IMG/VR virus record: IMGVR_UViG_3300049793_000041
Location: 1 to 37,425 of that record
Strand: one strand, 5' to 3'
DNA: 37,425 bases
Source: a virus
In this document: one piece after another, positions 1 to 37,425 of the stretch
How positions within the stretch are numbered: the first letter of the stretch is position 1
How the letters are laid out: each line of letters starts with the position of its first letter
Notes under the pieces: generated by a model
Told to the model about the DNA's origin: nothing
The model's input: the letters and a program-made list of their open reading frames with translations, nothing else
Database searches by the model: none
Translations under genes and position numbers: made by a program

Positions 1-127
1 GCCATAAGCAGCCGAATGGTGATATTTGGGCTGTAGCTTTGCGAGACATTCAGGAAAACGAAGAAATTACCATCGATTACCGCACATCAGTGCGTGTCAA
101 TTGTGGGATAGAGATTAAAGGAGACTT
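1..127. repeat. Terminal direct repeat, left copy (assembly overlap of a circular genome)
   Basis: These 127 bases are identical to positions 37299-37425. An exact repeat of 127 nt at both contig ends is what a de Bruijn assembler leaves when it closes a circle with k=127. It lies inside one continuous gene, so it is unlikely to be a biological terminal repeat. The real molecule is therefore circular or circularly permuted, about 37,298 bp, which fits headful packaging. Confidence 0.93.
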
Positions 128-146
128 GCCATGTCTGGTTGGGTAG
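3..146 (+). CDS. C-terminal end of cupin-SET protein (continues from 36584 across the contig ends)
   Basis: Positions 3-146 are in frame with the gene that begins at 36584 and is cut at the right end. Joined across the 127-bp overlap they give one 286-aa protein. This fragment holds the end of the SET domain, including the motif EEITIDY at residues 259-265 that carries the catalytic Tyr, followed by about 20 residues ending at TAG 144-146. The stop lies 16 bases inside the next gene (ATG 131), so the two are probably translationally coupled. The full description is under 36584-37425. Confidence 0.85.
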   Translation, partial: HKQPNGDIWAVALRDIQENEEITIDYRTSVRVNCGIEIKGDLPCLVG

Positions 147-943
147 CAGGAGCGATTGTAGTTGGTGCTGTTGTAAGCAGCCAGGCATCAAAGAGCGCAG
201 CAAAAACGCAAGCTAATGCGGCACGTGATGCAAGCCAGTTAGCTAAAGATTCGGCTGATGCCTCAGTTTTGGAAAACAGGCGTCAATATGATTTAAGCCG
301 TTCCGATATGGCTCCTACAATGGAGCGCGGCAACCTTGCAGGTAATCGATTACAAGGGCTGATGGGGCTTGGCGCTAATTCTGGTCTAGACGACTATGGA
401 TCGCTTATGCAGCGGTTTACTGGCGCTCAACTGGCGAATGAGCCTGGCTATCAGTTTGGGCTTCAGCAAGGGCAGCGTGGGCTAGATAATAGCTCTGCTG
501 CTCATGGCGGGCACTATAGCGGCGCACAACTCAAAGCAGCTAGCCGTTACAACAACGACTATGCAAGTACCAAATACGGCGATGCATACAACCGTTATAA
601 CAACGATCAAACAAACACGTTTAATCGTTTGTCTGGTATTGCTGGATCAGGACAGCAAGCAAATGCGCAGATTGGTCAGTTCGGCGCACAGATGGCGCAG
701 AACAATGCTGGTATCATGAATAACTATGCATCAACAGCAGGAAATAATATGATGGGTGCAGCAAATGCGCGTGCATCGTCATACCTTTCTCAAGGTAATT
801 CGTTGCAAAATGCTCTAAACCAAGGTGGTAGTGCTTTGAAGAATTATTATAGCTCACCACCTCCGCGTACTGGGGCTACTAGTGGCGATCCTTCAGGATC
901 ATATTATGATGGTTACGCATACATGCCAAACGGGAGTAACTAA
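131..943 (+). CDS. DNA ejection (internal virion) protein, first of three
   Basis: This 270-aa protein resembles the short DNA-transfer or ejection proteins of P22-like podoviruses. It has a hydrophobic Gly/Ala/Val N-terminus (residues 4-17), then an Ala/Gln-rich helical stretch. A conserved core follows with NEPGYQFGLQQG, RGLDNSSAAHGG and YNNDYASTKYGDAYNRYNND, and then a Gln/Asn-rich tail containing GNNMMGAANA. Known members ride inside the capsid and leave with the DNA to build a conduit across the envelope. The start ATG follows AAAGGAG at 117-123. Its stop overlaps the next ATG by one base (TAATG), and three consecutive genes of this class precede the tailspike, which supports the role. 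Family assignment is by pattern recognition; the exact counterpart in P22 (gp7, gp16 or gp20) is not assigned. Confidence 0.75.
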   Translation: MSGWVAGAIVVGAVVSSQASKSAAKTQANAARDASQLAKDSADASVLENRRQYDLSRSDMAPTMERGNLAGNRLQGLMGLGANSGLDDYGSLMQRFTGAQLANEPGYQFGLQQGQRGLDNSSAAHGGHYSGAQLKAASRYNNDYASTKYGDAYNRYNNDQTNTFNRLSGIAGSGQQANAQIGQFGAQMAQNNAGIMNNYASTAGNNMMGAANARASSYLSQGNSLQNALNQGGSALKNYYSSPPPRTGATSGDPSGSYYDGYAYMPNGSN

Positions 944-2217
944 TGCCTGGGATTGACAGCAGCATTTACGCACACTTTGCGCAACCAGTGAAGTCAGTGC
1001 AGGACTACGATAACGAGCGCATGCAAGGTGAGCAAAATAAACTAGCTCTTGCTATGCAGCAGCAAAAGGCTGATGAATATACTCGTGGTGTTGAAAGCGA
1101 AAACCGTTTGCGCTCTGCTGTAAGCAGGTTTGGTGAAGATAGAACTGCAAACCAAAAGGCATTGTATGGTGCTGGCGCATTGAAAGAAGGCGAAGCATAT
1201 GGAAAAGCTACTGCTGACGCTCAGAAAATGAAGCTTGAGCAGGAAAAAACCGCCTTAGAAAATGGCCTTCAGAAAATGAGCGTCATTGCACAAATCATGT
1301 CCGGCGTAAAAGATCAGGCTTCCGCAGATGCCGCAAGATTGAAAATTGCAGATTTGACTGGTAAGCCGATTGATCCAAGTGTTCCATACGTCTACGATCC
1401 AGCAGAAATAGAGCGTGCCAGAATACAGGCAACACCGTTGTTAGAGCAAGCAAAGCAACGACATGGAAAAGTCTCAGAAGAACTTGCACAACACGAGTTT
1501 GAATACAAGCAGACCAACGATAAATCTAATCGTGATGTGCAGATTCGCGGTCAGAATGTTACGGCTGAGACGGCTGCTGCACGGTTGAATTATGATAAAT
1601 CTCAACCAAAGGGGCAAATTGTCCAAAGCGATACCGGCCCGATTCTTGTTGATCCTCGTAGCGGCGTTGGTAAATCGGTTTTGGGGCAAGATGGTCAACC
1701 ATTGGCTGGCATTACGAAGCCATTAAACGACAGCCAAAGCAAAGCACTGCTGTTTGGTACTCGCATGCAAGAGGCGAATAAGGTATTGAATGATTTGGCA
1801 TCAACTGGGACATCAAGTTCTGTTCCCGGATCGCGTTCGCCTGTTATTGGCGGTCTGATTAACGCGTTTTCAGGCGAGGACCAGCAGAGTCTTGATCAAG
1901 CAAAGCGCGACTTTATGACAGCTGTTCTTCGGCGTGAATCTGGCGCCTCTATTTCCCCTGGCGAATTTGATACAGCTGACAAGCAGTATTTCCCGCAAGT
2001 TGGTGATAGCGAGAAAGTCAAATCACAAAAGGCAAGGAATCGTGAACTTGCTATTAGTGGCGTGCTTGTTGAGGTTCCAGAAAAAAGCCGATCATCACTT
2101 ACGCCTAAAGCCGCAGCAGGCGGGACAGCCAAAGTTTCTAATTCGGCTGACTATGCGAAAGTCCCATCAGGTGCTGAGTACATCACTCCTGATGGGCATA
2201 CGCGGAGAAAGCCATAA
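943..2217 (+). CDS. Probable DNA ejection protein, second of three
   Basis: This 424-aa, charged, mostly helical protein has a long predicted coiled coil at about residues 25-190, rich in Lys, Glu, Gln and Ala. A less ordered Gly/Ser region follows, and a C-terminal segment contains RRESGASISPGEF at about residues 330-342, a motif I associate with phage ejection or internal virion proteins. It starts in a TAATG junction with the previous gene and ends in another TAATG with the next, so the three genes form one translational unit. I infer that it is a capsid-internal protein injected with the genome. No enzymatic motif is seen. Position and composition carry most of the weight. Confidence 0.6.
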   Translation: MPGIDSSIYAHFAQPVKSVQDYDNERMQGEQNKLALAMQQQKADEYTRGVESENRLRSAVSRFGEDRTANQKALYGAGALKEGEAYGKATADAQKMKLEQEKTALENGLQKMSVIAQIMSGVKDQASADAARLKIADLTGKPIDPSVPYVYDPAEIERARIQATPLLEQAKQRHGKVSEELAQHEFEYKQTNDKSNRDVQIRGQNVTAETAAARLNYDKSQPKGQIVQSDTGPILVDPRSGVGKSVLGQDGQPLAGITKPLNDSQSKALLFGTRMQEANKVLNDLASTGTSSSVPGSRSPVIGGLINAFSGEDQQSLDQAKRDFMTAVLRRESGASISPGEFDTADKQYFPQVGDSEKVKSQKARNRELAISGVLVEVPEKSRSSLTPKAAAGGTAKVSNSADYAKVPSGAEYITPDGHTRRKP

Positions 2218-3884
2218 TGCCGAATCCATGGGACAATGACCCTATTGTTAGTGCTTCTGCTCCTACTGCTAGTAATCCGTGGGATGCTGATCCTATTGTT
2301 AAAAAGGCAGAAGGCGCTAAACCGCGTGAATGGTCTGATGTTCCGCTTGAGGCGATAAAAAATATTCCCTCGTCGGCTGGGAATTTTGTTGGCGGTATTT
2401 ACCAAGCGGTTCGACACCCAATTAATACAGTAAGCAATATCGCACAATCGGCTGTTGGTGGGCTGGACAATGCGGCGCGTGCTGTACTTCCTGATAGTGC
2501 TAAAACTTGGCTTGATGAGCAGGATAGGGCAAAATTTGGCCCGCAAATTGATCAGCTAAAAGAGGGCTATCGAGGGAAAGCTGACGCCATTGGCGGGTTT
2601 TTCAAAGATCGCTACGGTTCGGGAAATGGGTTCAAGAAGGCGCTTGCTACTGATCCTGTCGGCGTTCTGTCTGATGCTTCAGCAGTATTGAGCGGTGGAT
2701 CTACATTGGCTGGTAAGGTTGGAGTTGCTAGCGCAGCAGGGCCATTGGCTACCGCGGCGAAGATGACCAATCCATTTACTCCTGTAATTGCTGTTGGCTC
2801 TAAAGCAGCGCCGATTATTGGTAATGCGCTTGCTACAGCAGTCGGAAACATGGGGACGCGTACTGGTGCTGAAAGCATCAAGCAGGCGTTTAAATCAGGC
2901 AAAGAGGGCGGCTCGTCAATGCAATCATTGGCTGATAATATGCGTGGCAATGTCCCAATGGTTGATGTACTTGAGGCGGCAAAAGCTAATTTGCAAGAAA
3001 TGGCGCGTGCAAAATCAGAAGCTTATCGTAATGGTATGGCTCAGGTTTCGACAGACAATACTATTTTGAATTTCAATGGGATTGATGACGCGCTCAAGAA
3101 TGCAAAGCAAGATGTACATTTTGGCGACCAAGTAAAGAACGAAAAAGGGGCAGCAGTACAAAGAGCCATCGCTGATGAAATTGAAAATTGGAAATCGCTT
3201 GATCCTGCAAAATATCATACGCCTGAAGGGCTTGATGCACTGAAGCAGAAAATTGGCGGTATCGTTGACAGCATACCTTATGAAGAAAAAGTTGCAACTC
3301 GTGTAGGTACACAGTTGTACAACGCTGTTAAATCTGAAATCGTGAAGCAAGCACCAGCATACGCCGACACGATGAAGGGTTACACAGAGGCGTCAGAACA
3401 AATACGCGAAATTGAGCGAGCCTTATCGCTTGGTAACAAAGCATCTGTTGATACGGCTATGCGGAAATTGCAGTCTATAACAAGGAACAATGTCAACACG
3501 AACTATGGAAATCGGCTTGATCTTGCGCGCCAGCTTGAGCAACAAGGAGGACGCGAATTGATGCCAGCATTGGCAGGGCAAGCACTTTCGTCGTGGACTC
3601 CTAGAGGTATGGGCGGCGCTGTTGCTGGTGGTCTTGGGATGGGTGGATATGCAATGGGAGGGCCAGCACTTGCTGTTCCTATCCTTTCGGCACAGTCCCC
3701 TAGATTGATGGGTGAGGCCGCTATGGCAGCAGGACGCGGAACAAGATTTGCATCTGATGCTTCAGCATTCAGCCAGAACGCACTTGCAAGAGCAGGAATA
3801 CCAGTCTCTAGGGAATTTGCAAACTACTTGGAACAAGCGGCACAAGCAAAGAGGGCAGCAGACAACAACAAGGGAAACCAATGA
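2217..3884 (+). CDS. Probable DNA ejection protein, third and largest
   Basis: This 555-aa protein begins with two copies of a short WD-P-IV element (PWDNDPIV and PWDADPIV, residues 4-28), a pattern common at the N-terminus of phage internal virion proteins. Amphipathic Ala/Gly-rich segments follow (about residues 50-110 and 145-210) that could insert into membrane. A charged helical middle runs to about residue 440, and a Gly/Met/Ala-rich hydrophobic stretch (about 455-510) precedes an Ala/Lys-rich C-terminus. The start codon overlaps the previous stop (TAATG), and its own stop overlaps the tailspike start (ATGA). By analogy with P22 gp16/gp20 I infer a role in moving DNA across the envelope. 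Confidence 0.62.
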   Translation: MPNPWDNDPIVSASAPTASNPWDADPIVKKAEGAKPREWSDVPLEAIKNIPSSAGNFVGGIYQAVRHPINTVSNIAQSAVGGLDNAARAVLPDSAKTWLDEQDRAKFGPQIDQLKEGYRGKADAIGGFFKDRYGSGNGFKKALATDPVGVLSDASAVLSGGSTLAGKVGVASAAGPLATAAKMTNPFTPVIAVGSKAAPIIGNALATAVGNMGTRTGAESIKQAFKSGKEGGSSMQSLADNMRGNVPMVDVLEAAKANLQEMARAKSEAYRNGMAQVSTDNTILNFNGIDDALKNAKQDVHFGDQVKNEKGAAVQRAIADEIENWKSLDPAKYHTPEGLDALKQKIGGIVDSIPYEEKVATRVGTQLYNAVKSEIVKQAPAYADTMKGYTEASEQIREIERALSLGNKASVDTAMRKLQSITRNNVNTNYGNRLDLARQLEQQGGRELMPALAGQALSSWTPRGMGGAVAGGLGMGGYAMGGPALAVPILSAQSPRLMGEAAMAAGRGTRFASDASAFSQNALARAGIPVSREFANYLEQAAQAKRAADNNKGNQ

Positions 3885-5977
3885 CACAGCAAATCATCGG
3901 CGGTAAATTCATCGCTGACTTTCCAGACGTAACTACAGGCGCGCATAAGCCCGCAGTAGGGTACAAGCTCTACACGTACATTTCTGGCTCTACGACGAAT
4001 CAGGCAACATACAGCGATGCGGGCCTTACTACGCCGAATACTAACCCGGTTGTTCTGGATGCGCGTGGTGAGGCTTCGGTATTCATGACGCCAGGGCTTA
4101 CCTATACGTTCGTGCTTAAGACGGCAGCAGGTACAACGATTTGGACGCGTGACGGGATTATTTCTCCTGTTTCTCCTGCTGATATTTCTGGTAGTACCGG
4201 TGCGGGGATGCTTGGTTTTTTGTATGCTGCTGGATATGGTGCTGGAACCATTGGCAAATGGCTGCAAGATTTAGCCCTATCTACCGGATCGTCATTTATC
4301 GGCTTTATTCAGTCCGGTGTTGGTGCTGTTCTTAGAACGATGCAAGATCGCCTTCGAGACAGAATCAGCGTTAAGGATTTCGGCGTGGTTGGTGATGGTT
4401 CTGACGAAACAATAAAAATTCAGGCAGCGGCGACAGCAGCAGTTGGCAAGGCTTTGTTCTTTCCAAAGCCGTTGACCGAGTATTTCATCACAGCGGCCAT
4501 CACGCTGCTGGATAATACCGAGGTGTATGGCGAGGGAGGGAATAGTATCATTCGCCTAGGCGTTGGCGACATCAGCGGATTCTACGCAAATGCGAAATCT
4601 GGCGTAGTGGTGCGCGACTTGCGTATAAAAAATACCGTGGTCGGCTCGGCTGCGTATATCGCAGGCGTAAAATATCTTGGGTGTACCGATTGCCGTGCCC
4701 TGCGCCTGATTATTGACGGTATGACATGGACCGGCGTGCTGTTAGAAAACTCATCTGATTGTGAGGTCTCAGGATGCAAAATTACTGGCGCACTCGGCAC
4801 GGTTGGCGACAGCGCCGATATAACTGTTTTCAGGAACAGCAACGATAATTTGATTCAAGGAAACTGGTGCTATGGTGGCGCTATTCACGGTATTTTTTTA
4901 CAGTCTCCATATGACCTGTCAACACCTACCGGAAATACTATTTCTAAAAATCGTATCAAAAACCAGCAGGGAGACGGCATTTCTGTCTATGCAACTTTTG
5001 CATATGATACGCAAACTCTTATCGATGGAAACAGGATTGATAACATCCTTGGGACAGCCCTAGCGGGCCTCAGTGGGCACGGAATTTATGTGCAATCCAT
5101 GGGCGGCACTATCGTGTCGAACAACCGTATTTCAAACTGCTGCCTGAATACAACCAACTTCGATACACAAGTCGTTGGCGCTATCGGGGTGGCTGTTGGT
5201 GAATATGGTACTGGTGAGCTGACTCCGGTAACCATCATCGGCAACAGAATCAAGTCCACGCGCGGTCCGGCCATCAATGCTGCCACGTCGAATGTGGCCG
5301 TCCTAATTATCGGCAACAACATTAATTCAACTGGCGTTGCCGCCGTGCGGGGAGAGTCAATACGCGTGATAAACGTGGTCAATGCCAAGGTATCTAACAA
5401 CAGCATTATTCATGCCAACACAAATTATGCAGCACTGACTGTCATTGCCTCAGACAAGGCGGTTGATGGCGTCGATGTATCTAACAACAATATCAAGACG
5501 GTTGCATATGGGACGCAAGTTACCTCCACCGGCACCGGATCATTCACCAATGTAAATTATTCCGGGAACAAAATTTCAGGCGGCAACGACCAGGGTATCA
5601 GCTTCACCGGCGTGACTGGCCTGTCACTTTCGGCCAACAATGTGGCAACCTCTGGAATTGCCGCCGTATTCAACAATTGCCCTGTGACGCGCATGTCAAC
5701 GTCGATTTTCACCAGCGCCTACACACCATATTCAATGATCTTCACCGGCACGATGACGGGTTCTATCGTCGATGAGACCAACAAGGTTACAGCGCGTATC
5801 GAGAACGACGGCGGAACGATTATCAGCCAATACGGCAATGCGTCAGGCGCTGCTGGCAATATTTGGGCGGTTGGAGATCGGGTTATTCAGTCCATTCCGG
5901 TAGTTGGATCGCCGAAGGGCTGGCGCTGCACCGTGGCTGGCGCTCCTGGAACATGGGTTAGTGAAGGCAATTTGTAG
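3881..5977 (+). CDS. Tailspike / receptor-binding protein with beta-helix
   Basis: This 698-aa protein has the layout of a trimeric podovirus tailspike. An N-terminal particle-binding domain (about residues 1-95) contains PAVGYKLYTYISGS and LTYTFVLKTAAGTTIWTRDG. A short linker leads to the hallmark pectate-lyase-type entry RISVKDFGVVGDGSDET (about 160-177). From about 200 to 600 repeated motifs such as GNRIDN, NNRISN, GNRIKS, GNNINS and SNNNIK mark the rungs of a right-handed parallel beta-helix. The last about 35 residues, with GWRCTVAGAPGTW, form a terminal module often seen on depolymerase spikes. It probably binds and may cleave a host surface polysaccharide. Catalytic residues cannot be assigned from sequence alone. 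ATG overlaps the previous stop (ATGA). Confidence 0.85.
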   Translation: MTQQIIGGKFIADFPDVTTGAHKPAVGYKLYTYISGSTTNQATYSDAGLTTPNTNPVVLDARGEASVFMTPGLTYTFVLKTAAGTTIWTRDGIISPVSPADISGSTGAGMLGFLYAAGYGAGTIGKWLQDLALSTGSSFIGFIQSGVGAVLRTMQDRLRDRISVKDFGVVGDGSDETIKIQAAATAAVGKALFFPKPLTEYFITAAITLLDNTEVYGEGGNSIIRLGVGDISGFYANAKSGVVVRDLRIKNTVVGSAAYIAGVKYLGCTDCRALRLIIDGMTWTGVLLENSSDCEVSGCKITGALGTVGDSADITVFRNSNDNLIQGNWCYGGAIHGIFLQSPYDLSTPTGNTISKNRIKNQQGDGISVYATFAYDTQTLIDGNRIDNILGTALAGLSGHGIYVQSMGGTIVSNNRISNCCLNTTNFDTQVVGAIGVAVGEYGTGELTPVTIIGNRIKSTRGPAINAATSNVAVLIIGNNINSTGVAAVRGESIRVINVVNAKVSNNSIIHANTNYAALTVIASDKAVDGVDVSNNNIKTVAYGTQVTSTGTGSFTNVNYSGNKISGGNDQGISFTGVTGLSLSANNVATSGIAAVFNNCPVTRMSTSIFTSAYTPYSMIFTGTMTGSIVDETNKVTARIENDGGTIISQYGNASGAAGNIWAVGDRVIQSIPVVGSPKGWRCTVAGAPGTWVSEGNL

Positions 5978-6008
5978 TAATTACGATTTACCAAAAAGGA
6001 GAAATATT

Positions 6009-6092
6009 ATGCATAAAATTCAAGCAGCAGGAAATGGAGAACCACCAAAGCCGCCAGTCAAGACGACTACCAAGAAGCCGCCGAAGAAATGA
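6009..6092 (+). CDS. 27-aa Pro/Lys-rich peptide
   Basis: A short reading frame encodes MHKIQAAGNGEPPKPP followed by a Thr/Lys/Pro-rich tail. It has a good ribosome-binding site (AAGGAG, 5995-6000) nine bases before ATG. Its stop overlaps the next gene's start (ATGA), which suggests it is translated and coupled to the membrane protein downstream. No function is recognisable. It may be a small basic protein, or chiefly a translational leader for the next gene. Confidence 0.55.
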   Translation: MHKIQAAGNGEPPKPPVKTTTKKPPKK

Positions 6093-6457
6093 CTTCATAT
6101 GCTGTCTTGCTATGCACGGCGCTTGCGTTGAATGTAGCAGATAATAGAATGCTCGTGATGACGCTAGTCGTTGGCGCGGGTATTTTCTTCCCAGTGCCTG
6201 ACGCTGGGTTTTACCTTGTGTGTGTGCTGATAGAAATTCTGGTGCTGCTGCTGGCAATCAGAATAGATGCTCAATCGTCGTCTCTGGTGGTCCGCATGTC
6301 CTGCTTGCTTATAGCGTTTCATGGCCTTGGGTGGCTTCTTGATGGCTATCCTGTTGGCTCACCGTATCACATGGGCGTAAAATTACTTGAGCACGCCGAA
6401 TTGGTAGCATGCATATTGCTGTCGAACCCAATTACCAAGAGGTTTTACAATGCCTGA
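6089..6457 (+). CDS. Small integral membrane protein (3-4 TM segments)
   Basis: This 122-aa, strongly hydrophobic protein has likely membrane spans near residues 2-16, 22-42, 44-60 and 69-84, with a further hydrophobic C-terminal stretch near 100-112. It is coupled to the preceding 27-aa peptide by an ATGA overlap and overlaps the next gene by 8 bases. It sits between the tailspike and the endolysin. It could belong to the lysis cassette (holin or antiholin) or be a superinfection-exclusion membrane protein. The sequence does not decide between these, and I do not recognise the family. Confidence 0.7.
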   Translation: MTSYAVLLCTALALNVADNRMLVMTLVVGAGIFFPVPDAGFYLVCVLIEILVLLLAIRIDAQSSSLVVRMSCLLIAFHGLGWLLDGYPVGSPYHMGVKLLEHAELVACILLSNPITKRFYNA

Positions 6458-6818
6458 CCCACAAAATCCGGTCCCATGGATAATCGCCATGCTTGTTGGT
6501 GGAGTTCTATGGTTCATCCGGGACAAACACAATCGAATCATGGCGAGTCTTGAGCAAAAGGCCACGCAAGACGCTTTGATCGAATCGAAGCTCAACGCTC
6601 AAAAGGCACTGGACGATGCAAAGGAAAGTTGGCGTGCTGATCTTCGCCAGCAGAATGAGCGACACGAACACGAAACAGCACGGCTTGAGCGCCAGTACGA
6701 ACAGAAATTTGCCGCTGTCGTTAGCCAGTTCCAGGACCGAATGGATAGTATCGAAAAAAACTTGGCCGACAAAATGAACATGATTTTGCACATTGTCGAG
6801 CGCAGGAATCAGCCATGA
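6450..6818 (+). CDS. Membrane-anchored coiled-coil protein
   Basis: This 122-aa protein has one N-terminal membrane span (about residues 8-23, PVPWIIAMLVGGVLWF) followed by positive residues (RDKHNR). A long charged coiled coil runs to the end, rich in Glu, Gln, Lys and Arg (about residues 30-118). The shape resembles an inner-membrane spanin or a holin-associated protein. However, the positive charges just after the span argue that the coiled coil stays cytoplasmic, which would not fit a spanin. ATG lies inside the end of the previous gene. The role is unassigned. Confidence 0.65.
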   Translation: MPDPQNPVPWIIAMLVGGVLWFIRDKHNRIMASLEQKATQDALIESKLNAQKALDDAKESWRADLRQQNERHEHETARLERQYEQKFAAVVSQFQDRMDSIEKNLADKMNMILHIVERRNQP

Positions 6819-6819
6819 T

Positions 6820-7512
6820 CTAGCGGCGTGGTTTTAGTCTGTTTTTTGTAACCGCATCATCTGGCATGATTCCTGTCTTAAGTCGGTTGTGGAAGGTTGT
6901 TATACCAATCCCAAAATGACGGCAGGCAGCTGACAAAGAAATGAATGTTTCGCCATTTATGGTTATTGGTATCAAATTTCGTCTGTTCTCACTTGCTTGT
7001 TGAGTTTGTGATGCCCATCTGCAATTATCTGGGCTGTAATGTAAATTTGGGTCTAGCCTATCAATTGAATGTGAAGGGGATGGCTTCTTGCCCATATCAG
7101 AAAAAAACGCAGAAAAATCATTAATCCATCGATCACATACACGGATTCCTCTACCTCCCCAATTCGCATAATCTTTATCACTTTCCAAATAGCATCGTTT
7201 TTTAATGCGAAGCCATGTTTTATACTCTGGAGTGGCATTGCCCCGACGTTTTTGTCCATGCGTAACAATCTTTTCAGAACGCTTCTTTATATATTCCTTG
7301 TTAGAGCCTACACTAGCGAAATGCTCAACCATGAAGCAGCCGCATGAAGAATTTTTATGTTTTCTCAGGGAAGAACCTACTCTGTCACATATGTTCCCAC
7401 AGTCGCATAGACAGCGCCATAGTGAGCCACCCAAGCCGCGCTTACGGGGGGGTAATTTTTCAAGAACTGTTAGACGGCCATATTTATGATAGGTGATATC
7501 AATAAGTTTCAT
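6820..7512 (-). CDS. HNH-type homing endonuclease, free-standing and antisense
   Basis: This 230-aa protein (from the ATG at 7512; a TTG at 7530 is the alternative) resembles phage free-standing endonucleases. The N-terminal part has a Cys-rich element with CLCDCGN and SCGCF, like zinc-binding modules of phage HNH proteins. The core contains YANWGGRGIRVCDRW, then SIDRLDPNLHYSPDNCRWAS, the typical nuclease core of the YGGRGI group. A C-terminal helix-turn-helix-like DNA-binding piece (ISLSAACRHFGIGITTFHNRL) resembles NUMOD-type modules. It is transcribed against its neighbours and sits between two lysis-region genes, as expected for a mobile gene. No self-splicing intron is evident around it. 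No strong ribosome-binding site is seen. Confidence 0.82.
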   Translation of the reverse strand: MKLIDITYHKYGRLTVLEKLPPRKRGLGGSLWRCLCDCGNICDRVGSSLRKHKNSSCGCFMVEHFASVGSNKEYIKKRSEKIVTHGQKRRGNATPEYKTWLRIKKRCYLESDKDYANWGGRGIRVCDRWINDFSAFFSDMGKKPSPSHSIDRLDPNLHYSPDNCRWASQTQQASENRRNLIPITINGETFISLSAACRHFGIGITTFHNRLKTGIMPDDAVTKNRLKPRR

Positions 7513-7548
7513 GCGCCAACTGTAACACAAACCGCAGAAAGTCTAACC

Positions 7549-8037
7549 ATGAATTCGTTTGAATTATTAACATCAGCAATTGTCCCGGCATTGTCCGATC
7601 TTAAGCTCGACAGCCCGCAGGCACGGCATATGCTGCTGGCAATCGCCTTGCAGGAATCGGGAATTAAGCATAGGCGACAGGTTAGCCAGGATGGCACCGA
7701 GTCTGGGCCGGCTGTCTCGTTCTGGCAATTCGAGCAGGGTGGCGGGTGCAAGGGCGTGCTATTGCATCCAGCCAGCACCAAGCGTATGCAGGCAGCTTGT
7801 GCAGCGCATGGCGTACAGGCCACGCCAGCGGCTCTGTGGGAGGCCATGAAGACAGACGATATACTCGGCGCCACCGCAGCCCGGTTGTTGCTCTACACGC
7901 TGCATGGACCGCTTCCGATGGCATCGGTGGACGGCTGGAAACAATACGTTGCAGCCTGGCGCCCAGGCAAGCCACGGCCTGAAACGTGGACTGACAACTG
8001 GCATATTGCTGGCCGTATCGTGCGCGGGTTCGTGTGA
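7549..8037 (+). CDS. Lysozyme-like endolysin
   Basis: This 163-aa protein begins MNSFELL. It contains the helix LLAIALQESG (about residues 29-38) with a probable catalytic Glu at residue 36, followed by GPAVSFWQFEQGGGCKGVL (about 52-70) and a helical C-terminus with DGWKQYVAAWRPGKP. This pattern matches a lysozyme/transglycosylase-fold phage family that degrades peptidoglycan. No signal peptide or SAR anchor is visible, so export would depend on a holin. The ATG at 7549 is chosen because the frame extends upstream only into the neighbouring insert. The ribosome-binding site (GAAAG) is weak. The next gene, a membrane protein, starts in the stop codon. Confidence 0.72.
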   Translation: MNSFELLTSAIVPALSDLKLDSPQARHMLLAIALQESGIKHRRQVSQDGTESGPAVSFWQFEQGGGCKGVLLHPASTKRMQAACAAHGVQATPAALWEAMKTDDILGATAARLLLYTLHGPLPMASVDGWKQYVAAWRPGKPRPETWTDNWHIAGRIVRGFV

Positions 8038-8237
8038 TGGCCAGCACGCGCGCCAAAACGAAAGCGGCGGTTGGCCTTGTCGGATATCTCGTATGGGCAC
8101 TGTTCGCCTACATCGACCCGGCAGCACGCGCCGATTTCCTGAAGTTTAATATCGGTTGCGTGGTCGGCGTCGTCGGCCTGATCCTGCGCGACATGCCACA
8201 TACACCACCTCCCCAACTACCGAAAGACCCATCATGA
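8037..8237 (+). CDS. Holin candidate
   Basis: This 66-aa protein has two likely membrane spans, near residues 10-26 (AVGLVGYLVWALFAYI) and 37-51 (FNIGCVVGVVGLIL), and a Pro-rich hydrophilic tail. ATG overlaps the endolysin stop (TGATG), and the lipoprotein gene starts in its own stop codon (ATGA). Size, topology and placement directly after an endolysin fit a small class II holin that makes the membrane lesion for endolysin release. The assignment rests on position and topology, not on a recognised family. Confidence 0.6.
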   Translation: MASTRAKTKAAVGLVGYLVWALFAYIDPAARADFLKFNIGCVVGVVGLILRDMPHTPPPQLPKDPS

Positions 8238-8587
8238 AAACTATTCGCAGTTCCTTTTACGCAATGCTGGCCATGCTGATGATGCTCACTGCGTGCGCTC
8301 AGGTCGGGCTGTCGCCGGCTGAGACGTTTGACCAGAAGCTGGCCTATGGGTACAGCACTGTGACCGCAGTTCGCACCAGCGCGGCTCAGGCGCTCAACGC
8401 TGGCACCATCGATATAACCGAAGCCAAGCAAGCCCTGTCCGTCACCGATAGCGCCAGGAGCGCATTAGACGCCGCTGGCGCCTCTTTCAGTGCTGGAGAC
8501 ACCACAACGGCCATGGGCAAGCTGGAAGCCGCTACAACGCTTCTCACGCAGCTACAGGCATATCTCAACTTAAGGGGCAAAAAATGA
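8234..8587 (+). CDS. Lipoprotein in the lysis cassette
   Basis: This 117-aa protein begins with a signal peptide (MKTIRSSFYAMLAMLMMLTA) ending in a lipobox LTA-C, so the mature protein would start at Cys21 with a lipid anchor. The mature part is almost entirely helical and rich in Ala/Thr, with two weakly repeated helices. Ala22 follows the lipid Cys, which favours the outer membrane under the +2 rule. In this position it could act as an outer-membrane spanin subunit, although it lacks the Pro-rich character of typical o-spanins. Its ATG overlaps the previous stop and its stop overlaps the next ATG. Confidence 0.68.
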   Translation: MKTIRSSFYAMLAMLMMLTACAQVGLSPAETFDQKLAYGYSTVTAVRTSAAQALNAGTIDITEAKQALSVTDSARSALDAAGASFSAGDTTTAMGKLEAATTLLTQLQAYLNLRGKK

Positions 8588-8793
8588 ACGCACTTACCGC
8601 CATCAACACGCTGGCCAGCTTACTGCAAGTGGCCATGAACGGCTTGGCCGCTGCGAGCCAGATATCGGCCATCATCCAGAAGGCGCATGCCGAAGGGCGC
8701 GACATCAGCGCAGTTGAAATGAGCGCCATCAAGCAACTGGACGACAGCGCCCGCCAAACTCTGGTGGACGCCATCAACGCAGCTACTCCTTAG
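8584..8793 (+). CDS. 69-aa helical protein, last gene of the late arm
   Basis: This small Ala-rich protein of unknown function is predicted to be two long helices (about residues 5-38 and 42-66). It has only a weakly hydrophobic first helix and no clear signal or anchor. It is coupled to the lipoprotein gene by ATGA. Its 3' end overlaps, tail to tail, by 11 bases with the last gene of the leftward early arm (8783-8938). This is the point where the two arms collide. Confidence 0.6.
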   Translation: MNALTAINTLASLLQVAMNGLAAASQISAIIQKAHAEGRDISAVEMSAIKQLDDSARQTLVDAINAATP

Positions 8794-8938
8794 CCGGCCT
8801 TGCGCGGCGGTCGAACCCGTCGCGCTTTTCCTGTTCATGCGGCTGATCGTCCTGGCGTCTGTCACGCTTCTGCTTCAAGGCTTCCTCAAGAGTAGCTATT
8901 GAGGCGTCTATTTTCCGGTTCAGTTCTTCGGCGGTCAT
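8783..8938 (-). CDS. 51-aa charged helical protein, last gene of the leftward arm
   Basis: The frame starts at ATG 8938 and ends at TAG 8783. It encodes a highly charged helical peptide beginning MTAEELNRKIDASIATLEEA and ending with an Arg/Lys/Asp-rich tail. The start codon overlaps the stop of the preceding gene (ATGA) behind a strong GGGGAG (8944-8949), so translation is likely. The N-terminal 20 residues look like a short coiled coil. The function is unknown. Its end overlaps the converging late gene by 11 bp. Confidence 0.6.
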   Translation of the reverse strand: MTAEELNRKIDASIATLEEALKQKRDRRQDDQPHEQEKRDGFDRRARPAKE

Positions 8939-9303
8939 TTCTCCCCCTCTGGCTGCAATGCAGCGATAGCCGGTGGTGCTGGCATTTTATCTGCTCCCCA
9001 CGCATAGCCGCACTTCACGAAAACCAGATTGCATTCGTCAAACTTATGCACGCCACAGATGGTTGTCTTGCGAAACCTCGCCTGCCTTTCCAGTCGCTCA
9101 ACGTCAGTCTCTGGGCGCGCCTCTGCCGCACTGTCAGTGCTCGGTGCGCGATCCGGGGCGGCGTAAAGCGCTGTGAAGTTGCTGCGGCCTTTCCGCTTCC
9201 AGTAGTCGGCAATCTCGGGATCGGTTGTTATTTCGTTTTCGCATTCGTTGAACAATGCCCACGCCACTGGCTCGGCGGTTTGCATTGATGCACTCCATTT
9301 CAT
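8935..9303 (-). CDS. Hypothetical phage protein (122 aa)
   Basis: This soluble protein has an N-terminal AEPVAWALFNECENEIT and a NFTALYAAP element, a combination I recognise from accessory early genes of many phages and prophages but cannot assign a function. A charged segment (RPETDVERLERQARFRKT, about residues 63-80) precedes a C-terminal part with two Cys (TICG, CNLVFVKCGYAWG). The ribosome-binding site GAAGGGAG is good. Start and stop overlap the neighbours as ATGA, so it belongs to the leftward operon. Confidence 0.65.
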   Translation of the reverse strand: MKWSASMQTAEPVAWALFNECENEITTDPEIADYWKRKGRSNFTALYAAPDRAPSTDSAAEARPETDVERLERQARFRKTTICGVHKFDECNLVFVKCGYAWGADKMPAPPAIAALQPEGEK

Positions 9304-10154
9304 GCCTTATCTCCCTTCGCTGCACTACTGGTGGCAAACTCGATGCACTTGGTGATGGCATAGCTCAAGCCGTCCCCATCGCCGGCGTTGAATGCTTCGA
9401 TCTTGTCGCCTTCAGGGTTGGAAATCTCAGCGCCACCGTAGCCGCGTTCGATTTCAATTCGGATGCTCCAGTCTTCCGGCAAGATTTTGGCAGCGCGCTG
9501 TACTTCCTGCCCGATCCGCATACATTCCTGATCGAAGCTGCTCGCCTCGGCGCTCTCCGTTACAGCGGCACGGGCCCGATCTTCGTAGCGCTTGATTGCG
9601 CCATTTGCCGCTTTGAGCGCTTCGCTCAACTCGCAGTACCCGACATATACCCGAGCCGCAGACAGCTTGCCCGCTCTCAGATTGGCAAGCGTAATCGGCT
9701 CATACGGCGACTGGTCGGCGCTCTGGCTCGGGGCGGGGTGCATGCCCGCAATAATTCGCTCTGCATACATGGAGCAGTTTTCATCAGTGCCAAATCGACC
9801 GGACCGATGCGCCTCGGCAATCAAAGCACGGAGGTCGCTCCGCGCATCTGTTGGCGCGCTCTCGACAATTTTGCCAATAACCAGATGAACGTCAGAACTA
9901 CGATAGACAGAGAAGTTCATTCCTTGATAGCAGATTGGTATTGGCTGCCCAAGCATGCGCTTCGCCAATTGCACTGCTGAATTCGAATCGCTTGGTGCGC
10001 TCTGCTCGGTGTCGGGCTCAGTGGCGGCAAGGGCGGCTTGCGCGGCGTTGACGGCATTGCGGCGCATGCTGGTCGGAACGTCTTCTCGCAACGTGGATGT
10101 GGCAATAATTCCTTCCAGCGCATCGCGCAGGATTTGTTCGTTCGATGGTTTCAT
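9300..10154 (-). CDS. Hypothetical phage protein (284 aa)
   Basis: This acidic, Ala-rich, largely helical protein has no recognised catalytic motif. The N-terminus (MKPSNEQILRDALEGIIA) and the internal segment SEALKAANGAIKRYEDRARA look like short helical modules seen in several phage early proteins. The C-terminus has WSIRIEIERGYGGAEI and a Gly/Asp loop. The architecture suggests a mosaic of short modules. It is coupled at both ends by ATGA overlaps within the leftward operon. Function unknown. Confidence 0.6.
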   Translation of the reverse strand: MKPSNEQILRDALEGIIATSTLREDVPTSMRRNAVNAAQAALAATEPDTEQSAPSDSNSAVQLAKRMLGQPIPICYQGMNFSVYRSSDVHLVIGKIVESAPTDARSDLRALIAEAHRSGRFGTDENCSMYAERIIAGMHPAPSQSADQSPYEPITLANLRAGKLSAARVYVGYCELSEALKAANGAIKRYEDRARAAVTESAEASSFDQECMRIGQEVQRAAKILPEDWSIRIEIERGYGGAEISNPEGDKIEAFNAGDGDGLSYAITKCIEFATSSAAKGDKA

Positions 10155-10630
10155 TGTGACTTCCAGTCGACAAGTGGTTGATCACCGCGCATATACAGTG
10201 GGTGGCGCGGCGCGCCGTGCTTCGTGGTACCCAAGCACAACGGGCGGCTCAGTCGGTGAAACATTTTTCGCACGATATCGACACGCTCAGGCCGAGCGTT
10301 CACGCCCCATGCGCAAACCACAGTTTCATGCTCACGGATCAGCGCCGCCAGCCACATGTCGTTGTCCTCGCCAACAGGGTCGGCGTGCGTCCATAGATTG
10401 GCTGGGCTTGTGGAGCGCAGCGCATAAAGGTTGGCCACTACAAGGCCAGCGCAATCCCATGCCTTGGCGAAGCCGATGCAGCGCCGGATAGTCGGATCGT
10501 CCAGTGCCGCATCGGCGGTGCTCGGGTTCAGCATAATGAACAGGGCCGGGCCGCATGTCGTGTGCAAGTCGATTGCCGGGCGCGTGAGCTTGTAGCGGTA
10601 CTGTCCGCAGGCGCTGATGACGGCGCTCAT
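10151..10630 (-). CDS. DUF1643-family protein
   Basis: This 159-aa protein matches the DUF1643 pattern closely. It starts near CGQYRYKLTR and continues with LFIMLNPSTADA, DDPTIRRCIGFAKAW, VVANLYALRSTSP, DPVGEDND and a late CLGTTKHGAPRHPLYM. Members are found in phages and bacteria; their biochemical role is unknown to me. The start ATG at 10630 is chosen because this is where family similarity begins and because it overlaps the upstream gene's stop (ATGA). An upstream in-frame ATG would give a 43-residue Arg/His-rich extension that looks non-coding. Confidence 0.85.
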   Translation of the reverse strand: MSAVISACGQYRYKLTRPAIDLHTTCGPALFIMLNPSTADAALDDPTIRRCIGFAKAWDCAGLVVANLYALRSTSPANLWTHADPVGEDNDMWLAALIREHETVVCAWGVNARPERVDIVRKMFHRLSRPLCLGTTKHGAPRHPLYMRGDQPLVDWKSQ

Positions 10631-11130
10631 TTTGCGGCTTTCGTGGTGGCGATGGCTGCGCGCAGGTTTTGGATTTCTTCCTGCATGTTGTCCGTGTAGT
10701 GCTTTGGGTCTGGCTGCATGGCAGGATCGCAGCCGTCTTCCCATGACATCTGCTGCCACGTCTTTATGTCTGCGCTGACGATAACGGGGTGCAAAGCGTC
10801 AATGAATTTTATTAGTTCTGCGAGTGCTTCTGACGCCTGACCAAAGGCATCATACTGATCAGACGTGCCAACTAATTTGGCTAGACGGCTTTCGGCGTCA
10901 AAAATGGAATGCATGCATTTCTGAAACTCCGCATCATCGCCGATACTCCCCACCGCACGGGAGGCTTGCACTTCCGGTGCGCTGTCGCTTTGCGATATCG
11001 TGGCTATGAATTCGGCAAGCGTTGCTACAAATGCAGAGCCATCATTAAGACCGTTCACTTCGATTGTTTCAATGCCGTGCTTTCTAGCGATTATTTCAAA
11101 TAAATCAGCCATGCCGTTTCTGGTATCCAT
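10627..11130 (-). CDS. Hypothetical phage protein (167 aa)
   Basis: This helical, acidic protein starts at ATG 11130 behind AGAGGG, five bases after the stop of the upstream gene. Internal segments MADLFEIIARKHGIETIEVN and DAEFQKCMHSIFDAES look like small alpha/beta or helical modules. The C-terminus is a short coiled coil. No enzymatic motif is seen. Longer upstream starts would overlap the preceding gene extensively and were rejected. It is part of the leftward operon, coupled downstream by ATGA. Confidence 0.6.
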   Translation of the reverse strand: MDTRNGMADLFEIIARKHGIETIEVNGLNDGSAFVATLAEFIATISQSDSAPEVQASRAVGSIGDDAEFQKCMHSIFDAESRLAKLVGTSDQYDAFGQASEALAELIKFIDALHPVIVSADIKTWQQMSWEDGCDPAMQPDPKHYTDNMQEEIQNLRAAIATTKAAK

Positions 11131-11134
11131 ATAA

Positions 11135-11542
11135 TTAACCCTCTTTCGTGGTGCGTGATGATGCATTTTCCAGAACTTGATTTCTACCATCGTTCCATCC
11201 ATTTCTGTATCCGAGTCGGTAGTCACGGGTGAACTCTAATGCGCTGACTGGTGGTTGGGGTGCGGCTGCGTGCTTAGCCATGATCGCGCGCAGGATGCGA
11301 ACCAATACATAGTCAAGTCCGCGCTTCTCCGCTTCGTCAATTGCGAACTTCACGAAATCGGATGCGTAGTCGATTGCCGCCCCGCTTGGCTGGGCAATAG
11401 CAGCTTGCCTTGCGCGCTCTGCATCGCGGCCAGCGTTGTAGCAGGCTTGGCCGTAGGTGACGGCATCCACGGTAAAGCAAGTTTCCTTATTCTTGAAGTA
11501 ACCGAACGACTTCGGCAATTCCGGCATGTTTTCGTTATTCAT
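11135..11542 (-). CDS. Hypothetical phage protein (135 aa)
   Basis: This protein begins MNNENMPELPKSFGYFKN behind a good ribosome-binding site (AAGGAA). It contains TCFTVDAVTYGQACYNAGRDAERARQAA and a C-terminal RDYRLGYRNGWNDGRNQ. The repeated short motif A-C-Y-N-A-G-R-D and Y-R-N-G-W-N-D-G-R is characteristic of phage early proteins of unknown role. Its ATG overlaps the stop of the 50-aa gene upstream. It is one of several leftward-operon proteins that appear to share such short helical modules. Confidence 0.62.
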   Translation of the reverse strand: MNNENMPELPKSFGYFKNKETCFTVDAVTYGQACYNAGRDAERARQAAIAQPSGAAIDYASDFVKFAIDEAEKRGLDYVLVRILRAIMAKHAAAPQPPVSALEFTRDYRLGYRNGWNDGRNQVLENASSRTTKEG

Positions 11543-11691
11543 GGTTTTCCTTGGTTGCAATATTTTGCATGTTTGCGTTCGGCGTGAAGTCGAAAGGCGA
11601 GCCATGAACTGACCTTATGTGGATAGTCCCATCGAAGATGCTGACCCTTCACCCATCCGTAATACTTTCCCTCGCGCTTGTTGCGACTCAT
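11539..11691 (-). CDS. 50-aa basic protein
   Basis: A small, strongly basic protein begins MSRNKREGKYYGWVKGQHLR. The ATG at 11691 is one base beyond the upstream gene's TGA (TGATATG), and its own stop overlaps the next ATG, so it is embedded in the operon by position. High Lys/Arg/Trp/Tyr content suggests nucleic-acid or membrane-surface binding, but that is inference. No family is recognised. Confidence 0.55.
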   Translation of the reverse strand: MSRNKREGKYYGWVKGQHLRWDYPHKVSSWLAFRLHAERKHAKYCNQGKP

Positions 11692-11692
11692 A

Positions 11693-12724
11693 TCACCCGC
11701 CTTTCTTTGCGCACATGGCGCGGAGGTCTGCGATTTGACAGTCCACCAATTCATTAAAATATTTGTATGCTACTGCTGCTCGCGGCTCATTTTCCATCTC
11801 ATAAAAGTAAGCGCAATTTCCTGTACCGACTTGCCTGATAATTACTCTTGGAATTTTTGCTCCATTGTCATGTGCAACAGTCCACCCGGTTGCAGTCGCG
11901 CTCACCGGCTCGGCAATAGCGGCAGCTTGGCGGGCGCGTTCTTCCCATGCCGCCCACATGCTGTCACGATACTTGCTGAAGCCATTGCGAGAGAACCATG
12001 TATTAAAAGCCGAGTGCTCATAGTCCACCAACTCCCCCTTGTCGGCTGGCGCAGCGGGTACGGGCGCAGCAATGTACCTCCGGAGCACTTCAACATCGTC
12101 ATCCAGCAACATCGCAAGATGGTTCGACTTATCCGCAGCGACTACGCGTGCGATACCATTGATAGCGATTTCCGCTTGCCGCTGCTCTTCGCCCTTCGCC
12201 TCCGGTTGGGATGGCACGGAAAATTCAGCCGTCAGCGCATCAACCTCTTTCGCGATGCCGTCAGCCTCCCGCATCAGCGCGTCAACTGTTGCGCGCATTT
12301 CCGGCGTGACGCGGCTGCTCGCCTCGGGCTGGCTCTGGATAGCAGCGGTGGGTGTGGGGTGTGTCAATGCGATATTCGCAGCGTAGAGACAGGCTATTTC
12401 CATGCCGAATTGGCTGAGTCGAGCATGATCTTTCGTCAAGTCGAGGTACTTGTAAATGATGTTGTCAACAGCCTCGCAATTGAACCCGTTCATGATCATT
12501 GCGTTTGCCTTTGCAAGCGCAGTAGGGTCACAATCAGCATCGCCAGCCGGTTGGATAGCTGCACGCTCGGTGCGCTTCAAGATGCCAGCGATCAAGCGGC
12601 GCGGAAGGTCGGCATCACCATCAATGAGCATTTCGATTGCGGAAGCCTGACTTGGCGAACAGCACTCATAGGAGGCTTCGAGCAGCAGGGTCACTGCGGC
12701 ATTGGTGTTGTAGGTGTGGGTCAT
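11693..12724 (-). CDS. Hypothetical phage protein (343 aa), modular
   Basis: This is a long helical protein of apparently composite origin. It has an Ala-rich N-terminal half with a charged coiled coil around residues 140-200, including EMRATVDALMREADGIAKEV. A segment AFNTWFSRNGFSKYRDSMW near 240 has the look of a small phage module that also occurs alone. The C-terminal region (about 270-335) contains AKIPRVIIRQVGTGNCAYFY and a final helix. No catalytic motif was found. The start overlaps the methyltransferase-like gene's stop (ATGA). Confidence 0.6.
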   Translation of the reverse strand: MTHTYNTNAAVTLLLEASYECCSPSQASAIEMLIDGDADLPRRLIAGILKRTERAAIQPAGDADCDPTALAKANAMIMNGFNCEAVDNIIYKYLDLTKDHARLSQFGMEIACLYAANIALTHPTPTAAIQSQPEASSRVTPEMRATVDALMREADGIAKEVDALTAEFSVPSQPEAKGEEQRQAEIAINGIARVVAADKSNHLAMLLDDDVEVLRRYIAAPVPAAPADKGELVDYEHSAFNTWFSRNGFSKYRDSMWAAWEERARQAAAIAEPVSATATGWTVAHDNGAKIPRVIIRQVGTGNCAYFYEMENEPRAAVAYKYFNELVDCQIADLRAMCAKKGG

Positions 12725-13449
12725 GCTGGTTCCTCGTCATAGGTGAAGTTCGTAGAGTGAATAGAATTCAGCCAGCGCCCCCATTGATCGCCCATTGCGG
12801 CGGCGATGCCTGGGTATGTTTCTGATCGTTTTAGCCATCGGTCATCGGACGGACTCAAGCGGTTCTGCCCGGTGTCGGTCTGATTGGCCCAGCGCTTTTT
12901 GCCATCAACAATGCGCGGTTCACAGTACGTCGTACCCATCAGCAGCGGCACGCCTTCCGACAACCAAAATCCGGTCGCTTTGCTCGCGTCATCGCCAAAC
13001 TGATATGGCTGCACAATTTGCGACGGAGGGCGCAGCGCCTTACTGGCGAAGCTGACGCCCGGATTTTCAATAGCAACCGGGAATGGCAGTTCGAGCAGGC
13101 GTCCAAAGTTGTCGAGCGCTTCCCGTCGCGCTTCCCGTCGCGCTTCCCGTCGCGCTTCCCCGGTGAGCGTCCCCGGCTTGACTTTCTGGTGATATCCGAC
13201 GTCGGGGTATTTGTCGAAATCCGCATCACCGAATGCCCATGCTGCGGAACAAGTCAGGTAGGTGCACATAGGGTGCAGAACGGCGAAATCCCATTTCTGG
13301 CTGCGCATGGCCATCCAGATGTCGCACTGCAAATGCTTTGCTGATGTTCCGCGTGCGGGCAGCAGGTCGCATGTCCACACATCGTGCCCTTTGGCCTCAA
13401 ATGCGGCGCGTGTCAGTTCACAGGCTGAATAGCCAATAAGGACCATCAC
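12721..13449 (-). CDS. Dcm-like cytosine methyltransferase family protein
   Basis: This 242-aa protein resembles a compact phage family annotated as DNA cytosine methyltransferase. It begins with an SAM-site-like strand VLIGYSACELTRAAFEAKGH and CDLLPA. Then come HPMCTYLTCSAAWAF at the catalytic loop, AIENPG at the position of the ENV motif, and a C-terminal half with PYQFGDDASKATGFWL and YPGIAAAMGDQWG. The loop reads P-M-C rather than the usual P-P-C, though the nucleophilic Cys remains. It is much shorter than bacterial Dcm and lacks an obvious target-recognition domain, so activity is uncertain. An Arg/Glu/Ala repeat coded by a 12-bp tandem array interrupts the middle. Confidence 0.68.
   Translation of the reverse strand: MMVLIGYSACELTRAAFEAKGHDVWTCDLLPARGTSAKHLQCDIWMAMRSQKWDFAVLHPMCTYLTCSAAWAFGDADFDKYPDVGYHQKVKPGTLTGEARREARREARREALDNFGRLLELPFPVAIENPGVSFASKALRPPSQIVQPYQFGDDASKATGFWLSEGVPLLMGTTYCEPRIVDGKKRWANQTDTGQNRLSPSDDRWLKRSETYPGIAAAMGDQWGRWLNSIHSTNFTYDEEPA
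13116..13160 (-). repeat. In-frame 12-bp tandem repeat within the methyltransferase-like gene
   Basis: About 3.5 copies of a 12-bp unit (plus-strand CGCGCTTCCCGT) lie inside the gene and encode repeats of Glu-Ala-Arg-Arg. Because 12 is a multiple of three, loss or gain of units keeps the frame. It probably lengthens a charged surface helix just before the AIENPG motif. Confidence 0.85.
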
Positions 13450-14018
13450 ACTTCCACCGCAGTCTTATCGCTCTCGCCATGGGGGGCGGTGAGGTGGCGG
13501 GCCGCATCGATAGCTTCGCGCACGGTCGGCGCTTCAAACGTGGCTATAGTCGATTCGCGCTCGATCAGGTAATGCTTGCGTTCCTTTTCAAGTGGCTGGC
13601 CGTTCTCGTCATATACCGCAACGTAACAATTGAGCGCCACAAAATCATCGCCATCCAACCAATCCAGACGGGCCGCATCCATCAATTCCCGCGTTGGCAC
13701 GCCACGTGCTGCATCGCTCAGGTGCTCAGTCTTGCACAGCCAAACATCGTCGCGGCATACTTGATCACCGTTGACAGTGTCGGTGTACAGAATCGGCACC
13801 GGACCCATGCCGAGCTTCCAGCCCTGCGAGGCGCGAACTTCGACAGCACGTACAAATCCGCTCGCCAGCAAGTCGGTCGGCTTGGCCTGCTCTCTCGCCA
13901 GGTAGCCAGCAATAATGTCCTGCTGCGTCTTGATCGTCTTCAGGTGCGATTCGGCGGCAAACTTGAAGCCGTCGCGCTCGCTGTGCAGTTGCTCTATGTA
14001 GTCGTCTTTAGATTGCAT
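13446..14018 (-). CDS. Hypothetical phage protein (190 aa)
   Basis: A helical N-terminus (MQSKDDYIEQLHSERDGFKF) precedes a helical region ending near REQAKPTDL. Then comes a mixed alpha/beta part with DVWLCKTEHLSDAARGVPTR and a C-terminal domain containing DWLDGDDFVALNCYVAVYDE and PTVREAIDAARHL. The last two elements form a module often found in phage early proteins (a short helix starting R-x-A-I-D-A-A). There is a good ribosome-binding site (GGAGA) and it is coupled to the methyltransferase-like gene downstream. Function unknown. Confidence 0.62.
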   Translation of the reverse strand: MQSKDDYIEQLHSERDGFKFAAESHLKTIKTQQDIIAGYLAREQAKPTDLLASGFVRAVEVRASQGWKLGMGPVPILYTDTVNGDQVCRDDVWLCKTEHLSDAARGVPTRELMDAARLDWLDGDDFVALNCYVAVYDENGQPLEKERKHYLIERESTIATFEAPTVREAIDAARHLTAPHGESDKTAVEV

Positions 14019-14030
14019 TTTGGTCTCCGA

Positions 14031-14264
14031 TTAATTCATCGCTGATTCAGCACGCAAGTGCGCCAAGACTTGATCGTGTACCGCGGCACCGTCAAGCTTA
14101 AATGGATGCAATTTCTGAAAAGTTGGGCCGAACTGTTCGTTGTATTCGTGGTGCAATTCGGCCTCAATTTCAGCACGCACAGTTTCGTAGCGCTCGGCTT
14201 CCTGTAAGTCGCGCCGCTCGCGTTCCTCTGGCGACAGGCGCCTGATTGATGGGCAGTAGATCAT
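14031..14264 (-). CDS. Hypothetical 77-aa charged protein
   Basis: This small, very charged helical protein begins MIYCPSIRRLSPEERERRDL and continues through a Glu-rich helix. It ends with a hydrophobic-patterned helix containing VHDQVLAHLRAESAMN. The start overlaps the stop of a small helix-turn-helix gene (ATGA), and the upstream sequence is purine-rich (AAGAAAGAAAAG). No family is recognised. An N-terminal Cys at residue 4 is the only one. Confidence 0.55.
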   Translation of the reverse strand: MIYCPSIRRLSPEERERRDLQEAERYETVRAEIEAELHHEYNEQFGPTFQKLHPFKLDGAAVHDQVLAHLRAESAMN

Positions 14265-14383
14265 TTCTTTTCTTTCTTAAACCATTCTGCACGGTAAATT
14301 GTGGATGGCGCGAGCTTATAACGCGCCGCAAGTTTTTTTGCGCTCAGGGTTCTACCAGACCGCTCGTAAGCGGCCTGTGCCAA
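14261..14383 (-). CDS. Small helix-turn-helix protein (40 aa, probable TTG start)
   Basis: The reading frame ends at TGA 14261, overlapping the next ATG. It encodes a compact tri-helix: AYERSGRTLSAKKLAARYKL then APSTIYRAEWFKK. This matches the layout of the 57-aa protein at 14838-15011 (SVADAAKKSGVQAQSIYRRQWYK), so the two are distant paralogs. The only start in the open frame is TTG 14383. Similarity to the paralog (K-A-Q-x-L) begins three codons earlier, just after an in-frame TGA, so the original start may have been lost or translation may be coupled. It may be a DNA-binding regulator. Confidence 0.5.
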   Translation of the reverse strand: MAQAAYERSGRTLSAKKLAARYKLAPSTIYRAEWFKKEKK

Positions 14384-14406
14384 TCCTTGCGCCTTGGATG
14401 GTCAGA

Positions 14407-14841
14407 TCATTGATGTTCATTTTCAGCCTTATTTGTAGTGGCTTGGCGAAGTGCCTTGGCCTTGGTTGTGTATGCAATTCTTGCCTTTTTATCGGAAGAC
14501 AAATATCGTTTTCGTTTTATTTCAGCCTCTGTGAAACTATTGCTTTTTATTAGTTCAAAAATCTTCGGAAGTTCTATAATCGCCCGGTCTGAAGACCCAA
14601 AATAAAACCATTCGTTCCCAGAAGTTTGTGCTGCCACTTTTCCGCAAAAACTGCACAAAACAGATTCAAGAAATGCCAAATCCTCAGTATCAAAAACATG
14701 AACAATCTCATGCACGGTATTGATCCTAAAGCGCTCCCCCATTCTTTTATGCTCTCTAAATCTCCAGCACGGGTTCATTCCAGTCATTCCAACTTTCACA
14801 GTCCCATCTTCAAAAATTATTGCGTAGAGTGAGCCGCTCAT
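14407..14841 (-). CDS. GIY-YIG / T5orf172-like nuclease-fold protein
   Basis: The N-terminus of this 144-aa protein (LYAIIFEDGTVKVGMTGM, residues 5-22) follows the GIY-YIG-like pattern of a beta strand, a Gly-rich turn and then K-V-G-M-T. WRFREHKRMGERFR provides the conserved Arg, and GNEWFYFGS the usual late motif. This is characteristic of the Mug113/T5orf172 branch found in phages. The C-terminal third is a basic helix rich in Lys, Arg and Thr that could bind DNA. It may be a nicking or homing nuclease or a degraded relative; the key Glu is not certain. The ATG at 14841 overlaps the upstream stop (ATGA). Confidence 0.6.
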   Translation of the reverse strand: MSGSLYAIIFEDGTVKVGMTGMNPCWRFREHKRMGERFRINTVHEIVHVFDTEDLAFLESVLCSFCGKVAAQTSGNEWFYFGSSDRAIIELPKIFELIKSNSFTEAEIKRKRYLSSDKKARIAYTTKAKALRQATTNKAENEHQ

Positions 14842-15011
14842 TTTGAAGCTTTCGCGGCAATGATGGCCTTGTACCACTGTCGTCGGTAGATGCTCTGCGC
14901 CTGAACGCCAGACTTCTTCGCTGCATCGGCAACGCTCTTTCCACTCTCAATCAGAGCTTGCGCCTTGTCCATGGCAGGACTTTGGCCGCGCTTTACTCGA
15001 GTATCCTTCAT
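14838..15011 (-). CDS. Small helix-turn-helix protein (57 aa)
   Basis: The frame starts at ATG 15011 behind GGAGA (15017-15021) with seven-base spacing and ends in the start of the next gene (ATGA). It has a basic N-terminus (MKDTRVKRGQ), then a helix-turn-helix-like core DKAQALIESGKSVADAAKKS and GVQAQSIYRRQWYKAI. The pattern is that of a small resolvase- or transposase-like helix-turn-helix used by phages as a regulator. It is the first gene after the terminator at 15079-15108, so it may start its own transcription unit. Confidence 0.68.
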   Translation of the reverse strand: MKDTRVKRGQSPAMDKAQALIESGKSVADAAKKSGVQAQSIYRRQWYKAIIAAKASK

Positions 15012-15028
15012 TTAAATCTCCAAATAGA

Positions 15029-15051
15029 ATTACATGTATAGATATTACATG
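15029..15051. promoter_or_regulatory. Paired direct repeat ATTACATG upstream of a small HTH gene
   Basis: The octamer ATTACATG occurs at 15029-15036 and 15044-15051, 15 bp apart. It sits in the AT-rich gap between a terminator and the helix-turn-helix gene at 14838-15011. Spaced direct repeats next to a small DNA-binding protein gene could be its operator. A clear -35/-10 pair was not found here, so the promoter role is only suggested. Confidence 0.3.
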
Positions 15052-15078
15052 ATTTTCCGATGTTGTGCGATATTTTTG

Positions 15079-15108
15079 CAAAAATAAAAGCCGCCACATG
15101 GACGGCTT
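15079..15108 (-). terminator. Intrinsic terminator after the exonuclease gene
   Basis: Read leftward, the sequence forms an 8-bp stem (AAGCCGTC with GGCGGCTT, one G-U pair) with a 5-base loop, followed directly by TTATTTTT. It lies 17 bases downstream of the exonuclease stop (15125). It would end or attenuate the leftward transcript carrying recT-exo. Confidence 0.75.
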
Positions 15109-15124
15109 CATAGTATGATTCTGA

Positions 15125-15883
15125 TTAGGACATGAACACGGATTTGTAGTCGGCAATCATGGCCTGGAACCGGACCAATTCCTTGACCATGCCGTCGATA
15201 AATTCATCGTCGCGCATCACACGCTTGACGTACAAATCCTTGCCGCAGTTGGCCAGGTCTGGAACAAACATAATGAAGTCGCACCACTTGCGCCCGGTAA
15301 GCCACATTCCTGTTTGCATCTGGTGCAAATATTCCGACACATCGCCAGTGCGCAGCATGGTGGCGATCTTTAGGCTATCGATAGGTGATTTTATCTCGAT
15401 CAGTCCATCATCATTTACGAGTCCGTCACTGCTGTATGCGAAGCTCTCGCAGTCCGAAATGCAGATGCCCGACTCGGTTACGAAGGCCCCGGTTCGCGCC
15501 TCGTACAGCATGCGCGCGCGCTCTTCCATGATGTGGCCGCGCTCCAGTACCCAAGCCTTCGGCGGCTCGCCGTGTGGCTGGCCGCTGATTTGCTCGATTG
15601 CCAGATCAGCGGCGTAGCGGTGCGCGGTGTCTGATGGTACGCCAGCTTGACAGCCAGCCAGGACGCGAGCGACAGCAGTGGAAGACGGCGGCGCTTTATA
15701 ACCAGCCTTTTCCGCCGCATCCTTTGGCGATGCACCGGCCAGGATGGCATCAACATACGCCTGTTGCTTTTCATCCAGCGCGCCAACCATGCTAATTGCA
15801 TCGGCTACACAACTGGCGGTGGTCTTGCCGCTGCGCAGTTTCATCCAAATTTCGCTACCTTGAGCGACTTCGTGGAAGATCAC
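15125..15883 (-). CDS. YqaJ / lambda-Exo-type recombination exonuclease
   Basis: This 252-aa protein carries the nuclease core of phage recombination exonucleases: GHIMEERAR (G116-E120), then YSSDGLV with Asp153, and LIEIKSP with Glu163 and Lys165. Together these form the D-(E-x-K) active site for two-metal DNA cleavage. It would resect double-strand ends for the annealing protein encoded just upstream. The start is GTG 15883, overlapping the recT stop (GTGA). Residues 36-78 hold an extra helical segment (LDEKQQAYVDAILAG, SPKDAAEKAGY) resembling a small helix-turn-helix, placed between the first conserved block and the core. A terminator follows the gene. Confidence 0.82.
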   Translation of the reverse strand: MIFHEVAQGSEIWMKLRSGKTTASCVADAISMVGALDEKQQAYVDAILAGASPKDAAEKAGYKAPPSSTAVARVLAGCQAGVPSDTAHRYAADLAIEQISGQPHGEPPKAWVLERGHIMEERARMLYEARTGAFVTESGICISDCESFAYSSDGLVNDDGLIEIKSPIDSLKIATMLRTGDVSEYLHQMQTGMWLTGRKWCDFIMFVPDLANCGKDLYVKRVMRDDEFIDGMVKELVRFQAMIADYKSVFMS

Positions 15884-16776
15884 GATGCGCCGCCAGTGCG
15901 CGCCAGGTCGGCAGCTTCAATCTCGGCGTCGCTCATCGGCTCGACTGGTTCGGCGTCAATGGTGCGCGCTGCCTGAGCCGCTGCTTCGGTCGCCTTCAGT
16001 TCCTTGCCGCGCGTCTCGACAATAGCCTTGAATGCCTTGTACAGGTCCATGTTGCCAGTGGCCTGCACTTCCTTTATGCCGACAGTCCAGACAGCGCCCA
16101 TTTCCTCGGTCGTTTTGCAGGCGGCGGCAGCAGCAACCCAATCCTGCGATGTGGTCGGTGCTGCCGTGATGTCGATTTCGGCGCCGATGCTCTTGCCTTC
16201 CATTTCCTCGGCTGTCGGCTGGCTGCCGCACTCGGGGAATGCCTTGCGCAGCGCTTGCGCCTCGGCGCACTTTGCGATCTGGCCGCGCGGGCGCTTCGAC
16301 CACATTGCATTAGGTGCTATGGATTTTTCCTTTCCACCCTTGACCGCGTAGTTCTCGATCCAGTATTCAATCGCCGTGAACTCGGCAATTGTGCCGTTAT
16401 CCAGCAGCTTTTGCACGCGGACGCGGCACCATTCCGGATATTTGATAAGCGCGCCGCCCAGCATTTCTTCAAGCATGGGGCCATATTCTGGCTCGCTCAT
16501 GCCTGCGAACTTGCCAGTGCGCGATGCCTGCGTGCGGTACAGGTTCACGCCTGGCATAACCACATCGCGCATGCTGCCGCTCTTGGCATCCCACATCGGC
16601 ACGATATGCACCGGCTTTTGCATCGGGTCTAGGCCAGCCGCTTGGCAATAGCCCAGCACCATTTGCACCGACCCAATTTGCGCGCCAGGGTACAGCGAGT
16701 TTTGCAACACTCGAATCAAGTCCTCTTCCGTCTGCGCTGTGATTGCGCCGCCCTGCTGTGCTGTGATGTTGCTCAT
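15880..16776 (-). CDS. recT: RecT-family single-strand annealing protein
   Basis: This 298-aa protein (from ATG 16776; an ATG four codons earlier is possible) matches the RecT/Bet class. It has an N-terminal EEDLIRVLQNSLYPGAQ with MVLGYCQAAGLDPMQKPVHI at about 36-55, then DVVMPGVNLYRTQASRTG. A middle part contains EYWIENYA and WSKRPRGQIAKCAEAQALRKAFP at about 161-183, and the C-terminal tail is variable, acidic and Ala-rich. It anneals complementary single strands during phage replication and recombination and works with the exonuclease, whose start overlaps its stop. RecT-Exo pairing in this order is typical. Confidence 0.9.
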   Translation of the reverse strand: MSNITAQQGGAITAQTEEDLIRVLQNSLYPGAQIGSVQMVLGYCQAAGLDPMQKPVHIVPMWDAKSGSMRDVVMPGVNLYRTQASRTGKFAGMSEPEYGPMLEEMLGGALIKYPEWCRVRVQKLLDNGTIAEFTAIEYWIENYAVKGGKEKSIAPNAMWSKRPRGQIAKCAEAQALRKAFPECGSQPTAEEMEGKSIGAEIDITAAPTTSQDWVAAAAACKTTEEMGAVWTVGIKEVQATGNMDLYKAFKAIVETRGKELKATEAAAQAARTIDAEPVEPMSDAEIEAADLARTGGAS

Positions 16777-17020
16777 AGATTCTCTCATGGTTAGAAGTTC
16801 TTTAATTCGATGCAGCGCCCCCTAACCCCAGTAGGGGTATCAGAGGTTCGATGCCTGAAAACAGGAGTGCTGCCAGCTAACGTTCACCGTTAAGCCCTGG
16901 GCCGCAGCATTTACACCAGCCCGTGGATTGTAGGAATTGCACCTTGAGCGATGGATTGCTCTACCACTTCCCTGTTCTTCCAAGCCGCCGAGATTAGCGC
17001 CTGCTATCGCGTGGAGTGCG
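16777..17020 (-). other. Untranslated stretch between structured RNA and recT
   Basis: About 245 bases without a convincing gene. A frame running leftward through 17154-16840 is open but has only a TTG start, no ribosome-binding site and low-complexity content. It also overlaps the structured RNA, so I treat it as non-coding. The segment includes the complementary stretch CCCCTAACCCCAGTAGGGG near 16819-16837, a possible hairpin. It is the leader of recT downstream of the C4-like RNA. Confidence 0.5.
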
Positions 17021-17148
17021 GTCAATGTGGCATCAGAAACGCAAAAAGCCCTTAAGGTATCGGCAGTTTCACGTGGCAGCGTTTGGGATTGAACCCTAGA
17101 AACAACCGAAGCCTTAAGGGCTTCATTCGTCGTTGCTGCCACATCGAC
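17021..17148 (-). ncRNA. C4-like structured antisense RNA, left copy
   Basis: Read leftward, the region holds GAAGCCCTTAAGG (17124-17112) and CCTTAAGGGCTTTTTGC (17057-17041). They form a perfect 12-bp stem followed by T5, with TCGG pairing CCGA just inside. An alternative fold pairs GTGGCAGC (17142-17135) with GCTGCCAC (17080-17073) and encloses hairpins GAAGCC/GGCTTC and GGG/CCC. The 5' arm GTCGATGTGGC can also pair (11 bp, one G-U) with GCCACATTGAC just past the terminator (17031-17021). A homologous copy with compensatory changes lies at 20972-21102. Organisation and conserved GCCGATACC resemble C4-type antisense RNAs of P1/P7 that silence downstream genes. That family name is my inference. 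Confidence 0.62.
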
Positions 17149-17166
17149 GCCCAAATATTCGCACGG

Positions 17167-17394
17167 TTACTGAGATTCCGCAAGCACTTCTTTGCGCGCC
17201 GCCTCTTTCCCCAACTGGTAGGCGTACCAGTATTCGTCCTGCCTGACTATCGGGCCGATTTTCCTGATCGCTTCATTGAGCGTGAGGCGTTCTTCTGCTG
17301 CGGTGCAATAAACGCAATCGAGAAAGCCGCGCTGACCTACTTCGCCGGTGTTGTATCCGAGGTGTTCGTCAAAACAGTGGCTGCATTTGCTCAT
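17167..17394 (-). CDS. Small Cys-rich protein (75 aa), possible zinc-binding
   Basis: The N-terminus has CSHC (residues 4-7) and a second pair CVYC (27-30), a C-x2-C...C-x2-C arrangement suited to bind one zinc ion. A helical C-terminus follows (ERLTLNEAIRKIG, EYWYAYQLGKEAARKEVL). ATG 17394 overlaps the stop of the upstream gene (ATGA); longer starts would run back through that gene. It could be a nucleic-acid-binding or adaptor protein. It is the last gene before the left structured RNA. Confidence 0.62.
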   Translation of the reverse strand: MSKCSHCFDEHLGYNTGEVGQRGFLDCVYCTAAEERLTLNEAIRKIGPIVRQDEYWYAYQLGKEAARKEVLAESQ

Positions 17395-17585
17395 GATGCA
17401 CTCCGATCCATCGGTTTGTAGGCTGCAAGGATTCGCTGTACGGCGGGGAGATTTCGAGCGCTTATGCACTCTTTGCACTGGCACGGCGCTGCGGCGATCC
17501 GCTCACGTGCACCGGCTGCGATGATGCGCGCTTGCTCTGCTCTGTCAACGACTGGATATCCGAAAACGTTACGCTGTTCGCTCAT
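17391..17585 (-). CDS. Hypothetical 64-aa protein
   Basis: A small soluble protein begins MSEQRNVFGYPVVDRAEQAR, followed by an Ala/Arg helix and a CQCKEC cluster (about residues 35-40). The Cys cluster could bind metal but lacks a second pair. Start and stop overlap the neighbours as ATGA. Function unknown. It sits in the first segment of the leftward early operon. Confidence 0.58.
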   Translation of the reverse strand: MSEQRNVFGYPVVDRAEQARIIAAGARERIAAAPCQCKECISARNLPAVQRILAAYKPMDRSAS

Positions 17586-17851
17586 GCTGGCGCCCGTTCA
17601 AGTAATCCAATCACCACCAGCGCAAGCGCCAGGCCAGCGCAAGCCAGGAAGATCGCCAATCCCTCGGCAATCGCTACTTTGTTGATGTCGCGCTCCTGCT
17701 GCGACTTGCCAAGGCAAGAAGGCATGCGAGTGCAGTCTTCGGCGAAGTGCGATAAGCTGCCGCAGCGCGTGCATAGAACAGGAAAGCGTGTCGATTTGCG
17801 AGAATGACAATCACGTCCCTGATTACAATTTCCGGTGCAGCATTCTGTCAT
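17582..17851 (-). CDS. Zinc-knuckle membrane protein (89 aa)
   Basis: The N-terminus is Cys-rich (ECCTGNCNQGRDC, residues 3-15). CTRCGSLSHFAEDC (residues 27-40) is a C-x2-C-x4-H-x4-C zinc knuckle, as in retroviral nucleocapsid proteins. A C-terminal hydrophobic span (about 65-83, EGLAIFLACAGLALALVVIG) anchors it in membrane with the knuckle probably in the cytoplasm. A nucleic-acid-type knuckle on a membrane anchor is unusual. ATGA overlaps on both sides tie it to the early operon. The biological role is unknown. Confidence 0.62.
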   Translation of the reverse strand: MTECCTGNCNQGRDCHSRKSTRFPVLCTRCGSLSHFAEDCTRMPSCLGKSQQERDINKVAIAEGLAIFLACAGLALALVVIGLLERAPA

Positions 17852-18393
17852 GATTGCACCTCACATTTAGCGCAGAGGCGGCGCAGTTCCTTTTCTTGAG
17901 CATCCCGCGCAGCAGCCCGCGCAGCAGCCCCCGCAGCATCCCACGCAGCAGCCCGCGCAGCAGCCCCCGCAGCATCCCACGCAGCAGCCCGCGCAGCAGC
18001 CCACGCAGCAGCCCACGCAGCAGCCCGCGCAGCATCCCCCGCAGCATCCCACGCAGCAGCCCGCGCAGCATCCCCCGCAGCATCTAGTTCCTGCTGGCTG
18101 GTTTCGCCATTCGCAAAGCGTTCGACAACGTCTAACGCGTCAGTGCTGCGCTTGTCGGTCATCAGGTGCTCAACTTGGCGAGCGCACCAGACAGCGAACA
18201 AGCGTATTTCTTTATCGCGGCCCTGCACGGCGCGTAGGCACCACAGCGCATCATCAAAGCCGTTGCTGTCGAGTACCTGCACTATGCTGACCGGCTCATC
18301 GTCGGCCTTTGTCTTGTTGAGAGTGCGCAGCAGCTTGGCCCAGCCTTCGTGGCATGGCGAGTGTTTGCGAATTTGATTTAGTGTGGTTTTCAT
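17848..18393 (-). CDS. Ala-rich tetrapeptide-repeat protein
   Basis: This 181-aa protein has an N-terminal helical domain (residues 1-100) with ALWCLRAVQGRDKEIRLFAV, WCARQVEHLMTDKRSTDALD and VVERFANGETSQQEL, a pattern I recall from small bacterial and phage proteins of unknown role. Residues 105-164 are 15 consecutive tetrapeptides of the form A-A-[G/R/W]-[A/D], which would make one long Ala-rich helix with Trp and Arg at regular intervals. The last 17 residues are charged with two Cys. The ribosome-binding site is AGGAAG. It follows the 28-aa membrane peptide near PL. Repeat number probably varies between relatives. Confidence 0.72.
   Translation of the reverse strand: MKTTLNQIRKHSPCHEGWAKLLRTLNKTKADDEPVSIVQVLDSNGFDDALWCLRAVQGRDKEIRLFAVWCARQVEHLMTDKRSTDALDVVERFANGETSQQELDAAGDAARAAAWDAAGDAARAAAWAAAWAAARAAAWDAAGAAARAAAWDAAGAAARAAARDAQEKELRRLCAKCEVQS
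17902..18081 (-). repeat. In-frame 12-bp tandem array, 15 units
   Basis: Exactly 15 units of 12 bp lie head to tail. On the coding strand each is GCTGC followed by G/T/C-GG and then GAT or GCT, encoding A-A-G/R/W-A/D. A higher order of three units (G, R, W) is visible in most of the array, implying past expansion in 36-bp blocks. Other frames are also open across the array, but these are by-products of the repeat. Confidence 0.9.
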
Positions 18394-18399
18394 GGCTTC

Positions 18400-18486
18400 C
18401 TAATTTTCGTAGTGGTTGGCAAGTACGATGATGCTGAGCATCAGAGATGCAATGCTGAGTATTATTGCAAAATATTCTGTGTACAT
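18400..18486 (-). CDS. 28-aa membrane peptide, first gene after PL
   Basis: A short frame starts at ATG 18486 behind AGAAAG and ends at TAG 18400, seven bases before the next ATG. It encodes MYTEYFAIILSIASLMLSII and then VLANHYEN, a single hydrophobic span with short polar ends. It lies about 35 bases downstream of the predicted PL -10 box. Small membrane peptides at the head of early operons can be toxins, regulators of host membrane proteins or leader peptides. The sequence does not say which. Confidence 0.55.
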   Translation of the reverse strand: MYTEYFAIILSIASLMLSIIVLANHYEN

Positions 18487-18520
18487 GATGTTCTTTCTGT
18501 TGTTCGCTTCGATGTGAAGA

Positions 18521-18550
18521 AGTATAGCGTAAAAGTTTTCGACATGTAAA
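18521..18550 (-). promoter_or_regulatory. Early leftward promoter PL
   Basis: On the minus strand TTTACA (18550-18545) and TATACT (18526-18521) are separated by 18 bp. Each differs from the sigma-70 consensus at one position. It sits upstream of the whole leftward gene run and diverges from PR, with a perfect palindrome overlapping its -35 box. Confidence 0.7.
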
Positions 18551-18557
18551 GTACTTT
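18548..18557. promoter_or_regulatory. Operator candidate between PL and PR
   Basis: AAAGTACTTT is a perfect 10-bp palindrome that overlaps the PL -35 box and lies 20 bp before the PR -35 box. A dimeric helix-turn-helix protein such as the Cro-like product of 18637-18870 could bind here and shut down PL. No second identical site is evident. Confidence 0.45.
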
Positions 18558-18576
18558 TTAAAGAGACAAATTAACG

Positions 18577-18605
18577 TTGTAGAATTGCGAAATGTGATAT
18601 ATGAT
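18577..18605 (+). promoter_or_regulatory. Early rightward promoter PR
   Basis: TTGTAG (18577-18582) and TATGAT (18600-18605) are separated by 17 bp; the -10 box matches consensus at five of six positions. The ATG inside the -10 region is therefore not the start of the downstream gene, which begins at 18637 after AAGGAAG. Confidence 0.6.
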
Positions 18606-18636
18606 TGAGTCTCAACAACGCCAACACAAGGAAGCT

Positions 18637-18870
18637 ATGAATACCGAAGCCAACGAAACGCCGTCTAAGCTGCTTGACTACATCAAGGAGCAGTTCTACC
18701 TAGTCAACGATGCAGCACTGGCGCACTTCCTCAAAGTACCAGCGCCTGTAATTTCTAACATGCGATCTGGTCGCCTCACGTTCGGGGCAAGCTACATCCT
18801 ACGGTTGCACGAACTGACAGGATTGCCAGTTGCAACGATCAAATCCTACCTTCCAACTTCCAAGGAGTAA
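18637..18870 (+). CDS. Cro-like helix-turn-helix protein
   Basis: This 77-aa protein has a lambda-repressor-type helix-turn-helix in NDAALAHFLKVPAPVISNMR (about residues 24-43), followed by FGASYILRLHELTGLPVATI. That is the usual third to fifth helix pattern of Cro/CI-type DNA-binding domains, without a dimerisation or cleavage domain. ATG 18637 follows AAGGAAG; an upstream ATG at 18601 overlaps the PR -10 box and is rejected. As first gene of the rightward early operon it is the likely repressor of PL and PR. No divergent CI partner is present. Confidence 0.72.
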   Translation: MNTEANETPSKLLDYIKEQFYLVNDAALAHFLKVPAPVISNMRSGRLTFGASYILRLHELTGLPVATIKSYLPTSKE

Positions 18871-18873
18871 CAA

Positions 18874-19596
18874 ATGCGCTACGAGTCACCAAAAACAGCT
18901 ATGGGTAACATCGGAGTTTCTTACATATCGGCTGAAAAAGCGGCAAATCAAGCGGAAGAAATGGATAATAACGGCTGCAAGTACTGCACGGGCTGCAAGT
19001 ACTGCACGGACTGCACGGGCTGCAAGGGCTGCACGAACTGCACGGGCTGCAAGGTCTGCACGGACTGCACGGGCTGCACGGGCTGCAAGGGCTGCAAGGG
19101 CTGCACGGACTGCACGTACTGCACGTACTGCACGGACTGCACGGACTGCACGGGCTGCACGGGCTGCAAGGGCTGCAAGGGCTGCACGTACTGCACGTAC
19201 TGCACGGACTGCACGGACTGCACGGGCTTTGTTTCTGGAAAGCCTGGAATCAGTCCAGAGCAGCAAGTCGAAAACTTGGACAAGGTGGCCGCTATCATCT
19301 TGCATGACCAGGCACGACTGGAAATGAGTCTGTGGCACAAAGATGAATCTTGGCGAGACAAGACTTGTGCCGAAGAGGCTGTTTGCGGCACAACGCACTG
19401 CCTTGCAGGATGGTTACAAGTTTGCTCGACTGATCCAGAAATCCGAAACAAAGCGCCTGAAGTTGGCGGCGCTATGCAAGCACCTATTGCCGAGAAGCTG
19501 TTCTATCGTGGCTCCGATGAAGTTATCGCATGGCTCAAAGGCCGCGAATACGTCAAGGAATTGGGCGTTGTTGAAGGTGGCGAGTCGGTCAAATGA
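18874..19596 (+). CDS. Cys-X-X triplet-repeat protein with a C-terminal [10 protein letters not shown] domain
   Basis: This 240-aa protein has three parts. Residues 1-34 are a short polar N-terminus. Residues 35-118 are 28 uninterrupted tripeptides Cys-(Thr/Lys)-(Gly/Asp/Tyr/Asn/Val), placing Cys at every third position. Residues 119-240 form a conserved domain with [31 protein letters not shown] (about 170-183) and [16 protein letters not shown] recall this C-terminal domain from phage and bacterial proteins where a short-period repeat precedes it. A Cys every three residues suggests a narrow helical or solenoid stack with a ladder of thiols, able to bind metal or form disulfides. The ribosome-binding site is AAGGAG. 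Function unknown. Confidence 0.72.
18976..19227 (+). repeat. In-frame 9-bp tandem array, 28 units (Cys triplets)
   Basis: The array is 28 exact-length units of 9 bp, each TGC-(ACG/AAG)-(GGC/GAC/TAC/AAC/GTC). Synonymous codons are never used: Cys is always TGC, Thr always ACG and Lys always AAG. That implies recent expansion by slippage rather than old divergence. A longer block including [15 protein letters not shown] is itself duplicated. Confidence 0.93.
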
Positions 19597-20036
19597 ACTT
19601 CGCAACTCGCAAGTTTCACATGCGAACAGAGCAAGCACGCGAGTCAGCCATAGCGCTGATTCGTAACTTGCCTCTGGATGATTTGCGGCCCATTATGGTT
19701 ACGGTGGAAGAGTTCAAGAAATCACGCAAGCTTGATCAGAATGCGCTGATGTGGGGCGGACCTTTGAAAGACATCAGCGAACAAGCTTGGTTAGAAGGCC
19801 GACAGTACAGCGACGAAATTTGGGCGCATTACTTCAAGGAGCAGTTTTTGCCTGATGAGTTTGACGAGGAACTGTGTATGCCTGGATACGAGAAGTGGAA
19901 TTTTGATCCTGCTGGCGGTCGTGTTCTGGTCGGCAGCACGACAAAATTAACTGTAAAAGGGTTTGCCCAGTATCTGGAATCCGTCTACGCGTTCGGGGCG
20001 AACTTGGGCGTTATTTACCATGTGAAAGCGCCTTAA
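19593..20036 (+). CDS. ninB: NinB-family recombination protein
   Basis: This 147-aa protein matches NinB (Orf family) over its length. The signature NALMWGGPLKDISEQAWLEG (residues 50-69) is followed by YSDEIWAHYFKEQFLPDEF and a C-terminal TTKLTVKGFAQYLESVYAFG. Lambda NinB binds single-stranded DNA and acts in recombination in place of RecFOR. The start overlaps the previous stop (ATGA), and ninG follows directly (TAATG), reproducing the lambda nin order. It fits with RecT-Exo on the other arm. Confidence 0.9.
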   Translation: MNFATRKFHMRTEQARESAIALIRNLPLDDLRPIMVTVEEFKKSRKLDQNALMWGGPLKDISEQAWLEGRQYSDEIWAHYFKEQFLPDEFDEELCMPGYEKWNFDPAGGRVLVGSTTKLTVKGFAQYLESVYAFGANLGVIYHVKAP

Positions 20037-20650
20037 TGACACTACAACGAACCGCATTTATCCGAACCATGCCGAACAAAGAGCCTCGCCCACCGCCTGG
20101 ACCGCGTAAGCGCAAATGCAAAGTATGCCGCGCTCTGTTCGTTCCTCGGTCTATCACACATAAGGCGTGTGGTCCTGGCTGCGCTCAAATAGTTGTCAGT
20201 GATGAGCGGAAAGCGCAAGAGCGCAAGACTGACAAGGTTCGCAAGCTGGCGCTGAAGCGGCGCGGCGACTGGATGAGGGAAGCGCAAGCCAGCTTCAACG
20301 CTTTTATCAGAATGCGCGACAAGTTGGCAGGATATGCATGTGTTTCCAGTGGAAAGCCGCTTGATTGGTCCGGTAATGCCGTAGACGCCGGCCATTTTAG
20401 GAGTGTTGGAAGTGCGCCACATCTTCGCTTCAATGAGGACAACGTACATGCCCAGTCGAAGCAGGAGAACCGTTACGCATCAGGAAACGCTGTTGACTAT
20501 CGTATTGGACTGATTGCCCGCATCGGACTGGTGCGTGTTGAAGCACTGGAAGCTGATCAAACGCCGCGTAAGTACAGCATCGAAGAACTGCAAGCAATCA
20601 AAGCGCACTATCGTGCAAAACTGAAGCAACTACAGGAGTCAGCAAAATGA
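20036..20650 (+). CDS. ninG: NinG-family protein
   Basis: This 204-aa protein has the NinG layout. A Cys pair KCKVCRALF near residue 29 and a second cluster ITHKACGPGCAQ near 45 form a zinc finger. A basic linker rich in Lys/Arg follows, then a C-terminal domain with DAGHFRSVGSAPHLRFNEDN and VHAQSKQENRYASGN (residues about 117-150), a His/Asn-rich core reminiscent of HNH nucleases. NinG is linked to recombination in lambdoid phages. ATG is in a TAATG junction with ninB; a second ATG 11 codons later is possible. Confidence 0.9.
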   Translation: MTLQRTAFIRTMPNKEPRPPPGPRKRKCKVCRALFVPRSITHKACGPGCAQIVVSDERKAQERKTDKVRKLALKRRGDWMREAQASFNAFIRMRDKLAGYACVSSGKPLDWSGNAVDAGHFRSVGSAPHLRFNEDNVHAQSKQENRYASGNAVDYRIGLIARIGLVRVEALEADQTPRKYSIEELQAIKAHYRAKLKQLQESAK

Positions 20651-20751
20651 AGAAATTCCGCTACATCGCATCACACCCGTTCTACTTCATGGCCGTCATC
20701 CTGGCTATTCTCGCATCAGCAATCGAAGGTGACCAGCATGAACAATCCTAA
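20647..20751 (+). CDS. 34-aa membrane peptide
   Basis: The frame starts in the ninG stop (ATGA) and encodes a basic N-terminus (MKKFRYIASH), one hydrophobic span (PFYFMAVILAILASAI) and an acidic tail. The basic head and acidic tail predict a cytoplasmic N-terminus. It overlaps the next gene by 14 bases. Small, unassigned, but the coupling supports translation. Confidence 0.6.
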   Translation: MKKFRYIASHPFYFMAVILAILASAIEGDQHEQS

Positions 20752-20926
20752 TCGAGGCGGCAACGCCAAAATCCGGCCATTGGCGAGCATTCCTAACAAG
20801 GATGGCTTCCAGCTAGTCGGAGTACATCGCAACGGCGCTGAAGCCGTTCTAACCGTGTTCGTTGACGAAAGCGGATTCTACCGAGTTCCAGGGTATGCGG
20901 ATTTGGTGGGATGGAAGATTTTGTAA
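20738..20926 (+). CDS. Hypothetical 62-aa protein
   Basis: A small soluble protein has the predicted strand-rich core GFQLVGVHRNGAEAVLTVFV and a C-terminal GYADLVGWKI. ATG 20738 follows AAGGTGA. It starts inside the preceding membrane-peptide gene and ends just upstream of the right structured RNA. No family recognised. Confidence 0.6.
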   Translation: MNNPNRGGNAKIRPLASIPNKDGFQLVGVHRNGAEAVLTVFVDESGFYRVPGYADLVGWKIL

Positions 20927-20971
20927 GAAAACGCTTGACGGCGGTCAATGTTGAGTGGCAATATCCTTTCT

Positions 20972-21102
20972 GTTGATGTGTGCGCGTTGACAGGATCACG
21001 AAGCCCCTTAGGCCTCGGTGTTTTCAGGGTTAAACGCCCACTTGCGCACACAAGGAAAATGCCGATACCTCAGGGGCTTTTTGCATTCAAGCGCACATCA
21101 AC
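20972..21102 (+). ncRNA. C4-like structured antisense RNA, right copy
   Basis: AAGCCCCTTAGG (21001-21012) pairs with CCTCAGGGGCTT (21068-21079) at 11 of 12 positions, followed by a T5 run (21078-21082). TCGG pairs with CCGA just inside, as in the left copy. The alternative 5' stem is GTGTGCGC (20978-20985) with GCGCACAC (21044-21051). The corresponding stem of the left copy is GTGGCAGC/GCTGCCAC, so both sides changed together. GGG-TTAAAC-GCCC forms the inner hairpin. The 5' arm GTTGATGTGTGCGC can also pair with GCGCACATCAAC just after the terminator (21091-21102), with a 2-base bulge. Such a layout is that of a C4-type antisense RNA facing its own target. The family name is inferred. Confidence 0.65.
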
Positions 21103-21238
21103 CGCACCCCGAGCGTTATCAAGCGGCCATGTTGTTGCCGGCGCGGGAGAAAAGACGATGCGCTTAACTTGCAAGGGCGGCGCGCAGACTTCGACCAGGT
21201 ACTGCAGGAACGGGCAAACAGGTGAAACAGGACGTTAG
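21059..21238 (+). CDS. Possible 59-aa leader protein reading through the RNA terminator
   Basis: An open frame starts at ATG 21059, inside the structured RNA, with AAGGAA just upstream. It reads through the terminator stem, beginning MPIPQGLFAFKRTSTAPRAL and ending with GAQTSTRYCRNGQTGETGR. Its first codons are the conserved GCCGATACC element. The antisense target at 21091-21102 falls inside it, so RNA pairing could block its translation, as in C4-controlled genes. The left copy has no equivalent long frame with a normal start. Coding status is uncertain. Confidence 0.35.
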   Translation: MPIPQGLFAFKRTSTAPRALSSGHVVAGAGEKTMRLTCKGGAQTSTRYCRNGQTGETGR

Positions 21239-21380
21239 GCCATCGTTTAATGGTCGCCCGGAAATCGAATGGTTGGCTTATAGCAGCAGTAGCACAGAAG
21301 AAACATAACCTGTGTGGCTGGAAGGAGGTATTTCACCTCTTTGCCCTTGCCACACGCCCAACTTGGAGAATGGGGAAAAT
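21239..21380 (+). other. Leader of the AN/AY repeat gene
   Basis: No gene is seen in this stretch. It contains GGAAGGAGGTATTTCACCTCTTTGCC near 21319-21344, where AGGAGGT and ACCTC can pair. A ribosome-binding-like AGGAGG is thus partly in a hairpin and no start codon follows it in frame. Together with the structured RNA upstream, the distance from 20926 to 21381 (454 bases) is mostly non-coding regulatory sequence. Confidence 0.45.
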
Positions 21381-22127
21381 ATGAATACCATGGTGAGCCG
21401 CGAGATTGCAAAAAAGGTGCTGGAAGTTGTTGATGCTGGACTGGTGAACGGTAAAGGAAATCCGATCCCCGGGCAGATGTGTGTCGAAGCGGCTGTATGC
21501 TACGCCATGGGCCTGCCACACAGCGACGAACCGAAGTGCGTAGGTGCGACTGTTCGCGGCTTCAAAATCCGCTTGAATGATTCGAAGTGGCCGACCGATG
21601 CCGACCGCACGAAAGGCATGCGCAAGCTGGCTATTGCCCAGCTTGGCAGCGACACTATCGACCAGATGGCGTTTGCCAAACATGTGGCGCTTGAGTGCCA
21701 GCTCCGCGTGCTGCCGCTGGCGCTGCGCCGCGCCGCCAGCTTCAAAGGACCGTTCGCTGAACGCCTGGAAGCAGCTGCTGTTGTGTGCGAGTCCGCAACG
21801 ACGCTTGAGCAAGCCAACGCGGCTACGCTGTACGCAAAGGCGCTGACAAAAGAAAGTCGCGCCAACGCCAACGCCAACGCCAACGCCTACGCCAACGCCA
21901 ACGCCTACGCCAACGCCTACGCCTACGCCTACGCCTACGCCAACGCCAACGCCTACGCCTACGCCTACGCCTACGCCTACGCCTACGCCTACGCCTACGC
22001 CAACGCCAAGGATTTCTGCCTGCAGGTTTTGAACCTGACTGCTGAAATTGGACTGGAAGCGCTGATCGCATGCAATTCGCCAGGCTGCGCATGGCTGGAT
22101 TTGTGCGATGAAGCGGTAGCGGTATAA
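21381..22127 (+). CDS. Ala-Asn / Ala-Tyr repeat protein
   Basis: This 248-aa protein has an N-terminal domain (residues 1-150) with [37 protein letters not shown] and [15 protein letters not shown] recall this domain in phage and bacterial proteins that carry a low-complexity insert. Residues 161-208 are 24 Ala-Asn or Ala-Tyr dipeptides. The last about 40 residues return to ordinary sequence ([20 protein letters not shown]). An alternating A-x stretch could form a small beta or helical solenoid, or a flexible stalk. Start ATG 21381 is chosen over an upstream candidate because of the good leader GGAGAATGGGGAAAAT. It is the first sure gene after the right structured RNA. Function unknown. Confidence 0.72.
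21861..22004 (+). repeat. In-frame 6-bp tandem array, 24 units (Ala-Asn/Ala-Tyr)
   Basis: Twenty-four hexamers GCCAAC or GCCTAC follow one another without interruption, differing only at one base (A or T). Codons are uniform (Ala always GCC). This is a young microsatellite that stays in frame on expansion or contraction. Confidence 0.93.
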
Positions 22128-22129
22128 TC

Positions 22130-22561
22130 ATGATATGCCTACCAGACTGGATTCCTGCTGAAGCATGGGCCGAGTTCAAACGCATGCGTAAAAGCATCCG
22201 CAAGCCTATGACAGAGTATGCTGAATCTCTCATGATCAAGCGCTTAAAAGGCTTTGTCGATGCAGGCCAAGACGCGCAAGCTATCCTTGACCAATCGATT
22301 GTTCATTGCTGGCAGACGGTATATGAGCTAAAGGTTGAGGAAGTGCTACAAGTTCCATTTTCGCCTGCAAAGCTTAGTGTTGTCCCATCCCGCAACGGTC
22401 AAGCATGGAACCTGAGCAACGAGGGGATCATAAGTAAAGCTAGGCAGTGCGGTGTCCCTATGCAGCGTGGCGACACTTACGAGCAAATCAAAGATCGCGT
22501 GCAACAGTTTATTGATGATCCTAGAAATCAGGTTATGAAACACCGTGACGCGGAGCGGTGA
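22130..22561 (+). CDS. Possible replication-accessory protein (143 aa)
   Basis: Residues 6-63 (IPAEAWAEFKRMRKSIRKPM, TEYAESLMIKRLKGFVDAGQ, AQAILDQSIVHCWQTVYEL) match the pattern found at the C-terminus of several phage replication-initiation or helicase-loader proteins (I-P-x-x-x-W ... R-x-x-x-x-x-P-x-T ... W-x-x-x-Y). Here it is at the N-terminus and is followed by a second helical part with KARQCGVPMQRGDTYEQIKD. No N-terminal winged helix or ATPase domain is present. It starts just after the previous stop without a strong ribosome-binding site. Role in replication is a guess from the motif. Confidence 0.6.
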   Translation: MICLPDWIPAEAWAEFKRMRKSIRKPMTEYAESLMIKRLKGFVDAGQDAQAILDQSIVHCWQTVYELKVEEVLQVPFSPAKLSVVPSRNGQAWNLSNEGIISKARQCGVPMQRGDTYEQIKDRVQQFIDDPRNQVMKHRDAER

Positions 22562-22563
22562 AT

Positions 22564-22749
22564 ATGAAAATTGACCGGGAAAAGATGCGCCAGATTGGCG
22601 AAGCGGTAAAGGAGCGCGAAAGAATGCGTCAAATTATCCGCGCATCATATGGCAACGATGCATTAGCGCAGCGCTTTGGCGTGAATGTCAGGACAATTGA
22701 GAAACTAGCAGCGCTACACCACAACAAGACAACACATGAACCCGCTTGA
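22564..22749 (+). CDS. Small helix-turn-helix protein (61 aa)
   Basis: A basic N-terminal helix (KIDREKMRQIGEAVKERERM) is followed by a compact helix-turn-helix, SYGNDALAQRFGVNVRTIEK, in which the second helix reads like a recognition helix. ATG 22564 is preferred to GTG 22558 because of the nearby GGTGA. It overlaps the next gene by 14 bases. It may regulate the late genes or bind the origin; nothing in the sequence decides. Confidence 0.65.
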   Translation: MKIDREKMRQIGEAVKERERMRQIIRASYGNDALAQRFGVNVRTIEKLAALHHNKTTHEPA

Positions 22750-23119
22750 CCTTATCGCAGCAAAACAGCCTGTAGGGCGCGAATACGCATCGGAGGCCGA
22801 ACTATTCGTCCTGTGTCATTTCGACGCCGCCAAGCGCGGTCTATGCACATCCCAAGGCTATAATTTCATCAGCCGACATCTGTGCATGGCCTATTTCATC
22901 GGCGCCAGGCTTAAATCTCGCCCGTTCATGGAATTGACGATGAAAGCGGGTGACGCCTGGCGACATGCTGGCGATCGTCCAACAGCAACAGCAGACTTGA
23001 CGACTGGCGAATACAACGCCATTCGGGCGGCGCTCAAGGTGTATTTCCGGGCGCTGCCAAAGGTGGAAGTTGGAACATATCGTCAGGCTTGCAATGTGGC
23101 TGACAAGATCATGCAGTAA
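22736..23119 (+). CDS. Hypothetical phage protein (127 aa)
   Basis: This helical protein contains EYASEAELFVLCHFDAAKRG, CTSQGYNFISRHLCMAYFIG (about residues 37-56) and a C-terminal KVYFRALPKVEVGTYRQACN. I recall similar proteins in early regions of other phages but no function. It has 6 Cys/His-rich positions but no zinc pattern. ATG overlaps the end of the upstream gene by 14 bases. In position it lies where a late-gene antiterminator might be expected, but no such motif is seen. Confidence 0.62.
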   Translation: MNPLDLIAAKQPVGREYASEAELFVLCHFDAAKRGLCTSQGYNFISRHLCMAYFIGARLKSRPFMELTMKAGDAWRHAGDRPTATADLTTGEYNAIRAALKVYFRALPKVEVGTYRQACNVADKIMQ

Positions 23120-23134
23120 CCAAAGGGGTACAAA

Positions 23135-23341
23135 ATGAATTTGTACCTGATTGAACGGACAGATGAAGTCTGATATGACGAATACGACGCGCATGTAGTC
23201 GCAGCTATTTGTGAGGAAGATGCTTTGCGCATCGCGCATTTGGGCGCATTAATTTATGCAGCGCCTACTTGCAAATTGATCGGCACGGCAGCAGAAAGCA
23301 TTGAGGAAGGTAGCATGCTTGGCTCATTCAACGCAGGATAG
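23135..23341 (+). pseudogene. Small phage gene interrupted by an in-frame TGA at codon 13
   Basis: A frame starts at ATG 23135 behind AAAGGGG and reads MNLYLIERTDEV, then TGA (23171-23173). It continues in the same frame YDEYDAHVVAAICEEDALRI to a final EEGSMLGSFNAG and TAG 23341. Both halves look like one small protein of the LYLIERTDEV...GSFNAG type I recall from other phages, in which a Trp or Gly is usual near the break; TGG to TGA is one base. Other genes here end in TGA, so general recoding is unlikely. Either the gene is inactivated by a point mutation, TGA is read through, or the base is an assembly error. Confidence 0.65.
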
Positions 23342-23381
23342 CAATAACCAGCCCGATTGGGCAATAACTAGGGGGAGAGAA

Positions 23382-23807
23382 ATGCAAGCACCATCAGAAC
23401 TAGACAAGGCAGTTGAATACACGAAGCAGTTCATCGACGCGATGACCCCAGTCGCAAAGCAAGCGTATGAAATCGGTTTGTTTACGCTTCAAATCGACGC
23501 CGCGCAGGCGTTGGTGATGGCGGTAGTCATAATTGCTGTTTGCGTTTATTCGTTGCGGCGCGTGAGGGGCGATTGGTTGGCAGCAACAGCAAAGGCACTA
23601 CTCCCAAATAATCAACTGAATTATTTCAAGAGCGGGGCAACCGATCATTTACCAATGGACGGCATTCCGCATATAGTCGTCACTATGGCTGCGACTATCG
23701 GCGTCATCGTCTGCACTTTTAACTTGGTGAATGTCTGGAACTGGACGAAGTTAGTTGCGCCGCAATTATGGCTCGCGCATCAGGCAATCGAAAAGCTCAT
23801 TAAGTAA
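23382..23807 (+). CDS. Two-span membrane protein (141 aa)
   Basis: After a charged N-terminal helix (QAPSELDKAVEYTKQFIDAM) there is a first membrane span at about residues 40-58 (ALVMAVVIIAVCVYSL). It is followed by Arg-rich RRVRGDW, a polar loop, and a second span at about 97-117 (IVVTMAATIGVIVCTFNL). A short C-terminal helix follows. The ATG at 23382 follows GGGGGAGAG. Similar proteins occur before lysis or late genes in other phages, but no role is assigned. Confidence 0.68.
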   Translation: MQAPSELDKAVEYTKQFIDAMTPVAKQAYEIGLFTLQIDAAQALVMAVVIIAVCVYSLRRVRGDWLAATAKALLPNNQLNYFKSGATDHLPMDGIPHIVVTMAATIGVIVCTFNLVNVWNWTKLVAPQLWLAHQAIEKLIK

Positions 23808-23832
23808 TCTTCCTGCCCCTAAAAGGACTGCC

Positions 23833-23982
23833 ATGAAACTATACCTAATCGGCATTGCAATAGGCGTTGTTGGATTTTTCATTGCCATGGTATTCGGCAG
23901 CGCCTCAAGGCTGGGCCGAAGCGATGAGCGCCAGACTCAACGAGGAAAGAAACCGCTGGATTTCGATACGGATTTCCTTTAA
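23833..23982 (+). CDS. 49-aa single-span membrane protein
   Basis: A short protein begins MKLYLIGIAIGVVGFFIAMV, one membrane span, followed by a basic/acidic tail (RLGRSDERQTQRGKKPLDFD). The ribosome-binding site is AAAAGGA. It is the last gene before the tRNA. The positive tail predicts a cytoplasmic C-terminus. Function unknown. Confidence 0.62.
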   Translation: MKLYLIGIAIGVVGFFIAMVFGSASRLGRSDERQTQRGKKPLDFDTDFL

Positions 23983-24060
23983 AGTAAGGTCTTAATTCGC
24001 TGCACCTAGGTATGCCCGATCTACGGAATAAGGCAGAGAACGAATGGCGGCACAGAATAC

Positions 24061-24136
24061 GCTGGTTTAGCTCATTTGGAAGAGCAACGGCTTTGTAAGC
24101 CGAAGGCACTTGGTTCGATTCCAAGAATCAGCACCA
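24061..24136 (+). tRNA. tRNA-Thr (anticodon TGT), CCA encoded
   Basis: A full cloverleaf can be drawn. Acceptor GCTGGTT pairs with AATCAGC (one G-U), D stem is GCTC/GAGC, and anticodon stem is ACGGC/GCCGA with loop TTTGTAA giving anticodon TGT. Variable loop AGGCA and T arm CTTGG-TTCGATT-CCAAG complete it. A 3' discriminator A is followed by encoded CCA. It would read ACA codons. It lies between the early and late arms. Confidence 0.93.
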
Positions 24137-24292
24137 GTTTCACAGCGTCCACGCGCAAGCCCGTAATAGGGCGCACCTTTCGTCAGAACCTGATCTGACT
24201 ATCGTGGAGCTCAGGGAGTGGCGCTTGAAGCTGGCAATCTATCCCGGCAACGGTGAGCCAGTAAGACACATTCAGGCAAACAACGTTGATAA

Positions 24293-24325
24293 CGGGCTGG
24301 CGTAGAATCCCACTATGCCAGCCCG
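24293..24325 (+). terminator. Strong hairpin, possible terminator or attenuator
   Basis: CGGGCTGGCGTAG (24293-24305) pairs with CTATGCCAGCCCG (24313-24325) over 13 bp with one G-U pair, around the 7-base loop AATCCCA. Only a weak T-rich stretch follows (ATTGCTTTG), so a regulated or rho-independent attenuator is more likely than a strong terminator. It separates the early arm and tRNA from the structural genes. Confidence 0.5.
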
Positions 24326-24385
24326 ATTGCTTTGATGTATCATGCTGCTATGCAGCCACAACAGCGCTGTCACTGAATAACTTAC

Positions 24386-24397
24386 CGCCGTGAGGCG
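24386..24397 (+). repeat. Short GTGA-loop hairpin upstream of a virion gene (copy 1)
   Basis: CGCC-GTGA-GGCG is a 4-bp stem closed by a GNRA-type tetraloop, 14 bases before the ATG at 24412 and just ahead of the AGGAG ribosome-binding site. Near-identical elements precede the coat gene at 30486-30498 and 30521-30532, so it may be a shared leader element that stabilises or regulates late messages. Confidence 0.5.
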
Positions 24398-24411
24398 CAG
24401 GAGATACACAC

Positions 24412-25839
24412 ATGGCAGCTGGTGATACCTTTACCGGGGCGCAGCGATATTCCTCAACTGGTGCGGCTTACAACGTTGCTGATTCTACCAGCGTACAGGG
24501 AACGTTTCTTTCCACTCCTAGTATGGCCGCTCTTGGCCTGTTTGCTCAAGTCAACCCATACGGCTCCCTAAAGGTCAGCATTGAGCCATCGTCGCTGTTT
24601 GTAGACGCCTTTGACGGTGCTACGGTTGACACTACTAACAAGTGGACGCTCTCAGGCACCGCAGTGCCAACGCAAACGGCTGGTAACTTCACGCTGAATG
24701 GTGGCACGACTGCCAACGCAACATCTGTTGCAATTTCGCAACCAACTTTCACTCCGCCAGGTCTTGGCTACCGCATCAACGCAGGGGCAATTACTCTTGA
24801 TACGGTGCAGGTAAGCAACCCGGCCAGTCATACGTTTATCGGTGTTGGTCAGGTTACATCATATGCATACGCAACTCCACTGACTGATGGTGCTGGCTTT
24901 GAGCGAGATTCAACCGGCGCGCTGAATGCTGTTGTCTACGTGGCCGGCACTCGGTATGTTATCAACAGCACGAATCCCGCACTTATCACCGCGCAAGGTT
25001 CTTTGCCTACTGGCGGTAGCTCATCCCCACTTGCCGCGATGACCTGGCCGACTGCTGGCCCGCACATCTACGCGACGATTGATCGCGGCGACACGATGTT
25101 TTTCTACATCGATTCGACTGATGCTCCTATTGCCTTCTGCCGCAATATCCAGCCACAAGCACAAAACCTGCCATTCCGCATGGCAAAGGTAAATGCCGCT
25201 GCTGCTGTAGTAGCAACATCGTTTGTCGCAAGCGGTACGGTAGTGGGGGACTCCACCTCGCAGAACTGCACAATCTCCGATCCTACCTATCCATGGCGCC
25301 GTATGGTCATTGGTTCAAGCGGTGGTGCCTCAGTAACTACACCTGGGCGACTTGCCAAGAGCTTTTCGACCGCGTTTAACGTGGCACCAGCCGCCACAGC
25401 AACTGACGTAGCAGTCATTAGCGGGAACGCAACGAATACATGTTATGTCACTCGCATCACAGTAAGCGGAATCCAGACGACAGCTGGCCTTGTCGACATG
25501 CTGTTGATCAAGCGCTCGACTGCTGACACTGGTGGAACGTCAACCGGCCAAGGCGCAGCACCACATGATGCAAATGACGCTGCTGCCGTCTCTGTTGTAT
25601 TGGCCTACACAGCTAATCCTGCTGCGCTAGGAACCGCCGTGGGTACTATACGACGCTCCTATGTGCCAGTTGATGCCCCTGCAAGCGTAGTAGGAAACCC
25701 ATCGGTCGTATTCGACTTTGCGGATAACGGTAAAGAAATTACCCTTCGTGGCGTGGCGCAACAACTAGCCTTAAACCTGAACGGAGTAACTGTCACTGGT
25801 GGATTGCTCAACATCGTTGTTGAGTGGTACGAAGTGTAA
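24412..25839 (+). CDS. Putative virion surface or decoration protein (475 aa)
   Basis: This Ala/Thr/Gly/Ser-rich, beta-strand-rich protein starts MAAGDTFTGAQRYSSTGAAY and has virtually no charged clusters, as in capsid-surface proteins. Residues about 60-280 resemble a jelly-roll or lectin-like domain (LFVDAFDGATVDTTNKWTLS, TMFFYIDSTDAPIAFCRNIQ). The last about 150 residues (ATNTCYVTRITVSGIQTTAG, VVFDFADNGKEITLRGVAQQ) look like a separate sandwich domain often found in head fibre or decoration proteins. It is the first gene of the late arm, before terminase. Attachment to the head or tail is inferred. Ribosome-binding site AGGAG. Confidence 0.6.
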   Translation: MAAGDTFTGAQRYSSTGAAYNVADSTSVQGTFLSTPSMAALGLFAQVNPYGSLKVSIEPSSLFVDAFDGATVDTTNKWTLSGTAVPTQTAGNFTLNGGTTANATSVAISQPTFTPPGLGYRINAGAITLDTVQVSNPASHTFIGVGQVTSYAYATPLTDGAGFERDSTGALNAVVYVAGTRYVINSTNPALITAQGSLPTGGSSSPLAAMTWPTAGPHIYATIDRGDTMFFYIDSTDAPIAFCRNIQPQAQNLPFRMAKVNAAAAVVATSFVASGTVVGDSTSQNCTISDPTYPWRRMVIGSSGGASVTTPGRLAKSFSTAFNVAPAATATDVAVISGNATNTCYVTRITVSGIQTTAGLVDMLLIKRSTADTGGTSTGQGAAPHDANDAAAVSVVLAYTANPAALGTAVGTIRRSYVPVDAPASVVGNPSVVFDFADNGKEITLRGVAQQLALNLNGVTVTGGLLNIVVEWYEV

Positions 25840-25904
25840 AATAGCAACAAACCGCACTTGCCCGGATGGCATGATTTAACTTGCGCTAGACGCATGAGGC
25901 AGTA

Positions 25905-26201
25905 ATGACTACGGAGTCAGTAAAAAAAACCAAATGTAACTTGCCAGGTGCAGGCCCAGGCAGGCCCAAGGGAATCCCTAACAAGCTCACTCAGACGGCC
26001 AAGGAGGCGATTGCAGCCGCAGCGCAGGCATTGGGTGGTGCGGATCGCTTGACGGCTTGGGCGCAGGAAGACCCGACTAATGAGCGAGTCTTCTGGGGGA
26101 CCATCTATCCTAAGCTTTTGCCACTTCAGGTGACGGGTGACGGTGGTGGGCCTCTTGAATTGAGCTTGAAACTGAAATTTGTAAAACCAAATGCAGATTG
26201 A
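25905..26201 (+). CDS. terS: Small terminase subunit or terminase-associated DNA-binding protein
   Basis: This 98-aa protein has the N-terminal AT-hook-like basic element PGRPKGIPNKLTQTAKEAIA (residues 18-37), then an Ala-rich helix. The conserved tail DPTNERVFWGTIYPKLLPLQ (57-76) with VTGDGGGPLEL is the hallmark of a protein encoded just before TerL in many podoviruses. It binds the packaging site and delivers DNA to the large subunit. The gene overlaps terL by 11 bases. It is shorter than typical TerS, so it may be the DNA-binding part only. RBS GAGG. Confidence 0.78.
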   Translation: MTTESVKKTKCNLPGAGPGRPKGIPNKLTQTAKEAIAAAAQALGGADRLTAWAQEDPTNERVFWGTIYPKLLPLQVTGDGGGPLELSLKLKFVKPNAD

Positions 26202-27456
26202 GAGTGAGATTCATTTTCCTGAAGCTCTGGCATTCCTGTTTGAGCCGAAGAGGTACAAGATTTTGCACGGTGGGCGCGGCGGCTCAAAGTCATGGGGCAT
26301 TGCACGCGCCCTTTTGACGCTTGGTGCATCAAAGCCGCTTCGTGTGTTATGCGCTAGGGAAATGCAAACCTCTATTGCTCAGTCAGTGCATAAACTGTTG
26401 AAGGACCAGATTAGTGCACTCGGCCTGGATTCATTCTACGAAGTGCAGCAATACGTTATCAAGGGGCGTAATGGGACTGAATTCACGTTTCATGGGCTTA
26501 AGCACAATATCGCCAATATAAAATCGGTAGAAGGCACAGATATTTGCTGGGTAGAGGAAGCGCAGACTGTGAGTAAAACCAGCTGGGATACGCTTATTCC
26601 GACTATCCGTAAGGCTGGCTCGGAAATATGGATTAGCTTCAATCCGTCCCTAGAAGCGGACGAGACATATCAGCGATTTGTTGTTAAGCCGCCTAGCAAC
26701 TCAACAGTACAGAAAATCAACTGGTCTGATAATCCATGGTTTCCTGATGTTCTTCGCCAGGAAATGGAAGACCTGAAGGTTAAAGATTATGACGCCTACC
26801 TCACTGTTTGGGAGGGGCATTGTAAGCAAACGCTTGACGGGGCTATCTATGCCAATGAAGTACGCGCTTCAACTACTGGCGATCGCTTTACGCGTGTTCC
26901 ATATGATGAAAGCAAGCCAGTTCATACGTTTTGGGACTTGGGGCGTGCGGACAAGACGGCTATTTGGTTCATTCAGCAAGTAGGCTTTGAATATCGAGTG
27001 ATCGACTACTACGAAAACCAAGGCCATGCGCTCGGGCATTATTTGAAGGAATTACAGATTCGCCCATATGTCTATGGTGATACTTGGCTACCGCATGACG
27101 CCGATAACGAGCTATTGGCAAGCGAGCGCACGATTGCGCAACAAGCCAGGGCCGCTGGGTTCAAGGTGCGCATCACTCCAAAGACTAGCATTGCAGTAGG
27201 AATTAACGCCGCAAGAACGATTTTCGCTAACTGCTGGTTCGACATGGATAAATGCGCTGATGGCATCCAATGCTTGCGAAACTATCGGTATGACGTTGAC
27301 CCAGATACGCAGCAGTACAGCACGCAGCCGCTGCATGACTGGGCATCACACGGCGCTGATGCATTCCGGTATTTCGCTGTAGCCATCAAGGAACCGAAGA
27401 AGAAAGCGCCGAAGAATGAAAATATTCCACAGAATGGTGGTTGGATGAGCGCATAA
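26191..27456 (+). CDS. terL: Terminase large subunit
   Basis: This 421-aa PBSX/Terminase_3-type packaging motor has an N-terminal ATPase with Walker A GGRGGSKS (residues 27-34), Walker B ICWVEEAQ (118-125) and coupling motif WISFNPS (147-153). A C-terminal RNase-H-like nuclease has Asp249 in TFWDLGRADKTAIWF, the DAD/HDAD cluster at 302-305 and Asp390 in HDWASHGADAFRY. It pumps DNA into the prohead and cuts it. It starts inside terS. Close similarity to headful-type terminases would agree with the circularly permuted genome, but cut type cannot be read from the sequence. Confidence 0.93.
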   Translation: MQIESEIHFPEALAFLFEPKRYKILHGGRGGSKSWGIARALLTLGASKPLRVLCAREMQTSIAQSVHKLLKDQISALGLDSFYEVQQYVIKGRNGTEFTFHGLKHNIANIKSVEGTDICWVEEAQTVSKTSWDTLIPTIRKAGSEIWISFNPSLEADETYQRFVVKPPSNSTVQKINWSDNPWFPDVLRQEMEDLKVKDYDAYLTVWEGHCKQTLDGAIYANEVRASTTGDRFTRVPYDESKPVHTFWDLGRADKTAIWFIQQVGFEYRVIDYYENQGHALGHYLKELQIRPYVYGDTWLPHDADNELLASERTIAQQARAAGFKVRITPKTSIAVGINAARTIFANCWFDMDKCADGIQCLRNYRYDVDPDTQQYSTQPLHDWASHGADAFRYFAVAIKEPKKKAPKNENIPQNGGWMSA

Positions 27457-27488
27457 GACGCCAAAGTAATAAAGAATTACCGCAAGGA

Positions 27489-27516
27489 TTGATTTGTCAT
27501 AAGTAACGGGTATAAT
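27489..27516 (+). promoter_or_regulatory. Promoter candidate for portal and head genes
   Basis: TTGATT (27489-27494), 16 bp, then a perfect TATAAT (27511-27516). A transcript would start about 20 bases before the portal ATG at 27544, whose ribosome-binding site is GAGG. The gap between terL and portal (87 bases) is longer than other late-arm gaps, leaving room for a promoter. Confidence 0.5.
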
Positions 27517-27543
27517 CGGCAAATATTGGAATATGAGGCGCGA

Positions 27544-29736
27544 ATGAGTCAGGATAAGCTACAGAAGTACCGAGAACGCTATCAAGACTTTTCCGACCAC
27601 TTCTCGGAAGAACGCAAGCGCATGCTTGAAGATTTGCGCTTTTCCAATCCAGCCGATCCGCAGCAGTGGGAGCAAGTAGTAAGGAACGCCCGCGAAACCG
27701 CAGGGCGTCCGACACTGACGTTTGACCACACAAACCAATACATTAACCAAGTTGTAAATGATGCTAGGCAGAACAAGCCAGGTATTCAGTGCTTGCCAGT
27801 TGACTCTGGTGCTGACGTGCAGACAGCCGAAGTCTACGAAGGCATGATTCGCCAGATCGAATACGCCTCACGCGCTGGCATTGCCTACGATACATCGATT
27901 GAACACGCTGCACGGTGCGGTAAAGGCTGGCTTCGCGTGGTGACTGAGGTTATCAACCCAGCGCTTAATGAGCAGCAATTGCTTATCAAGGCGGTACACG
28001 ATCCTCTGTCGGTGTCAATCTCCCCTGAATCAGTAGAGCCAAATGGTAGCGATGCCACGGACGGCTTTGTCGAGACAACCATGTCTGTTGCCGCTTTCGA
28101 GAAGAAATACGGAAAGCGCAAGTCACAAACCTCATGGGATAACCGTGGTAACGGCTGGGAAACTGACAAGACTATCCGCATTTGCGAGTATTACAAGCTA
28201 CGCACCGTCAAGACGAACAATCTCGATGTGCAATTACCCAATGGTGACACGCTAACACTAGACGAAGACGCATATTGGAAGTTCGCCCAGAGTGAGGGCT
28301 ATCAGCCATTCGTCCAGGCGCAGTACATGAGCGAGCGCCGATCATTCGACTGGTGCTTGATGACCGGCTCGGATATTCTGGAAGAAACAGAAGTTCTGTC
28401 GGAATGGCTCCCGCTGGTTCCTGTCTACGGCAATGTGCTATGGATTGACGGCAAGCGCTACGTTTGCGGCCTGACTCGCCAGTTGATGGACGGCCAGCGC
28501 GCCAAGAACTACGAACGATCCGCGCAGATTGAAATGATCGCGTTGCAGCCTAAATCGCCCTTCATCCTGCCATTCGAGTCCGTCGAGAACTTCGAGTCAG
28601 AATGGGGCGCTGCCAATACTTCGAACAAGGCGTATCTGCCATACAACGCTTTGGACGATCAAGGACGGCCATTGCCAGCGCCGCAACGTATGGCACCGCC
28701 TCAGATACCATCAGCCTTCATTCAAAGCGCACAGATGGCCTCTGATGACATGCAAGCGGCTATTGGCATGTACAAGTCGAACCTTGGCGCTCCCAGTAAC
28801 GCCACTTCAGGCCGCGCCAAGATGCAGGACCAGCGCGAAGGCGACACGGCCACGTATCACTACGTTGACAATCAGGGGCGCGCAATCGAGCAAGTTGCCC
28901 GTATTCTGGTCAACATGATTCCGAAGTACATCGATACAAAGCGTGCTGCGCGCATTCTTGGCGTCGATGGTAAGGCCAAGACGGTCATGATTGACCCGCA
29001 AGGCGCTAGCAAGCCACAAGCCAAGACGCCTACATTCAACCTGTCGCATGGAACGTATGACGTACGCGTCAAGACAGGCCCAGCATATGCCACGATGCGC
29101 CAAGAGGCATCGGAGGCACTTACTGCCATTGTTGGCAAGTCGCCAGAATTGATGTCTGTACTTGGGCCTTCGTGGGCAAGGATGCAGGATTGGCCTGATG
29201 CTGACAAGATCGCTAAATTGTTGATGAGCCTTGCGCCGCCTCAAGTGCAAGCCATTGAGAACGAAGATATGAGCATCCCGCCTGAAGCGCAGGGAATCGT
29301 CGCCAGCTTGAAATCGCAGCTTGAGCAAATGAAGCAGCAACTGCAACAGGTTACGCAAGCTGCCGATACGCAACAGGCAAAGATATTTCAGGACCACGAA
29401 ACGAACGAGATTAACCGGCAAAAGAACGACATTGCCATGTATGAGGCTGAGACTAAGCGGATTGCAGCACTCAAGCCACCTGATCCTGGCATGACACCGG
29501 ATCAAGTGCAGTTGCTTGTCATGCAATTGATGCAACAAAGCGCGCAGCCAGCGCCTATGTATCAGGAGTCTCCAGAATCGGAGCAAATGCAGACTCAAGC
29601 CGGACAACCTGATATGATGCAACAACAAATGGAACAGCAAGAATCGCAGAATATGCCGTTGGATGACGGTATGCAGCAAGAGCAAATGCAGGAACCTACT
29701 TTGCCAGGTATGGGCAATGAACCAAACTTTAGCTAA
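27544..29736 (+). CDS. Portal protein, P22 type
   Basis: This 730-aa protein resembles P22 gp1. An N-terminal part contains FDHTNQYINQVVNDARQNKP, DVQTAEVYEGMIRQIEYASR and KAVHDPLSVSISPES. A core has SFDWCLMTGSDILEE and LPLVPVYGNVLWIDGKRYVC. The C-terminal crown is a long Gln/Met-rich coiled-coil barrel (about residues 580-720: SLKSQLEQMKQQLQQVTQAA, MQLMQQSAQPAPMYQESP). Size and order agree with P22-type portals of about 720 residues. Twelve copies form the DNA entry ring. ATG 27544 is chosen over TTG 27526 because of the GAGG ribosome-binding site. Confidence 0.9.
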   Translation: MSQDKLQKYRERYQDFSDHFSEERKRMLEDLRFSNPADPQQWEQVVRNARETAGRPTLTFDHTNQYINQVVNDARQNKPGIQCLPVDSGADVQTAEVYEGMIRQIEYASRAGIAYDTSIEHAARCGKGWLRVVTEVINPALNEQQLLIKAVHDPLSVSISPESVEPNGSDATDGFVETTMSVAAFEKKYGKRKSQTSWDNRGNGWETDKTIRICEYYKLRTVKTNNLDVQLPNGDTLTLDEDAYWKFAQSEGYQPFVQAQYMSERRSFDWCLMTGSDILEETEVLSEWLPLVPVYGNVLWIDGKRYVCGLTRQLMDGQRAKNYERSAQIEMIALQPKSPFILPFESVENFESEWGAANTSNKAYLPYNALDDQGRPLPAPQRMAPPQIPSAFIQSAQMASDDMQAAIGMYKSNLGAPSNATSGRAKMQDQREGDTATYHYVDNQGRAIEQVARILVNMIPKYIDTKRAARILGVDGKAKTVMIDPQGASKPQAKTPTFNLSHGTYDVRVKTGPAYATMRQEASEALTAIVGKSPELMSVLGPSWARMQDWPDADKIAKLLMSLAPPQVQAIENEDMSIPPEAQGIVASLKSQLEQMKQQLQQVTQAADTQQAKIFQDHETNEINRQKNDIAMYEAETKRIAALKPPDPGMTPDQVQLLVMQLMQQSAQPAPMYQESPESEQMQTQAGQPDMMQQQMEQQESQNMPLDDGMQQEQMQEPTLPGMGNEPNFS

Positions 29737-29742
29737 GGGCTA

Positions 29743-30471
29743 ATGATGACGACTGAAGTAGAAGCTACTGACGAGCTTACAACGTCTGACCAAGTGGAAG
29801 ATGGAGCGGAAGCCACTACCGCCGAAGCCGAAAGCCAGAATGTGCAAAGTGATGCCGATAAGGCCGCTAAAGCACTGCAACGGCGCGTTGATCGTTTGAC
29901 CCGCGAGAAATATCAATTGCGGGCAGAGAATGAGCAATTGCGTACGCCAAAGCAACAGGCCGACGACGAAAATAAAGAACACTTGACGGAGGATGAGGTC
30001 GAGAATCGGGCGCAAGTCCGAGCACGGGAAATCGCAGAACTGAAACAGATCGAGCAGCACTGTAACGCGGTATTCGATAAGGGCGTTAAGGCCAATAAAG
30101 ACTTTGCCAAGACCTTTCAAGGATTGGTAAGTGAAATTGGCGATCCGTTCGATAGCAAGGGTAAGCCTTCAAATACGATGGCTGCAATTCTTGATGCCGA
30201 AGAACCGCACAAGCTGATTCAGTATCTTGCAGATAACCCGGACCTCGCTAGCGAATTGGCAGACCTGCCAGCAAGCAAGCAAATCCGTCGCATTGTCCAA
30301 ATCGAAAAAGAAATGGGCGAAGAATCAAAGCCGCAGAAGTCGAAAGCGCCAGCGCCGGCCAAGCCGGTAAATGCAGGCGCGGCAGCTTCAGCGAAAGACC
30401 CTGCTACGATGACAGATAAAGAATTTGCGGAATGGCGCAAATCAGATATCAAGAAGCGTAACGGGCGGTAA
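29743..30471 (+). CDS. Capsid scaffolding protein
   Basis: This 242-aa acidic, highly helical protein has an N-terminal coiled coil (AAKALQRRVDRLTREKYQLR, about residues 45-70, with a leucine-heptad pattern). A central charged part follows, and the basic C-terminus MTDKEFAEWRKSDIKKRNGR resembles the coat-binding helix-turn-helix tail of P22-like scaffolds. It lies between portal and coat, as in P22 gp8. It guides coat assembly and is expelled during packaging. An overlapping start ATGATG is present (29743 or 29746). Confidence 0.82.
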   Translation: MMTTEVEATDELTTSDQVEDGAEATTAEAESQNVQSDADKAAKALQRRVDRLTREKYQLRAENEQLRTPKQQADDENKEHLTEDEVENRAQVRAREIAELKQIEQHCNAVFDKGVKANKDFAKTFQGLVSEIGDPFDSKGKPSNTMAAILDAEEPHKLIQYLADNPDLASELADLPASKQIRRIVQIEKEMGEESKPQKSKAPAPAKPVNAGAAASAKDPATMTDKEFAEWRKSDIKKRNGR

Positions 30472-30485
30472 AGTTATGAGCTTAA

Positions 30486-30532
30486 CGCCGTGAAGGCGCT
30501 GGCTCACCCAATAAATTAAACGCCGTGAGGCG
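30486..30532 (+). repeat. Two GTGA-loop hairpins upstream of coat (copies 2 and 3)
   Basis: ACGCC-GTGAA-GGCG (30485-30498) and ACGCC-GTGA-GGCGT (30520-30533) are two similar short hairpins in the leader after scaffold. They match the element before 24412. They lie just upstream of the inserted endonuclease gene, so the original coat leader has been split by the insertion. Confidence 0.55.
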
Positions 30533-30541
30533 TGCAGTAGA

Positions 30542-31093
30542 TTAAGTAAATTGATACTCAGGGAAGTTTTTTGAGTGGCAGCGAAGTCGGAATGTGGTTG
30601 GGTGAATATTGGCAGCACGAGCACCAGCAGCAATAGACGGATACGCAATACCTTGAAATGTGCATGGGGTTTTAGGGCAATTTGTAGCAAGACCAACGGC
30701 CTTTAAGAGGCGCGTTTCTTCGCTATCTTTTCTTCCAGTTCTCCAGGCGCTGATTTTTAGTCTAGTTTCAGCAGTTCGCACATATCGGCCACTCTCACCA
30801 TTGTGGCGGTCACTAAAGTGGACTTTTGGAGTTAGCCATTCAAGGTTGTCAGCGCGATTGTCTGATTTGATGTGGTTTTTGTGATGTACTTGTGTAGCAT
30901 CTTCTGGTTTTTCTAGCCAGCAGGTGGCAACAACACGATGCATAAGCCGTTGGCGCCCTAAACAAAGGTATCCATCTGGTCTAGAGGTTGGGCTGTATGG
31001 CTTTAGTTTTCTCATAACCTTGCCGCATTTTGAAACAGAATAAAGATGGTCAAAGAATCTATATTCGATGCCATCAATATAAATGCTAATCAT
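30542..31093 (-). CDS. HNH homing endonuclease with NUMOD-like tail, antisense between scaffold and coat
   Basis: This 183-aa protein starts at ATG 31093 behind an excellent GGAGG. A NUMOD4-like N-terminal part (YRFFDHLYSVSKCGKVMRKL, residues about 9-28) precedes the HNH core MHRVVATCWLEK and HHKNHIKSDNRADNLEWLT (about 70-90), with His-His, Asn and His residues in place. A C-terminal module (YPSIAAGARAANIHPTTFRL) is a typical NUMOD1 helix-turn-helix. It is transcribed against the late genes and sits exactly between scaffold and coat. Such genes spread by cutting intergenic or gene sequences in related phages; the nearby coat or scaffold gene of a rival is a likely target. No intron is evident. 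Confidence 0.88.
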   Translation of the reverse strand: MISIYIDGIEYRFFDHLYSVSKCGKVMRKLKPYSPTSRPDGYLCLGRQRLMHRVVATCWLEKPEDATQVHHKNHIKSDNRADNLEWLTPKVHFSDRHNGESGRYVRTAETRLKISAWRTGRKDSEETRLLKAVGLATNCPKTPCTFQGIAYPSIAAGARAANIHPTTFRLRCHSKNFPEYQFT

Positions 31094-31147
31094 AGGTCCT
31101 CCGTTAAGTATCACTAATCTTACCATAGATATATAGGATAAAGCAAA

Positions 31148-32371
31148 ATGTCTAATAATTTAGTAACTATCGACATGGTAACGCGTGAAGCACTGCGCAT
31201 CGCCCATGAAAAATGCCAGTTTATCGGCTCCGTTGATCGTCAATATGATGATTCTTTCGCAAAGACTGGTGCCAAGATCGGCCAAACTTTGCGCGTCCGA
31301 AAGCCAAATCAGTATGTCCGAACGCAAGGTTCGCGTGTAATGGACGTGCAAGATCAGGCTGAAGCAACTGGTTCGATCACTGTGGCGACCCAAGACCACG
31401 TTGATATGCGTTTCAATAGCGCCGAACTGGCCCTTTCGCTGGACGAACTCAGCAAGCGATACATTGAACCGGCTGTTGCGGTTCTCGTATCCGGCATTGA
31501 AGCTGACTTCCTTGCACTGGCAACCAAGGCGACCTATAACGTTGCTGGTACTGCTGGTACTGCGATCACCACTCTGGCAACGCCTGGTGCTGCACGTGCA
31601 AAGCTGAATCAAGGCTTGGCACCGAAAGACAACATGCGTGCGATTCAGATGGATTCGCTCACTATGGGCGGTTTGGTCAACGGTGTTGCAGCCTACTTCA
31701 ATCCTGGCAAAGACCTGTCGGAGCAATATCGTGAGGGTCTGATTGCACGTACAGCAATGGCAGATTACTATGAAAATGAGCGCATTTGGACCCTGACTAA
31801 TGGTTCCGATGTGACCTGCACTATGGCTGCTGCTGCTGCTGTTGTCGATGGTGGTAACGTCATGACTATGGCCTCCTTGGCTGCTGCGCCTGCCACTGGC
31901 GCTGTTTTCACCATTCCAGGCGTCTATCAGTGCCATCCTGAAACTAAGGCATCGCTCGGCGTGCTGCAACAGTTTGTCATCACTGCCGGCACGACCACGA
32001 TTCAAACCGTTTCGCCAGCAACCTACCTGACTGGCCCACGCCAGAATCTTTGTTCTGCTGCTGGTGCAAAACTGACTACTGCCACCTTTGATGGTACTGG
32101 CATCGTCCCTGTGTTTGTCGGTGCTGCTTCGACTGCTTATGTACAGCCGTTGATGTACCACAAGGAGGCATTCCAGTTCGTGACAGCAGACCTTCCGTTG
32201 ATGGACGACGCCGCCAAGTGCGTGCGCCGTCAGCAAGACGGCTTGAGCATGCGCGTATGGCAAGCATCGGACATTCGTAATGATGAACTGCTGATGCGTA
32301 TCGATATTCTGTACGGCATGGCTGCGCTTCGTCCTGAATGGGCTTGCCGTATGATCGGTGCCGCATCGTAA
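31148..32371 (+). CDS. Major capsid (coat) protein, P22 family
   Basis: This 407-aa protein matches the P22 coat family. The N-terminal segment VTREALRIAHEKCQFIGSVD (residues 11-30) and KTGAKIGQTLRVRKPNQYVR give the N-arm and E-loop. DELSKRYIEPAVAVLVSG belongs to the spine helix, and the C-terminal MYHKEAFQFVTADLPL with WACRMIGAAS closes the P domain. A central Ala-rich insertion (about residues 225-300) corresponds to the I-domain region of P22 gp5. HK97-fold by family. RBS AGGATAAA. The long open frame on the opposite strand is a coding-bias artefact. Confidence 0.92.
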   Translation: MSNNLVTIDMVTREALRIAHEKCQFIGSVDRQYDDSFAKTGAKIGQTLRVRKPNQYVRTQGSRVMDVQDQAEATGSITVATQDHVDMRFNSAELALSLDELSKRYIEPAVAVLVSGIEADFLALATKATYNVAGTAGTAITTLATPGAARAKLNQGLAPKDNMRAIQMDSLTMGGLVNGVAAYFNPGKDLSEQYREGLIARTAMADYYENERIWTLTNGSDVTCTMAAAAAVVDGGNVMTMASLAAAPATGAVFTIPGVYQCHPETKASLGVLQQFVITAGTTTIQTVSPATYLTGPRQNLCSAAGAKLTTATFDGTGIVPVFVGAASTAYVQPLMYHKEAFQFVTADLPLMDDAAKCVRRQQDGLSMRVWQASDIRNDELLMRIDILYGMAALRPEWACRMIGAAS

Positions 32372-32378
32372 TAAAGGC

Positions 32379-32397
32379 GGGGCTTCGGCCCCTCTTT
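32379..32397 (+). terminator. Terminator or attenuator after coat
   Basis: GGGGC-TTCG-GCCCC, a very stable UUCG tetraloop hairpin, is followed by TCTTT. It starts 8 bases after the coat stop codon. The short T-run suggests partial termination or a 3' stabiliser, keeping coat message more abundant than downstream messages. Confidence 0.7.
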
Positions 32398-32419
32398 CAC
32401 ACAAAATTAAGGAATTATC

Positions 32420-32920
32420 ATGTCTTCTACAATTGCCCAAAACTCTGAGCAACTTTCGTATCGTGGTGGTCAGTGTCAAGCGCGTGGCCAAGGCCGAGAA
32501 TTGATCGGTGATGGTGTCGCAACTCGCACGTTGCTGGTCGATGAATCTGGATCGCTCTCGCAATTTGATGTTGCAACTGGTGTCGTCTATACGCTTCCTG
32601 TTGCAACTGCCGCACTTATCGGCATTCAGTACGAATTTGTTGTAACTGTCAGTGTGACCAGCAATGCTCACAAAATCATCACTGCTGACGCTGCAACGTT
32701 CCTGCTGGGTGAAGTATTCATGTACTCGACTGCTACCGCTTCGGGTGCTGGCTTTGCTGCCAATGGAACGACCATTCGCGCACTTTCGGCAAATGGCAGT
32801 ACTACTGGCGGTCTGATCGGTGAGCGCTACATCGTTACCCTGATCAACGCCACTCAATGGCTGATCACTGGCGTGCAGGTTGGTTCCGGCACTCTGGCTA
32901 CGGCATTCGCAACGTCGTAA
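32420..32920 (+). CDS. Putative capsid decoration or head-associated protein
   Basis: This 166-aa, beta-rich, uncharged protein is rich in Ala, Thr, Gly and Val. It begins MSSTIAQNSEQLSYRGGQCQ with a polar arm. A compact beta domain follows (YTLPVATAALIGIQYEFVVT, NAHKIITADAATFLLGEVFM, RYIVTLINATQWLITGVQVG), of a type common for small head or stabilising proteins directly after coat. Two hairpins bracket the gene. RBS AAGGAA. No homology to a known decoration protein is certain. Confidence 0.6.
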   Translation: MSSTIAQNSEQLSYRGGQCQARGQGRELIGDGVATRTLLVDESGSLSQFDVATGVVYTLPVATAALIGIQYEFVVTVSVTSNAHKIITADAATFLLGEVFMYSTATASGAGFAANGTTIRALSANGSTTGGLIGERYIVTLINATQWLITGVQVGSGTLATAFATS

Positions 32921-32926
32921 TGTACC

Positions 32927-32954
32927 AATCCCCTGCGGTTCGCTGCGGGGGATT
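32927..32954 (+). terminator. Hairpin after the decoration-like gene
   Basis: AATCCCCTGCGG-TTCG-CTGCGGGGGATT folds into a 12-bp stem including two G-U pairs, closed by a UUCG tetraloop, 7 bases after the stop codon. The following sequence TTATGGGAG has few Ts. It therefore acts more likely as attenuator or 3' stabiliser than as a full terminator. Confidence 0.6.
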
Positions 32955-32968
32955 TATGGGAGAAGAAA

Positions 32969-33211
32969 ATGCCTAAATTGATGAAACACCCGCTGCATGG
33001 TTTCCACTACGCGCAAGGAGCAGAAGAAATTGAAATGCTGAAGAATGGATGGGTAGAAGATATTCGGGAAGTGGCACCAGCGGTTGCTGATTCAATTGAA
33101 ATGCCTAAGCCTGGCCGCACTGAATTGATCGCGCAAGCAGTAGAAAAGGGCATCAAGGTAGATCAGCGCTGGTCGAATGAGCGCCTTGCATCAGAAATCG
33201 AGAAAGACTAA
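32969..33211 (+). CDS. Small head-region protein (80 aa)
   Basis: This mostly helical protein begins MPKLMKHPLHGFHYAQGAEE, includes EMLKNGWVEDIREV and ends in a helical LEM/SAP-like segment (GRTELIAQAVEKGIKVDQRW). Small proteins of this kind are often encoded between coat and the tail accessory genes of P22-like phages. The ribosome-binding site is GGAGAAG. The function (head-tail connector or decoration) is not assigned. Confidence 0.6.
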   Translation: MPKLMKHPLHGFHYAQGAEEIEMLKNGWVEDIREVAPAVADSIEMPKPGRTELIAQAVEKGIKVDQRWSNERLASEIEKD

Positions 33212-33214
33212 ATC

Positions 33215-33925
33215 ATGGGTGTCACAGCACGCGCAACGATTCAAGGCGCATTAAAACTTATCGGCGTGCTCGACCCTGCGGAAACTATGGAATCGGTGGA
33301 CGCTGATGATGGCCTGCTGATGCTGAATAATTTGGTCGATGGGATGAACCTTGAGCGGCTAAATATTTACACCATCACGGAGGTGGTTGCATCGTTCTCA
33401 GGTGCGACCGCTACGATTGGGCCAGCTATGACGATTGCCACGCCTCGGCCTATCCGGCTTGAGACTGCGTCATATCGAATTGGCGGCATTGACTACAATC
33501 TCCAACTGGTGAATTCTGCCGAGTATGATTCTATCTCGATGAAGGCGCTTGCTAGCGCCTATCCTGAAGTTATGTACTACGATTCCAATTCGCCTACTGG
33601 CCTGGTGTATGTGTATCCGGTTCCGTCAACATCAACGCAATACCGAATCCAGGTAATGAGCCAGCTTGTCGCATTTGCTGACCTTGATACCCTCTACGAT
33701 TTGCCGCAAGGCTATGCAAAGCTGCTGATGTACGCGCTTGCTATTGAACTTGCGCCGCTCTACAAAAAAGAGCCGCCAGCTACTGTTATGCGCGTCTATT
33801 TAACGATTGTTCGCACGGTAAAGCGTGCCAATGTTGTTGTGCCTACACTTGACGTTGACCTGCCTAAAAACTCTGGCGATTGTTCTGGATCGTCTAACCT
33901 GCTGCGCATTCAAAGCGGGGCATAA
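33215..33925 (+). CDS. Tail accessory factor, gp4-like (portal-to-tail adaptor)
   Basis: This 236-aa protein matches P22 gp4. It begins TARATIQGALKLIGVLDPAE with the following SVDADDGLLMLNNLVDGMNL, then VASFSGATATIGPA, IDYNLQLVNSAEYDSI and VYVYPVP; the helical C-terminus has AKLLMYALAIELAPLYKKEP. gp4 makes the first ring under the portal and binds gp10. It is followed immediately by gp10-like. The start is four bases after the upstream stop. Confidence 0.82.
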   Translation: MGVTARATIQGALKLIGVLDPAETMESVDADDGLLMLNNLVDGMNLERLNIYTITEVVASFSGATATIGPAMTIATPRPIRLETASYRIGGIDYNLQLVNSAEYDSISMKALASAYPEVMYYDSNSPTGLVYVYPVPSTSTQYRIQVMSQLVAFADLDTLYDLPQGYAKLLMYALAIELAPLYKKEPPATVMRVYLTIVRTVKRANVVVPTLDVDLPKNSGDCSGSSNLLRIQSGA

Positions 33926-35323
33926 ATGGCTCAGATTCCTATTGTTGGGCCGTCTTATAACCTGCGGGTGCGCAAAGCAGACGTACAGCGGTCGATTAAC
34001 CTTTTCCCTTCCATAGTTGAGAGCGGAAGCGGTAAGGCACCTGCGATCCTGCAATCCATTCCTGGCCTTGTTCTGTTCGCTGATACCGGATCGGAAATCC
34101 GTGCCATGAAGACGGCGAAGGATGGCCGGTTGTATGTGGTTAGCGGCAATACGTTAAACGAGCTTGACTCTCTTGGTGCGATAACTAATCGAGGTACGCT
34201 TGCTACGGTTACTGGCGCTGCTGACATCGCTTTGAACCTTAAGGAATTGATTGTTGTTGACGGCCCTAATGGGTATGTATGCAACTTCACATCAAATATC
34301 TTTGCACAGATCAATGCGGCGGCGTTTAACGGGAGTGTGCGTGTTTCTGTGCTTAATGGCCGCGCCATCTACGTTAAGCCGAATTCTCAGCAGTTTTCGT
34401 TATCTGGAATTGATGACGCAAACCTGATTGATACGCTTGACTTTGCATCTGCTGAGTCGTCGCCGGATAACATTGTTACGCACATTGTTGACCATGGGCA
34501 GGTGTTTTTCTTTGGGGAGAACGGCATCGAAATTTGGGACGATACAGGCGGTCTTGACTTCCCTTTGACGCGTAACGAAGGGGCGAAGATTGAGACAGGC
34601 GTGAGCGCTGCATTCAGTGTGCAGAAGCTGGACAATACTGTGTTCTGGCTTGGCAATGATGAGCGAGGCGGCGGTATTTTATGGAAGTTATCTGGCTTCA
34701 CACCAGTGCGCGTAAGCACGCAAGCAATTGAAGAAATGCTTCAATCAGTAGGTGACCTGTCGCAAGCTGTGGCCTATACCTACCAACAAGACGGCCATTC
34801 GTTCTATTGCCTGAATGTGCCAGGGCTTGACACAACACTTTGCTATGACGTTGCTAGCGGTTCATGGCATGAGCGGGCCGAACTGATTGGCGGCGCATAT
34901 GCCCAGCATCGTGGCCAGTTCCACGCCTATGCCTTCGGAAAGCATCTTGTTGGAACTTCTAGTGGGAAGATTTACGAATACGACCCAGAGGCCAATACGA
35001 ACGCTGGAAATATCCTTGTGCGTGACCGCATCAGTCCGCACCAAGCGTTACCGAACTACCAGAAGATTAGCTACGGCAGTTTGCAGATTGATTGTGTAGT
35101 TGGCCGTGGCATTCCATCCGGGGCAGCCCCAAGTCTGATGATGCGCTATTCAAATGATGGTGGTATCGCCTATGGTAACTGGCGCACTGTCAGCATGGGG
35201 GCGATTGGTGCTAGGAATAGCCGGTGCATTTATCGTCGCTTGGGTGAGGGATATGACCGAGTTTGGCATGTGAGAATGACTGATGACACTCAGTTTGCCA
35301 TCGTTGGAGCAAACGTCGAATGA
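33926..35323 (+). CDS. Packaged-DNA stabilisation protein, gp10-like (tail hub)
   Basis: This 465-aa protein has the beta-propeller look of P22 gp10. It begins IPIVGPSYNLRVRKADVQRS and INLFPSIVESGSGKAP (N-terminal segment). Repeated strands then contain SGNTLNELDSLGAI, IVDHGQVFFFGENGIEIWDD and NTVFWLGNDERGGGILWKLS. The C-terminal half has QQDGHSFYCLNVPGLDTTLC and SSGKIYEYDP, typical of the hub family. gp10 sits below gp4 and holds the tail needle and tailspikes. The start is at the stop of the gp4-like gene (TAAATG). Confidence 0.85.
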   Translation: MAQIPIVGPSYNLRVRKADVQRSINLFPSIVESGSGKAPAILQSIPGLVLFADTGSEIRAMKTAKDGRLYVVSGNTLNELDSLGAITNRGTLATVTGAADIALNLKELIVVDGPNGYVCNFTSNIFAQINAAAFNGSVRVSVLNGRAIYVKPNSQQFSLSGIDDANLIDTLDFASAESSPDNIVTHIVDHGQVFFFGENGIEIWDDTGGLDFPLTRNEGAKIETGVSAAFSVQKLDNTVFWLGNDERGGGILWKLSGFTPVRVSTQAIEEMLQSVGDLSQAVAYTYQQDGHSFYCLNVPGLDTTLCYDVASGSWHERAELIGGAYAQHRGQFHAYAFGKHLVGTSSGKIYEYDPEANTNAGNILVRDRISPHQALPNYQKISYGSLQIDCVVGRGIPSGAAPSLMMRYSNDGGIAYGNWRTVSMGAIGARNSRCIYRRLGEGYDRVWHVRMTDDTQFAIVGANVE

Positions 35324-35703
35324 GCACGCTAAACATTCAGCCGCCGCGTGTTCCTCTGGTTGATCCAGATACTGGAATTATCACACGTGAATGGTACAGA
35401 TTCATTACTGATTCATTTGCACGGCAAGGTGGTTATACAGCGCCGACAAATACTGATCTTGACTTAGCGATGCCTGAAGATTCAGGAGTGGCAGAACTGG
35501 AAATGTATGTCAGAGGACTGGATAACGAATTCTCTCAATTGCCGCCAAACACAGGAATGGCTTTTGATGAGATTGGGCAAGCGCCATTACAACAGGCTTT
35601 CGAGAACGTCGAATTTTTACAGACTCAGGTACGCGATATGGCTGAACAAATAGCCGTGCTTATGGCTCAAATTGATGAACTGAAACAAGGAACTATGCTA
35701 TGA
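35320..35703 (+). CDS. Tail-associated protein (127 aa), coiled-coil C-terminus
   Basis: The N-terminus PPRVPLVDPDTGIITREWYR (residues 8-27) followed by FITDSFARQGG is a motif I recall from many phage head- or tail-associated small proteins. The C-terminus (residues about 88-127, EFLQTQVRDMAEQIAVLMAQ) is a coiled coil. Placed after the gp10-like hub, it could fill the tail-needle or neck position, but the fold is not that of P22 gp26. ATG overlaps the previous stop (ATGA). Confidence 0.62.
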   Translation: MSTLNIQPPRVPLVDPDTGIITREWYRFITDSFARQGGYTAPTNTDLDLAMPEDSGVAELEMYVRGLDNEFSQLPPNTGMAFDEIGQAPLQQAFENVEFLQTQVRDMAEQIAVLMAQIDELKQGTML

Positions 35704-36035
35704 CCGTTACAGCCAAAACACTCATTGCGTCAAAGATTGCCGAGAACTCGCAGACAACGCAATACACGGCGACGAACGTGCGAACAATTATCGACAAATT
35801 CACGGCGACCAACTACAGCGCTGGTGCTATAACGCTGTCGATCAATCTTGTCACTGTAGCCGATACTGCTGGCAATCAGAATTTGGTGGTCAAGCTGAAA
35901 TCGATTGGCGCTGGCGAGACTTACACATTCCCTGAGATTGTGGGGCATGTTCTCAATGCTGGCGACTTCATCAGCGCGATTGCTGGTGCTGCTACTTCTA
36001 TTGCAATTCGTTCGTCTGGTCGAGAGATTAGCTAA
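35700..36035 (+). CDS. Hypothetical beta-rich virion protein (111 aa)
   Basis: This Thr/Ala/Ser-rich protein contains YTATNVRTIIDKFTATNYSA, AITLSINLVTVADT and LVVKLKSIGAGETYTFPEIV. A compact beta-sandwich pattern of alternating hydrophobic strands suggests a small decoration or tail-tip protein. Start overlaps the upstream stop (ATGA) and the next gene starts in its stop (TAATG). No recognised family. Confidence 0.58.
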   Translation: MTVTAKTLIASKIAENSQTTQYTATNVRTIIDKFTATNYSAGAITLSINLVTVADTAGNQNLVVKLKSIGAGETYTFPEIVGHVLNAGDFISAIAGAATSIAIRSSGREIS

Positions 36036-36520
36036 TGCCGCACATTGGGGAAAACGCGTTATTTATTAGTTCCCAAGGTACTCTTGGTACTGCTGCGTAT
36101 ACCGCTGCAAGTTCTTATGCGCTTGTTGCCGGTTCGACATCACAGTCTTTTTCAACATTGACCTTATCAGCATCGGGGCTTGTTCAAAGTGGCGTGACTG
36201 GCACGGCAGGAATGCTTAAAATTGCTCGGGCGTCTGATGGTCTGTACGTTGGAACAGACACTATGAATGGGAACATACGCGAGGTCACTAATCAGGCTGG
36301 TGATATTGTTTGGATTCGCGGCGCGACAGAAAAATTACGAATCAACGCGGCTGGTGCTCTTGCTGCAGGAACCTTTACTGTTACGGGTGCATTCGGATGC
36401 AATGGTAGCTCTGCTCAGACGGCTGTTGCGCTTGGTGCAGCGTCAACGGATTTGGCAACAGTTATTACACTAGCAAACAATATAAGAACGGCGTTAATTG
36501 CTAATGGCATTGGGTCATAA
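36035..36520 (+). CDS. Putative tail-fibre-like virion protein (161 aa)
   Basis: The N-terminal region (IGENALFISSQGTLGTAAYT) and middle (GMLKIARASDGLYVGTDTMN, EKLRINAAGALAAGTFTVTG) follow the beta-strand repeats of tail-fibre shaft segments. The C-terminal 40 residues (CNGSSAQTAVALGAASTDLA, TVITLANNIRTALIANGIGS) match a short end module common on phage fibre proteins. It may be an accessory fibre or tail component. Starts in the upstream stop codon. Confidence 0.6.
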   Translation: MPHIGENALFISSQGTLGTAAYTAASSYALVAGSTSQSFSTLTLSASGLVQSGVTGTAGMLKIARASDGLYVGTDTMNGNIREVTNQAGDIVWIRGATEKLRINAAGALAAGTFTVTGAFGCNGSSAQTAVALGAASTDLATVITLANNIRTALIANGIGS

Positions 36521-36587
36521 AATAGTAGAATATGGACGCCACATACTCAATTTTACCGACGATGAAATTTATACCGGACTGACATGA
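36504..36587 (+). CDS. Possible 27-aa peptide coupled to the cupin-SET gene
   Basis: A short frame starts at ATG 36504, inside the end of the fibre-like gene, and encodes MALGHKIVEYGRHILNFTDD followed by EIYTGLT. Its stop overlaps the next gene's start as ATGA. No strong ribosome-binding site is seen. It may be only a coupling leader for the cupin-SET gene. Confidence 0.4.
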   Translation: MALGHKIVEYGRHILNFTDDEIYTGLT

Positions 36588-37425
36588 CGCCTGTTAAAAA
36601 TTACGGAAACAGCATTTCTAACGCGATTATGACGGGGAAAATATACCGTCTTGAGCGTGAATTGTTGCGCATGCCACAGGCTGACATAAAAACCGTTCAT
36701 TCGTTTAAGCCTGGCATATATGAAAGAACAATCACCATTCCAGAATGGACCGTTCTAACAGGTGCGGTTCATTTGACTGACTACACTGTAAGGTTGGAAA
36801 AAGGTGTTATTGAAGTAAATACCAACGACGGGATGAAAGTTCTGACTGCGCCAATTTCTTTCATCGCAAAGGCTGGATGTAAGCGTGTCGGCAGGGTTCT
36901 TGATGAAGAGGTCGTATGGACAGATGTTTACGAAAACTTGGACAATTGTAGAGACATAAAAAATATTGAGTCGCGATTGTACGAACTATCAAGCTGTGAG
37001 CTTGGTGATGATCGAGCTATTCGCAAGATTGAAGAGTGCAGAAAAGACTTTGATTTGTTTATGTTGCAAATTGGCCTTAGTCAAGAAGAAATGAACAGAA
37101 TTGTTGCTAGCGATTCAGATTTGATTGATATGCCATCCGGGTATAGTGTTGAGCTAAGAAATTCTCAAATTCACGGTATAGGCATGTTTGCAGTAAGAAA
37201 AATCGCTGAAGGCCAGCCTTTTTGTCCTGGCCGTTTAGATGATCACAGAACACCCGCTGGACGATATATTAACCACTCTCCTATGCCAAACGCGACAAGC
37301 CATAAGCAGCCGAATGGTGATATTTGGGCTGTAGCTTTGCGAGACATTCAGGAAAACGAAGAAATTACCATCGATTACCGCACATCAGTGCGTGTCAATT
37401 GTGGGATAGAGATTAAAGGAGACTT
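36584..37425 (+). CDS. Cupin-SET protein: putative protein-lysine methyltransferase (cut by contig end)
   Basis: The frame starts at ATG 36584 and continues across the artificial end to TAG at 144-146, giving 286 aa. Residues about 34-118 are a cupin-type beta-barrel (VHSFKPGIYERTITIPEWTV, LTGAVHLTDY, APISFIAKAGCKRVGRVLDE). A charged linker (about 119-180) leads to a SET domain (184-266) with HGIGMFAVRKIAEG, the signature RYINHSPMPNATSH (227-240) and EEITIDY (259-265). In SET enzymes the N-H-S and Y motifs form the pseudoknot that binds S-adenosylmethionine and the target lysine. No pre-SET or post-SET Cys clusters are present. The cupin may sense or bind the substrate. It lies beside the ejection genes, so it may be virion-associated; that is inference. 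Confidence 0.8.
   Translation, partial: MTPVKNYGNSISNAIMTGKIYRLERELLRMPQADIKTVHSFKPGIYERTITIPEWTVLTGAVHLTDYTVRLEKGVIEVNTNDGMKVLTAPISFIAKAGCKRVGRVLDEEVVWTDVYENLDNCRDIKNIESRLYELSSCELGDDRAIRKIEECRKDFDLFMLQIGLSQEEMNRIVASDSDLIDMPSGYSVELRNSQIHGIGMFAVRKIAEGQPFCPGRLDDHRTPAGRYINHSPMPNATSHKQPNGDIWAVALRDIQENEEITIDYRTSVRVNCGIEIKGD
37299..37425. repeat. Terminal direct repeat, right copy (assembly overlap)
   Basis: Identical to positions 1-127; see the left copy. The joined sequence keeps one reading frame across the seam, confirming circular closure. Coordinates after 37298 repeat those from 1. Confidence 0.93.

Follow-up and report, generated by a model that had tools for sequence, protein, structure and literature searches.

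The C4 RNA of phages P1 and P7 is produced by processing and has a' and b' segments. The CI RNA of phage P4 arises by processing, and with seqA and seqC it forms a system of a short leader RNA and complementary sites in the same leader that is linked to termination (PMC4825925). IsrK, from the Salmonella prophage Gifsy-1, is a short RNA that competes with its own read-through isoform for the same pairing and that also acts in trans; its pairing with orf45 spans about 30 nt and controls the orf45 ribosome-binding site (PMC4825925). Phage HK022 has putL and putR, two related structured RNAs of about 70 nt with two stem-loops each, one per divergent early operon (PMC9378689).

Here, we describe RNA leaders in a viral contig of 37,425 nt (IMG/VR record IMGVR_UViG_3300049793_000041), the whole of which we call the window. 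Each leader has a predicted promoter (by consensus only), a predicted terminator, and a complementary site in the read-through part, as IsrK does. In this group of phages, both early-operon leaders contain one 5' arm with two exclusive pairings, and both pairings are kept by compensatory change.

Two related leaders in a lambdoid phage

The contig is that of a lambdoid phage, with recognizable RecT, exonuclease, NinB, NinG, O-like replication, and terminase genes. Promoter-like sites at 18521-18550 (- strand) and 18557-18585 (+ strand) point apart. The same kind of RNA leader is found in both early operons: the right copy (20972-21102, + strand) lies 2.4 kb into the rightward operon, before the gene at 21381, and the left copy (17148-17021, - strand) lies 1.4 kb into the leftward operon, before recT (Table 1). 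In each copy, promoter-like hexamers precede an arm of 14 nt and hairpin 1; next come a long terminator hairpin, which contains an internal site, and a T-run. Behind the T-run come the downstream site and then 230 to 280 nt without genes: the next start codon is about 279 nt from the downstream site on the right and 233 nt on the left. Two alternative partners are available to the first 14 nt: an 8-nt stretch within the terminator hairpin and the downstream site, where the pairing spans 12 positions. A previous sequence-only reading had described this arrangement with the right coordinates. It had put the right downstream site 10 bases after the T-run, but the gap is 8 nt (it is 10 nt in the left copy); the internal match that it reported for the left copy is present, as 8 bp instead of 5 nt.

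Table 1. Features of the right and left leaders, in window coordinates
Feature	Positions	Strand	Basis or remark
Right promoter-like -35 TTGACG, 18-nt spacer, -10 CAATAT	20935-20940, 20959-20964	+	Sequence
Right 5' arm GTTGATGTGTGCGC	20972-20985	+	Predicted first base of RNA is 20972
Right hairpin 1	20972-20991	+	Folding, covariation
Right intrinsic terminator hairpin	21001-21082; 5' strand 21001-21012, 3' strand 21068-21079	+	Folding
Right T-run	21078-21082	+	
Right internal (kissing) site GCGCACAC	21044-21051	+	Complementary to arm 20978-20985
Right downstream site GCGCACATCAAC	21091-21102	+	Apparent 3' strand of closing helix P1 with arm 20972-20983
Right noncoding leader domain II, probably structured	21103-21380	+	Up to start codon at 21381
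Left promoter-like -35 TTGCGG, 18-nt spacer, -10 AATATT	17183-17178, 17159-17154	-	Sequence, relatives
Left 5' arm GTCGATGTGGCAGC	17148-17135	-	Sequence, folding, covariation
Left hairpin 1	17148-17129	-	Folding, covariation
Left intrinsic terminator hairpin	17123-17043; 5' strand 17123-17112, 3' strand 17057-17046	-	Folding
Left T-run	17047-17043	-	
Left internal (kissing) site GCTGCCAC	17080-17073	-	Complementary to arm
Left downstream site TGCCACATTGAC	17032-17021	-	Apparent 3' strand of closing helix P1
Left noncoding leader domain II	17020-16789	-	Up to recT

The RNA is probably promoter-driven, and a start at the arm is suggested by the conserved distance to the promoter in relatives (identified below). 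Across 19 members, the hexamers at this fixed distance had an average of 8.1 matches to the 12 consensus positions, compared to 5.1 (standard deviation 1.2) at random positions. The window's own promoter match is weak and does not appear in the output of a generic promoter scan. The left -35 hexamer overlaps the end of the upstream gene (stop codon at 17169-17167).

The terminated RNAs are predicted to fold stably, with minimum free energies of -47 kcal/mol on the right (z = -4.4 relative to shuffled sequences) and -47.4 kcal/mol on the left (z = -5.7). When we searched Rfam with permissive cutoffs, no family, including that of IsrK, matched the element in the window; weak matches to P5, ssnA, mir-196, and mir-290 were taken as chance.

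The window has other unusual features. The gene at 21381-22127, which has no match in PHROG or Pfam, encodes a long Asn-Ala/Tyr-Ala repeat (ANANAYAYA...) at 21860-22010, where the DNA is tandemly repeated. Two more tandem repeats, each within a reading frame, flank the divergent early promoter region: one at 18934-19266 with a 9-nt unit (similar to GGCTGCACG) and one at 17863-18118 with a 12-nt unit. There is also a tRNA gene at 24061-24133, followed by a strong terminator-like hairpin at 24293-24325.

Conservation of the two pairings

We computed the minimum-energy duplexes that the sequence-only reading had proposed as a check. The arm and the downstream site of the same copy pair with -19.7 kcal/mol (right) or -19.8 kcal/mol (left), while the arm of one copy pairs with the site of the other with only -11.7 or -12.3 kcal/mol. 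That is, the arms differ between the phage's two copies, and the discrimination is over 7 kcal/mol. The longest perfect Watson-Crick run is 9 nt on the right and 8 nt on the left; when the downstream 60 nt were shuffled 20,000 times, such runs were reached by 30 and 148 of the shuffles, respectively, so each copy alone is only suggestive. It is the relatives that decide whether the pairing of the arm with the downstream site is real, and they confirm it, well above chance.

We found more than 12 relatives in other phage contigs. Four clear relatives lie at the loci of RecT and NinG homologs. A descriptor (an arm, its complement inside a terminator, and an overlapping complement behind the T-run) recovered three of these four, both copies in the window, and one diverged copy (L155), and it had no hits in shuffled sequence. 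A pattern derived from the loop gave further relatives in viral contigs, a covariance model added two more (L011 and G002:1478-1610), and a pattern for domain II, the noncoding part of the leader beyond the downstream site, added L302, L310, and L346. Direct similarity searches of phage and plasmid collections found nothing, nor did a search of viral contigs with the exact terminator pattern. A pattern scan of genome contigs gave ten matches that look like chance. When the covariance model of the module was applied to 399 genomes of the order, no copy was among the eight candidates scored per genome, a depth too low to be informative. In G013, a second match (7423-7533) was discarded because it looks like coding sequence.

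In nearly all of the first 16 members, the helix of arm and downstream site has at least 11 bp (counting G-U pairs); the exceptions are L178, with 10 before a mismatch, and L155, with 8. We then considered 15 aligned sequences. For the arm and the downstream site, 96.7% of cells are paired, 9 of the 12 pairs show two-sided changes (30 such cells), and the covariation score is 0.537; if one side is slid by 1 to 3 columns, at most 46% of cells are paired and the score is at most 0.106. For the arm and the internal site, 99.2% of cells are paired, 4 of the 8 pairs show two-sided changes (17 cells), and the score is 0.426, as compared to at most 62.5% and 0.124 after sliding. Hairpin 1 is paired in 86.7% of cells. 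Because the aligned sequences are related, shuffle counts should not be taken as probabilities; relatedness is, however, retained when a helix is slid. Duplexes of a member's own arm and downstream site averaged -20.3 kcal/mol, versus -12.0 kcal/mol for swapped pairs with different arms. Also, G-U pairs recur, which implies that the pairing occurs as RNA. We had considered terminal inverted repeats of a MITE-like element, and rejected them because the arms are not the same from copy to copy and conform to RNA pairing, G-U pairs included.

Read as compensatory changes, these data indicate that both exclusive pairings of the arm are preserved by evolution in the window's lineage. The claims that the arm has two mutually exclusive partners and that the target changes along with it are thus borne out, in both copies and in the relatives: the arm, the internal site, and the downstream site covary. 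We also looked for relatives in which the arm and the downstream site change independently; there were none in the window's lineage.

Hairpin 1 and the downstream pairing also hold up when whole RNAs are folded. Hairpin 1 has a probability of 0.74 to 1.00 in the short RNA of 17 of 18 members (the exception is L155), and closing helix P1, formed by the arm and the downstream site, has a probability of 0.80 to 1.00 in the read-through RNA of all 18; the folding program leaves out the kiss between the hairpin 1 loop and the internal site. By these probabilities, the 5' end is predicted to fold in one way in the short RNA and in another in the read-through RNA.

In phages that are more distant and whose Betaproteobacteria-1 RNA (RF02932) is preceded by a terminator, the kiss is kept in 12 of 14, as a 7-nt match, as compared to an average of 3.0 (maximum 6) after swapping. 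The strict triple was found in only 4 of these 14, versus 1.6 (maximum 6) with the downstream parts swapped. We therefore regard the downstream helix as strong for the lineage to which the window belongs and as only a candidate in these other phages. In four viral contigs (L292, L304, L331, and L323), unrelated-looking hairpin loops (such as GTCGTG) lie upstream of the Betaproteobacteria-1 RNA, and these loops match both a site within the terminator and a site after it.

Domain II, the Betaproteobacteria-1 RNA, and exchange of the element

In L177, in L165, and in the second element of L163, RF02932 lies directly after the downstream site and scores above the curated cutoff. Neither copy's domain II in the window matches RF02932, even at E <= 10, so its kinship with that family is argued from where it lies and from the first module, which is shared. 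The right domain II is conserved in relatives, with insertions and deletions that are not multiples of 3. A small reading frame within it, with a Shine-Dalgarno-like start near 21155, was rejected because it is frameshifted in relatives.

Of 300 genomes from a single bacterial family, 39 had copies of RF02932. These copies often lie behind a TATACT-like box, without a terminator, and their 5' end pairs with bases just before the start of the Rfam model. For 19 copies with a long enclosed loop, their own pairs gave a mean of -13.5 kcal/mol versus -10.9 kcal/mol for permuted pairs and beat all 10,000 permutations. This test was confined to the 18 nt after the -10 box, because an unrestricted search for duplexes in all 180 upstream nt was uninformative; in a wider version of the test, the result was inflated by short hairpins in which a copy's arm and site overlap. 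As these terminator-less copies make the corresponding helix, the pairing of the arm with the downstream site may be understood as closing helix P1 of a larger RNA. The downstream site looks to be mainly the 3' strand of this helix in the read-through RNA, and the phage versions would carry a terminator and a kissing site inside it. We prefer this reading first because the site pairs in cis with its own arm in every computed read-through RNA.

The comparison to the Betaproteobacteria-1 family therefore has two sides: some relatives carry RF02932 at once after the downstream site, and the bacterial 5' end pairs before the model, but the Rfam model starts after the closing helix and lacks the arm, the kissing site, and the terminator. 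We found no paper on this RNA in the open-access literature. Our analysis adds a 5' closing helix to this orphan family and a probable attenuator to its phage versions, so that its role becomes testable.

Betaproteobacteria-1 RNAs also occur in other settings. In many phage contigs (L285 to L359), the RNA adjoins the end of a Toprim/primase-like reading frame, and in some, domain II lies directly behind a Toprim-like frame without the arm and terminator module (gene types were judged by eye). Seven bacterial genomes (G545, G601, G645, G657, G683, G563, and G615) have at least two RF02932 copies each, in the same orientation and 3 to 40 kb apart, as if in one mobile element.

Across phages, the element appears as a discrete cassette. 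In L003, whose RecT is 84% identical to that of the window, a homolog of the window's upstream gene (44% identity over 45 amino acids) lies directly before recT; the element and domain II are absent, and the record has no match to the covariance model. The first 141 nt of the element are identical in L169 (6052-6192) and L172 (605-745), followed by different domains II, while L172 and L155 have 295 of 300 nt in common from about 137 nt on. The swap point between L169 and L172 is the 3' end of P1, and in these three contigs a recombination junction appears to lie at the end of the closing helix. The downstream genes vary: they include recT, other recombination genes and ATP-binding genes, a helicase, Rha-like regulators, and O-like genes (named partly by eye). 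A divergent left/right pair occurs in three phages, with one element in each early operon as for put: the window (G000), G002 (if its ends are joined), and G005. The arms always differ within these pairs.

Proposed mechanism, alternatives, and comparison to known systems

Given the sites, the covariation seen for both pairings, the switch computed for the 5' end, and the cassette position, we think that each copy is probably an attenuated early-operon leader, with two RNA isoforms that fold the same 5' end differently. Transcription would start at the arm, which would first fold into hairpin 1, and its 8-nt loop would kiss the internal site of the terminator hairpin. We infer that both termination and read-through occur at the T-run. 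If RNA polymerase halts there, the product would be a compact RNA of about 110 nt. If it reads through, the downstream site would capture the whole arm, opening hairpin 1 and the kiss, and P1 would close around the terminator region; the operon mRNA would then be preceded by a long leader made up of P1 and the 230- to 280-nt domain, which in relatives is of the Betaproteobacteria-1 type. P1 needs a site that is transcribed only beyond the T-run, so it cannot control whether its own transcript terminates; most likely, the switch determines what becomes of the two RNAs. The two isoforms may thereby set the amount and the handling of early operon RNA. The short RNA might also invade P1 of a long RNA in trans.

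Pairing in trans could instead be the main function, as in C4, CI, or IsrK: the arm of the short RNA would act as an antisense to the read-through site and switch the early operons, for immunity or activation. The logic is known from IsrK, with its short RNA, read-through isoform, complementary downstream site, and competition in cis and in trans (PMC4825925), and the different arms of one phage's two copies, with their discrimination of over 7 kcal/mol, fit as well. We nevertheless consider this unlikely: cis pairing occupies the site in the read-through RNA, the terminator-less bacterial homologs retain the helix, no start codon or conserved small reading frame was seen at the site (by inspection), and the C4 model (RF01695) has no match anywhere in the contig, even at E <= 10. 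We are similarly doubtful that the element is structure only, that is, a static closing helix with a kiss that merely stabilizes the terminator and no regulation. The closing helix is common in the Betaproteobacteria-1 family, and the downstream site is less widely conserved than the kiss, as such a reading would have it; yet two exclusive partners of the same 8 nt have been kept through many compensatory changes, which suggests that both folds matter.

Processive antitermination by analogy with put, in which the folded leader would bind RNA polymerase and cause it to ignore terminators further down the operon, seems quite improbable to us. Each of the two divergent early operons has one element, at distances of 1.4 and 2.4 kb from the predicted promoters at 18.5 kb, a terminator-like site follows the recT and exonuclease genes (15109-15087), and the cassette precedes different genes in different phages; but no homology to put was noticed, terminator-like sites are as numerous in shuffled sequences, and many bacterial copies of domain II have no clear operon behind them. 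If either the isoform switch that we favor or an antiterminator role is true, then early genes are controlled by RNA in a way that is undescribed for this group. A broader proposal, of which we are skeptical, is that the element is a mobile, protein-free control cassette of temperate phages, whose short kissing-loop RNA and long structured RNA, made from one promoter, govern both early operons together. It would act as a put-like antiterminator, as self-specific RNA immunity, or both, with the arm and its target as a changeable specificity code, and this would give the orphan Betaproteobacteria-1 RNA family a role.

Returning to the attenuated leader with two isoforms, its resemblance to put is in the left/right placement of two related structured RNAs; no terminator with arm-complementary sites is described for put. 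The short RNA differs from the CI RNA of P4 in having its own terminator. The sequence-only reading had invoked the arrangement of C4 from phages P1 and P7, and the likeness stands insofar as here, too, a phage RNA has a complementary target further along its own transcript. The rest of that comparison does not carry over: besides the lack of an RF01695 match, the target is not at the ribosome-binding region of a reading frame but about 279 or 233 nt before the next gene, and the leader has its own terminator and a cis closing helix and no start-codon target. IsrK differs in that the pairing here covers at most 14 nt, lies 230 to 280 nt from the next gene, and is followed by a large noncoding domain. 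Still, IsrK is also a prophage leader with its own promoter and terminator, short and read-through isoforms, a complementary site after the terminator, and pairing in cis, and by analogy it seems to be the nearest described case.
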